Below are positions 1 through 29,410 of a stretch of DNA of 29,410 nucleotides, in pieces. Position 1 is the stretch's first letter. The number at the start of each line of letters is the position of its first letter. Both the position numbers and the translations under genes were made by a program. Below the pieces are notes generated by a model. That model saw only the letters and a list, made by a program, of their open reading frames with translations. It was not told the DNA's origin and made no database searches. The stretch comes from a virus, in IMG/VR virus record IMGVR_UViG_3300015171_000088, positions 1 through 29,410 of that record. One strand, given 5' to 3'.

Positions 1-1352
1 TCAGCTAGTAGTCCTTCTAATTTACCCTTAATCAGTAATGCCACATCCTGATGATGGATAAAGATAGTTAATTTTCTATCAGTAGAACCTAGAAATTCCA
101 TTACGGCATCTATGCAATTGTCTACTTTGGATAATCCTGTTAAATGACGCATCCTACCTAGATAGGCTAAAAGATTCATATTATCAGCCATCGAATTACC
201 AGTGAACTCTCCATCATCATATTTCTTTAGAAACTCAGCCATCATATTAGCATAAGCTTCTTCTACTTCTTTTCCTAGATCATGATATGTGTAATTACGA
301 GTGATAACTGGTAGGTCGGGTAATACTTCTTTTCTTTCACGTCTGATTATGAAGTCTTTAGTCTTAGCAGCAAAGTATTCTGGATTCTTAAGTCCTAATC
401 TCTTCATTCCTTCAACACGTACATAATTATTAATAAATCCAATCTCAGTAGGAAATAGTTCAGGATGTAGGATATTGAGGATTGAGAAATACTCCCCAGC
501 ATTATTTTTGATAGGCGTTCCGCTTAATCCTATAACATACTTCATCATAGAACAGATTTTTCTCACAGTCTTTGTCCTACCAGCGTCCGTATTCTTAATA
601 GTTTGCGTCTCATCTAGAATAACTGTTTTAATACCCATCTTGACAAACTTATCCTGAATATTCTCACCTTTCTTCTCTAATCCACCAGTCTTTTTTATAC
701 CAGTTATTTTAGACTCTCTAGCCTTTCTCTCTGCTAGAATATCATATGAGCAAATGTATGCACCGAATCCTTTTACCATCATAACGGGATCATTAATTAT
801 CAGAGATGATTTATTTAGATCAGATAGTTCAGAATCAGCATCCAATTCCTGATTAAAAACCCATTCATTAATTTCATGTCTCCATTGCATTGTTAAGGAT
901 GCTTTAGTTATTACGAGAAAAGGTCCCATCTCAGAATGTAATCTCATAGTTAGCAAAGCCTGAATAGTTTTACCTAATCCCATCTCGTCAGCGATTAATA
1001 CTCTACCATTAGCAGATTCAGTAAACTTTACTCCATCCTTCTGAAACTTATATGGAGTTTTACCAGAAAAGGATGAGATAGAATCTATTGTAGACTCTTT
1101 AGCTTTTGCAACATCCTTAATAATCTCAGAACACCCGCACGTATAACGGCGTAGTGTTACTGATCCCATTTTAATATCTTTATCTTTTGCTGTACGTTTA
1201 GAACATTTAGAACATATCATAGCAAAAGTAGATAAATGTTCTTTCTTATTTTCAGGATGACAATCACATGCACAGTGCGATGGTATAGTCACATCGACAC
1301 AATTGTAATGATCACCTAGAGCGCAATAGCGAGATAGAGTTATTGTTTCCAT
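1..1352 (-). CDS. SNF2-family DNA helicase/translocase with N-terminal Cys/His-rich region (partial, 3' end outside window)
   Basis: Translating the minus strand from the ATG at 1352 gives 450 codons without a stop up to the left edge, so the C-terminus is missing. Superfamily 2 motifs of the SNF2 type are plain: Walker A DEMGLGKT (residues 122-129), motif II DETQ (247-250, where DEAH or DEGH is usual), motif III SGTPIKNN (277-284), the SNF2-typical RRERKEVLPDLP (337-348), and the start of the second RecA domain (FIHHQDVA, about 431-438). Residues 1-75 carry many Cys/His (C10, H15, C18, C28, C30, H32, C47, C50, C72, C74), probably zinc-binding and resembling the N-terminus of the upstream protein. 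A ribosome binding site AGGAAAA lies just before the ATG. Phage SNF2 proteins are ATP-driven DNA translocases acting in replication, recombination or early gene control; which applies here is not visible. It is the last visible gene of the leftward operon. Confidence 0.92.
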   Translation of the reverse strand, partial: METITLSRYCALGDHYNCVDVTIPSHCACDCHPENKKEHLSTFAMICSKCSKRTAKDKDIKMGSVTLRRYTCGCSEIIKDVAKAKESTIDSISSFSGKTPYKFQKDGVKFTESANGRVLIADEMGLGKTIQALLTMRLHSEMGPFLVITKASLTMQWRHEINEWVFNQELDADSELSDLNKSSLIINDPVMMVKGFGAYICSYDILAERKARESKITGIKKTGGLEKKGENIQDKFVKMGIKTVILDETQTIKNTDAGRTKTVRKICSMMKYVIGLSGTPIKNNAGEYFSILNILHPELFPTEIGFINNYVRVEGMKRLGLKNPEYFAAKTKDFIIRRERKEVLPDLPVITRNYTYHDLGKEVEEAYANMMAEFLKKYDDGEFTGNSMADNMNLLAYLGRMRHLTGLSKVDNCIDAVMEFLGSTDRKLTIFIHHQDVALLIKGKLEGLLA

Positions 1353-1409
1353 TGATTTATTTTCCTATTTGTTATTTGATATTGAGTTAATGAGAGAGAG
1401 ATAAAAAAT

Positions 1410-2084
1410 CTAATCCATCCCCATAATCATCTTAGCAGTTTTTTCCGCTTTAGCTTTAGAGAAGCCCATTTTCATATACTTCTCAATAGCTACTTCTAAC
1501 TTAGATAACTTTTTAGTCTCCTCTTTCTCTTTTTTCTCTTTAGCGCGAGATGCCGAGAAAACTAAATAGTCATCCTTGTCAATTTTGAATCCCTGTTCTT
1601 TCATTTCCTGAATCTTATTTGTGCGTGTTTTACGTCCGGCCATCTCCTCAGATTTCAAATTAAGTAACATATCATTTCTCTCAATTATAAATGCTTCAAT
1701 TTCTTCTAACGACATCGCCGCACAGATTTTCATTGCATCATTATAGGGATTAATTCTAAATCCATCTCTCTCAATTGGGGTAGGATTTTCTAGAATAGAT
1801 ACATTATAACTACTACAACGTGAGCAAATAGTAATCTCAGCCACAGTACACTTATGCAATTCATTAACAGTTAAACCATGAGAGAAGATCGCGCCACAAT
1901 TTTTACATAGATGCTGACAAGTTTCTACTATAACTTCTATAATCTCTTTCCTCACAATCCCATCATTACATTTCACGATATGACAATCACATGAGCATAG
2001 TGGTTTATTACATAGAGTATGCTCCCCATTGTGACAGTTAATGGTTAGTATAACATTATCAGCGTTTGGATTATTTTCTATCAT
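1410..2084 (-). CDS. Cys/His-rich putative zinc-binding protein, function unknown
   Basis: 224 aa when started at the ATG at 2084. An in-frame ATG at 2099 would add five residues, but 2084 is preferred: GGAG sits 8 nt upstream and the ATG overlaps the TAA of a small upstream ORF (TAATG). The N-terminal half has CHNGEHTLCNKPLCSCDCH (residues 17-35), then C38, C56, C60, C63, C79 and CSRC (87-90), enough for two or more zinc sites. The C-terminal half is lysine/glutamate-rich and helical and ends in a short amphipathic segment (KMGFSKAKAEKTAKMIMGMD). The first cysteine cluster resembles the N-terminus of the helicase encoded just downstream, so the two may share a partner or a DNA/RNA target. 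One copy of the heptamer GCCGCAC lies at 1717. I do not recognise the family; a nucleic-acid-binding accessory factor of replication or recombination is a guess. Confidence 0.8.
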   Translation of the reverse strand: MIENNPNADNVILTINCHNGEHTLCNKPLCSCDCHIVKCNDGIVRKEIIEVIVETCQHLCKNCGAIFSHGLTVNELHKCTVAEITICSRCSSYNVSILENPTPIERDGFRINPYNDAMKICAAMSLEEIEAFIIERNDMLLNLKSEEMAGRKTRTNKIQEMKEQGFKIDKDDYLVFSASRAKEKKEKEETKKLSKLEVAIEKYMKMGFSKAKAEKTAKMIMGMD

Positions 2085-2209
2085 TACTTTTTCTCCCATT
2101 TTGCTTTAATGATATTGAGTAGAACTCTGATAGCTAATCTTTCTTCCCGTGTGGAGAAATGATTCGGACAATCTGTTATATATTGAATGCAAAATTGAGT
2201 GAGATACAT
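2084..2209 (-). CDS. small 41-aa ORF leading the leftward operon, function unknown
   Basis: ATG at 2209, preceded by AAAGGA at a spacing of 6 nt, opens a 41-codon frame. Its product begins MYLTQFCIQYITDCPNHFST and ends in a basic stretch, KAKWEKK. The TAA stop (2086-2084) shares its last base with the ATG of the Cys/His-rich gene, the usual sign of translational coupling. The good ribosome binding site and exact overlap support a real gene or a translated leader. No domain is recognised. It lies directly downstream, in the leftward sense, of the phased repeat array at 2270-2332, so that array may control it. Confidence 0.6.
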   Translation of the reverse strand: MYLTQFCIQYITDCPNHFSTREERLAIRVLLNIIKAKWEKK

Positions 2210-2269
2210 AATTATCCTTTATTTGTGGAATTGAGAAGATACTCTAATGATGTCGAAAGTCCCAAAAGA

Positions 2270-2332
2270 TTCGTGAATGATTCGTGAAACATTTCTAGAA
2301 CATTTCCGAATGATTTCGAGAACATTCTAGAA
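2270..2332 (-). repeat. iteron array 1: six TTCNNGAA-type boxes at about one helical turn
   Basis: Box starts are 2270 (TTCGTGAA), 2281 (TTCGTGAA), 2293 (TTCTAGAA), 2303 (TTTCCGAA, degenerate), 2315 (TTCGAGAA) and 2325 (TTCTAGAA). The steps are 11, 12, 10, 12 and 10 bp, so all boxes face one side of the helix. Read on the minus strand the unit approximates TGTTCTAGAAA, the same 11-mer as array 2 on the plus strand. The array sits about 60 bp upstream of the first gene of the leftward operon, so it could be an operator, an initiator-binding site, or both. Confidence 0.8.
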
Positions 2333-2463
2333 TTATTTCCCGCTAACCCGTTCGATCTAAAGGACATAGTCATAGAGTACTACATACTAGCATACTACGA
2401 GACACCACCATGGCCTATGACCGACCGACACTTTATGTCCACTAACTAGCCAATTTATGTCAC

Positions 2464-2540
2464 TATAATAATTACCTAGTCAATAATTGTTACCCTATAA
2501 TAATTATCTCAAAATAGTTATTTTTCGAATATAATAATTA
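2464..2540. repeat. AT-rich stretch with three TATAATAATTA repeats
   Basis: The 11-mer TATAATAATTA occurs at 2464-2474, 2496-2506 and 2530-2540, i.e. 32 and 34 bp apart, near three helical turns. Nearly everything between is A or T. Such a block beside iterons is what a duplex-unwinding element looks like, but -10-like promoter words are an alternative reading. Confidence 0.55.
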
Positions 2541-2576
2541 TTCTATGAAGGGGTACCTCTAAAGTACGGTGGTCTG

Positions 2577-2643
2577 GTACTAGCGGTACTGGGTAGGGTA
2601 CTAGTGAACATTAGTACTAGTGTTAGGTGTTGAGTAGTACTAG
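2577..2643 (+). repeat. cluster of four GTACTAG words
   Basis: GTACTAG is found at 2577-2583, 2598-2604, 2614-2620 and 2637-2643, with related TACTA words at about 2370-2398. Spacing is irregular (21, 16, 23 bp). Several copies extend to AGTACTAGT-like palindromes. Function unknown. Confidence 0.5.
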
Positions 2644-2845
2644 GCTATCTATATGATAATAATATATATAATAAAAAAATAAGCGAAGAAAAAGCAAACC
2701 CTAAACCCTCCCCCATCGTTTGGCCACTAAATTGCTAGGTGAACCAACTCTCTGCCGGGGGGGTCTCTGGGGGTGGTTTCCTTCATAGGAGTATATGATA
2801 CTGTTCGACTAACTTCAATAGAATCAGTGAGCTACAGCCAAAAGA

Positions 2846-2918
2846 TTCTAGAATGTTCTAGAAATACCTCTGAAATACCTCTGAAATGTTCTAGAAATGT
2901 TCTAGAAATGTTTTGACC
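2846..2918 (+). repeat. iteron array 2: seven 11-bp phased boxes, unit TGTTCTAGAAA
   Basis: Boxes start at 2846 (TTCTAGAA), 2856 (TTCTAGAA), 2867 (CCTCTGAA), 2878 (CCTCTGAA), 2889 (TTCTAGAA), 2900 (TTCTAGAA) and 2911 (TTTTGACC, degenerate). The steps are 10, 11, 11, 11, 11 and 11 bp, an almost perfectly phased tandem array. The unit reads in the opposite direction to array 1, so the two arrays form a large inverted pair around the AT-rich core. A candidate terminator follows at once (2924-2943). Confidence 0.85.
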
Positions 2919-2923
2919 ATTTC

Positions 2924-2943
2924 AGCCTATGTAAGGCTTTTTT
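2924..2943 (+). terminator. candidate intrinsic terminator at the end of array 2
   Basis: AGCCT (2924-2928), loop of 5, AGGCT (2934-2938), followed by a run of six T. No rightward gene lies upstream, so if functional it would end a short rightward RNA made across the repeat region, for example a regulatory or primer RNA. The 5-bp stem is short. Confidence 0.4.
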
Positions 2944-3020
2944 AGCTACTATTGTGGCATTTATAATTATTTTTGATACTTATATATAAACAGATAATCT
3001 AAGATAATACAGTGCTAACC

Positions 3021-3038
3021 AAAAATGGGCATGCGCCC
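3021..3038 (-). terminator. weak candidate leftward terminator
   Basis: On the minus strand GGGC-GCAT-GCCC is followed by ATTTTT. The 4-bp stem is marginal; it could act as a back-up to the strong leftward terminator at 3496-3519 or simply be a palindrome. Confidence 0.3.
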
Positions 3039-3325
3039 GTCCGATCATGAATAATTATTATGATAAAAGAGAATAAACAGATAAAAAGAGAATAACTATT
3101 CGTGGCCGATCACCTATCAGGTATGACAGATAAGAAGTCTACCAGAATGCCCCGCAGTGAAACCCAGTGACACGTAGACTGACGATCGACACTAGACCTA
3201 GGTGAGTAGTCATCTCGAATGGAATCGTGCAACCTGAAGCACTCTAGGCCAAAATCCAAAAGGGATCAAAACGTTACATAACTATTATCGTTAAGTGAGT
3301 TAATACCTGTAAAATACTTAACAAT

Positions 3326-3454
3326 AGTAAGAAAAATAACACTGTTAAGCAAATAAGTGTTAAGTAAGAGAATGAACAGTAAGAAAAATAACAGTGTTAA
3401 CTATGTCAAGCTAGACACAGAGAAGAAAAAGCAAATGTACAGTGTTAAGTAAGA
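3326..3454. repeat. purine-tract/GTTAA direct repeat family
   Basis: A 23-bp unit (AGTAAGAAAAATAACA, one C/G variable position, then TGTTAA) occurs at 3326-3348 and 3378-3400. A second unit, AGTGTTAAGTAAGA, occurs at 3356-3369 and 3441-3454. GTTAA cores also appear near 3290-3302. This is a third repeat family distinct from the TTCTAGAA arrays, lying just past the leftward terminator of the 3598-4053 gene. Candidate binding sites for a replication or regulatory protein. Confidence 0.55.
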
Positions 3455-3495
3455 TAACGAATAAAAAGCGAAATAAAGAGTCAAAATAAATAGAC

Positions 3496-3519
3496 AAAAA
3501 AAAATAGGGAAACTCCCTA
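3496..3519 (-). terminator. strong intrinsic terminator of the leftward gene at 3598-4053
   Basis: Read leftward: TAGGGA (3519-3514), a three-base loop, TCCCTA (3510-3505), then nine T (3504-3496). An outer inverted pair, GTAGACT (3542-3548) and AGTCTAC (3571-3577), lies between this hairpin and the stop codon at 3598. Together with the promoter at 4115-4143 it makes the gene a self-contained transcription unit. Confidence 0.85.
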
Positions 3520-3597
3520 GTGGGAATCTCCCCTATCCTTTGTAGACTTAATTTTTGATTCTATGGGAACAGTCTACTTACTCCCAAAAGGAAAAAA

Positions 3598-4053
3598 CTA
3601 GTCACTTTCGTCCATCAACATCGTGGCAGTTGCAATCGCCTTCGCGCGTGAAAGTTTCGGATTTTGCTTCTGCATCGCATCGGCCAACTTCTCAATCTTG
3701 ATAGCAGGACCGACCAGAGACGTTTCCATCTTGATCCGCTGATTACGCGAGAAAATAAGCTTCAAGGAATCATAGGCAAGTTTCAGGACTCCGGTTAATT
3801 CCGAAAATTCCTTGTCCACCAGTTCGCCTCCATTCTTTTTCGCATACTCATCTAACCATGCCTGGATACCTGATGCCGTAGAAGGAACTAAAACGAAGGA
3901 ATTATAATCCTTAGTTTTTCCTGCAACATCCGGGTCAGCAAATTTTCCTGTAACTTCTAGAAGTTTGAATCCTGGCGTAGCGGAAGGCACGTCGAACAGA
4001 GTTGTGTAAACTTTTTCGTTAGCGGTTGGTGTTGATACTGTCATCTCGCTCAT
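3598..4053 (-). CDS. self-contained moron-like gene, product of unknown function (151 aa)
   Basis: ATG at 4053 is preceded by CCGAGGAGA (4069-4061), a near-ideal ribosome binding site, and by a consensus-type promoter; a strong terminator follows. The product is 151 aa, soluble, with no signal peptide or membrane segment. Its N-terminal half contains KLLEVTGKFADPDVAGKTKD, a middle part looks beta-rich, and the C-terminus ends in a helical segment (LSRAKAIATATMLMDESD) that resembles the end of the Cys/His-rich protein at 1410-2084. The gene uses G+C-ending codons (GCG, TCG, CGC, ATC) far more than its AT-rich neighbours. Isolation between two gene-free regions, its own signals and foreign composition are the marks of a recently acquired cargo gene expressed apart from the lytic programme, by host RNA polymerase. 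I do not recognise the family; an accessory or host-interaction role is inference. Confidence 0.82.
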   Translation of the reverse strand: MSEMTVSTPTANEKVYTTLFDVPSATPGFKLLEVTGKFADPDVAGKTKDYNSFVLVPSTASGIQAWLDEYAKKNGGELVDKEFSELTGVLKLAYDSLKLIFSRNQRIKMETSLVGPAIKIEKLADAMQKQNPKLSRAKAIATATMLMDESD

Positions 4054-4114
4054 ATCGTTTTCTCCTCGGGAAATCTGGCTCGTTAGGTGAGCTACTCCAA
4101 TTGGCTACTCCTAC

Positions 4115-4143
4115 ATCTTACTACATTCTTGAATCGGTGTCAA
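4115..4143 (-). promoter_or_regulatory. sigma70-type promoter for the leftward gene at 3598-4053
   Basis: On the minus strand: -35 TTGACA (4143-4138), 17-nt spacer, -10 TAAGAT (4120-4115), about 60 nt before the start codon. Perfect -35 hexamer and optimal spacing. A GTCAA...TTGAC inverted repeat covers the -35 (about 4139-4155) and could be an operator. Confidence 0.8.
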
Positions 4144-4867
4144 GTACTTTTTTGACTGCCACCAGGTTTCTTTCAGCTTGGCCTACCCAGGGGGGTATCG
4201 AATGAACAGTCTAGAACAAAGTACATGCATAGGCAAGTTTGTAGACAAGCTGAATTTTGAATACTTCTTTGCCTAATAGTTCTTCAGAAAATATCTCTAT
4301 TTCTGGAATCTTTAAAGTTATCACCTCACTTTCGTATACTTCTAGGATTTGACTACTATATCACAGTTAGGGTTTTACTACTACTTCTAGCGTCGTCATA
4401 AGATCATAACAGATTCTCTCTGCCATCTTAACCGCTAAATGGTAAGAATATCCTTTCAGGATTGAAGTTTTATAGTCGAGAGAGTCCAAACATCTAAGTT
4501 TGCTGATATCTCTGTGCGGTGTTTGCCGTCCAAAGTATCTAAGGAAACTGTTGAGTAACTCTCTCGACTATTTAATAAGTATCTCATAATAGTTATTCTA
4601 TGTCAAGAAAATAATACAGAGAATCATCTATGTATTCTCATATAATAACTATCCGACCCCATCCCCCGTATACCCATAATTAATGAGTCTCCTATACGTC
4701 GCGCACAAGGGCAATACTGGTATCACGCCCATATAAATATGTATCGTAATTACTATATCACATAATAGTAGGAATTATGATTCAAATACTTCGTTCATTT
4801 TTTCTTCCCATCTTTTAGTGAACATTTCTTGCTTGCTAACCTTATGAATCTAGGCTAGATAAAAAGC
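4144..4867. other. divergent intergenic region between leftward gene and rightward late operon
   Basis: No convincing gene of normal size. Contents: an inverted pair AGGCAA/TTGCCT (about 4231-4274), the structured element at 4472-4571, a small hairpin ATCCT-TTC-AGGAT (4450-4462), a nested inverted-repeat set (AATAGTTATT 4588-4597 with AATAACTATC 4644-4653, and GAGAAT 4619-4624 with ATTCTC 4634-4639), and the perfect palindrome ATCTAG-G-CTAGAT (4848-4860) immediately upstream of the rightward -35. Two possible tiny frames were noted: 24 codons at 4202-4276, and 13 codons from the ATG at about 4778 behind a TAGGA; neither has other support. Confidence 0.5.
4472..4571. ncRNA. candidate structured RNA or foldback element closed by a 14-bp perfect inverted repeat
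   Basis: ATAGTCGAGAGAGT (4472-4485) is exactly complementary to ACTCTCTCGACTAT (4558-4571), enclosing 72 nt. Inside are a hairpin CAAAC-ATCTAA-GTTTG (4487-4502), a short hairpin CGG...CCG (4517-4528), and a partial direct repeat of the type CCAAA..ATCTAAG (about 4486-4498 and 4530-4543). That is a closing stem with a multibranch-like interior, as in many regulatory or catalytic RNAs. It matches no family I can name: there is no CUGAUGA hammerhead core and no tRNA arm. Strand is undecided because the stem reads both ways. A miniature foldback mobile element is the main alternative, but no clear target duplication flanks it. Confidence 0.55.
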
Positions 4868-4897
4868 TTGACATGGGATAGTGAATCGTGCTAGGCT
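4868..4897 (+). promoter_or_regulatory. candidate promoter of the rightward (late) operon
   Basis: TTGACA at 4868-4873 and, 18 nt on, TAGGCT (4892-4897) preceded by TG at 4889-4890, i.e. a poor -10 rescued by an extended -10. The palindrome at 4848-4860 abuts it upstream. It is the only good -35 hexamer I saw between 4144 and the first rightward gene. The weak -10 may mean that an activator is needed. Confidence 0.5.
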
Positions 4898-4931
4898 TAT
4901 AGAGACGACAGGATCGAAAAGGAGATTTTTT

Positions 4932-5309
4932 ATGAGTTTACTAGGTGAGGAAAAGAATTTAGAGGGCGAAAAAGTTTCTGCTTTAGATGTTTTTCTGGCT
5001 AGTAAAAAGACTTTGGGAGGAACTTTAAATCCTTCGGGTACTTCTGTACCTAATAGTCCTACAGATGTATATACACATCCTCCGAATACTCCATTAACTA
5101 TTGATACTAATTTATCTAAGAATCCTTCTGGAACTTCTGCTCCTAATTCTCCTGTTTCTAGCTCATCTGTAAATCCTCCTCCTTCTCTTGGCGGTTCGGC
5201 TTTTACTTCCTCTTTAGTTGAGAATTCGGAGAGGATTGCTAGGAATAGTGGCTCTGATAGTGGATATGGAGATAATCGTGGAAATAATACTCCCTCTGAC
5301 CTCTACTAA
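4932..5309 (+). CDS. Ser/Pro/Asn-rich low-complexity protein, function unknown
   Basis: The frame is open from a GTG at 4881, but the ATG at 4932 has AAGGAG (4919-4924) at a proper distance and lies downstream of the promoter, so 125 aa is preferred. The product begins MSLLGEEKNLEGEKVSALDV and is otherwise low-complexity, with two near-identical copies of NPSGTSxPNSP and many Ser, Pro and Asn. No membrane segment or enzyme motif. It is the first gene of the rightward operon. Its end overlaps the longest possible form of the next frame, but not the start chosen for that gene. Disorder suggests a linker, scaffold or interaction protein; nothing more can be said. Confidence 0.65.
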   Translation: MSLLGEEKNLEGEKVSALDVFLASKKTLGGTLNPSGTSVPNSPTDVYTHPPNTPLTIDTNLSKNPSGTSAPNSPVSSSSVNPPPSLGGSAFTSSLVENSERIARNSGSDSGYGDNRGNNTPSDLY

Positions 5310-5325
5310 TTTCTATGATACGATT

Positions 5326-5643
5326 ATGCACTCAGTTAAGGTTAAGCGTGTTCGTATCAATAGCGTGAATAATGAATCTCTTATCAATAAGAATCAGCGT
5401 ACTATTGATAATTTACGTAATGCTCTGATTTCTAACTATATCTCTGATCTTCCTTTGGCTGCTGTAGGTGGACGGGAATTAAATCCTCCTGATGGATCAC
5501 GTGATGCTTTTGTAGGAGAGGGGCGTAAGTATATTGGTATCTATACTTCTACCGAACTTGATCCTAATGGGAATCATGTTTGTGTCTTTATCACTCCTGA
5601 TGATAATAGTTATATTAATAATGTATTACAAGGTATCGACTAA
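5326..5643 (+). CDS. hypothetical protein (about 105 aa; start uncertain)
   Basis: The frame is open back to 5218, but the part before 5326 overlaps the previous gene and reads as a shadow. The ATG at 5326 gives MHSVKVKRVRINSVNNES and 105 aa. No Shine-Dalgarno is visible; another ATG at 5315 is out of frame. The N-terminal half is basic and helical; the C-terminal half (IGIYTSTELDPNGNHVCVF) looks like a small beta domain. Not recognised. It lies 6 bp before the HTH protein, its likely operon partner. Confidence 0.55.
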   Translation: MHSVKVKRVRINSVNNESLINKNQRTIDNLRNALISNYISDLPLAAVGGRELNPPDGSRDAFVGEGRKYIGIYTSTELDPNGNHVCVFITPDDNSYINNVLQGID

Positions 5644-5649
5644 TTCTAT

Positions 5650-6324
5650 ATGACCTTTCTATCTCAAACGGACGCACTTAAGTCTTTAGGTTCCTCTCGT
5701 AACTTGCTTAATAAGTTATCAGGGACTCCTGTATCTTCTAGTGCGCCCGTTCGAGTTATAGAATCTGTTAATGATAAAGATAATGAATCATTTCCGAAGG
5801 AAAACGCACGGGACACTCTAACTACTCCTACTGAGGTTATTGAGGGTGTTGTTGTTTCTGATAATGATAGATCGCAAATTTTACCTAATCCTATTCGTGG
5901 TAAAAAGTTAGGTTCTTCTCATGTATCTGAGGAGGTTAGATTACAAATTGCTACGGATTCTCTTAATGGTGTGGAACAGGTTGATATTGCTCATAAGTAT
6001 GGTATAACTGATAGAACTGTTAAAAGTGTTGTACAGGATATGCGTACCGGAAACGGCACAGAAAAGTTTAATACTGTAGTGGAGGGTAAGAAGCGAGAAA
6101 TTTCTGATTATGCTCTATCTGCTATGCTTCAGTCTCTGCACGTTATAACTCCTCATAAATTGGAAGGTTTATCTGCTAAAGATGCATCATTAGTTGCTAT
6201 GCAGTTGTCTCGCACTGTTTCTAACTTAATGCCGAAAGAGACTATTGTTGATAATCGTACCCAATTAGTTATATTTGCTCCAGGACAGAAATTGGTAGAT
6301 GATTATGAACAGGTTGAGGTATAA
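5650..6324 (+). CDS. HTH DNA-binding protein, small terminase subunit candidate
   Basis: 224 aa. Residues 1-90 are Ser/Asn-rich and probably disordered. Residues about 93-131 form a resolvase-like helix-turn-helix (EEVRLQIATDSLNG, then VDIAHKYGITDRTVKSVV). A helical region follows (150-200), then a short hydrophobic beta segment and acidic tail (QLVIFAPGQKLVDDYEQVEV). An N-terminal HTH, a helical oligomerisation region and a C-terminal tail suit a TerS that recognises the packaging site and hands DNA to TerL. It lies upstream of TerL in the same transcript, though separated by the membrane-protein cluster. A transcription factor of the operon is the alternative. Stop and next start are TAA-ATG with no gap. 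Confidence 0.55.
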   Translation: MTFLSQTDALKSLGSSRNLLNKLSGTPVSSSAPVRVIESVNDKDNESFPKENARDTLTTPTEVIEGVVVSDNDRSQILPNPIRGKKLGSSHVSEEVRLQIATDSLNGVEQVDIAHKYGITDRTVKSVVQDMRTGNGTEKFNTVVEGKKREISDYALSAMLQSLHVITPHKLEGLSAKDASLVAMQLSRTVSNLMPKETIVDNRTQLVIFAPGQKLVDDYEQVEV

Positions 6325-6558
6325 ATGGAAACTCGTAGGATGTATGATGCGGATTCTATATCTGATAGGGAATTACTAATACTTATGAATCAGAAATTGG
6401 ATGGTCTATCCTATCATATATTTGGTGGTGGTCCTAATAATACTAAAGGATTAACTACTAGGGTAGAGACTTTAGAGAATATGGTTTTAAAAGCTATGGG
6501 TGGAATGGGTGTAGTTTTATTCATTCTCACATGTTTGAAGTTAGTCTTTGGTAAATAA
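6325..6558 (+). CDS. small membrane protein with coiled coil and C-terminal TM segment (holin/XhlA-like)
   Basis: 77 aa. Residues 14-55 are helical (ISDRELLILMNQKLDGLSY; then TTRVETLENMVLKA), and residues about 56-75 (MGGMGVVLFILTCLKLVF) form one membrane span ending in GK. An N-terminal coiled coil followed by a single C-terminal span is the plan of XhlA-type haemolysin/holin-accessory proteins. It starts directly after the preceding stop and is followed by three more tiny membrane-type proteins, so a role in membrane permeabilisation is reasonable. No Shine-Dalgarno; coupled translation is likely. Confidence 0.65.
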   Translation: METRRMYDADSISDRELLILMNQKLDGLSYHIFGGGPNNTKGLTTRVETLENMVLKAMGGMGVVLFILTCLKLVFGK

Positions 6559-6561
6559 TCT

Positions 6562-6870
6562 ATGACTGATTCTGTATGGACAGTTATTGGTGCGGCGGTC
6601 CCAGTTATAGGTGGATTGGCTACTCTGATACTACAAAATTACTATGCGGCTTTGTCTAGAGCTGAATCTACTAGGAAGTTAGATAGTATTGGTTCTACTA
6701 TTACTGAGACTAAGAAGGCTGTGGATGGTCACTTAACTAATGTTACTACAGAATTAGCTGTTACTAGTAGAGCATTAGCTACTTCTACAGGTTCTTTTAA
6801 GGATAATGTTACGGCTACTATCAATGAGAAAAATGCTTCTGACTTACAAAAGACCGAAGAAAAGAAATGA
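6562..6870 (+). CDS. small membrane protein with N-terminal TM and long helical tail (holin or spanin-like)
   Basis: 102 aa. Residues 5-28 (VWTVIGAAVPVIGGLATLIL) form one membrane span. The rest is a soluble, threonine-rich helix ending in charged residues (DLQKTEEKK), the plan of an i-spanin or of a type III holin-like protein. No lipobox protein that would serve as o-spanin is evident next to it. One GTGCGGC copy (6590) encodes the Ala-Ala within the membrane span. Part of the membrane-protein cluster 6325-7200. Confidence 0.6.
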   Translation: MTDSVWTVIGAAVPVIGGLATLILQNYYAALSRAESTRKLDSIGSTITETKKAVDGHLTNVTTELAVTSRALATSTGSFKDNVTATINEKNASDLQKTEEKK

Positions 6871-6871
6871 T

Positions 6872-6970
6872 ATGTGGAGTCGTTGCCTATGTTTTCTCCT
6901 CAATTGGCTAGAGTGTGCTTATGATCTTCTTTCTAAAAGACAGAAAAGTGAGTGCACTCTAAGTCAATGA
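6872..6970 (+). CDS. 32-aa small hydrophobic ORF, translationally coupled to the next gene
   Basis: ATG at 6872 lies one base after the previous stop. The 32-codon frame begins MWSRCLCFLLNWLECAYDLL, a short Cys/Leu/Trp-rich hydrophobic helix, followed by a basic tail (SKRQKSE). Its TGA (6968-6970) overlaps the ATG at 6967 of the next gene. Exact packing on both sides supports real translation. It could be a tiny lysis-associated membrane peptide or only a coupling leader. Confidence 0.5.
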   Translation: MWSRCLCFLLNWLECAYDLLSKRQKSECTLSQ

Positions 6971-7200
6971 CTATTATAGTTAACTTTGTAATTCAGCTAT
7001 TTTGTATATGGTTAGTCTATGGAACTATTGCATCTAATTACTTAACTTATAGTGCTAAGCAGATAATACTTTTAACTATAGCTTTTGTTCAGATGCTAAT
7101 TAGCTTATTCGTTCATGGATATAATACTGATGGAACATCGCAGAAGGTAGCTTATCTATCTTCCAAAGACTTAGAAGTAGGAACACAAAAGGAGAACTAA
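6967..7200 (+). CDS. small two-span membrane protein (holin candidate)
   Basis: 77 aa from the ATG at 6967; a GTG at 6952 is also in frame, but the ATGA overlap with the preceding small ORF favours 6967. Two hydrophobic spans are clear: IIVNFVIQLFCIWLVYGTIA (about 3-22) and a second at about 33-55 (IILLTIAFVQMLISLFV). A polar tail follows, with both termini probably on the same side. Two short spans with a hydrophilic end is the class II holin plan. It precedes a gene with a strong ribosome binding site whose AAGGAG lies inside this gene's 3' end. Confidence 0.6.
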   Translation: MTIIVNFVIQLFCIWLVYGTIASNYLTYSAKQIILLTIAFVQMLISLFVHGYNTDGTSQKVAYLSSKDLEVGTQKEN

Positions 7201-7560
7201 ATGGGATTTCTCAAGAATTTCGGTGCGGCGCTTTTGAAGATTGGTGAAGTGGTTACGGGAGTTGGTCCTATTTTCTCTCAATTTTTACCTAAAGGAGCCG
7301 CTGGTACTTTGGCTACTGTGGAAGATACTTTTACTAAGATTATGGGTACAGTTATGACTGTGGAGACATTTTTTGCCGCACTAACTAGTAAAGGATTAAC
7401 TGGTGCAGATAAGTTAAAGGCTGCTACTCCTTTGGTTTCTCAGATTATTCTACAAACTGAGGGATTAAAGGGTAAGAAGGTTAAGGATTTGGTTAAGTAC
7501 CAAGCTTCTGTGGCAGGAATTACTTCGAATATTGCAGATTTACTTAACTCTTTTGAGTAA
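7201..7560 (+). CDS. conserved-type phage protein of unknown function (119 aa)
   Basis: Start at 7201 immediately after the previous stop, with AAGGAG 7 nt upstream, one of the strongest sites in the operon. The product begins MGFLKNFGAALLKIGEVVTG, a possibly amphipathic or membrane-associating helix. The later part (LTGADKLKAATPLVSQIILQ ... ITSNIADLLNSFE) resembles, from memory, hypothetical proteins common near the lysis genes of other phages. No enzyme motif. It carries two heptamer copies (GTGCGGC at 7223, GCCGCAC at 7375), both on Ala-Ala codons. Confidence 0.65.
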   Translation: MGFLKNFGAALLKIGEVVTGVGPIFSQFLPKGAAGTLATVEDTFTKIMGTVMTVETFFAALTSKGLTGADKLKAATPLVSQIILQTEGLKGKKVKDLVKYQASVAGITSNIADLLNSFE

Positions 7561-7570
7561 TCTTTACTTT

Positions 7571-7720
7571 ATGAGTCCTGCTCAAAAATTGGTTAAGTTT
7601 ATCATTGAGGAATTAAATGTTCCCGCTAATATAGCTTTTCGTATGGTGTGTGATTTAAAAATAGAGTATAGTGATGATATAGATTGGGATAAAGAAGAAA
7701 AGAAAAATGATAACAGATAA
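7571..7720 (+). CDS. small acidic protein, function unknown (49 aa)
   Basis: The longest frame starts inside the previous gene at 7532, but the ATG at 7571, ten bases after the stop at 7560, is more likely and gives 49 aa: MSPAQKLVKFIIEELNVPAN, then an acidic, lysine-tipped tail. Helical throughout. Its end overlaps the start of the beta-propeller gene by 14 bp. Not recognised. Confidence 0.5.
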   Translation: MSPAQKLVKFIIEELNVPANIAFRMVCDLKIEYSDDIDWDKEEKKNDNR

Positions 7721-8930
7721 TCTAGTTTATGTTCCATTAGAGTATAATACTCTCAAACCTACCAAGGTAGGAGATTCTCATATTGACTCTACTTTTGGAA
7801 CTAAAATTACTAGAGTTACTGATTGTTCGACTATGTATGATGTAGCTAAGGGTTCTGGTACATTACCTTGGGTAGAACCTGAATACTCTACTATTTGTCC
7901 TTTCAGTAAACTAGGGGACTATTTCATTTTAGATTGTGTGTCTTATTTTTCTCTATTTGGTGGTGATGGTAAATTTATAGGACCATTACCTTTAGAAATA
8001 AGTTCATCTTCGGAACCTAAATGGGGATTACTGGATATTGATTATATTTATTATATAAAAGGTAACTCTTTGAAGAAATATAATGTAAATACAAAACAAA
8101 CTTTTGTTGTACGTATGTTTAGTGAGTATACAAAAATATCAGGCAAAGGTGAAAGTGATATTTCATTTGATGGTAATCACTTAGTTTTAGTTGGTGATGA
8201 TAGATTTATTTTTGTTTACGAACTAGTTTCTTCTACTAAAGGAAAAGTTTTAGATACTAGTGGATTTAATTTTGATTCTGTATATATCACAAGTTCTAAT
8301 AACGTTATAGTATCCTGGGAAAGACGTGGTAGTGAACATTTTGAGGGTATGGAACTTTTTAATTCGGATATGGATTTTATATTACAACTAGCTCAACATA
8401 ATGGACACAAAGACATTTGTTTTGACGGTTCTGATGAAGTTCTAGTATGGACTGATGATACTGATAACTTTGTAAAAAAGATTAGATTTTCTGATGGACT
8501 AATTACACCTCTGTTACAGTTAGATTGGTCATTAGCTGTTCATATCTCATGTCCTGATAAAGATTATGCATTTGTAGAAACTTATGATCCTCTGAATCCT
8601 ATAGCTTCTGCTTTTAAGCCTTATACTAATGAACTTTTGAGGGTTAAATTAAGTTCCGGTAAAACTGAAAGAATCTGTCATCATAGATCACGTGCTTTAG
8701 ATAGTTATTTATATATGCCTAAAGTTACTTGTAGTCATGATGGAAGATTTTTACTTTATGCTTCTAACTTTAATTTAGAACTTGACTATGCAGATACCTA
8801 TATGATTGATCTTTCTACTTCTAGTTTACCTTCAGCTCCTATTTTATCCAATTCTTCTCAAGTAATAATCAATAAAGATATACCAAAGTTTGTAGAGAGA
8901 CGTAAGCGTTCTGAGTTTATTACTTCTTAA
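7707..8930 (+). CDS. beta-propeller-like protein (TolB/WD40-type repeats), function unknown
   Basis: 407 aa, no signal peptide. Repeated blade-like strands with an Asp-Gly turn are visible: DISFDGNHLVLVGDD (151-165), HKDICFDGSDEVLVW (234-248), then QLDWSLAVHIS (271-281) and KVTCSHDGRFLLYASNF (339-355) with YADTYMIDL after it. From memory this order resembles large-host cytosolic or secreted beta-propellers of the TolB/oligogalacturonate-lyase-like type; no catalytic set can be assigned. A propeller between a membrane-protein cluster and TerL is uncommon. It may be a virion-associated or host-interaction protein. It overlaps the previous gene by 14 bp and ends one base before TerL, so it is made with the packaging genes. 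Confidence 0.6.
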   Translation: MITDNLVYVPLEYNTLKPTKVGDSHIDSTFGTKITRVTDCSTMYDVAKGSGTLPWVEPEYSTICPFSKLGDYFILDCVSYFSLFGGDGKFIGPLPLEISSSSEPKWGLLDIDYIYYIKGNSLKKYNVNTKQTFVVRMFSEYTKISGKGESDISFDGNHLVLVGDDRFIFVYELVSSTKGKVLDTSGFNFDSVYITSSNNVIVSWERRGSEHFEGMELFNSDMDFILQLAQHNGHKDICFDGSDEVLVWTDDTDNFVKKIRFSDGLITPLLQLDWSLAVHISCPDKDYAFVETYDPLNPIASAFKPYTNELLRVKLSSGKTERICHHRSRALDSYLYMPKVTCSHDGRFLLYASNFNLELDYADTYMIDLSTSSLPSAPILSNSSQVIINKDIPKFVERRKRSEFITS

Positions 8931-8931
8931 T

Positions 8932-10590
8932 ATGCTGACTAATACAGAACAACAATCAGATACAGTTAGAAGATGGAAGCCTAATCTGAAACAGGTTAAG
9001 TTTATGTCTCTTCCGGATACTATCTTTGAGGCTCTGTATGGCGGTGCGGCGGGTGGTGGGAAGACTGAAGTATTACTAATGATGTTTATCGCTAAACAAT
9101 ATCATAAGATTCCGCGAGTCAAAGGTATACTGTTACGTAGAACCTTTCCGGAACTAGAAGGTGAAGTTGTACCTCGTTCGCAGGATTATTATCCGATAAC
9201 TGGTGCAGAGTATGATAAAGCTAAACATATCTGGACTTGGCCTTCTGGAGCTACTTTAAAGTTTGGACATGCGGAGAATGAAGATGATATACGTAAGTAT
9301 GATTCTTCTGAGTTTCAGTATGCAGCATTTGATGAACTTACTTCTTTCACACAGTTCCAGTATAACTATATTGTATCTACCCGTTTACGATCTTCAATTC
9401 CTGGCATAATCCCAATTGCACGCTCTGGTAGTAATCCTGGTAATATCGGGCATGGATGGGTTAGAGATTACTTTGTCGAGCCTTGTAAAGAAGGTGGTAA
9501 AATCCTTGTCAATAAGGTAACGAAGCAGAAAAGAATCTTCATCCCTGCAAAGTTAGAGGATAATACTGATCTAATCAAAACTGATCCTACATATCGTAAT
9601 CGTCTAGAAGGTTTAACTAATGAGGCTGAGCGCCGCGCAAAGTTATATGGTGATTGGTATACATTTACTGGACAGGTATTTAAGTTTAGAAATGAACCTA
9701 TGCCTGATGAGCCTGATAATGCTAGACATGTTATAGAACCTTTTGAGATTCCTAATTGGTGGACTAAGATTAGAGCATTAGATTGGGGACAGGCTGCTAT
9801 GACTTATTGTGTTTGGGCAGCTATTTCTCCTTGGAAGCGGGTATATATCTATCGTGAGTATTCTCCTAAGATCGGTACTCTTATTTCTGACTGGGGTTCT
9901 GATATTTCTAGACTTTCTCAGGGAGAAGTTTACAAAGATTCAGTAATTGATCCCTCTTCTAGGGTTCGTGATAAGAAAGATAACGAGAGCATTCTAAGTC
10001 AAGTTAATACACATACGGGATATAACTGGTCACTAGCAGACAATGATAGGATTTCTGGTAAGACGCTTTGCGAAGATTATCTAAGATGGTGGCAGAAACC
10101 TATTTCCTATGTTCCTCCAGAAGGATATAAAGAAGATACTGCTAATGATATTCTTAGGAAACAAGGAGTATATGCTAGAGATGAGTACATTAAAATGTTT
10201 CTCCCTCAAGCAGAGGAAACTGGTCTACCCAGATTACAGATTTTCAAAACTTGTCCAATACTTATCAAAACTATTCCATTATGTACCTATGATAAAAATA
10301 ATACGGAAGATGTACAAGATTTCGATGGTGATGATCCTTATGATGCTTGGAGATATTTGATTAAGCGTTGTCATCTCTATTTAAGTAGTACAGAGAAAAT
10401 CGCCGCACAGGATGAGGCTAAAGGTCTTGTGATTCAAAAGTTAGAGAAAACTGGAGATATGACTGATTTCTATATGAGTATGGCTAGAATTGATGGAGCT
10501 AAATCTAATATAGCTGCTATGAATGTTCGCGGTAAATATAACTTCTTACCTGTTAGAAAAGTTCATGGAGGATTACGTAGACATGCTTAA
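8932..10590 (+). CDS. terL: terminase large subunit (ATPase/nuclease)
   Basis: 552 aa. ATPase domain: Walker A GGAAGGGKT (37-45), Walker B with catalytic glutamate YAAFDE (130-135), and a coupling segment GSNPGNIGH (166-174). RNase H-like nuclease domain: ALDWGQ (D284), VIDPSS (D340) and the late acidic pair and helix GDDPYDAWRY (466-475). It docks on the portal, pumps DNA into the prohead and cuts the concatemer. The start is ATG at 8932, one base after the preceding stop, without a Shine-Dalgarno. Two heptamer copies lie in the gene, at 9044 within the Walker A codons and at 10402. Length is normal for the family. Function is certain; the packaging type cannot be read from it. Confidence 0.96.
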   Translation: MLTNTEQQSDTVRRWKPNLKQVKFMSLPDTIFEALYGGAAGGGKTEVLLMMFIAKQYHKIPRVKGILLRRTFPELEGEVVPRSQDYYPITGAEYDKAKHIWTWPSGATLKFGHAENEDDIRKYDSSEFQYAAFDELTSFTQFQYNYIVSTRLRSSIPGIIPIARSGSNPGNIGHGWVRDYFVEPCKEGGKILVNKVTKQKRIFIPAKLEDNTDLIKTDPTYRNRLEGLTNEAERRAKLYGDWYTFTGQVFKFRNEPMPDEPDNARHVIEPFEIPNWWTKIRALDWGQAAMTYCVWAAISPWKRVYIYREYSPKIGTLISDWGSDISRLSQGEVYKDSVIDPSSRVRDKKDNESILSQVNTHTGYNWSLADNDRISGKTLCEDYLRWWQKPISYVPPEGYKEDTANDILRKQGVYARDEYIKMFLPQAEETGLPRLQIFKTCPILIKTIPLCTYDKNNTEDVQDFDGDDPYDAWRYLIKRCHLYLSSTEKIAAQDEAKGLVIQKLEKTGDMTDFYMSMARIDGAKSNIAAMNVRGKYNFLPVRKVHGGLRRHA

Positions 10591-10981
10591 GTATATCTTT
10601 AACTCTTTCTATAAGGATATTGAGGAACGTTATTCTGTAGTTGTGGCTAGGATGAAGGATAACTATGAGATTCACGTAGAAGAGATGAATTGTAGGATTA
10701 TAGAACTACAAAGTGAGAATACTTATCTTAGAAATTTGATAGATAATCGTTTATCAGATAAACTAGGAGTACAAAGTACACCAGAAAAGAAAGATCATAA
10801 ACCTCTAACTCATGGTATCTCTATAGATAGATTGATGCATAAGATTCAGAATGGTGCTCATAAAGAAAAGCAAGTAGATGATAAGGTTAAGAATTACTGG
10901 TCTGGGAGGATTAAAGAATTGGAACATGTTGCATTAAGTAAGGATTCAGTTATGGATCAGGAAACATATGTCCCAGACTGA
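10583..10981 (+). CDS. coiled-coil protein, function unknown (about 132 aa)
   Basis: The frame opens inside TerL. ATG at 10583 (MLKYIFNSFYKDIEERYS) has GGAGG 11 nt upstream; ATG at 10565 is possible. A long coiled coil is evident (EMNCRIIELQSENTYLRNLI and flanks), followed by a charged tail. The position between TerL and portal suggests a packaging or head-assembly accessory factor. No family is recognised. Confidence 0.6.
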   Translation: MLKYIFNSFYKDIEERYSVVVARMKDNYEIHVEEMNCRIIELQSENTYLRNLIDNRLSDKLGVQSTPEKKDHKPLTHGISIDRLMHKIQNGAHKEKQVDDKVKNYWSGRIKELEHVALSKDSVMDQETYVPD

Positions 10982-11198
10982 AGGGATCGCTAAGGAAAAG
11001 GTTATGAGAAATAAGATAGGCATACAAGAGAATATAGCTAAGGATTTGGGATTATCTATGGGTGGGGTCCATCTTGGTTCTAAAGACTTCGCACATAAGA
11101 ACTATAAGCCTAAGTCTCTAAATGATTTTAAGTTTAAGGAAAATAAGATGAATAAATCTCCCCTGTCTACTGCTATTAAGCTGAAAAAAGGTAAATAA
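10968..11198 (+). CDS. small basic protein, function unknown (76 aa)
   Basis: ATG at 10968, overlapping the previous gene by 14 bp, with AGGAAAC upstream. 76 aa, lysine-rich (MSQTEGIAKEKVMRNKIGIQ ... LSTAIKLKKGK), no cysteines, no membrane span. Ends TAATG, sharing a base with the portal start. Basic charge suggests nucleic-acid or portal/terminase interaction; unproven. Confidence 0.55.
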   Translation: MSQTEGIAKEKVMRNKIGIQENIAKDLGLSMGGVHLGSKDFAHKNYKPKSLNDFKFKENKMNKSPLSTAIKLKKGK

Positions 11199-13582
11199 TG
11201 TCACCTTCTCAAGATACTACAAGAGATCAAATAGCATCTAATGATCCTCTATTTGGTAGAGAGAATTTACAGGCTATTTTGATTGACTTGGCTAAGCAGA
11301 TTAAGAATGAGGATTACTATAAAAGGTACGACCAGTTAGTAAAGGCTAAGCAGTTTAATTTGTTCTGGTCCGGTGTTCAGAAGATTTTCTGGGATAATGA
11401 TATTAATGATTTTAGAGTACCTACTCAGGATGCTTTTGTTTCAGGAGATAATACTAGAGAAGAGATTCAGTTTGTTTATGATTACGTTATCAATATTGTT
11501 AAGCCTCATGGAGAATCTTTCATTGCAGCATTATCATCTGAGCTTCCGAAAGTTCTATTCGGACCTGATGATGCTATGAATCCTGATGATATTCGTGCGG
11601 CGAAGTTAGCTAATAATAAGGCTGAGCATATTCAGTTATATAACAAGTCAAAACTGATGGCGATTTATGTTCTATATCTCTTCTTCTGTGAAGGATTTGC
11701 TGCTGCTTATGTATATCCAGATAAGGATAAGGGATACGGAGAAGTTGCTATTCCTACTTTTGGAGAACCTATTTCTGTTACGGAACCTGATAGTGTAACT
11801 TGTCATGGATGTGGAACTTCTTCTCCTACAAATACTTTGATACAAGGAAGTAATCCTCCACCAGAAAGTGAAGATGTTAATAGTTGTCCTTCTTGTGGAA
11901 CAGATGTAACAGATAATCCAACTATTCCTGGACAAGTTATACAACAACCTAATCCTCTTCCCGATACGATGGAGATTGTTACTAGACAGTTGATTAATAT
12001 CTATGGCCTAGGTAATGTTAAAGTACCATCATTTGCAATGAATCAGAAGGATTTTCCGTGGTTGGTTAACTATATAGATTCTCACTACTCAACTCTGCGT
12101 GATAAATTCCAAACTCTCAGAGATAAAATTGGTCCTGGAGAAGCTGGAGATTTTGAACGTTCCATGAGATCATCTTCGGTGATTAACTCTGATAACTTCT
12201 ATCAGTATAATCCTGAGATTAATACTTTAGAGAAATACTGGATTCGCCCTTCTATGTTTCAGTCTATCATAGATGATCAGGAGACGGAAGTTGAGGAGTT
12301 AATAGCACTCTTTCCTGATGGATGCTGTTTCTCTCTGATTGATACTTTATTCTGTGAAAGTAAGAATGAGAGTATGGATGAATGTTGGAGAGTTACAAAA
12401 GCTGGTCCGTCTAAAGGTGCACATGCTGACGCTGTTGGTAAAAACTTAATCTCTATCAATGATTCGCGTAATACTTTGCTAAACTTGATGATACAGACTA
12501 TTGAGTATGGTATACCTTCTACTTTTGCTGATCCTGAAGTATTAGACTTTGATGCCTATAATGCTACAGAAGCATCTCCCGGAACTGTATATCCTGCACA
12601 GCCTAAGATTGCAGGTTCTTCTATTGGTAATTCTTTTTATGATTCCAAGACTTCTAACTTATCTAAAGAAGCTTTAGCATTTCAGACCGCACTAGATAAT
12701 GATGCTCAATTTAATATCGGAAATGTTCCCTCAGTATATGGTGGAGCGGCAGAAGGATCGAAAACTTTAGGAGAGTACCAGAATTCTAGGGCATATGCTC
12801 TTCAGCGTTTATCTCTACCTTTTGAATACTATTCTGATTTCTATAAGGAAACTATAGCATTAGCTACCCGTAGAGCTATTAAGACTCAGATTGCTGATGA
12901 GAAATTTACTAAGCCTATAGGAGTAGATTCTTTCCAAACTGTATGGATGAAACAAGCAGACTCTAAGGGTAAATTTGATTTGATGATTGAGCAAGTTTCC
13001 TCATCCGTGCCAATTTCATGGGAACAGAAGAGATCAGTTATGATTCAGTTATTAACTATGAATAGTCCAGAGATTATGCAGTTGCTAGGTTCTACTGATA
13101 ACTTATCTGCTGTTTTGCAACTATCTGGATTAGGTGGGACTATAAAGGTTCCTAATGAGTTACAGAGGATTAAACAACTTCAAGAACTAATTCAATTACT
13201 TAATGCGGCGCCTACAGAAGTTCCTGATCCTTCTGGAGCTATAAATCCTATAGATGGTATGCCAGTAACTATAATGAAGTCTACCGTACCTATTGAACCT
13301 AATGTAGATGAAGATGAGTCTCACATAGATACTTTACGTGACTTCATGGTATCTCAGTCAGGGTTAGATCATAAAGATAATAATCCCGCTGGTTATGCAA
13401 ATTGTTTAGCTCACTTTAATGAACATAGGGAACATATGATAATGATGTCAATGCCTCCTCCATTACCTTCACCATCTGATAAACCTAACCCAAATAAGAA
13501 TAGTGAAAAAGGTAAAGCTAATAATCCTAAAGGTAATGCACCGAATCCAGTTCACCAAGGAAATGCTGTACCGGGAGTATAA
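11198..13582 (+). CDS. portal protein with inserted zinc ribbon
   Basis: 794 aa, in the usual place after TerL. Large helical protein with the portal-like C-terminal core (NVPSVYGGAAEGSKTLGEYQ, residues about 511-530, then long helices rich in Arg and Tyr). It forms the 12-fold vertex through which DNA enters and to which the connector binds. Residues 200-235 contain two knuckles, CHGC (202-205) and CPSC (230-233), making a zinc ribbon inside the protein, a feature I would not expect in classical portals. The C-terminal 60 residues are Pro/Asn/Lys-rich and disordered. Start ATG overlaps the previous stop. One GTGCGGC copy at 11595. Confidence 0.85.
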   Translation: MSPSQDTTRDQIASNDPLFGRENLQAILIDLAKQIKNEDYYKRYDQLVKAKQFNLFWSGVQKIFWDNDINDFRVPTQDAFVSGDNTREEIQFVYDYVINIVKPHGESFIAALSSELPKVLFGPDDAMNPDDIRAAKLANNKAEHIQLYNKSKLMAIYVLYLFFCEGFAAAYVYPDKDKGYGEVAIPTFGEPISVTEPDSVTCHGCGTSSPTNTLIQGSNPPPESEDVNSCPSCGTDVTDNPTIPGQVIQQPNPLPDTMEIVTRQLINIYGLGNVKVPSFAMNQKDFPWLVNYIDSHYSTLRDKFQTLRDKIGPGEAGDFERSMRSSSVINSDNFYQYNPEINTLEKYWIRPSMFQSIIDDQETEVEELIALFPDGCCFSLIDTLFCESKNESMDECWRVTKAGPSKGAHADAVGKNLISINDSRNTLLNLMIQTIEYGIPSTFADPEVLDFDAYNATEASPGTVYPAQPKIAGSSIGNSFYDSKTSNLSKEALAFQTALDNDAQFNIGNVPSVYGGAAEGSKTLGEYQNSRAYALQRLSLPFEYYSDFYKETIALATRRAIKTQIADEKFTKPIGVDSFQTVWMKQADSKGKFDLMIEQVSSSVPISWEQKRSVMIQLLTMNSPEIMQLLGSTDNLSAVLQLSGLGGTIKVPNELQRIKQLQELIQLLNAAPTEVPDPSGAINPIDGMPVTIMKSTVPIEPNVDEDESHIDTLRDFMVSQSGLDHKDNNPAGYANCLAHFNEHREHMIMMSMPPPLPSPSDKPNPNKNSEKGKANNPKGNAPNPVHQGNAVPGV

Positions 13583-13585
13583 AAC

Positions 13586-14212
13586 ATGAGAGTTCGTTTA
13601 ACAGACCAAGTAATTTTATCAGCTAATGGAGTACGTACATCTGTCTGGTTTGATACTTGTGAAGAAGGGTATATTAATGCTAATTATGTAACTGTTTCAT
13701 TATTCGCAGATCAAGTATCTGCTGCATTGGGTTTAGTTATTCAAGAGTCTGACGATCAAGTTAATGTACGGACGGCTGCATCTGTAAGTGTTTTAGCTTC
13801 TACATTAGCTTCTTGTCAAGCAACTATTCGTCGTAAGTTTTGGCGTGTAGTTTATACAAATGGTGGAGTAAATCAAGGTTCCTTTATCTTAGTTGCTTCT
13901 GATACAATTAATCTTTTAGCTTCTACTGATGCTTCTGGTGCAACTTCTGTAGCTATTGCATCTGGAAGTGCTGTAGTAGCTAATTCTGGATTACCTTTTA
14001 TTTATACTACTGCTATTGACAATACAGCAGTTAATAATCAAGTTCTCTATCAAGGTTGGGCAATACCGGGAACAGCTAAAAGTGCTGCTTCATGGGCAAT
14101 TGTTAAATATACTTATGACGGTAATGGAATTGTTTCAGACATTCAATGGGCTGGTGGAGTTGCAACATTCTCTACAGTATGGAATAACAGAGGGGCAGCT
14201 TCTTACAGTTAA
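13586..14212 (+). CDS. putative virion structural protein (208 aa)
   Basis: Starts 3 bp after the portal stop. 208 aa, Ala/Ser/Val/Thr-rich and beta-dominated, with the phrase RRKFWRVVYTNGG in the middle and an alternating hydrophobic pattern throughout; no cysteine cluster, no signal peptide. Such proteins between portal and scaffold in related layouts are usually head decoration or fibre-like components. It contains the only GTGCTGC I found in the window (14082), where other genes use GTGCGGC. Function otherwise unknown. Confidence 0.6.
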   Translation: MRVRLTDQVILSANGVRTSVWFDTCEEGYINANYVTVSLFADQVSAALGLVIQESDDQVNVRTAASVSVLASTLASCQATIRRKFWRVVYTNGGVNQGSFILVASDTINLLASTDASGATSVAIASGSAVVANSGLPFIYTTAIDNTAVNNQVLYQGWAIPGTAKSAASWAIVKYTYDGNGIVSDIQWAGGVATFSTVWNNRGAASYS

Positions 14213-14225
14213 AGGAGAGTTTTTT

Positions 14226-15191
14226 ATGAAGAACATATTTCCCAAATTGCTTTGTCTTTGTTTTTTGTTTTCAGGTACAGGTTTACTTTTCGGTCAGTAT
14301 GTTGCACGTACTAATCCTTATACTGGTAAACCCGATTTAGTAAATAAAGTTCCTATTTCTTATGCTAATGGAGGATGTAATTCTTCTACATTGTGGACTA
14401 CAGGAAGTGTGTTATTTGCTGGAGCAAGTTCATGTGCTCAGGATAATGCTAACTTTTTTTGGGATAATGTAAATAAAAGACTTGGTATTGGGACGACGAA
14501 TCCGTCATCGTTATTAACGGTTGGAGGTAGAACATATATAGATATCGAAGGTTCACAATCCGACACCGGATATCCATCCGGTGTTAGAATCTCTCAACCA
14601 AGTACGACTTACCAATACTTAACGATGATTAGTCATGGAACATATCCCTGGTCACTCGGGATTATGCCGCAACCAAATAATTTTTTTGGTATCGGAACAG
14701 GGCAGAATACAGATTCGAGTTTCGTGCCATTATTCGGAGTTGATTCTTCGGGCAATGTCGGGATTGGGATAACGAATCCACAAGCAAAGTTGAATATTAT
14801 TTCAGCTAATTCTCTAACAATCAATGACATAATGTTTACCAATGATGCTTCGGGAAATTATAGAAACGGCATAGCAAATATTCAAAGTAACAGTTCAGCG
14901 GCTGGTAATGGTATGAGTTTTAGGGTTGGAGATAGTTCAGTATCCGGACAAACTACTGTTATGACTTTGCTAGGAAACGGTAACGTCGGCATAGGAACGA
15001 CGATTCCTGGAGAAAAGTTAGCAGTTAATGGTAATGTTAAAGTTGCAAATACTATTCAAGTTGGTTTATATACAGTAGCTACACTTCCAACCTGTAATGG
15101 TGGGGCAGAAGGAAAAATTGCTGGTGCAACTGATTTACTAGCTCCTACATTTTTAACAACTGCAAATGGTACGAATTGGATTACTAACTAA
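14226..15191 (+). CDS. fibre-like protein with N-terminal signal peptide
   Basis: The ATG at 14226 follows AAGGAG at good spacing; the open frame extends upstream only inside the previous gene. 321 aa. Residues 1-24 (KNIFPKLLCLCFLFSGTGL then LFGQ) form a typical Sec signal peptide. Repeated fibre motifs NxGIGTTxP occur three to four times (LGIGTTNP, VGIGITNP, VGIGTTIP), each followed by LxV, the pattern of trimeric beta-rich tail-fibre stalks. The last 50 residues (LYTVATLPTCNGGAEGKIAG) resemble ends seen in other fibre-like proteins. A Sec signal on a virion-type protein is odd, because virion assembly is cytoplasmic. Codons such as ACG, TCG and CCG at about 14480-14840 differ from the neighbours, suggesting the segment was acquired. 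Confidence 0.75.
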   Translation: MKNIFPKLLCLCFLFSGTGLLFGQYVARTNPYTGKPDLVNKVPISYANGGCNSSTLWTTGSVLFAGASSCAQDNANFFWDNVNKRLGIGTTNPSSLLTVGGRTYIDIEGSQSDTGYPSGVRISQPSTTYQYLTMISHGTYPWSLGIMPQPNNFFGIGTGQNTDSSFVPLFGVDSSGNVGIGITNPQAKLNIISANSLTINDIMFTNDASGNYRNGIANIQSNSSAAGNGMSFRVGDSSVSGQTTVMTLLGNGNVGIGTTIPGEKLAVNGNVKVANTIQVGLYTVATLPTCNGGAEGKIAGATDLLAPTFLTTANGTNWITN

Positions 15192-15200
15192 AGGAAAAAT

Positions 15201-16499
15201 ATGGTAAACTCAATCGCTGATGTTTCTGAATCTTTTGATAAAGATTTAGATTTGTTAAATTCTGAAGAAACTGTTGAAGTTCCCCCTTCTGATAAAACTG
15301 CTGATAAAGTAGTTCTTGATAAGGATAAGGAAATTACTCCTTTAAAAGAAGAAGATTATGAAAAAGAGGAAGTAGAACAAGAGGAAGAAAATGAAGATAA
15401 TGACGAAGATAAAGTTAAGGATGAAGAAGAAGTTGAAGAAGATAAATCTAAAGATGAAGATGAAAAAGGTAGCATAGATAAGGTTCCTCAAGCTTCGGTT
15501 AAAGAAGTTAAGGCTAAGTATCCCACTATCTTTAAGGAGTTTCCTGAGTTAAAAACCGCACTTTTCCAAGCTAGAGCATTTAAGGAAGTTTTTCCGTCTA
15601 TAGAAGAAGCTAGGGAAGCTTCTGGTAAGTCTGATGATTTCTCTTTCATGGAGGAGAAGTTACTTTCGGGTAAGCCTGAGGATTTCGGTCAATTTCTATC
15701 AGCTATCAATACAGCATCTCCTAAAGCATTGGAGAGCGTGGCTGGGAATTTTTTACCTACACTGTACTCTATCAATCCGAATCTATATATGGAAGCTACA
15801 GCACCTTTGGCTCAGAATATCGTTAAGGCTATGTATAAGGCTGGTATAACTCATGGGAATGAGAATCTAAAAGCATCTGCTCTACATGCAGCTAAGTATC
15901 TATTTGACGACCATGAGATTGCTACGGATAAAAAATCTATTCCGGCTAAAACTAGTGCTAAAGTAGAAAATGATCCTGAGAGAGTTAAATTTGAGCAAGA
16001 ACGTACAGAGTTTGCTCAGACTAAGTATAATGACTTTAGGGGGGAAGTAGTTGGGGATGCTAAAGATTCTATCATTAGGGTTATCGAGAATGGTTTAGAC
16101 CCATCTTTAACTCCCTATGAGAAAAGAAATGTGATTAATGATATCGCTGCTGAGTTAACTAATGTTCTACAATCGGATAAAGATCACCAGAATATGATGA
16201 ATTCTTTGTGGGGAAGGCACGGAAAAGTAGATAATAAGGAACTAAAGACCAGAATCCTCTCCACGCATCTGGCGCGTGTACGTTCCTTGATTCCTTCTAT
16301 CCGTGCTAAAATTGTAGGTGAAGTTCTGAAACAATCAGGAAGAACATCTGTGAAACCTACTGATGAGAAGAAAGTAGACAATAAAGTACGTGAAATAAGG
16401 TCTGCTGGAAACTCTGGTGGTGGATCAAAGAATAAACCTGTGGACTTGAAAAACGTAGACTGGCGTAAAACGTCAGATATGGATATCTTGTCCTCCTAA
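15201..16499 (+). CDS. scaffold-like protein preceding the major capsid gene
   Basis: 432 aa, start ATG behind AAAGGAAAAAT. Residues 1-95 are strongly acidic and low-complexity (long runs of Glu, Asp and Lys). Residues 95-400 are helical and charged with no enzyme motif, and the C-terminus is basic and flexible. An acidic, coiled, helix-rich protein directly before the major capsid protein is the standard position and look of a head scaffolding protein that guides procapsid assembly and then leaves. No protease motif is seen in or next to it. It contains the single complete AAGTGCGGT word (complement, 15555-15563). Confidence 0.7.
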   Translation: MVNSIADVSESFDKDLDLLNSEETVEVPPSDKTADKVVLDKDKEITPLKEEDYEKEEVEQEEENEDNDEDKVKDEEEVEEDKSKDEDEKGSIDKVPQASVKEVKAKYPTIFKEFPELKTALFQARAFKEVFPSIEEAREASGKSDDFSFMEEKLLSGKPEDFGQFLSAINTASPKALESVAGNFLPTLYSINPNLYMEATAPLAQNIVKAMYKAGITHGNENLKASALHAAKYLFDDHEIATDKKSIPAKTSAKVENDPERVKFEQERTEFAQTKYNDFRGEVVGDAKDSIIRVIENGLDPSLTPYEKRNVINDIAAELTNVLQSDKDHQNMMNSLWGRHGKVDNKELKTRILSTHLARVRSLIPSIRAKIVGEVLKQSGRTSVKPTDEKKVDNKVREIRSAGNSGGGSKNKPVDLKNVDWRKTSDMDILSS

Positions 16500-16531
16500 A
16501 GTTATCATAATCCTTGGGAGAGGATTCAATT

Positions 16532-17788
16532 ATGGCACAGACTGAATCGCAAGTAGTTGGTGTAGAGATGGAACGTGTTGTACCAAAGGTTCCTACTCTT
16601 TTCGAGCGTGATGATACTTTTTTCTCTCACATTGAGAAGCGTCCCGCGGAAGTAGTTTCTAATCGTCTTATGCGTATTCCTTTAGAGTTGCGTCCGGGTG
16701 GTAATTTCGGACACTTTAATGCTGATAACGGAGATATGGGACGTGGTGATGGTCCTACTTATGATAAGGCTACTATTTCACCAGCTTTCCTTAAAGAAGG
16801 CTTTGAAATGACAACCTTGTCACAATGGGTTACTGATGATAAGCGGAAGGCTGTTATCAATTCTTTTCGTCAATTATTAGCTAAGGCTATGGCAGAGTTT
16901 CGTCGTAATTGCGATTCTCTGACTATGACTGATGGGACTGGTGTTTTGGCTACTATTACTACTGTTACTACTGGTGCTGGTGTCGATACTTATACATTAA
17001 CTACTGACGGATTTGGCGCACGTTTGTTACGTTATGGCCAGACTGTAGATATTTATAGTGCTGATTTACTCACCTGCCGTACTTCTGGTAATGGTACGAA
17101 AATTAGCTTCTATGATTCTGCTAATAAAACTGTTAAGGTTACTGCTGTAGCTGGTGCGATTGCTACAGACTTGATCGTAGTAGGTGGATTAGGTGGTATT
17201 ACTCCTCCTGTATCTATTAAAGGTGTGAAATATCACGATTCTAATGCTTCTACTGGAACATGGCTAGGATTCGATCGTTCTACTACTCCTGAAATTAGGG
17301 CTAATAGGACGAATGCAAATGGTGGCCAGTTAACTTTACCTCTTCCTCGTTTAGCTATTAATAAAGCTGGTGATCGTGTAGGAATGGACGGAATTGGTAA
17401 ATTACAGGCATGGACTCATCCTTGTCAAGCACAGGCTTATGAACAGTTGGGATTTTTAACTACCGTTCTAAATAATCCTGGAGAAGATCGGAAATTGGAC
17501 TTGTATTATGGAGGAGCAAAGAAATTAGCTGGCGCTCCTTTAATGGAACATTTCTCATGGGATAAAACTCGCATCGACTTCATTGATATGCAAAGATGGG
17601 GACGTGCAGTAATGAAGGAAGCAGGTTTTTACGAACAGGGTGGGAAAAGGATTTTTGAAATCCGCGGAAGTTCCGGCGGAGTTCAGACTTCTAACATTTT
17701 CTATCTTGTTACTGCTTTTGACCTTTTTATGAATAATCCTGCTGGAGCTACGTATATTGACAATTTGAAGGTTCCAACTGGATACTAA
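16532..17788 (+). CDS. major capsid protein
   Basis: The frame opens at 16514, but the ATG at 16532 (MAQTESQVVGVEMERVVPKV) lies behind GGGAGAGGA and is preferred, giving 418 aa. N-terminal arm, then GGNFGHFNADNGDMGRGDGP, long helix ending FRRNCDSLTMTDG (a spine-helix-like element), a beta-rich insertion at about 140-225, and a C-terminal axial-type domain. Length, position after the scaffold-like gene and the strong terminator directly after it all fit the most highly expressed head gene. HK97 fold is inferred. Codon use is more GC-tolerant (CGT, GGT), typical of a highly expressed gene. Confidence 0.85.
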   Translation: MAQTESQVVGVEMERVVPKVPTLFERDDTFFSHIEKRPAEVVSNRLMRIPLELRPGGNFGHFNADNGDMGRGDGPTYDKATISPAFLKEGFEMTTLSQWVTDDKRKAVINSFRQLLAKAMAEFRRNCDSLTMTDGTGVLATITTVTTGAGVDTYTLTTDGFGARLLRYGQTVDIYSADLLTCRTSGNGTKISFYDSANKTVKVTAVAGAIATDLIVVGGLGGITPPVSIKGVKYHDSNASTGTWLGFDRSTTPEIRANRTNANGGQLTLPLPRLAINKAGDRVGMDGIGKLQAWTHPCQAQAYEQLGFLTTVLNNPGEDRKLDLYYGGAKKLAGAPLMEHFSWDKTRIDFIDMQRWGRAVMKEAGFYEQGGKRIFEIRGSSGGVQTSNIFYLVTAFDLFMNNPAGATYIDNLKVPTGY

Positions 17789-17792
17789 TTAA

Positions 17793-17860
17793 CTACTCCT
17801 CCTAGAGTAGATTAAGGGGAGAGAAGCTAATACTTTGCGCAGTTTCTCTCCCATTCTTTT
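17793..17860 (+). terminator. strong intrinsic terminator after the major capsid gene
   Basis: Hairpin 1: CTACTC/GAGTAG (17793-17810). Hairpin 2: GGGAGAGAAGCT (17817-17828) pairs with AGTTTCTCTCCC (17841-17852), 12 bp with one G-U, loop of 12, followed by ATTCTTTT. The second is a classic terminator; readthrough must feed the genes downstream, since no clear promoter follows. Confidence 0.88.
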
Positions 17861-17878
17861 AGCTTTATAGGAAAATAT

Positions 17879-18514
17879 ATGTCAGAACAAAGAACATTCA
17901 ATAAACGATTAAAGGATACCTACTCTAGTAATCTAAGAGGTGAAGCTCTATTTCGCATCTCATGGTCGGATTCCCAAACTGAGAATAGGTGGGGAACTTT
18001 TAGAGATACTGTTGGTGAAGTATTTATACGTGAAGTTTCCGAACGCAGAGTATGTAAAAAGTATCCACATATAAAGGAAAGATGGGTACTGGAAAGATGG
18101 ATGCCTCCTTCTCTACTTCAGGATGCTAAAAAAGAATTACCAGACGCCGCACAGAATGGTTCATATGAGCCTATTTACGTATTTGAGAATGAGGATGGAA
18201 ATTTTCTACCTTTAGACTGGGAATTTACTACTATAGTTGTGCAAACTGCTTTAGCTCCCTTATCCTATGCAGAATCTATGGCTAATAAGGAAGATAGAGC
18301 TATGTTCGATAAAACTATTATCGGTTCAGACAGGAAACAGGAAGCTGATGAGAAAGCTTTCTATGACCAATTATGTCAAGAAGGAAGTTCCTTTGAAGGT
18401 AAATTATCTGGTGCGGCAGGAGAAGGTGTTGTTGTATTAGATTCAGAATACTTCGCAAATAAGTTAGCAAATGAAAAACAGGAGAATCAATTATGTCAGA
18501 CCGTGCAACTATAG
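17879..18514 (+). CDS. putative structural protein of unknown function (211 aa)
   Basis: ATG at 17879 with AGGAAAA upstream. 211 aa, soluble, charged. The N-terminal third has LFRISWSDSQTENRWGTFRD and REVSERRVCKKYPHIKERWV, a pattern I associate with conserved proteins following capsid genes in uncultured phages, but without an assigned function. Two heptamer copies (18146 and 18411). Its last 22 bp overlap the next gene, whose CAGGAG site lies inside it. Probably a head-completion or minor virion component. Confidence 0.6.
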   Translation: MSEQRTFNKRLKDTYSSNLRGEALFRISWSDSQTENRWGTFRDTVGEVFIREVSERRVCKKYPHIKERWVLERWMPPSLLQDAKKELPDAAQNGSYEPIYVFENEDGNFLPLDWEFTTIVVQTALAPLSYAESMANKEDRAMFDKTIIGSDRKQEADEKAFYDQLCQEGSSFEGKLSGAAGEGVVVLDSEYFANKLANEKQENQLCQTVQL

Positions 18515-19185
18515 TTTCACTTTTACCAATGGATTTGATGGAAGTTAAGACTGGTCTAATTCCATCTCGTTACTTTATTCCAAAGGCTGAGGATGGTAAG
18601 TTTTCTATCACTCATATTAAGCCTGCTGCTTTCGATGTAGAGATTCCCCTAACTGGTAAAGATGGTGGAATGAGTACTATTAGAGTTCCTACTCCTTCTT
18701 CAGTTTTGGCTGAATCTTTAGTTTTCGATTTCGTAGATTCTCAATTAGGTATTAATAGGGAAGAGGAATCTATTCCCGGTATCTTCTGGTTATATGAGGC
18801 TTTATCTCCTATTGATGTTTTGACTAAGCATTCGGATAAGATTGCAGAGTATAATGATAAACAGAATCGTTGGTTTAAATCTCTAATCATGATCGCTGAT
18901 GATGATTGGGCACAGAGTCGTAGACATAATACTATTAGCGATCTACAAAGAATTGCCGCGCGGCGTTTAAAGTGGGATAGGGAATGGTTGGTAGATGAAA
19001 CTAAGATTAAAGAATCTGCTACAGTATCATGTCCTGCATGTATGACGCAGGTACATTCTGAAGCAGCTATCTGTGCTACTTGTACTTTTATTCTGAATCC
19101 CAAGGCTTACGCATCTATGGGATTTGCTAAGAATTTGAATCCTTCAGTTATCAATAAAGAACTGGAAGCATTAGCTAAAAAGTAA
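18493..19185 (+). CDS. protein with C-terminal zinc ribbon, function unknown (230 aa)
   Basis: ATG at 18493 preceded by CAGGAG. The N-terminal region is beta-rich with a proline-rich segment (PSRYFIPKAEDGKFSITHIK); the middle is helical, basic and Trp-containing. The C-terminal four-cysteine knuckle is CPAC (180-183) and CATC (194-197), a rubredoxin-type zinc ribbon, followed by a helical tail. Zinc ribbons here bind nucleic acid or stabilise an assembly. It is the third Cys-knuckle protein of the window besides the portal and the leftward pair. Overlaps the previous gene by 22 bp. Confidence 0.6.
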   Translation: MSDRATIVSLLPMDLMEVKTGLIPSRYFIPKAEDGKFSITHIKPAAFDVEIPLTGKDGGMSTIRVPTPSSVLAESLVFDFVDSQLGINREEESIPGIFWLYEALSPIDVLTKHSDKIAEYNDKQNRWFKSLIMIADDDWAQSRRHNTISDLQRIAARRLKWDREWLVDETKIKESATVSCPACMTQVHSEAAICATCTFILNPKAYASMGFAKNLNPSVINKELEALAKK

Positions 19186-19191
19186 TTCAAT

Positions 19192-19860
19192 ATGTCCTCT
19201 CAAACACAAGATTCTCTATCAATAGCTCAGAATAGGTTAAATGATGCAGCGGGAGCTATATGGACTTCCGCTGTAATGTTGCCGAATATTCAGGAGGCTT
19301 TTAGAGATTTACAAGTGGCTGTGTTTGCTTTAGGATTACCTGTACTTAAGAATGTTTCTACAGTAGTTCCTGTAGCCATTGGTGCTACTTCTTTAAATGT
19401 TACTGTAACTATACCTGATCTAGTTACTCCTATAAAGGTTAGAGAGAAGAATCCTAGTGATCCATCTAATTACTTTACAGATATGCAAGAAGTTAATTTT
19501 ATACCAGATATAGTTGCTGACAATGTTATTAGATATTGGTGCTGGATGAAGAATGATATTTATATACTTGCGTCTACAGTTGCTAAATATGTAGAAGTAT
19601 TCTATAGACGTGGATTAACGGTACCTGCTGCTATAGATGCAAATACTAATCTAGGACTAACATATGCAGAAACATTTGTAGGCCCAAAAGCTGCTGCTAT
19701 TGCGGCTAGAGTTGTAGGTAATTCTACTTTAGCTGATGAATTAGAGGGAATCGCCGCACAGAGATTGGATATGATTTTGAGAGGTAATGTTAAAGCTATG
19801 CAAGGTATGTCTACTAAGCGTAAACCTTTTAGACGCTCTGGCAGACGTTATATAGTTTAA
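19192..19860 (+). CDS. putative head-tail adaptor/connector protein
   Basis: 222 aa. Starts MSSQTQDSLSIAQNRLNDAA and continues with LPNIQEAFRDLQVAV, a helix seen in phage adaptor proteins; the middle holds a beta sheet and the C-terminal half is helical with a basic tail (STKRKPFRRSGRRYIV). In short-tailed phages the adaptor ring sits between portal and nozzle, matching the gene order here (upstream of the nozzle-like gene). One heptamer copy at 19753. Assignment is by layout and weak sequence resemblance. Confidence 0.55.
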   Translation: MSSQTQDSLSIAQNRLNDAAGAIWTSAVMLPNIQEAFRDLQVAVFALGLPVLKNVSTVVPVAIGATSLNVTVTIPDLVTPIKVREKNPSDPSNYFTDMQEVNFIPDIVADNVIRYWCWMKNDIYILASTVAKYVEVFYRRGLTVPAAIDANTNLGLTYAETFVGPKAAAIAARVVGNSTLADELEGIAAQRLDMILRGNVKAMQGMSTKRKPFRRSGRRYIV

Positions 19861-19938
19861 TTAAATAAAGTAGATAAGATAAGTGATATGGCATCATTCC
19901 TAGGTGAATGGGCTTAACTGAAAAAAGGGAGATTTATC

Positions 19939-20661
19939 ATGTCTATCGCTGTAGCAATCAATCGCAGTTTTCATGCAGGTCACGGTTTATTCGTAACTGG
20001 TACTCTTACACCTTCTGGTACATATCCTTTAGCTGGTGATCCTATCGACTTTACTGGATTAGTTCCGTGCACTATGGGACCATCATTTATCAATATTACA
20101 TCTCCCCTAGCTGCTAATTTACGTATATCTCAGACTGCTGATGGATTACTAAATGACACTAAATTACTTATTTTTTCTCAAACAGCCGGAGCAAATGCTG
20201 TAGCTGCTACTAATACTCTTACTTCTAATAACACTAATGTATCTGATGGAGACACTGTTACTATCAATGGGCGTGTTTATACATTTAAGACTACTCTTAC
20301 AGGAACTATTAATCAAATTCATATTGGTGGTTCTGCTGATGCTTCATTAACAAATTTAGCTGCTGCTATTAATGGTACAGGGACTCCGGGAACTGATTAT
20401 ACTACTTTAACTACTGTAAATACTGATGTCTCCTCATCTGCTGTCTCTGGGGGTCATGCATTAACATTTACAGCATTATCTGCTGGAACTTCTGGTAATG
20501 CTCTAACATTAGCAAAAGTTGCTACTACTTTATCTGTAGGTGGAGCTACTTTTTCAGGTGGTGCATTAGGAACAACTCCTGCTGCTTCTGCTAAACAGGA
20601 TTATCCTACTAGTGTTTTAGTAGCTATCCCTTTCTGGGCGATGTTTAAGAAGTTGAACTAG
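19939..20661 (+). CDS. Thr/Ala-rich structural protein carrying a duplicated tail domain
   Basis: ATG at 19939 with AAAGGGAGA upstream. 240 aa, beta-rich. Residues about 89-209 form a domain with the signature DGDTVTINGRVYTFKTTLTG, then LAAAINGTGTPGTDY and SGNALTLAK ... GGATFSGG. The same domain is embedded in the next protein (its residues about 214-337). The N-terminal 85 residues and C-terminal hydrophobic patch (VLVAIPFWAMFKKLN) are unique. Likely a tail or virion-surface component. The 78-bp gap before it holds no gene. Confidence 0.65.
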   Translation: MSIAVAINRSFHAGHGLFVTGTLTPSGTYPLAGDPIDFTGLVPCTMGPSFINITSPLAANLRISQTADGLLNDTKLLIFSQTAGANAVAATNTLTSNNTNVSDGDTVTINGRVYTFKTTLTGTINQIHIGGSADASLTNLAAAINGTGTPGTDYTTLTTVNTDVSSSAVSGGHALTFTALSAGTSGNALTLAKVATTLSVGGATFSGGALGTTPAASAKQDYPTSVLVAIPFWAMFKKLN

Positions 20662-20698
20662 TTATTTGTTCATTTTCTGCTCAAAAGAGGGATAGAAA

Positions 20699-23074
20699 AT
20701 GCGTCTGGAAGATTATCACACAATTCCAAACTTAGGTAAGATTTTCAATGGTCTGTACTCTAGGGGAACATCTGATTCCGTTCCCCTAGATCATGCTATT
20801 GATGCAAATGATGTTATCTATAATCCTTTGCAAGTATCTGCACGTCCGGGATGTTTTCCCTTTTCTGTATCCTTACCTACTGCTACGACTATCAAAAGGT
20901 GGTTTGTTTGGAATAGAGTAGATTCTATGGATGAGATTATATATCTGGATGGTTCTGGTAATATTAGGAGATCATCTACTGGAGCTATCATATACTCTAA
21001 TGCTGCGTGTACAGATTTCTCTATCCTATCAGGTTTTAATAAACTATTCATAGCTCCCCATGACGGAGTTAAAGGATTAGCTGGACAGAATTTGCAGGTG
21101 TTTACAGGAGTTTCAGGTTCTACTACTGCTTCTGTTTCTAGAGATATTGGTTTAGTTCAGTTAGACAATGTTGATACTACTACTCAGCTAATATACTCTA
21201 CTGCTCCTGTAATGGATGTTGGGATTCATAAGATTGCCTATGCTTATGTAACTGATACTGGACATATACATGCCGATTCTGGTGTAGCTCTAGATGGAGC
21301 TAGGATTGCTAATATTAATGGTGGATTAAATTCATCTACTAATATCATAACCTCCGATCTGGGAAATATAGCTAATAATGATACTATAACTGTGAATGGT
21401 AAAGTATATACCTTCAAAACATCTCTAGCTGGTGCGGTCGATGGGTGGATTTTAATAGGTACGGCTACAGGAACTACTACTCAAGCAGAGGCTACTTTAT
21501 TAAATTTCGTATCTGCTATAAATCATGTAGGAGTTCCCGGAACTGATTATTTAGTTGCTGTTCAGGATGCTAATGTTTCTGCTGAACTAGTTTTTCCTTT
21601 AGTAAATTTGGCCGCACGAGTTCCCGGTTCTGCGGGAAATGCGCTAACTTTGGCTAAATCATCTGCTCATCTAACTATTAACTCAGCTACATTTAATAGT
21701 GGCTCTGATGGATTTAAACTCTCTCTAACTGATAACTTAGTCTCTGGAGTTACTCTAGCTCCTAGTATCAAGTATATCTATATCCTATCTACCAAAGGTG
21801 ATGAGAATGAGTTTTTCTTCACAGGTACAGTTATCAATCCTGATAGTAATACTACCCCATACTTCACTAACGCTGCTAGAGTTACGTCTCTTAACTTCCT
21901 AGATACTGATCTAGTAGAATCTGCTGATTATCTGTTCGATCAGAAAACTACTTTACAAACTGGCTCTGGCTTAGTTCTGTTTGCGGGTAGATTAATGATG
22001 TATGGGATGCCTTCTCCTAATGCTTCACTAGTTTGGGCATCTAGAAGTAATGCTAATTTAATCTTCCCTGATCTAGAATCATTTGATGCTAATTCTGGAT
22101 ATTTACTGGTTAACAGAGATGATGGAGATGGTGTATTTAATGCTTGCCCGCTAACTTTAGAATTACTATATCTATTTAAAAATTCTGGAACATTCGTTAC
22201 GCAAGATAATGGCGGTGATCCTGCTACATGGGTAGTTTCGTCTGTAGATAATCGACATGGCTGCTTTATCAACTGTATAGACAAATTCTCTGCTGGTGGT
22301 AATAATACTCAATTACTAAATTCTGTTCTGGTAGCTACTCCAGAAGGTATAATGCATTTTAATGGTAACTATCCTGAACAGCCGCTAACTTGGAAGGTTA
22401 ATGATTTATGGAATACTATAAATAAGAGCTATTTCTACAGAACACAGATAGTTCAGGATACTAATAATAAGTTAGTTTATGCACTTCTAGTAACTGGTGC
22501 GGCGACTGATTATAATACTCTTCTAGTTGGAGATTATACTAATGGTCTAACTTCTTCAGGTATAGTTTGGGCTAAGTTTACCTTTTTTGTTCAGCCTTCG
22601 TCTATAGGATTATTAAATTCTAATGACTATCCTAACTATTTCACATTTTCAACGGCTGTTGTAGCAACACCTCCTAATCATCTATATCAATGGGACCCAA
22701 ATTTGAAAACATATGTAGGAGATAATGCAGGAGTATCTTCTACCTTTCCTAATGCTTACTATCAATTTCCATATGCTCTATTACAGAGTGGATTCTTGCA
22801 TACTTTTAATGTTGTCCGTTCTAGATATCAGACATTAGTATCAGGTATAGGAGTTACGATTGGATTTACTTCTATCAAGGAAGATTTAACATCTGGCCCA
22901 TCTATGGGACCGACTTCTTACGCATCTGGAGTTATAGATAAGTCTGAGATTCTGACTAGGATAGTTGCTGGTAATATAACTGAGAAGTTATCTATAAAAG
23001 TTACTCTAAAGAATGCTATCCTGACTAAGTTAGATATCTTAGCGAAAATATACTCAGAAATGAGGCCAATGTAA
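20699..23074 (+). CDS. large tail protein, nozzle/tail-tube B-like candidate (791 aa)
   Basis: 791 aa, start behind AGAGGGATAG. The opening (HTIPNLGKIFNGLYSRGTSD) and a predominantly beta, WD-like body are typical of the big nozzle-type tail proteins of podovirus-like phages (T7 gp12-like role), which close the tail and hold fibres. A domain of about 124 residues (214-337: NDTITVNGKVYTFKTSLAG ... GNALTLAK) is inserted and matches the one in the preceding gene. Two heptamer copies (21611, 22497). The C-terminal 60 residues are helical and charged. Assignment rests on size, layout and fold impression. Confidence 0.6.
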   Translation: MRLEDYHTIPNLGKIFNGLYSRGTSDSVPLDHAIDANDVIYNPLQVSARPGCFPFSVSLPTATTIKRWFVWNRVDSMDEIIYLDGSGNIRRSSTGAIIYSNAACTDFSILSGFNKLFIAPHDGVKGLAGQNLQVFTGVSGSTTASVSRDIGLVQLDNVDTTTQLIYSTAPVMDVGIHKIAYAYVTDTGHIHADSGVALDGARIANINGGLNSSTNIITSDLGNIANNDTITVNGKVYTFKTSLAGAVDGWILIGTATGTTTQAEATLLNFVSAINHVGVPGTDYLVAVQDANVSAELVFPLVNLAARVPGSAGNALTLAKSSAHLTINSATFNSGSDGFKLSLTDNLVSGVTLAPSIKYIYILSTKGDENEFFFTGTVINPDSNTTPYFTNAARVTSLNFLDTDLVESADYLFDQKTTLQTGSGLVLFAGRLMMYGMPSPNASLVWASRSNANLIFPDLESFDANSGYLLVNRDDGDGVFNACPLTLELLYLFKNSGTFVTQDNGGDPATWVVSSVDNRHGCFINCIDKFSAGGNNTQLLNSVLVATPEGIMHFNGNYPEQPLTWKVNDLWNTINKSYFYRTQIVQDTNNKLVYALLVTGAATDYNTLLVGDYTNGLTSSGIVWAKFTFFVQPSSIGLLNSNDYPNYFTFSTAVVATPPNHLYQWDPNLKTYVGDNAGVSSTFPNAYYQFPYALLQSGFLHTFNVVRSRYQTLVSGIGVTIGFTSIKEDLTSGPSMGPTSYASGVIDKSEILTRIVAGNITEKLSIKVTLKNAILTKLDILAKIYSEMRPM

Positions 23075-23075
23075 T

Positions 23076-24359
23076 ATGTCTATGTCTACTCCATCATCTA
23101 GTCAAAGGATAAATGACGCTCTAATAGCTCAGTTACGCTCTGCTGATCCGCAGTTATGGAATTTTCTAAATCAGATATCTAAACAGTTAAATTCACAAAT
23201 AAATGCTACTTCATCTTCTGGATCAAATGTATCTAATGTTATAGGTCCGGCTTATTGGGTAAGAGTTGATCCATTTACTATAACTCCGGCCAATTTAGGA
23301 GATTTTGTAAGAATTACTTCTACTACTGATAGATCGGCCGCACTAGAGTTTAGATTTGAAGATCCAAATGCTGCCATATTTAGCTACAACTATAATACTC
23401 AAGGATATGATTTTCTAATTATAGATGGTAAAGCTTTATCTCTAAATGGTGTATCTTTAGGACCCGTAGGATTAGGTATTTTGCCCGATAGTTTGAATCT
23501 AGATACATGGATGCAAATTGCAGCGTGCGATGCTTTTAAGGATAAAAAACGTGCAAATTTAAGATTCAATAATGCTCTAGTTGGCCTGCCTATGCCTAAA
23601 GATGGTTCATTTGAGTATATTAATTCTATTCTATATTATACAGTAGGATCAACCAGATATCAAATAGCTCCTACAGCACCTACACCACCAGGAAATTTAT
23701 CAATTAGATCACCTTACATATATGATGGTACTAACTACTACTATAATAATATCAAATGCTACCCTCCGGGAACTTTAGGACTATCAAGTGATAATATGGG
23801 AGGTAGTCCTACTACTACTGCTACTATAGGAACATATAATGATATAGTTTTAGAAGTTAAAGGTGGCTCTGGTACAAGTCCTGCTGGTCAGAAAGTAGCT
23901 ATAACTAATCCTTCAGGAAGTTGGACTATTGATATAAGAATTATTCATAATATCCCATCTCCCCCTAATTTTCCATCTGCTGGTATGTATATGTATGATT
24001 CTAATAATGGTAAAGTTATGACTTTTGGATTTATCTCTAATGATATAGCTAATGCCGGAGCTAAAGGTTCTTCATATTTGTGGACTGGTTTATATAATAA
24101 TATAACATCCTTCAATACAGATTCCCTAGTTAGATACTCTTTTCTACCTGCTAATCCTGTAACTTTGAGGGTAGTTAATGATGGGGCTAATTTGAATTTT
24201 TATATATCATCTGATGGTTACTCATTTGGTGAAGCTATGGGTATTATTGCTAAAGGTTCCTGGTTTAGTGGTTCTGGATATCCTACACATGCCGGATTTT
24301 ATGGAACTAGGGCAGGTACTAACACTGTCGTGACTGTTTTATCCTACAAGCAGAGTTAA
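23076..24359 (+). CDS. putative tail fibre/receptor-binding protein
   Basis: 427 aa, beginning one base after the previous stop. An N-terminal helical segment (INDALIAQLRSADPQLWNFL) may anchor to the tail. A small beta domain (about 60-140) and a linker at 190-210 (APTAPTPPGN) follow, then a C-terminal jelly-roll-like domain (about 210-427) with NFYISSDGYSFGEA, reminiscent of concanavalin/LamG-like lectin folds in phage adhesins. Position between nozzle and endolysin supports a host-recognition role. One heptamer copy at 23337. Confidence 0.6.
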   Translation: MSMSTPSSSQRINDALIAQLRSADPQLWNFLNQISKQLNSQINATSSSGSNVSNVIGPAYWVRVDPFTITPANLGDFVRITSTTDRSAALEFRFEDPNAAIFSYNYNTQGYDFLIIDGKALSLNGVSLGPVGLGILPDSLNLDTWMQIAACDAFKDKKRANLRFNNALVGLPMPKDGSFEYINSILYYTVGSTRYQIAPTAPTPPGNLSIRSPYIYDGTNYYYNNIKCYPPGTLGLSSDNMGGSPTTTATIGTYNDIVLEVKGGSGTSPAGQKVAITNPSGSWTIDIRIIHNIPSPPNFPSAGMYMYDSNNGKVMTFGFISNDIANAGAKGSSYLWTGLYNNITSFNTDSLVRYSFLPANPVTLRVVNDGANLNFYISSDGYSFGEAMGIIAKGSWFSGSGYPTHAGFYGTRAGTNTVVTVLSYKQS

Positions 24360-24360
24360 T

Positions 24361-24714
24361 ATGTCAAAATTACTAAGCGACCTTGATCCTAAATTTAGAC
24401 CTTTAGCGGATAGATTACTATCCGATTGCTTAGGTGCAGGGGTATCTTTAGCTATTATAGAAACTTTACGCACACATGAAAAACATTTGCAGGATTTGCA
24501 AAATGGTGTATCTTGGGTACAGCATTCTAAACATGAGGATGGATTAGCTATAGATGTATGTCCTACTGATTACCTAAGCATAAAAGGCTGGAATCCTAGT
24601 GGTCCCGAATGGCAGATAATTGGTAAAGTTGGTAAGAAGTTAGGCATGAGATGGGGTGGAGATTGGAAACAGGAGGATTTAGGACATTTCGAGTATATTA
24701 GTGGGAAAGAGTAA
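24361..24714 (+). CDS. M15-family peptidase endolysin (D-Ala-D-Ala carboxypeptidase/L-Ala-D-Glu type)
   Basis: 117 aa, one base after the previous stop. Zinc ligands of the M15 fold are present in order: SKHEDGLAID (H58, D65) and DLGHFE (H109), with ETLRT earlier in the expected spacing. The domain is complete, without a cell-wall-binding module or signal peptide, so release through a holin is expected. It cleaves peptide links in peptidoglycan. It sits far from the holin-like cluster (6325-7200), a split lysis cassette. Ends TAATG with the next gene. Confidence 0.9.
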   Translation: MSKLLSDLDPKFRPLADRLLSDCLGAGVSLAIIETLRTHEKHLQDLQNGVSWVQHSKHEDGLAIDVCPTDYLSIKGWNPSGPEWQIIGKVGKKLGMRWGGDWKQEDLGHFEYISGKE

Positions 24715-25100
24715 TGATTACACGCCCCTACACTAAAGAGGATATATGGGAAGTTCAGGCTCTAATACGTGCTAATCAAGATTGGAATATTCCTGATATT
24801 AACTCTCCTTTATATATACTCAAAGAAGTGGCGGTAAATCATAAAGGTGCTATTATAGGTATTGGATTAGTTAGATTAACTTCTGAGGTTATTTTAGTTG
24901 TAGATGCTAAACAAAACCTAGCTACTAAAATGACCACCCTTAAAACTTTAATGAATAGAGGTATAGATGAAAGTAGGAAATGTGGACTAGATGAATGGCA
25001 CGCTTTTGTTATGAGTTATAAATTTGCTAAGTTACTTGAGAAGCTAAAATTTGTAAAGTCCAAAAGCATAGCCACTCTGGTAAGGAGATTTTATGAGTAA
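24714..25100 (+). CDS. GNAT-like acetyltransferase-fold protein, possibly degenerate
   Basis: 128 aa. The beta-strand/helix order of a GNAT fold is visible: an N-terminal RPYTKEDIWEVQALI helix, strands HKGAIIGIGLVRLTSEVILV, then a helix and KLLEKLKFVKSKSIATLVRR as the final strands. The Q/RxxGxG/A pyrophosphate loop for acetyl-CoA is not clear (QNLATKMTTLKT stands in its place). Activity is therefore doubtful. Phage GNAT-like proteins in this area are usually unassigned. Coupled by TAATG to the endolysin. Confidence 0.55.
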   Translation: MITRPYTKEDIWEVQALIRANQDWNIPDINSPLYILKEVAVNHKGAIIGIGLVRLTSEVILVVDAKQNLATKMTTLKTLMNRGIDESRKCGLDEWHAFVMSYKFAKLLEKLKFVKSKSIATLVRRFYE

Positions 25101-26415
25101 ACAGGATCGTTCTTCCGTAAATAACGCAGTAAATGGAGCTAATCAGGATGTTCGGAATAAATCTGGTGAGCTATCTACACAGCTAAATACTGCTAATCAG
25201 GGATTGCAGAATTCTGCCGATCAGAATCAGGCGGGCGCACGGACTGGCTTTAATAGGGTTAATAATTCTAATGGGGGATATGATTCTGATATTCTGAAAA
25301 GGATTAACGATCAGTATAGTTCTGTATCTCAAAATGGAGGCACAGATAGTGAGAATTATAAAAACTCGCAAGCTGCTTTTGGTGGAGCTAGAACTGCATT
25401 CGATAGTGCTGGTAAATCTATAAATAATGCTAGTGGATCATTTGATAATGCTGGCAGATCATTCGGAGAAGCATCTTCAGGATTAGCTAGAGCTAAACAG
25501 GGATATGAGAATTTTGCTGATACTGGAGGATTCTCTCAGGCAGATAAAGCTGCATATTTACGTCAAGGAACTAGTGCGGCGCCTGCTTTATATAAAAACT
25601 TAGCTACGAATCTACAACAGAGAGAGTTATCATCTGGTGGAGGGAATCCTGGAGGTTTATCAGGTATTCTAGCTTTACAGAGGCAGGCTGGAAATCAGTT
25701 AGGAACTTTAAATACTCAGGCTAATACTAATCTTAATCAACAAGTTAATGCTAATAAGTTTCAAGGATTATCAGGAATCGGAACTACTGCGGGACAGGAA
25801 ACTAGTTTAGGTAATTCTCAAGTAGGATTAGGACAAGCACAAGTAGGACAGGGACAGGCACAGACAGGATTAGGAACTGCACAAGCTGGATTAGGTGTGG
25901 ATCAGGGTAATTTATCTAATGCTATTGCTGCTCTGAAATTACAAGGTACACAAGGATTAGCATCTACTCAACAGAACTTAGTAGGTAATCAGTTAAATGC
26001 TTCTCAAGGTTTAGCTGGTCTTTATGGAACTAATCAGTCTGCTATTAACAATAACGTAGCTGCTCAGCTAGGATTGTTTAATGGCACAAACTCTGCTATC
26101 AATACTGGATTACAGACTAGGGCTGGTATTTCTAATCAGCCTGGATGGCAGGATAATTTAATTTCTGGTATAGGTGCTGGAATTGGTGGATTAGCTACTC
26201 TTTGTTGGATCGCGGAGGAGCTATATGGAAGAGAAGCATCCGAAGTTACGCTTATCAGATTTTATCTTAATAACTCTACTAATCTATTTGCTCGGTCCTT
26301 TGCATACCTTTATAGAATGGTTGGACAGAGTGTGGCAGAGATTATTAAAACTAACAGATTGGGACGATTCTTAGTTTCTTCTCTGTTTGATCGCATCCTA
26401 CAGGAGGCTATGTAA
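25093..26415 (+). CDS. putative internal virion/tail protein with Gln/Gly repeats and CWIAEELYG C-terminal domain
   Basis: 440 aa, ATG at 25093 behind TAAGGAGA inside the previous gene. Residues 1-300 are Gln/Asn/Ser/Ala-rich and helical. A regular repeat (GLGQAQVGQGQAQTGLGTAQ and onward, near residue 250) implies an extended coiled or amphipathic rod. Residues about 371-440 form a different module starting CWIAEELYG, with a hydrophobic and basic helical tail. From memory, a CW(I/V)A...YG module recurs at the C-termini of virion proteins in uncultured phages; its function is unknown to me. Size, repeat structure and position fit an ejected internal virion protein. Confidence 0.6.
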   Translation: MSKQDRSSVNNAVNGANQDVRNKSGELSTQLNTANQGLQNSADQNQAGARTGFNRVNNSNGGYDSDILKRINDQYSSVSQNGGTDSENYKNSQAAFGGARTAFDSAGKSINNASGSFDNAGRSFGEASSGLARAKQGYENFADTGGFSQADKAAYLRQGTSAAPALYKNLATNLQQRELSSGGGNPGGLSGILALQRQAGNQLGTLNTQANTNLNQQVNANKFQGLSGIGTTAGQETSLGNSQVGLGQAQVGQGQAQTGLGTAQAGLGVDQGNLSNAIAALKLQGTQGLASTQQNLVGNQLNASQGLAGLYGTNQSAINNNVAAQLGLFNGTNSAINTGLQTRAGISNQPGWQDNLISGIGAGIGGLATLCWIAEELYGREASEVTLIRFYLNNSTNLFARSFAYLYRMVGQSVAEIIKTNRLGRFLVSSLFDRILQEAM

Positions 26416-27603
26416 ATGTCTACCTTATCTCTAGCTGAGATTCTCAAGATGCAGAATGATCCTAATAATCCTGCACCTATTTTCAATTTACCCCCTCCAT
26501 CTCCTACGGCTGATCCTAATAATTTGCCAGAAGAACATCCACAAATTCTATCTGGTGGAGGATCACTTAATCAAGTACAGCCTGATCCTTCTAGAGCTGC
26601 ATATCAGAAATTGATGGATCATTATGGATCAATTCCACAGTCTGATGATTATAAACCTTCTCCGCTACGTAGGTTAGGTGCTATTGCTCTAGGATTTGCT
26701 GCTGGTTATAGAGGCAATAATTCTACTCCCGGTGGCGGACCTATGGAGGCTTATAAGGCTGCTACAGACTTTAATAATGCACCATATAAAAAAGCTATGG
26801 ATAAGTGGCATAATGAAGAAGTTCCATTAGAGAAAACTACACAGTTAGAAACTCAGAGACTAACTGCTGATGCTATGGCTAAATATCGTGCGGCGGAGAT
26901 TGCTAGGATTCAGGAGCAAACTAATAATGAGACTAAAAAGTATGATCCAGTTATACAAGGCAATTTAGCTGCTGCTGTAACGGGAGCGAAAGAAGCAAAT
27001 AGTTATCATTCTTCGGCACCTGGTAATTTTGTAGGTACTGGTACTAATTTATCTCAAATAGGAACTCCTACTGCTGTTACTACCCAGCAAATGAGACAGG
27101 ATGATTTTCAGAGACAAGAGGATAGCAAAGCTGAGAATGCTAGAAAGATACAAGGATATACAGCAGATAGACAAGCTGGAAATATTAGGTTAAATAGATC
27201 ACTACAGGGAGCTAATACTGATAGGAATACAGATAAGAACATAGCTAGTAGAGAGAGAATTGCACGAGAGAGTAGAGAAACTAAGGAAACATTACAAGGC
27301 ATAGGTAAGCCAATTAGTGCGGCGGAGGACGATAAATTACATAGTGATGCTATTAAGAATATTATGAGGGATGGAACTTATAATCCTATCATTATATCTG
27401 GAAAATTAGTAGATAATGCCAATAGATTCAGGCCAGAGCGTTTAAATCCTAATAATCCTAATCATAAAGCATTACAAGGTGCATTAGAGCAGGAGTATCA
27501 GAAGTTACGTTCTGCTAGAACTAAAAAATCTTCATCATCTTCTACTAAATCTGACTTAGGTAGCTGGAAACCATTAAATGAAAATGATGAGGAGGAGAAC
27601 TAA
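26416..27603 (+). CDS. putative internal virion protein (395 aa)
   Basis: 395 aa, starting directly on the previous stop (TAAATG). Residues 1-75 are Pro/Asn-rich; a hydrophobic Gly/Ala patch (RRLGAIALGFAAGYRG) follows, then a long helical, Gln/Lys/Arg-rich segment (about 105-310) and a Ser/Lys-rich acidic tail. Helical rods with a small membrane-active patch suit proteins ejected with DNA. Two heptamer copies, 26888 and 27317. Its TAA shares a base with the next ATG. No enzyme motif. Confidence 0.55.
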   Translation: MSTLSLAEILKMQNDPNNPAPIFNLPPPSPTADPNNLPEEHPQILSGGGSLNQVQPDPSRAAYQKLMDHYGSIPQSDDYKPSPLRRLGAIALGFAAGYRGNNSTPGGGPMEAYKAATDFNNAPYKKAMDKWHNEEVPLEKTTQLETQRLTADAMAKYRAAEIARIQEQTNNETKKYDPVIQGNLAAAVTGAKEANSYHSSAPGNFVGTGTNLSQIGTPTAVTTQQMRQDDFQRQEDSKAENARKIQGYTADRQAGNIRLNRSLQGANTDRNTDKNIASRERIARESRETKETLQGIGKPISAAEDDKLHSDAIKNIMRDGTYNPIIISGKLVDNANRFRPERLNPNNPNHKALQGALEQEYQKLRSARTKKSSSSSTKSDLGSWKPLNENDEEEN

Positions 27604-29410
27604 TGCCTAAGAAGTATAAGAATCCTGTTACAGGAACTGTTATTAACTGGGAAGGTTCAGAACCTCCTACTAAGGAACAGCTAGATGGTGCAGAAGCAGA
27701 TTTAAATTTTAGGAATAAGGCTAAGGTTAATTCTGTATCTAATCCTACTAATGATGGAATGGGATGGTTTGAGAGACAACATTCTACAGGTAATTCATTT
27801 GCTGATTCTATTCTCCCCACATCATTCGGAGACGCCGCACGATCTGTTACTGGATTATTAGGAGATAAAGCATTAGGAGATGCTATAGTTCCTCATGGTA
27901 AACAATTATTAAAGTCTATGACATGGGCAGATGAGCAAGGTAAACCTCATCAAGATTATGGCCCTGTTAAAAGATTAAATGATGCTATAAGTGGCGGAAT
28001 GGGATTAGCCGGAACTGTTGCTTCTGCTACTCCTGCTTTACCTATTATCGCTGGTGCAAATACTTTATTAGGTGCTGGTTCCAAGTTAATTGATAAAGGT
28101 GCATCTACTATTCATAAGTCCTACTATGGAGATCAATCTGAACCTGATCCTGATTTGTTGAATTTGGGTAAGAATTTACTAGCTATCGGAATTGGTGGTA
28201 AAATTGGTGAAGGAAAGGGATTAAAACCTGAAGTAGCTTCTGAATTATCTCCTAAACCTGAAACTCGCTCCATAGATAGAACTAGACCCCAATTACCTCC
28301 TGATTCACCATTCCAAGGATTTAATAATACTTCCCCTCAGCTAGAACAGGGTGGGGGATTAGTTAGAACTCAACCTAATATACCTCCTCCATCACCTATC
28401 ATAACTCCTCCTCCTTCTATACCGGGATTTAATCAACCACAAACTCCTATAACAGAAGTTAATCCATTTGCTACAGGTAGATATAATCCTAATACTATAC
28501 AAGTATCTCCGGGTGGGGGATTTGCATCTTCTGATCCTTCTGCTATTCCCGATGTTCCTAATCCGTTAATTAATCAACCATCTTTGCCACAACTGCCAGA
28601 AGGACAAACACAAATACCTCAAGTTACTGATCCTTCAGTTACTGAGATTAATCCTATGAATAGTGGTAAACCGGGAGTTATAGCTACTCCTCCTGATATG
28701 GTTGATCCTTTAGCTTCTTTTAAGAAATCATTAGAGGCTAGATTGAGAGGTATTGAGGCTAAGTTAACTCCTGCTAAGCCCGCCGAAATTATTTCTCCTA
28801 ATACACCAGAACCTCCTGATGCTACTGAATTACCTACAGTAAATGTAAAGCAACCTAATAGTGTTAGCAAGGAGCAATTACCCGACACTGTTTTAGGTAG
28901 AGATGGTACTCCTGGTTGGACTGGTGGTAGAAATGCTGCGCAACAAAATTATCTTGAAACTATGTCAATGAAACTTAATGGTAAACCGATGACTATAGTT
29001 AAAAATGGTAAACTTGAATATAATTTAATAGAAGCAGAACATCAAAAATTAAATAAACTGTATGATAAAGAAGGTAGACTCCCTGTTGATAAAGGCTATG
29101 GTGGTACAGAAGTAGATATAAATAGACCCGAAGGTGCTAGAACTATTATTGGAAACAAAGCAACTGAAGTTATACCAGAAGAGAGACAAGTAGCTAATCC
29201 TGTTAAATCTGAAACTCTACCAGCTGAAACTACTAAAACTTTACAACCTTCTGAGGTTTTTTTATCCAAGGATATTGAAAATGAGGATAAACCAATTATA
29301 GATGAATTAATGGATAGAGGTAAGGAACTCCGAAAACCTAAAATTATAAATATACCGAAACAAGAAGAAGGCTTAGATTCTAATGGTTTTGAATTACAAG
29401 ACCCAGAGTT
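27603..29410 (+). CDS. large proline-rich putative internal virion protein (partial, continues past window)
   Basis: ATG at 27603 behind AGGAGGAGAAC, overlapping the previous stop by one base. Open for 602 codons to the right edge, so incomplete. The N-terminus has KNPVTGTVINWEGSEPPTKE, a feature suggesting a virion protein. Residues about 130-165 contain a hydrophobic Gly/Ala stretch (GLAGTVASATPALPIIAGAN), a possible membrane-inserting segment. Residues 210-400 are Pro/Ser/Thr-rich and disordered, with a short helix (PLASFKKSLEARLRGIEAKL). It looks like the third and largest internal virion protein of the group; a C-terminal lytic or other enzyme domain may lie outside. One GCCGCAC at 27834. 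Confidence 0.65.
   Translation, partial: MPKKYKNPVTGTVINWEGSEPPTKEQLDGAEADLNFRNKAKVNSVSNPTNDGMGWFERQHSTGNSFADSILPTSFGDAARSVTGLLGDKALGDAIVPHGKQLLKSMTWADEQGKPHQDYGPVKRLNDAISGGMGLAGTVASATPALPIIAGANTLLGAGSKLIDKGASTIHKSYYGDQSEPDPDLLNLGKNLLAIGIGGKIGEGKGLKPEVASELSPKPETRSIDRTRPQLPPDSPFQGFNNTSPQLEQGGGLVRTQPNIPPPSPIITPPPSIPGFNQPQTPITEVNPFATGRYNPNTIQVSPGGGFASSDPSAIPDVPNPLINQPSLPQLPEGQTQIPQVTDPSVTEINPMNSGKPGVIATPPDMVDPLASFKKSLEARLRGIEAKLTPAKPAEIISPNTPEPPDATELPTVNVKQPNSVSKEQLPDTVLGRDGTPGWTGGRNAAQQNYLETMSMKLNGKPMTIVKNGKLEYNLIEAEHQKLNKLYDKEGRLPVDKGYGGTEVDINRPEGARTIIGNKATEVIPEERQVANPVKSETLPAETTKTLQPSEVFLSKDIENEDKPIIDELMDRGKELRKPKIINIPKQEEGLDSNGFELQDPE

Follow-up and report, generated by a model that had tools for sequence, protein, structure and literature searches.

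Six short boxes spaced about one helical turn apart lie upstream of a leftward operon in the viral record IMGVR_UViG_3300015171_000088, and they raise the question of whether they control this operon or belong to a site at which the phage starts to replicate its DNA. The window, meaning the whole stretch of 29,410 nucleotides analyzed here, carries terminase, capsid, and tail genes running rightward from ~5.6 kb and the leftward operon at its left end. The first gene of this operon is probably a 41-aa ORF (2084 to 2209, minus strand) that has a Shine-Dalgarno-like AAAGGA and a stop codon overlapping the start of the second gene, which encodes a cysteine-rich 229-aa protein (1410 to 2099, minus strand). 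A gene for an SNF2-family helicase (3 to 1352, minus strand; PF00176, E-value 1.8e-35) is truncated by the window edge.

Two phased arrays with palindromes and an easily opened center

The six boxes reported at 2270 to 2332 were identified again, with starts at 2270, 2281, 2293, 2303, 2315, and 2325 (steps of 11, 12, 10, 12, and 10 bp), as part of a left array of six boxes of ~11 bp (2262 to 2338, minus strand). They start 61 bp upstream of the probable 41-aa ORF, in agreement with the distance of ~60 bp given in the first-pass annotation. Five of the 6 boxes match the proposed sequence TTCNNGAA exactly, and the box at 2303 is TTTCCGAA, with 1 mismatch. TTCNNGAA is thus present, but it describes the site only partially, because AATACCTCTGA and AATGTTCTAGA follow each other at an 11-bp step in the right array described below, so that the true unit is ~11 bp long (AATGTTCTAGA / AATACCTCTGA) and TTCNNGAA only part of it. 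Minus-strand units of the left array resemble AATGTTCTAGA, with an orientation that is uncertain in near-palindromic boxes. The chain of boxes scored 5.4 against 2.0 for the best shuffled sequence, and a chance origin was ruled out, as none of 300 whole-window or 2,000 regional dinucleotide-preserving shuffles gave a comparable chain.

Other explanations of the repeated letters were considered and rejected. An ORF of 53 aa (2212 to 2373, minus strand) covers the left array, but it has no Shine-Dalgarno sequence, and the unit sequences differ in relatives. An Rfam search of the array gave no match to a known RNA; the array folds stably on both strands, as palindromic repeats should, and we make no claim of an RNA. 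The 11-bp unit spells GTTC-N7-GTTC, the alphaproteobacterial SOS (LexA) box, but this motif is absent from the units of relatives, and a likeness of TTCNNGAA to heat-shock elements was judged coincidental. Pairs of TTCTAGAA elsewhere in viral contigs are mostly unrelated; phased TTCTAGAA boxes were seen within or at the end of coding regions in 2 GC-rich contigs (L004, 6399 to 6430; L087, 3597 to 3630).

A second array, overlooked in the first-pass annotation, was identified 500 bp rightward of the first (2838 to 2917, plus strand), with 6 or 7 units of ~11 bp resembling AATGTTCTAGA and AATACCTCTGA. It has TTCTAGAA at 2846, 2856, 2889, and 2900, with AATACCTCTGA units in between, and both arrays open with the same CCAAAAGATTC..GAATG edge. 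The two arrays bound a 500-bp noncoding stretch. Their inverted and direct matches tie in the window (29 versus 30), and these arrays cannot be oriented relative to each other because TTCTAGAA is itself palindromic.

Inside each array lies an imperfect palindrome of 29 bp with a consensus of about CTAAGTNNTTGATTCNNNNGGACTTAG, in which inverted arms flank a 7-bp center. The palindrome was spotted by eye in relatives, where its enrichment is circular, and sequences outside the training set serve as the fair tests. With a matrix trained on relatives alone, without the window, both window palindromes were found, each abutting an array. The left copy, GCTAACCCGTTCGATCTAAAGGACATAGT (2342 to 2370, plus strand), is the weaker match, with a score of 14.6, a level at which 0.18 matches are expected per shuffled window. 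The right copy, TGTAGCTCACTGATTCTATTGAAGTTAGT (2808 to 2836, minus strand), is the best match in the window, with 0.00 expected and no equal match in 60 shuffled windows. Palindrome copies were also identified in the same region of 5 untrained contigs (L212, L213, L214, L222, and L232). A literature search for the letters of the palindrome found no paper.

The DNA between the palindromes includes a first AT-rich tract (2455 to 2547), which contains the 80 bp of lowest stability in the window (start 2463), and a second AT-rich tract followed by a purine-rich stretch (2650 to 2698). Between them, GTACTAG repeats were read directly from the sequence (2563 to 2650) and were not recognized in relatives. 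A C-rich tract (2699 to 2716) and a G-rich tract (2754 to 2781) follow, and tracts of both kinds occur in the gap of most relatives too. We also observed that CTAG is ~3 times commoner in the noncoding region of the element than window-wide, and that GTTAAGT-centered repeats occur in noncoding DNA rightward of the element (3285 to 3480).

Conservation of the plan in distant relatives

Single-protein searches of IMG/VR returned no close kin, and relatives were recruited through terminase alignments, with terminases 38% to 52% identical; terminase relatives in bacterial genomes were limited to distant or partial matches in MAGs. The same intergenic region with a leftward SNF2 helicase was identified in several relatives. 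Tandem-repeat analysis found paired period-11 arrays in 7 of them (L215, L216, L217, L222, L223, L245, and L259); 3 others (L132, L212, and L213) have one or more 11-bp arrays. An unbiased self-match scan covered 63 contigs and periods 7 to 30; period 11 turned up most often, with all 12 arrays of this period lying at this place. This agrees with the earlier description of one box per helical turn, and the cooperative binding proposed for the boxes is compatible with such arrays recurring at the same position. Because the array-bearing relatives include close kin (L213, L215, L216, L217, and L223 are mutually close, as are L245 and L259), the number of independent cases is smaller than the contig count.

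The unit sequences vary among relatives and include GATACCCGAGA, GATACCAGAGA, CATCACGGAAA, AATCCAGAAAA, and AATACTAGCAA, among others. The first-pass annotation would be refuted if related phages with a conserved operon lacked phased boxes here, and the outcome of this check is mixed: the exact TTCNNGAA box is not conserved (the closest is TTCCGTGAATG in L245), but most relatives spanning the region keep phased arrays. In 7 relatives, the left array matches the right one far better inverted (26 to 42) than direct (3 to 7). There are exceptions: the left array of L132 is not the inverted partner of its right array, the left array of G002 (10 bp) is unlike the right one, and L232 and L241 have the AT-rich center and palindrome-like sites without clear arrays. 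The plan common to the window and its relatives runs from an array to a 29-bp palindrome, the least stable DNA, a second palindrome, and an inverted array. At 9 of 9 loci, the 40 bp richest in AT across the contig lay between the arrays. The least stable 80 bp, computed from nearest-neighbor energies, fell inside the element in 9 of 12 sequences, and the window and relatives of 47.6, 47.3, and 44.6 kb are among these 9.

The distance from array to palindrome is steady at about 8 to 27 bp, and the distance from array to first leftward ORF ranges from about 60 to 360 bp. Since the first is short and the second variable, the arrays belong with the element and not with the start of the operon.

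A probable replication origin

We interpret the reported array, with a probability of about 0.7 on the basis of sequence comparison, as the left part of an iteron-type replication origin that has dyad symmetry and covers about 2262 to 2917. Both the tandem, short, helix-phased repeats and the easily opened AT-rich DNA adjoining them are features of this type of origin that the element shows. In the proposed mechanism, a phage protein would occupy adjacent units along one DNA face, from both ends, and would bend or wrap the DNA, opening the AT-rich center, and a second factor would probably bind the palindrome. Replication proteins of the leftward block, and perhaps the SNF2 helicase, would load at the opened center, and forks would then depart both ways; binding at the left array could regulate the leftward operon too.

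The first-pass annotation had called the boxes a control or initiation site for the helicase operon, and initiation, taken as that of replication, is the part that fits better. As an operator, the phased boxes would be bound cooperatively by a phage regulator that governs the leftward replication operon through its promoter, a reading that draws on their closeness to the first leftward ORF and on a weak promoter-like site (minus strand, 2361 to 2332) overlapping them. Promoter-like hits in the region, however, number 25 against 11.7 expected and are scattered across an AT-rich stretch, and an operator has no need for an easily opened center between arrays. We favor the origin and consider a single operator unlikely because there are two arrays, 500 bp apart, which are inverted in relatives and whose position follows the palindrome and not the gene start.

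Far less probable is a packaging site (pac or cos) recognized by a terminase small subunit encoded 2.7 kb rightward. The gene in question encodes an HTH protein (5650 to 6324, plus strand) that is probably the small subunit by its position, with relatives in 15 of 16 other loci compared around the element. A TerS-like gene lies nearby in the relatives compared, and several contigs start or end near the arrays. Several others continue through the element, however, the ends of the G009 contig are alike across a poly-T run, as fits an assembly break, and packaging leaves the easily opened center unexplained. More improbable still is a partition site of the plasmid R1 kind, to which a ParR-like protein would bind: the repeats are 11 bp long and form two clusters, within the 10 to 11 bp expected of direct repeats at such sites, but the arrays are mutually inverted; a search for StbA/ParM (StbA_N) gave no match and was uninformative, as its controls were silent. 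Equally improbable is a recombination site with arrays as arm sites and the palindrome as a tyrosine-recombinase core, cores of this kind having inverted arms around a short center as the palindrome does around its 7 bp, since phage integrase (PF00589) was absent from all 10 records searched, some of them incomplete, with working controls.

In relatives, the leftward block next to the element codes for replication proteins, which speaks for the reading as a replication origin. The leftward block of G002 encodes DUF3987, a UDG-PolA fusion (UDG-DNA polymerase A), a ParB_N-methylase, an AAA_24 ATPase, a PDDEXK_1 (PD-(D/E)XK) nuclease, and an SNF2 helicase. DNA polymerase A was identified in 10 of 16 records and DnaB in 0 of 10. 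The Rep_3 initiator (PF01051) was likewise found in 0 of 10 records with working controls, and the window holds little of the leftward block. A 151-aa protein (3598 to 4053, minus strand) is, from its position and a weak alignment, the probable counterpart of a leftward protein found there in most spanning relatives, and its position makes it a candidate for the array-binding protein. Homologs with a conserved GPEK..I-type C-terminal part were observed in L209, L212 to L217, L223, and L232. No known family or fold was recognized for it; its predicted structure had a low confidence of 61 (81 for the L216 homolog), and searches of PDB and BFVD with the fold of this protein family gave no significant match.

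The minimum of the cumulative GC skew in G007 falls at 15397, next to the AT-rich center at 15390, and that in G005 is close, whereas the global minimum lies elsewhere in G002, G004, G009, and G011. Because skew follows gene direction and the genes diverge from the element, this lends the origin weak support and proves little alone.

The element resembles lambda ori and the origins of the iteron plasmids P1, F, RK2, and R6K in having repeated sites, here for a putative initiator, beside an AT-rich region suited to strand opening. It differs in its unit of only ~11 bp, in its two inverted arrays flanking the AT-rich center with a palindrome at each, in its location, as lambda ori lies inside the initiator gene and the element does not, and in that no DnaA box (TTWTNCACA) was found in the window. 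DnaA boxes are frequent in iteron-type origins, but they are not universal and not a required feature. Helix-phased iterons with AT-rich DNA next to them mark the origins of iteron plasmids, and the same basic features occur in lambda ori (PMC5043065).

The repeats of R1 parC are arranged in two clusters, and the likeness of the element to the ParR-parC system extends to this arrangement and to the 11-bp repeats. The clusters of the element are instead inverted and about 300 to 500 bp apart around AT-rich DNA, with no partition genes recognized. ParR of plasmid R1 requires two 11-bp repeats (PMC9426499).

In Cluster O mycobacteriophages (Corndog), the parts of the source consulted place a proposed origin at AT-rich DNA that separates divergent operons and is accompanied by repeats (PMC4351075). 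The element shares with it the AT-rich DNA between divergent operons and the repeats alongside; paired inverted 11-bp arrays or a shared palindrome are not described in those parts, and the phages are not shown to be related. Desulfofustis phage LS06-2018-MD01 (L299) is a distant relative with a complete genome and replication genes of the same kind; in it we observed period-12 repeats between divergent blocks near 41300 to 41620, with a GC skew minimum at 41467. Microcystis phage Mel-JY34 (L298), in which a related polymerase occurs together with a DUF3987 protein, carries long inverted repeats flanking an AT-rich center near 44160, without 11-bp arrays.

Few phage origins have been mapped, and hardly any from uncultured lineages. 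The box sequence shifts among relatives while the period, inversion, palindrome, and AT-rich center persist, which offers a natural series for following how initiator and site change together.

The palindrome core in other viral contigs

The core of the palindrome, TAAGTNNTTGATTCTAAAGG, was identified by exact search in at least 120 viral contigs (L315 to L434), against about 3 expected by an estimate that assumes a collection size of about 100 Gb. Among the matches listed, 120 of 125 core sites lie outside long ORFs, 10 of 120 contigs share recognizable genes with the phage family of the window, and a 7-mer recurring at least 4 times stands beside the core at 14% of sites, compared with 1.7% of noncoding control points. 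In two isolates, Pseudomonas phage Epa40 and Burkholderia phage WTB (L435 and L436), the distance between a close match and a DNA primase gene is a few hundred bases, which counts in favor of the origin; a core match in a Granulicella plasmid had no replication gene nearby. We tentatively suggest, as a possibility that we hold to be doubtful, that the TAAGTNNTTGATTCTAAAGG palindrome may be an origin element in general use among many unrelated phages and some plasmids, recognized by a widespread factor and accompanied in each phage by its own inverted phased iterons. If so, the element would be a sequence signature for locating origins in many uncultured phages known from metagenomes. Contig-specific short repeats were often observed around the core, for example, in L362, L407, L411, and L414, and similar proteins of ~215 aa (with a motif like GYK.A) adjoin the palindrome in 4 otherwise different contigs (L340, L348, L362, and L374).

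Follow-up and report, generated by a model that had tools for sequence, protein, structure and literature searches.

Two inverted arrays of 11-bp-phased repeats, each with a conserved dyad just inside it and with AT-rich DNA between them, occupy the same place in the genomes of 13 related tailed phages. Judging from comparison of these sequences, we take arrays, inner dyads and AT centre to be one cis-acting element, most likely an origin of replication, a reading to which we give a probability of roughly 0.6. The original prediction had offered the pair as an initiator-bound origin or a looped control complex. That it is a single functional unit is now strongly supported by the recurrence of inverted pair, AT centre and location in 13 phages; comparison also makes a replication origin the best-supported of its possible roles, albeit a putative origin; a gene for an initiator was not found in 11 records.

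The window, by which we mean the whole stretch of DNA analysed, comes from a tailed phage and is a linear fragment of 29.4 kb, with leftward genes at its left and packaging and structural genes, transcribed rightward, at its right. Both arrays lie in a noncoding region of ~1.4 kb (2210–3597; Table 1), and Rfam and tRNA searches gave no match. Small genes placed like the one on the right flank occur in many relatives, with weak resemblance in sequence. In the position of the window's Cys-rich protein, several relatives encode a protein with a short, helical-looking C-terminus of a pattern like GxSxxxAxxMLxG, and a C-terminus of this kind ends many of the right-flank small proteins as well. Further AGTGTTAAGTAAG / AACAGTAAGAAAAATAA repeats lie to the right of the array pair, at window positions 3323–3480.

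Table 1. Features of the window in and around the array region, with coordinates, strand and basis of assignment.
Feature	Coordinates	Strand	Basis
SNF2-type helicase, 5' part of gene, running off the window end; distal in leftward operon	3–1352	-	
Cys-rich protein, no family match; directly upstream of SNF2 helicase	1410–2099	-	
Probable 41-aa gene with ribosome-binding-like AAAGGA; nearest gene to array 1 on its left	2084–2209	-	
Array 1: about six 11-bp-phased TTCNNGAA-type boxes, inverted partner of array 2	2262–2340	-	
Left copy of conserved inner dyad (ACTATGTCCTTTAGATCGAACGGGTTAG on minus strand)	2343–2370	-	Motif search, matrix scan, leave-one-out
AT-rich tract, candidate unwinding element	2463–2545		
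Cluster of four GTACTAG motifs, centre of pair	2571–2645		
Second AT-rich tract (TATATGATAATAATATATATAATAAAAAAATAA), like central AT tract of relatives	2645–2690		
Right copy of conserved inner dyad (ACTAACTTCAATAGAATCAGTGAGCTAC)	2808–2835	+	Motif search, matrix scan, leave-one-out
Array 2: seven 11-bp-phased boxes	2844–2921 (boxes 2846–2918)	+	Direct reading
Terminator-like hairpin and T run, adjoining array 2 on its right	2924–2943	+	Consensus match only
12-pair terminator-like hairpin at the end of the leftward gene 3598–4053, ahead of the array region	3506–3533	-	
Small protein, right flank of array pair	3598–4053	-	
Terminase	8932–10590	rightward	
Likely portal (judged by position)	11198–13582	rightward	

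Direct reading of array 2 bore out the seven boxes predicted there, with steps of 10, 11, 11, 11, 11 and 11 bp. Their cores are TTCTAGAA at 2846, 2856, 2889 and 2900 and CCTCTGAA at 2867 and 2878 (these two boxes reading TACCTCTGAAA), and the last box is degenerate, TTTTGACC at 2911. The claim that all seven read TGTTCTAGAAA was overstated, as that unit is exact in only three of them (2854, 2887 and 2898), one more box retaining TTCTAGAA. The cores of array 1 stand at 2270, 2281, 2293, ~2303, 2315 and 2325. Measured against 1,000 dinucleotide shuffles of region 2100–3598, TTCNNGAA occurs there nine times (0.47 expected, shuffle maximum 5) and TTCTAGAA six times (0.06 expected, shuffle maximum 2), and self-identity at a lag of 11 bp reaches 0.82 over 44 bp in the window.

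Because TTCTAGAA is palindromic, the polarity of an array depends on flanking bases and on the order of its boxes. On both counts array 1 carries the unit of array 2 on the minus strand, as had been proposed: the two align with a score of 51 when one is inverted and 37 directly, and the position matrix of array 2 reaches 33.9 on the minus strand of array 1 and 15.0 on its plus strand (shuffled maximum 5.3). The arrays share an order of box types, in which a 10-bp first step and two strong boxes are followed by weak and then strong boxes; the weak boxes, of T-C-TC-GAAA type, number one in array 1 and two in array 2. A weaker direct match between them is also present (CCAAAAGATTC..GAATG at 2262 and 2838). 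Short open reading frames cross both arrays, but we rejected a coding explanation because the 11-bp period changes frame at every unit.

The interval of ~510 bp that the arrays bracket contains AT-rich tracts, as originally described, and the AT centre of the window is split, with the GTACTAG cluster between its two tracts. Three TATAATAATTA repeats in the left tract (2464, 2496 and 2529) are 32–33 bp apart, or about three helical turns. The motif GTACTAG, at 2577, 2598, 2614 and 2637, is found nowhere else in the window, and within this cluster lies GAACATTAGTAC (2606), which we take to resemble the cyanobacterial LexA box.

Only a clade terminase profile reached the relatives used for comparison. 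An exact search of viral contigs with two adjacent units found no match, no close relatives were found when neighbouring genes, portal, capsid or terminase were each used singly, and a distant DNA search of phage records likewise matched nothing. A terminase alignment led to five short contigs of 45–47% identity, and a second alignment built from those five (the clade terminase profile) led to a clade ~38–53% identical, with many contigs of 20–48 kb; full contigs were retrieved and oriented before comparison. Gene order in the clade is that of the window: a leftward replication module, the noncoding region, then small and large terminase and portal genes running rightward. In relatives the leftward module encodes an SNF2 helicase, a PD-(D/E)XK nuclease, a Sak4-like protein, a DNA polymerase A carrying a uracil-glycosylase (UDG) domain, and a DUF3987 primase/helicase. 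Two contigs, G007 and G009, are apparently complete or close to it, as the portal spans their ends and a 20-base end sequence recurs 127 bases from the other end. On contig L167 (G003), the product of 3873–6323 is a DNA polymerase A with an N-terminal uracil-DNA glycosylase domain, from a family common to 11 clade members, and 6709–7941 encodes a ParB-like N-terminal domain fused to an N6/N4 DNA methyltransferase, of a family found in seven members.

Scanning 65 clade sequences at a lag of 11 bp (self-identity of at least 0.70 over 44 bp) revealed 24 segments, and all of those that were placed lay in noncoding DNA ahead of the terminase genes, between the leftward replication and rightward packaging operons. 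Lags of 10, 12 and 13–14 bp gave none, four and none, respectively, and most other common lags are divisible by 3 (coding) or by 11. At the same threshold, no lag-11 segment was found in 944,656 bp of loci from phages with distant terminases. Threshold and choice of pairs were fixed after the first arrays had been seen, so these counts are descriptive.

To find partners, a position matrix from one array was run over about 800 bp on each side, and the null was given by 20 mononucleotide shuffles of each region. An inverted partner scoring above the shuffled maximum was present in 13 phages (the window, G004–G008, G013, G015, G016, G019, L100, L113 and L147), and in all 13 the opposite-strand score exceeded the best same-strand score; weaker same-strand scores above the null were seen in the window, G004 and G016. 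Most pairs span 383–501 bp, that of the window 649 bp. In 11 of the 13 (binomial p about 1e-10), the unique most AT-rich 40-mer of the contig lies inside the pair and nowhere else, with G007 a further tie; in the window it is at 2959, just outside. Where it is inside, it falls mostly at 0.47–0.59 of the pair length.

Three phages (G009, G010 and G014) had no array at the 0.70 threshold, four 11-bp units near 35470 of G009 being visible by eye, and arrays were absent from HMO-2011 and HTVC115P (50 kb each), EBPR podovirus 3, Mel-JY34 and three Manatee Spring phages. Contig L094 has, in the homologous place (3496–3549), a single 11-bp-phased array of DnaA-box-like 9-mers (TTTTCAACA, ATATCCACA and TTTTCCACA) at steps of 10–11 bp, which holds all four matches of that contig to the DnaA-box pattern and has neither AT-rich core nor partner; as a pointer to an origin this single case is only suggestive. 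The Desulfofustis phage L211, which has a related polymerase, carries arrays of 17-bp period near its divergent point (41519–41620, 43133–43213 and 43287–43349); these may be an equivalent element with another unit length. An exact 11-bp tandem repeat (GGACTCGGAGC) lies at the end of the circular record L214 (vir526; 44140–44208), with ATGCAAAAAATGCA-type repeats in inverted orientation and AT-rich DNA nearby, and G016 has an 8-bp tandem repeat array at 8376–8466 with 0.91 self-identity.

The dyad just inside the arrays (CTAAGTCC...TCAATGACTTA; consensus gCTAAgTCCtTTaGaaTCAATgACTTAc) is conserved, its half-sites TAA..T/A..TTA being almost invariant. A Gibbs search of pair interiors at width 20, with AT runs masked, scored it at 371 against about 250 for shuffled sequence. 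When a matrix was built leaving out the scored phage and its close kin, 14 of 19 contigs had their best genome-wide match within the region. In the window the left and right copies scored 17.6 and 19.5 (shuffled contig maximum 13.4), and a third site, in coding DNA at 14805, scored 18.4, so the dyad is enriched in the array region rather than exclusive to it. Further copies lie outside the pair near other intergenic sites (G015, 10054; G019, 1732; G016, 7075) and suggest that the predicted dyad binder acts elsewhere too; in four MAGs with distant terminases the dyad was not in excess. Across 28 copies, pairing in the dyad stem was no better than with shuffled partners, that is, compensatory changes were not seen, which speaks against a hairpin or hairpin-type priming site (ssi/pas); the dyad is therefore read as a protein-binding site in duplex DNA.

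The unit sequence itself turns over rapidly. Unit matrices were alike only among the closest phages, and not in every case (null median 0.37, 95th percentile 0.57): G015 and L147, with terminases 90% identical, had a unit similarity of 0.25, while L147 and G019, whose terminases are also 90% identical, had one of 0.73. The DNA around the arrays of G015 is nonetheless 70–79% identical to that of L147 and G019, the right-flank gene included, and the AT core aligns too; with flanks and core shared and units unrelated, the layout was inherited and the units replaced. Units change faster than a universally conserved binder would allow, and our best reading is that their sequence is set by a putative binder that itself changes fast. 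The right-flank small protein (predicted structure of low confidence, pLDDT 63) is probably not what sets specificity, since its gene is kept, at 78% DNA identity, between G015 and L147/G019 while the units differ. We also rejected a small HTH-like protein encoded left of the arrays (G005, G006, G008 and L100), whose similarity does not track that of the units; in G005 and L100 it is only 37% identical and the units are the same.

In lambda and iteron plasmids the iteron units are 17–22 bp long. At the origins of lambda and of iteron plasmids, iteron arrays lie next to an AT-rich unwinding element (PMC10797057, PMC5043065), and the region described here has the same parts: tandem, helically phased repeats in noncoding DNA, an AT-rich stretch next to them and adjoining replication genes. 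It departs from lambda ori and from the oriV of RK2, F and R6K, in which one iteron set lies on one side of the AT region, in having two mirror-image 11-bp arrays that flank an AT centre; there is also an extra dyad on the inner side of each array, and no known Rep or O protein is encoded. Bacterial oriC is alike in that a single origin contains box arrays pointing in opposite directions (the left and right DOR of E. coli), with DnaA-like phasing, but its AT region is at one end rather than between the arrays, and its DnaA boxes differ from the units here, except in L094. The DnaA box TTWTNCACA is absent from the arrays of the window and, among relatives, present in L094 only. Rep_3, lambda O and the DnaA C-terminal domain had no match in 11 records, the window itself being a fragment, and an initiator outside the recognised families is possible. 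The origin concept is a known one; as far as we could find, in open full text, the two-array variant has not been described.

On this reading, a sequence-specific protein would bind each array cooperatively, occupying one box per helical turn along a single face of the DNA and so building a filament or wrapped complex on that array. The two mirror-image complexes would then act on the AT-rich DNA between them and melt it, and the SNF2 helicase, primase/helicase and polymerase encoded just to the left would load at the melted centre, so that replication would start here and probably proceed in both directions. Cumulative GC skew, put forward as a check on the origin, proved uninformative: skew minima lie in the same few kilobases, yet leftward genes right of the arrays retain negative skew in seven of nine phages examined, so skew follows the coding strand rather than the arrays and is no test of an origin.

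Transcription control is the main rival to an origin, and a serious one. The arrays could be operators for a regulator of the leftward early operon, and perhaps of a rightward transcript, acting by roadblock or loop while replication starts elsewhere; we regard this as unlikely. It would account for the strong leftward sigma-70-type promoters, perfect or near-perfect, in the region of G004, L113, G009 and G014 (weaker in G002), for an array 1 that ends about 50 bp before the probable first gene of the leftward operon, for the terminator-like hairpin after array 2 and for the extra dyads outside the pair in G015, G019 and G016. However, the pairs of most members, that of the window among them, contain no recognisable promoter (other promoter types would escape such recognition), two mirror arrays of four to seven boxes far exceed a usual operator, and an operator has no need of a symmetric centre so rich in AT as to be the contig's maximum. 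Both functions may also be combined, with an early promoter inside the origin as in lambda, where transcription is needed for origin activation (PMC5043065). Promoters in the region of several members, together with the origin-like anatomy and the lambda precedent, would suit this arrangement, which we hold as a tentative possibility given that most members, the window among them, lack a visible promoter; being a form of the origin reading, it shares in the confidence placed there.

A partition site is suggested by the unit length, which equals that of R1 parC, where 11-bp repeats likewise form two clusters of several units and ParR requires two or more of them (PMC9426499). The R1 repeats, however, are reported to be direct, with the clusters placed around a promoter; here the clusters are inverted about an AT maximum, and a promoter lies inside the pair in some relatives but is not recognisable in that of the window. 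Neither a ParA-type ATPase (with a working control) nor an integrase was found in 11 records, several of them close to complete, which makes the phages appear virulent, a lifestyle in which partition would bring little benefit; a StbA/ParM model found no match either, but its control likewise matched nothing. We consider a centromere highly improbable, and hardly less so a packaging (pac/cos) signal or structural DNA with no specific binder, such as phased bending A-tracts. Many units do carry an A3–A5 run once per turn, but the GATACCCGAGA (G006) and GCAGACAGGCG (G013) units keep the phase with no A-tract; and the region, though it precedes the terminase genes, sits beside early genes and, in the window, about 2.7 kb away from the likely small-terminase gene.

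For most environmental phages the start of replication is unmapped. An architecture that is conserved and easy to find predicts a specific origin in each of at least 13 genomes. Its fixed layout with swapped units points to a specificity switch in phages that carry an SNF2, Sak4 and polymerase A module. A precedent exists in the PLE satellites of Vibrio cholerae, in which origin specificity differs between close relatives and the origin and the DNA-binding domain of RepA, iterons and binder, are swapped together (PMC8263062); the three PLE iterons are semi-palindromic and ~30 bp long, and their RepA is known, whereas here there are 11-bp inverted arrays and a putative binder. We suggest, as a conjecture that may well prove wrong, that this virulent phage family retains an unchanging, symmetric layout of its origin (array, dyad, AT core, dyad, array), in which the 11-bp units are swapped between close relatives. 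If so, sister phages would bear unrelated recognition sequences, and binder and array would form an exchangeable specificity cassette, with satellites, superinfecting relatives or origin-cutting nucleases as possible drivers of the swapping.

Follow-up and report, generated by a model that had tools for sequence, protein, structure and literature searches.

The phi29 pRNA is a phage RNA of ~100–170 nt, which has paired 5′ and 3′ ends and comes from an early promoter. Lambda OOP is a phage-encoded small RNA, and a 5′-terminal helix is a known means of slowing RNA decay. The anti-sRNAs of EHEC prophages are phage-encoded small RNAs too (PMC4104026). The put RNA of phage HK022 (putL and putR) is a cis-acting antiterminator of ~70 nt, with two consecutive stem-loops and its 5′ end in a duplex (PMC9378689). 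By its fold right behind an early promoter, nascent putL RNA suppresses both pausing and termination (PMC9378689).

We analyzed a 29,410-base virus record of IMG/VR, here called the window, which contains a 100-nt element at 4472–4571. Like put, the element would be an RNA from the early region of a phage and would closely follow a σ70 promoter, predicted here with +1 at 4571, and a predicted terminator lies downstream of it at 3533–3506. On the other hand, put has two stem-loops in ~70 nt, whereas the element is longer and has a 15-pair stem and a three-way junction, as compared by size and fold. Termination downstream is suppressed by put without a phage protein, and a put-like action of the element is possible by this analogy.

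The element resembles phi29 pRNA in its paired 5′ and 3′ ends and similar length, but it has no Rfam pRNA match. The phage encodes a large terminase of the classical kind (Terminase_6N type, PF03237; PHROG terminase) at 8932–10590 and likely a small terminase as well, so that a pRNA-type motor is not expected. The large terminase speaks against a phi29-type pRNA serving a gp16-type packaging ATPase. With lambda OOP and the EHEC anti-sRNAs, the element would share the character of a short noncoding RNA with its own predicted promoter in a phage regulatory region, but it differs from them in having no intrinsic terminator, identified target or homologue. A discrete 3′ end, as an intrinsic terminator would give to a free sRNA, was not found for the element. 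We place it among phage leaders or small RNAs of known kinds, and not in a new category.

A closed, folded element in a gene-free stretch

The element is housed in a gene-free stretch (4054–4932), flanked by a 151-aa ORF on the minus strand (3598–4053) and by a long rightward late operon on the plus strand. The 151-aa ORF has no match in PHROGs or Pfam, and is followed on its strand by an intrinsic terminator (3506–3533) with a 12-bp stem and a T run. Past the terminator, a 229-aa ORF and an SNF2-type helicase gene (3–1352, minus strand), which is cut by the window's left end, form the next leftward gene cluster.

A preliminary description had reported a perfect 14-bp inverted repeat around a 72-nt interior, and this proved exact, as the arms at 4472–4485 (ATAGTCGAGAGAGT) and 4558–4571 (ACTCTCTCGACTAT) are 100% complementary. 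The gene-free setting described there is correct, the GTGCGGT word of the interior is located at 4514–4520, and the partial internal repeat is real. On the plus strand the two copies of this direct repeat read GTCCAAACATCTAAG (4484–4498) and GTCCAAAGTATCTAAG (4528–4543), and on the minus strand CTTAGATGTTTGGAC and CTTAGATACTTTGGAC, respectively, with no further close copy within the window. The window has no other perfect inverted repeat of at least 14 bp with a loop of up to 150 nt, and the number expected is 0.05 per dinucleotide-shuffled window.

As RNA, 4465–4580 folds with −40.7 kcal/mol on the plus strand (z = −5.96) and −40.2 kcal/mol on the minus strand (z = −7.24), and on either strand none of 200 shuffles was equally stable. 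The exact 100 nt give z = −6.2 on the plus and −7.1 on the minus strand (1000 shuffles). When the 72-nt interior is folded alone, z is −2.35 on the plus strand (15 of 1000 shuffles as good) and −3.35 on the minus strand (5 of 1000). With the arms fixed and the interior shuffled, z is −2.2 and −2.8, respectively. The excess over shuffles comes mostly from the arms, and the interior also beats chance.

On the minus strand, where the element runs from 4571 to 4472, the closing stem has 15 pairs, 14 of them Watson-Crick between the 5′ arm AUAGUCGAGAGAGU (4558–4571) and the 3′ arm ACUCUCUCGACUAU (4472–4485), with a U-G pair as the fifteenth. The stem encloses a three-way junction that holds two inner hairpins, in agreement with the interior hairpins, at least two, noticed before. 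They are found at 4505–4539 (GAUACUUUG-GA-CGG-caaaca-CCG-CA-CAGAGAUAUC) and 4487–4502 (CAAAC-UUAGAU-GUUUG). A rod-like alternative fold lies within ~0.5 kcal/mol of the three-way junction. After the 3′ arm comes AAAACUUC, which is not a U run. There is no terminator-like site just downstream on the minus strand, nor any on this strand between 4472 and 3533.

No convincing coding frame runs through the element, as codon scores of its ORFs do not exceed background and no family match was found. A minus-strand frame at 4489–4213 with two stops reads LDSLDYKTSILKGYSYHLAVKMAERICYDLMTTLEVVVKP*L*YSSQILEVYESEVITLKIPEIEIFSEELLGKEVFKIQLVYKLAYACTLF, and is possibly a decayed gene; its codon score is at background, and a family match is absent.

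A predicted promoter start at the end of the stem

A σ70-type promoter is predicted on the minus strand at 4607–4578, with CTTGACA, a 17-nt spacer, GATACT and a TG one base before the −10 box. When seven bases are counted from the −10 box of TTGACA-17-GATACT (4606–4578), the predicted start is 4571, the outermost base of the stem, so that, given a correct promoter call, transcription would begin with the bases of the 5′ arm. The −10 box has only four of six consensus matches. The probability that a promoter of this quality ends by chance no more than one base from either arm, and on the right strand, is ~0.0015, as estimated with the window's 15 promoter sites that score at least 10/12; the coincidence was tested only after it had been noticed. 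Computation alone shows the stem, its fold and the match between stem end and predicted start. In the clade, a score as high as that of this promoter is reached at only 0.12% of gene-free positions. Among the TTGACA promoters examined in the clade, a 14-bp 5′-terminal stem occurs solely at 4607, the next best having 8 bp.

Three of the window's CTTGACA boxes are in the gene-free stretch. Besides the one at 4607, another on the minus strand at 4144 belongs to a second predicted promoter (4115–4144; CTTGACA, 17 nt, TAAGAT), whose +1 would be 4108, 55 nt before the ATG of the 151-aa ORF. This ORF is downstream of both minus-strand promoters. The third box (4867–4873, plus strand) precedes the late operon, and was absent from the promoter scan because no good −10 box was scored. 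The plus-strand operon has this CTTGACA box of its own downstream of the element, which therefore probably lies outside the late leader. The element's position upstream of the late operon, as first described, stands.

In 49.5 kb of the relatives' gene-free DNA, CTTGACA occurs in 43 copies vs 1–6 copies for five anagram controls. A −10-like box of at least four matches accompanies 24 of 39 instances examined, and 17 of these have the 17-nt spacing. Judged by such counts, this phage group uses CTTGACA as a genuine promoter word. Most of the related phages are metagenome contigs, and these phages appear to rely on CTTGACA promoters of the host type.

A 25-nt module TAATAANTATCTCAWAATAGTTATT overlaps the −10 region and spacer of the 4607–4578 promoter (4573–4597, minus strand), and is found with 92% identity at 2498–2522, that is, in both gene-free regions. 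Both copies have an extended −10 sequence TGAGATAMT on the minus strand, and a shorter relative is present at 4756–4769. They are possibly promoters of a co-regulated type. The second gene-free region also has clusters of TTCTAGAA-type palindromic repeats at 2287–2339 and 2840–2913, in which AATGTTCTAGAAAT occurs several times.

Searches for homologues and the gene-free DNA of relatives

That the element fits no known RNA family was borne out with Rfam 15, as no covariance model exceeded its gathering threshold anywhere in the window. A permissive search (E up to 10) returned only a chance miRNA match at 4588–4652, and ARAGORN found no tRNA or tmRNA. With blastn of the element against phage and plasmid collections, chance words or nothing were obtained. 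The pattern GAGAGAGTCCAAAC occurs at 96 places in viral contigs, and at none of them is the second arm in register. Relatives were gathered through TerL and SNF2 alignments; scans with TerL, MCP and portal as single proteins yielded none, and a search of genome contigs gave one distant Acidobacteria MAG locus. A single-sequence covariance model run on 62 loci (743 kb, mostly of related phages) found the window itself only. Thus, of the earlier proposal of a candidate new structured RNA, the structured RNA is supported by the fold and the minus-strand promoter, but a new RNA family is not, with no homologue in the 62 loci. In the near-identical contig pairs L206/L207 and L203/L204, the two differing sites per pair are too few for covariation. 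Dispersed copies, the sign of a mobile foldback element according to the preliminary description, were looked for in the window, phage and plasmid records, viral contigs and the 62 loci, and none was found.

The relatives' gene-free regions contain long-stem elements of ~60–145 nt more commonly than shuffles do (combined p = 4e-5), with p = 0.005 for each of L220, L232 and L282. Upstream of TerL, closed elements of 84–143 nt occur in L220 (4662–4804), L232 (2328–2427), L282 (4064–4147) and L274 (485–618). They were rejected as homologues, as their sequences and inner folds are unrelated to the window element. The ends of the relatives' long-stem elements are off promoters, except in one weak case, L262. 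Possibly these elements are analogues; alternatively, palindromes may just be tolerated in this region.

Other words recur in gene-free DNA. Among the TerL/SNF2 relatives L208–L285, ATGGGACCC (and GGGTCCCATA) has 23 copies in 18 loci, with 0.3 expected, and is a conserved motif, perhaps an operator. It is not among the enriched words common to the relatives and the window. TTTAGAATCA / TGATTCTAAA occurs in 12 copies vs 0.15 expected in 8 loci (L107, L266 and others); L266 has several copies, and the window has a divergent copy at ~2818–2838. The gene-free positions 199–410 of L246, among the closest relatives by MCP and portal, contain in succession a TTGACT site resembling a promoter, a small ORF of 40 aa rich in arginine (MKQAFAVFRAAVCIRRAYRK...) and a strong hairpin.

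Readings of the element

The element is real, non-random and structured, and it is an orphan. It reads best as a structured RNA, for which the predicted promoter start at the stem and the slightly better folding favor the minus strand. Its beginning at that predicted start makes a genuine structured RNA or leader of the phage probable. The element is most likely a minus-strand RNA coupled to the promoter, and its function we infer.

We give a probability of roughly 0.45 to the reading that a leftward phage transcript has the element as its 5′ end, where it would act as a structured leader. A host σ70-type RNA polymerase would start at the 4607–4578 promoter on the minus strand, placing the RNA 5′ end at or adjoining 4571. 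The first 15 nt would pair with nt 86–100, closing the three-way junction with its two hairpins. The RNA would probably continue into the 151-aa gene, so that a ~1.1-kb transcript with the element at its 5′ end would overlap a shorter one from the proximal promoter. The locked 5′ end might shield the RNA from 5′-end-dependent decay. The fold might also, or instead, act on the elongating polymerase in a put-like manner, allowing it to pass the terminator at 3533–3506 towards the 229-aa and SNF2 genes, while transcripts from the proximal promoter (4144–4115) would not pass it. These two weaker steps, stabilization and antitermination, we regard as versions of one leader hypothesis, inseparable here. 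Antitermination or 5′-end protection is what we infer, and nothing in the fold links it to antitermination specifically. Against the leader, the coupling of promoter and stem is unrepeated in other phages, bar the weak L262 case, and the element has no homologue in the relatives.

The same promoter start and the compact fold with both ends paired would also suit a free sRNA of ~100 nt, which would be released by processing or Rho and act by base pairing in trans or as a protein-binding or decoy RNA. The separate promoter of the 151-aa gene, 55 nt upstream of its ATG, would make the distal one dispensable for that gene. Yet AAAACUUC rather than a U run follows the 3′ arm, and the element has just a few, scattered 10-mers of complementarity with the late mRNAs of the window. 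As no terminator precedes the 151-aa gene, a structured leader is favored over a free sRNA, which we consider unlikely but worth keeping in view. A DNA-level element, namely an operator, cruciform or replication structure in the early/late divergent region with the arms or direct repeat as protein-binding sites, appears doubtful to a further degree. A perfect Watson-Crick stem serves equally as DNA, and the divergent regulatory setting, the internal 15/16-nt direct repeat, the adjoining module found again at 2498–2522 and the richness of the relatives' gene-free DNA in long-stem elements would all fit. A stem end that coincides with a promoter start on one strand, with better folding on that strand, is unexpected for DNA.

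That the searches found no relative would suit a foldback or mobile-repeat relic, or a functionless chance palindrome, and the sequence-unrelated long-stem elements elsewhere in the clade suggest that palindromes come and go. Such an origin is nevertheless improbable, given the 0.05 expected per shuffled window, the structured interior, the absence of a second copy in the window and the lack of any target-site duplication seen beside the arms. At still longer odds, we consider a new phage RNA device in which the first nucleotide of the leftward RNA is already in the 15-pair helix, the polymerase from the distal promoter passes the early terminator without a phage protein, and sister phages have sequence-unrelated equivalents.

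As an orphan phage RNA the element is credible; as a new family it is not established. If it is merely a stabilizing leader or a chance palindrome, it would be ordinary. If it acts like put, it would add a natural case in which an RNA acts on transcription directly. In the early/late divergent region, a structured RNA that begins where a promoter starts transcription would give a concrete handle on the early-to-late switch.

Follow-up and report, generated by a model that had tools for sequence, protein, structure and literature searches.

Tailed phages are taught as being assembled in the cytoplasm. What, then, is the role of a fibre-like protein that starts with a predicted Sec signal peptide and is encoded in the late operon of such a phage? 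The window, i.e. the whole stretch of DNA analyzed here, comprises the 29,410 nucleotides of IMG/VR record IMGVR_UViG_3300015171_000088, a 29.4-kb linear virus, and carries the gene in question on the plus strand at 14226–15191 (ATG start, 321 aa) behind a Shine-Dalgarno sequence rated good (AAAGGAGAG, 14211–14219, plus strand). TerL was located at 8932 by profile search and shares about 33% identity with TerL of Roseobacter and Pelagibacter phages, while the order of the genes suggests portal, scaffold and major capsid protein at 11198, 15201 and 16532, respectively. No family matches were obtained for these three presumed genes, and a search of viral contigs for proteins akin to TerL and to the presumed portal and capsid proteins revealed no close relative of the phage. 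Elsewhere in the window, an endolysin of the M15 D-alanyl-D-alanine carboxypeptidase type is encoded at 24361–24714 (plus strand), and a series of three small ORFs at 6325–7200 (plus strand; 77, 102 and 82 aa) encodes products with hydrophobic segments, possibly holins/spanins.

The protein almost certainly belongs to a fibre family. It matches the PHROG tail fibre profiles phrog_9942 (E 1.1e-8) and phrog_18345 (E 4.7e-5), and 228 viral relatives were found, nearly all of them cytoplasmic fibres lacking a signal peptide, and most of them longer. Pfam gave nothing useful for the gene, an S74 domain was not found, and an alignment of 35 relatives delineates a conserved module, TTGSVLFAG..QDNANFFWDNxNKRLGIGTT, at 14397–14498 (plus strand). 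Modelled with AlphaFold as a monomer, with 35 sequences in the alignment, the mature chain attains moderate confidence (pLDDT 66, pTM 0.50). The best PDB fold matches of this pLDDT-66 monomer are the Bdellovibrio MAT (mosaic adhesive trimer) fibres 8ond, 8oml and 8onc (E 2e-6 to 8e-5; Foldseek against 8onc, E 7.6e-5, TMt 0.55), and its best viral fold matches are phage fibre-like proteins. Profile matches, viral relatives and fold matches thus all bear out the fibre-like nature proposed in the original prediction.

The N-terminus, MKNIFPKLLCLCFLFSGTGLLFG|QYVART, shows the tripartite build of a Sec signal peptide, which is assigned on a rule basis to residues 1–23 (14226–14294, plus strand): lysines are present at positions 2 and 7, about 15 residues form a hydrophobic stretch, acidic residues are lacking altogether and the −3/−1 site, L-F-G|Q, is usable. 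When a simple signal-peptide rule was applied to 28 window genes, this ORF was the sole large gene to pass, accompanied only by one for an 82-aa probable membrane protein. With LFG|Q there is no cysteine at +1 of the cleavage site and hence no lipobox, nor was an outer-membrane anchor recognized in the protein. The signal peptide claimed earlier therefore holds as a prediction, by rule as well as by anatomy, and judged from the sequence the protein is likely to be exported. By rule, a signal peptide is present in 1 of 136 GIGTT-type viral relatives; among relatives from bacterial genomes (Patescibacteria, Bacteroidota and others) the strict rule identifies one in 9 of 29.

From mature residue 7 onwards the protein reads NPYTGKPD (14313–14336, plus strand). 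This is a variant of NPFTGKLD, an N-terminal motif of phage fibres that starts at mature residue 5 in most NPFTGK[LF]D fibres. Searching viral contigs with the pattern NP[FY]TGK[LF]D yielded at least 120 stretches. Among the matches listed, 107 contexts of NPFTGK[LF]D are distinct; in 92 of these the motif begins five residues past the start, and their residue 2 is without exception small (A, G, P, S or T), so that removal of Met is to be expected and four residues would remain ahead of the motif. At least five of ten tested NPFTGK[LF]D proteins were assigned to PHROG tail fibres, and L171, a cytoplasmic NPFTG protein, matches phrog_9942 and phrog_18345 just as the window protein does. The pattern DW[KR][FY]-NPFTG was found in the two known loci only, and the NPFTGKLD form of the motif was absent from 545 bacterial genomes (296 from Bacteroidota and 249 from the phylum of an alphaproteobacterial MAG). 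We infer that fibres use the motif to dock on virions; alternatively, it could be the point at which trimerization starts.

The combination of export signal and fibre motif is not restricted to the window. Among the matches listed, six viral contigs (L178/L287, L179/L288, L219/L289, L243/L290, L259/L291 and L268/L292) encode a signal-peptide-like N-terminus directly before an NPFTGKLD-type motif. Cleavage, judged by eye with the −3/−1 rule, is predicted 4, 4, 5, 4, 4 and 7 residues before the motif, compared with 6 in the window protein; the start codon in L219 is uncertain. Head or tail genes are close by in five of the six (L243, L178, L259, L219 and L268), none being identified near the motif gene of L179, and all six contigs contain one or more further signal-peptide genes in the vicinity, as many as four of them consecutively. 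Mature proteins of the exported class contain 12.3 cysteines per 1000 residues versus 3.1 in the cytoplasmic class, which is rich in collagen-like repeats (Fisher p 3e-8, relatedness and composition being ignored), as expected for an oxidizing compartment. Counting the window, seven contigs without evident overall relatedness place an export signal before a shared fibre-end motif.

Runs of signal-peptide genes beside phage structural genes extend over 5851–8376 in L287, 2–2739 in L288, 1–3598 in L290 and 9863–14642 in L292. Contig L070 encodes, at 3129–7403, a fibre of 1232 aa whose signal peptide is Bacteroidota-like and whose N-terminal motif, YQAMPQAGYGPVKR, is a different one; a portal gene lies upstream and two more signal-peptide genes follow. 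Searches of cultured phages and of 118 Bacteroidota genomes gave no match to the N-terminus of this fibre.

The central part of the protein has a history of its own. Three motifs of the GIG[TI]TxP type, two exact copies and one variant, are present on the plus strand: GIGTTNP at residue 87 (14484–14504), GIGITNP at residue 179 (14760–14780) and GIGTTIP at residue 255 (14988–15008). They are common to many homologues and thus not a matter of chance. In MAT fibres, the loop that caps trimeric beta-helix segments has the sequence V-G-G/N-pi-X-X-P-X-X-X-L (PMC10769870), and the GIGTTxP motif resembles it. While the motifs are real, our comparison suggests that they are better described as capping loops than as the stalk repeats for which they had been taken. 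An unsupervised change-point analysis of codon usage, with the other window genes as reference and the motifs not used as input, delimits a foreign segment at 14490–15002 (residues 89–259, plus strand). Its score of −5.07 compares with a lowest value of −3.12 in 400 synonymous permutations, and none of 17 other genes scanned scored below −2.7. The codon-usage z amounts to −6.6 for 14480–15030 versus about +0.4 for each flank, and the core contains 20 CpG as against 7.2 ± 3.7 per 360 bases. A foreign core had originally been placed at about 14480–14840; the codon scan confirms it and sharpens its limits. In codon usage, signal peptide and NPYTGKPD part are native, as is the C-terminal part (15003–15188, plus strand), at the end of which model confidence is low.

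As the outermost GIGTT copies mark the two ends of the foreign segment, the loops appear to be where a module entered or was swapped, and recombination at capping loops is very probable. When the flanks were joined with one GTT copy kept, 129 of 140 crossing alignments were ungapped, which does not prove insertion over replacement because any repeat protein behaves alike. A signal peptide of native usage in a gene with a foreign core makes the export signal look long resident and the core newer. No source of this DNA was found among phages. The core is a case of ordinary fibre mosaicism, albeit an unusually clear one, and the shift in codon usage that coincides with the capping loops provides a clear natural record of fibre module swapping. 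A codon z similar to that of the fibre core (about −6.4, GC 0.45) was noted for an isolated 151-aa ORF at 3598–4053 (minus strand) in a gene-poor stretch of the window. The heptamer GTGCGGC occurs at 17 sites on both strands between 1717 and 27840, mostly as GTGCGGCG, where 0.38 would be expected. It is indeed missing from the fibre gene, as had been pointed out, and this carries no evidential weight since the window average predicts just 0.56 copies for the gene and copies are also lacking from the surrounding 6.5 kb (11602–18145) with several genes.

We favor, with a probability of roughly 40%, the explanation that the gene encodes a tailed-phage fibre-family protein of the late structural operon that is exported via Sec, has its docking end re-exposed by signal peptidase and docks on virions. 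Signal peptidase would remove residues 1–23 and expose the QYVART-NPYTGKPD end, the putative counterpart of the xxxF-NPFTGKLD end that arises in cytoplasmic fibres by Met removal. The same mature N-terminus could thus be reached by two routes, Met aminopeptidase and signal peptidase, which is our principal argument for supposing that exported proteins have retained the N-terminal partner that ordinary fibres have. The protein would trimerize on folding in the periplasm, and as lysis mixes periplasm and virions, the fibre would meet virions without transport across the outer membrane. Its N-terminus would then dock on the virion and add an adhesive fibre, in which beta-helix modules may be swapped at the capping loops to renew the binding part. 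Everything that follows export is inferred, and docking on virions after export, considered by itself, is conceivable at somewhat less than even odds. To our knowledge, no tailed phage has been shown to dock periplasmic fibres. It is rather doubtful whether there is an entire class of tailed phages with Sec-exported, periplasm-matured fibres that receive their virion-docking N-terminus from signal peptidase and dock outside of the cytoplasm at lysis.

The original prediction rested on the premise that an exported protein cannot reach the virion and accordingly envisaged a role on the host surface or outside, for example as receptor decoy, exclusion factor or biofilm component. The premise is unsafe, given that the predicted mature N-terminus carries a phage-fibre motif almost where cytoplasmic phage fibres have it and that six other contigs repeat this arrangement; docking on virions upon or after lysis fits these findings no less well. 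As far as the sequence tells, the protein may either attach to virions when they are released or exert its effect at the host envelope. In the latter case, it would be a moron, an exported fibre that stays in the periplasm or on the host surface and masks receptors, blocks superinfection or serves as an adhesin in a MAT-like manner. The predicted signal peptide, the MAT surface fibres as best PDB fold matches, the frequency of signal peptides in bacterial relatives and the precedent of exported late-region morons such as lambda Lom and Bor are all in line with this. Nothing specific speaks for any of the surface roles, however: lipobox and recognized outer-membrane anchor are lacking, no match to exclusion proteins was obtained, and a fibre motif kept near the mature N-terminus would be needless on the surface. 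We regard an action on the envelope as possible, if somewhat less likely than docking on virions.

The hydrophobic N-terminus might also remain uncleaved and serve as virion anchor of an ordinary cytoplasmic fibre, as could be imagined for a gene that sits among structural genes and whose viral relatives nearly all encode cytoplasmic fibres. A positive n-region without any acidic residue and with a −3/−1 site is, however, typical of a Sec signal, predicted cleavage in the other six contigs restores the usual distance of the motif, and neighboring genes in these contigs specify signal peptides as well, rendering such an anchor improbable. Even less probable is the capture of a gene for a bacterial surface adhesin including its signal peptide, with a merely coincidental phage-like motif. 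Relatives with signal peptides do exist in Bacteroidota and Patescibacteria genomes, but signal peptide and motif part exhibit native phage codon usage and the NPFTGKLD form does not occur in the 545 bacterial genomes.

Export signals before a shared fibre-end motif in seven contigs would imply that fibres either mature via the periplasm or, as spare copies, are in common use on the host envelope. While fibre mosaicism and exported morons are already known, a signal peptide before a phage fibre motif was not found in the open literature, and the open-access papers searched contained no reports of NPFTGKLD or of Sec-exported tailed-phage fibres. Among known systems, the phrog_9942 and phrog_18345 tail fibres are like the window protein by sequence match, and the viral relatives found differ from it in that nearly all are devoid of a signal peptide and most are longer. 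Lambda Lom and Bor are exported morons of phage late/tail regions, one an outer-membrane barrel and the other a lipoprotein. They resemble the window protein as exported products of a phage late region, but do not belong to a fibre family and lack the fibre N-terminal motif that it has. Bdellovibrio MAT fibres (PMC10769870) share with it a signal peptide (rule-based in our case) and chimeric parts and, to judge from the monomer model of moderate confidence, may also share a phage-fibre-like beta-helix with capping loops. They differ by a conserved domain of about 130 residues behind the signal peptide, for which the window protein offers no room: only 63 residues separate its cleavage site from the first GIGTT, the first 37 of them without predicted strand. 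It is, furthermore, phage-encoded, has no S74 domain that could be found and carries a different N-terminal motif. The fold of the window protein resembles that of the MAT surface fibres, but the protein is not a member of the MAT group.
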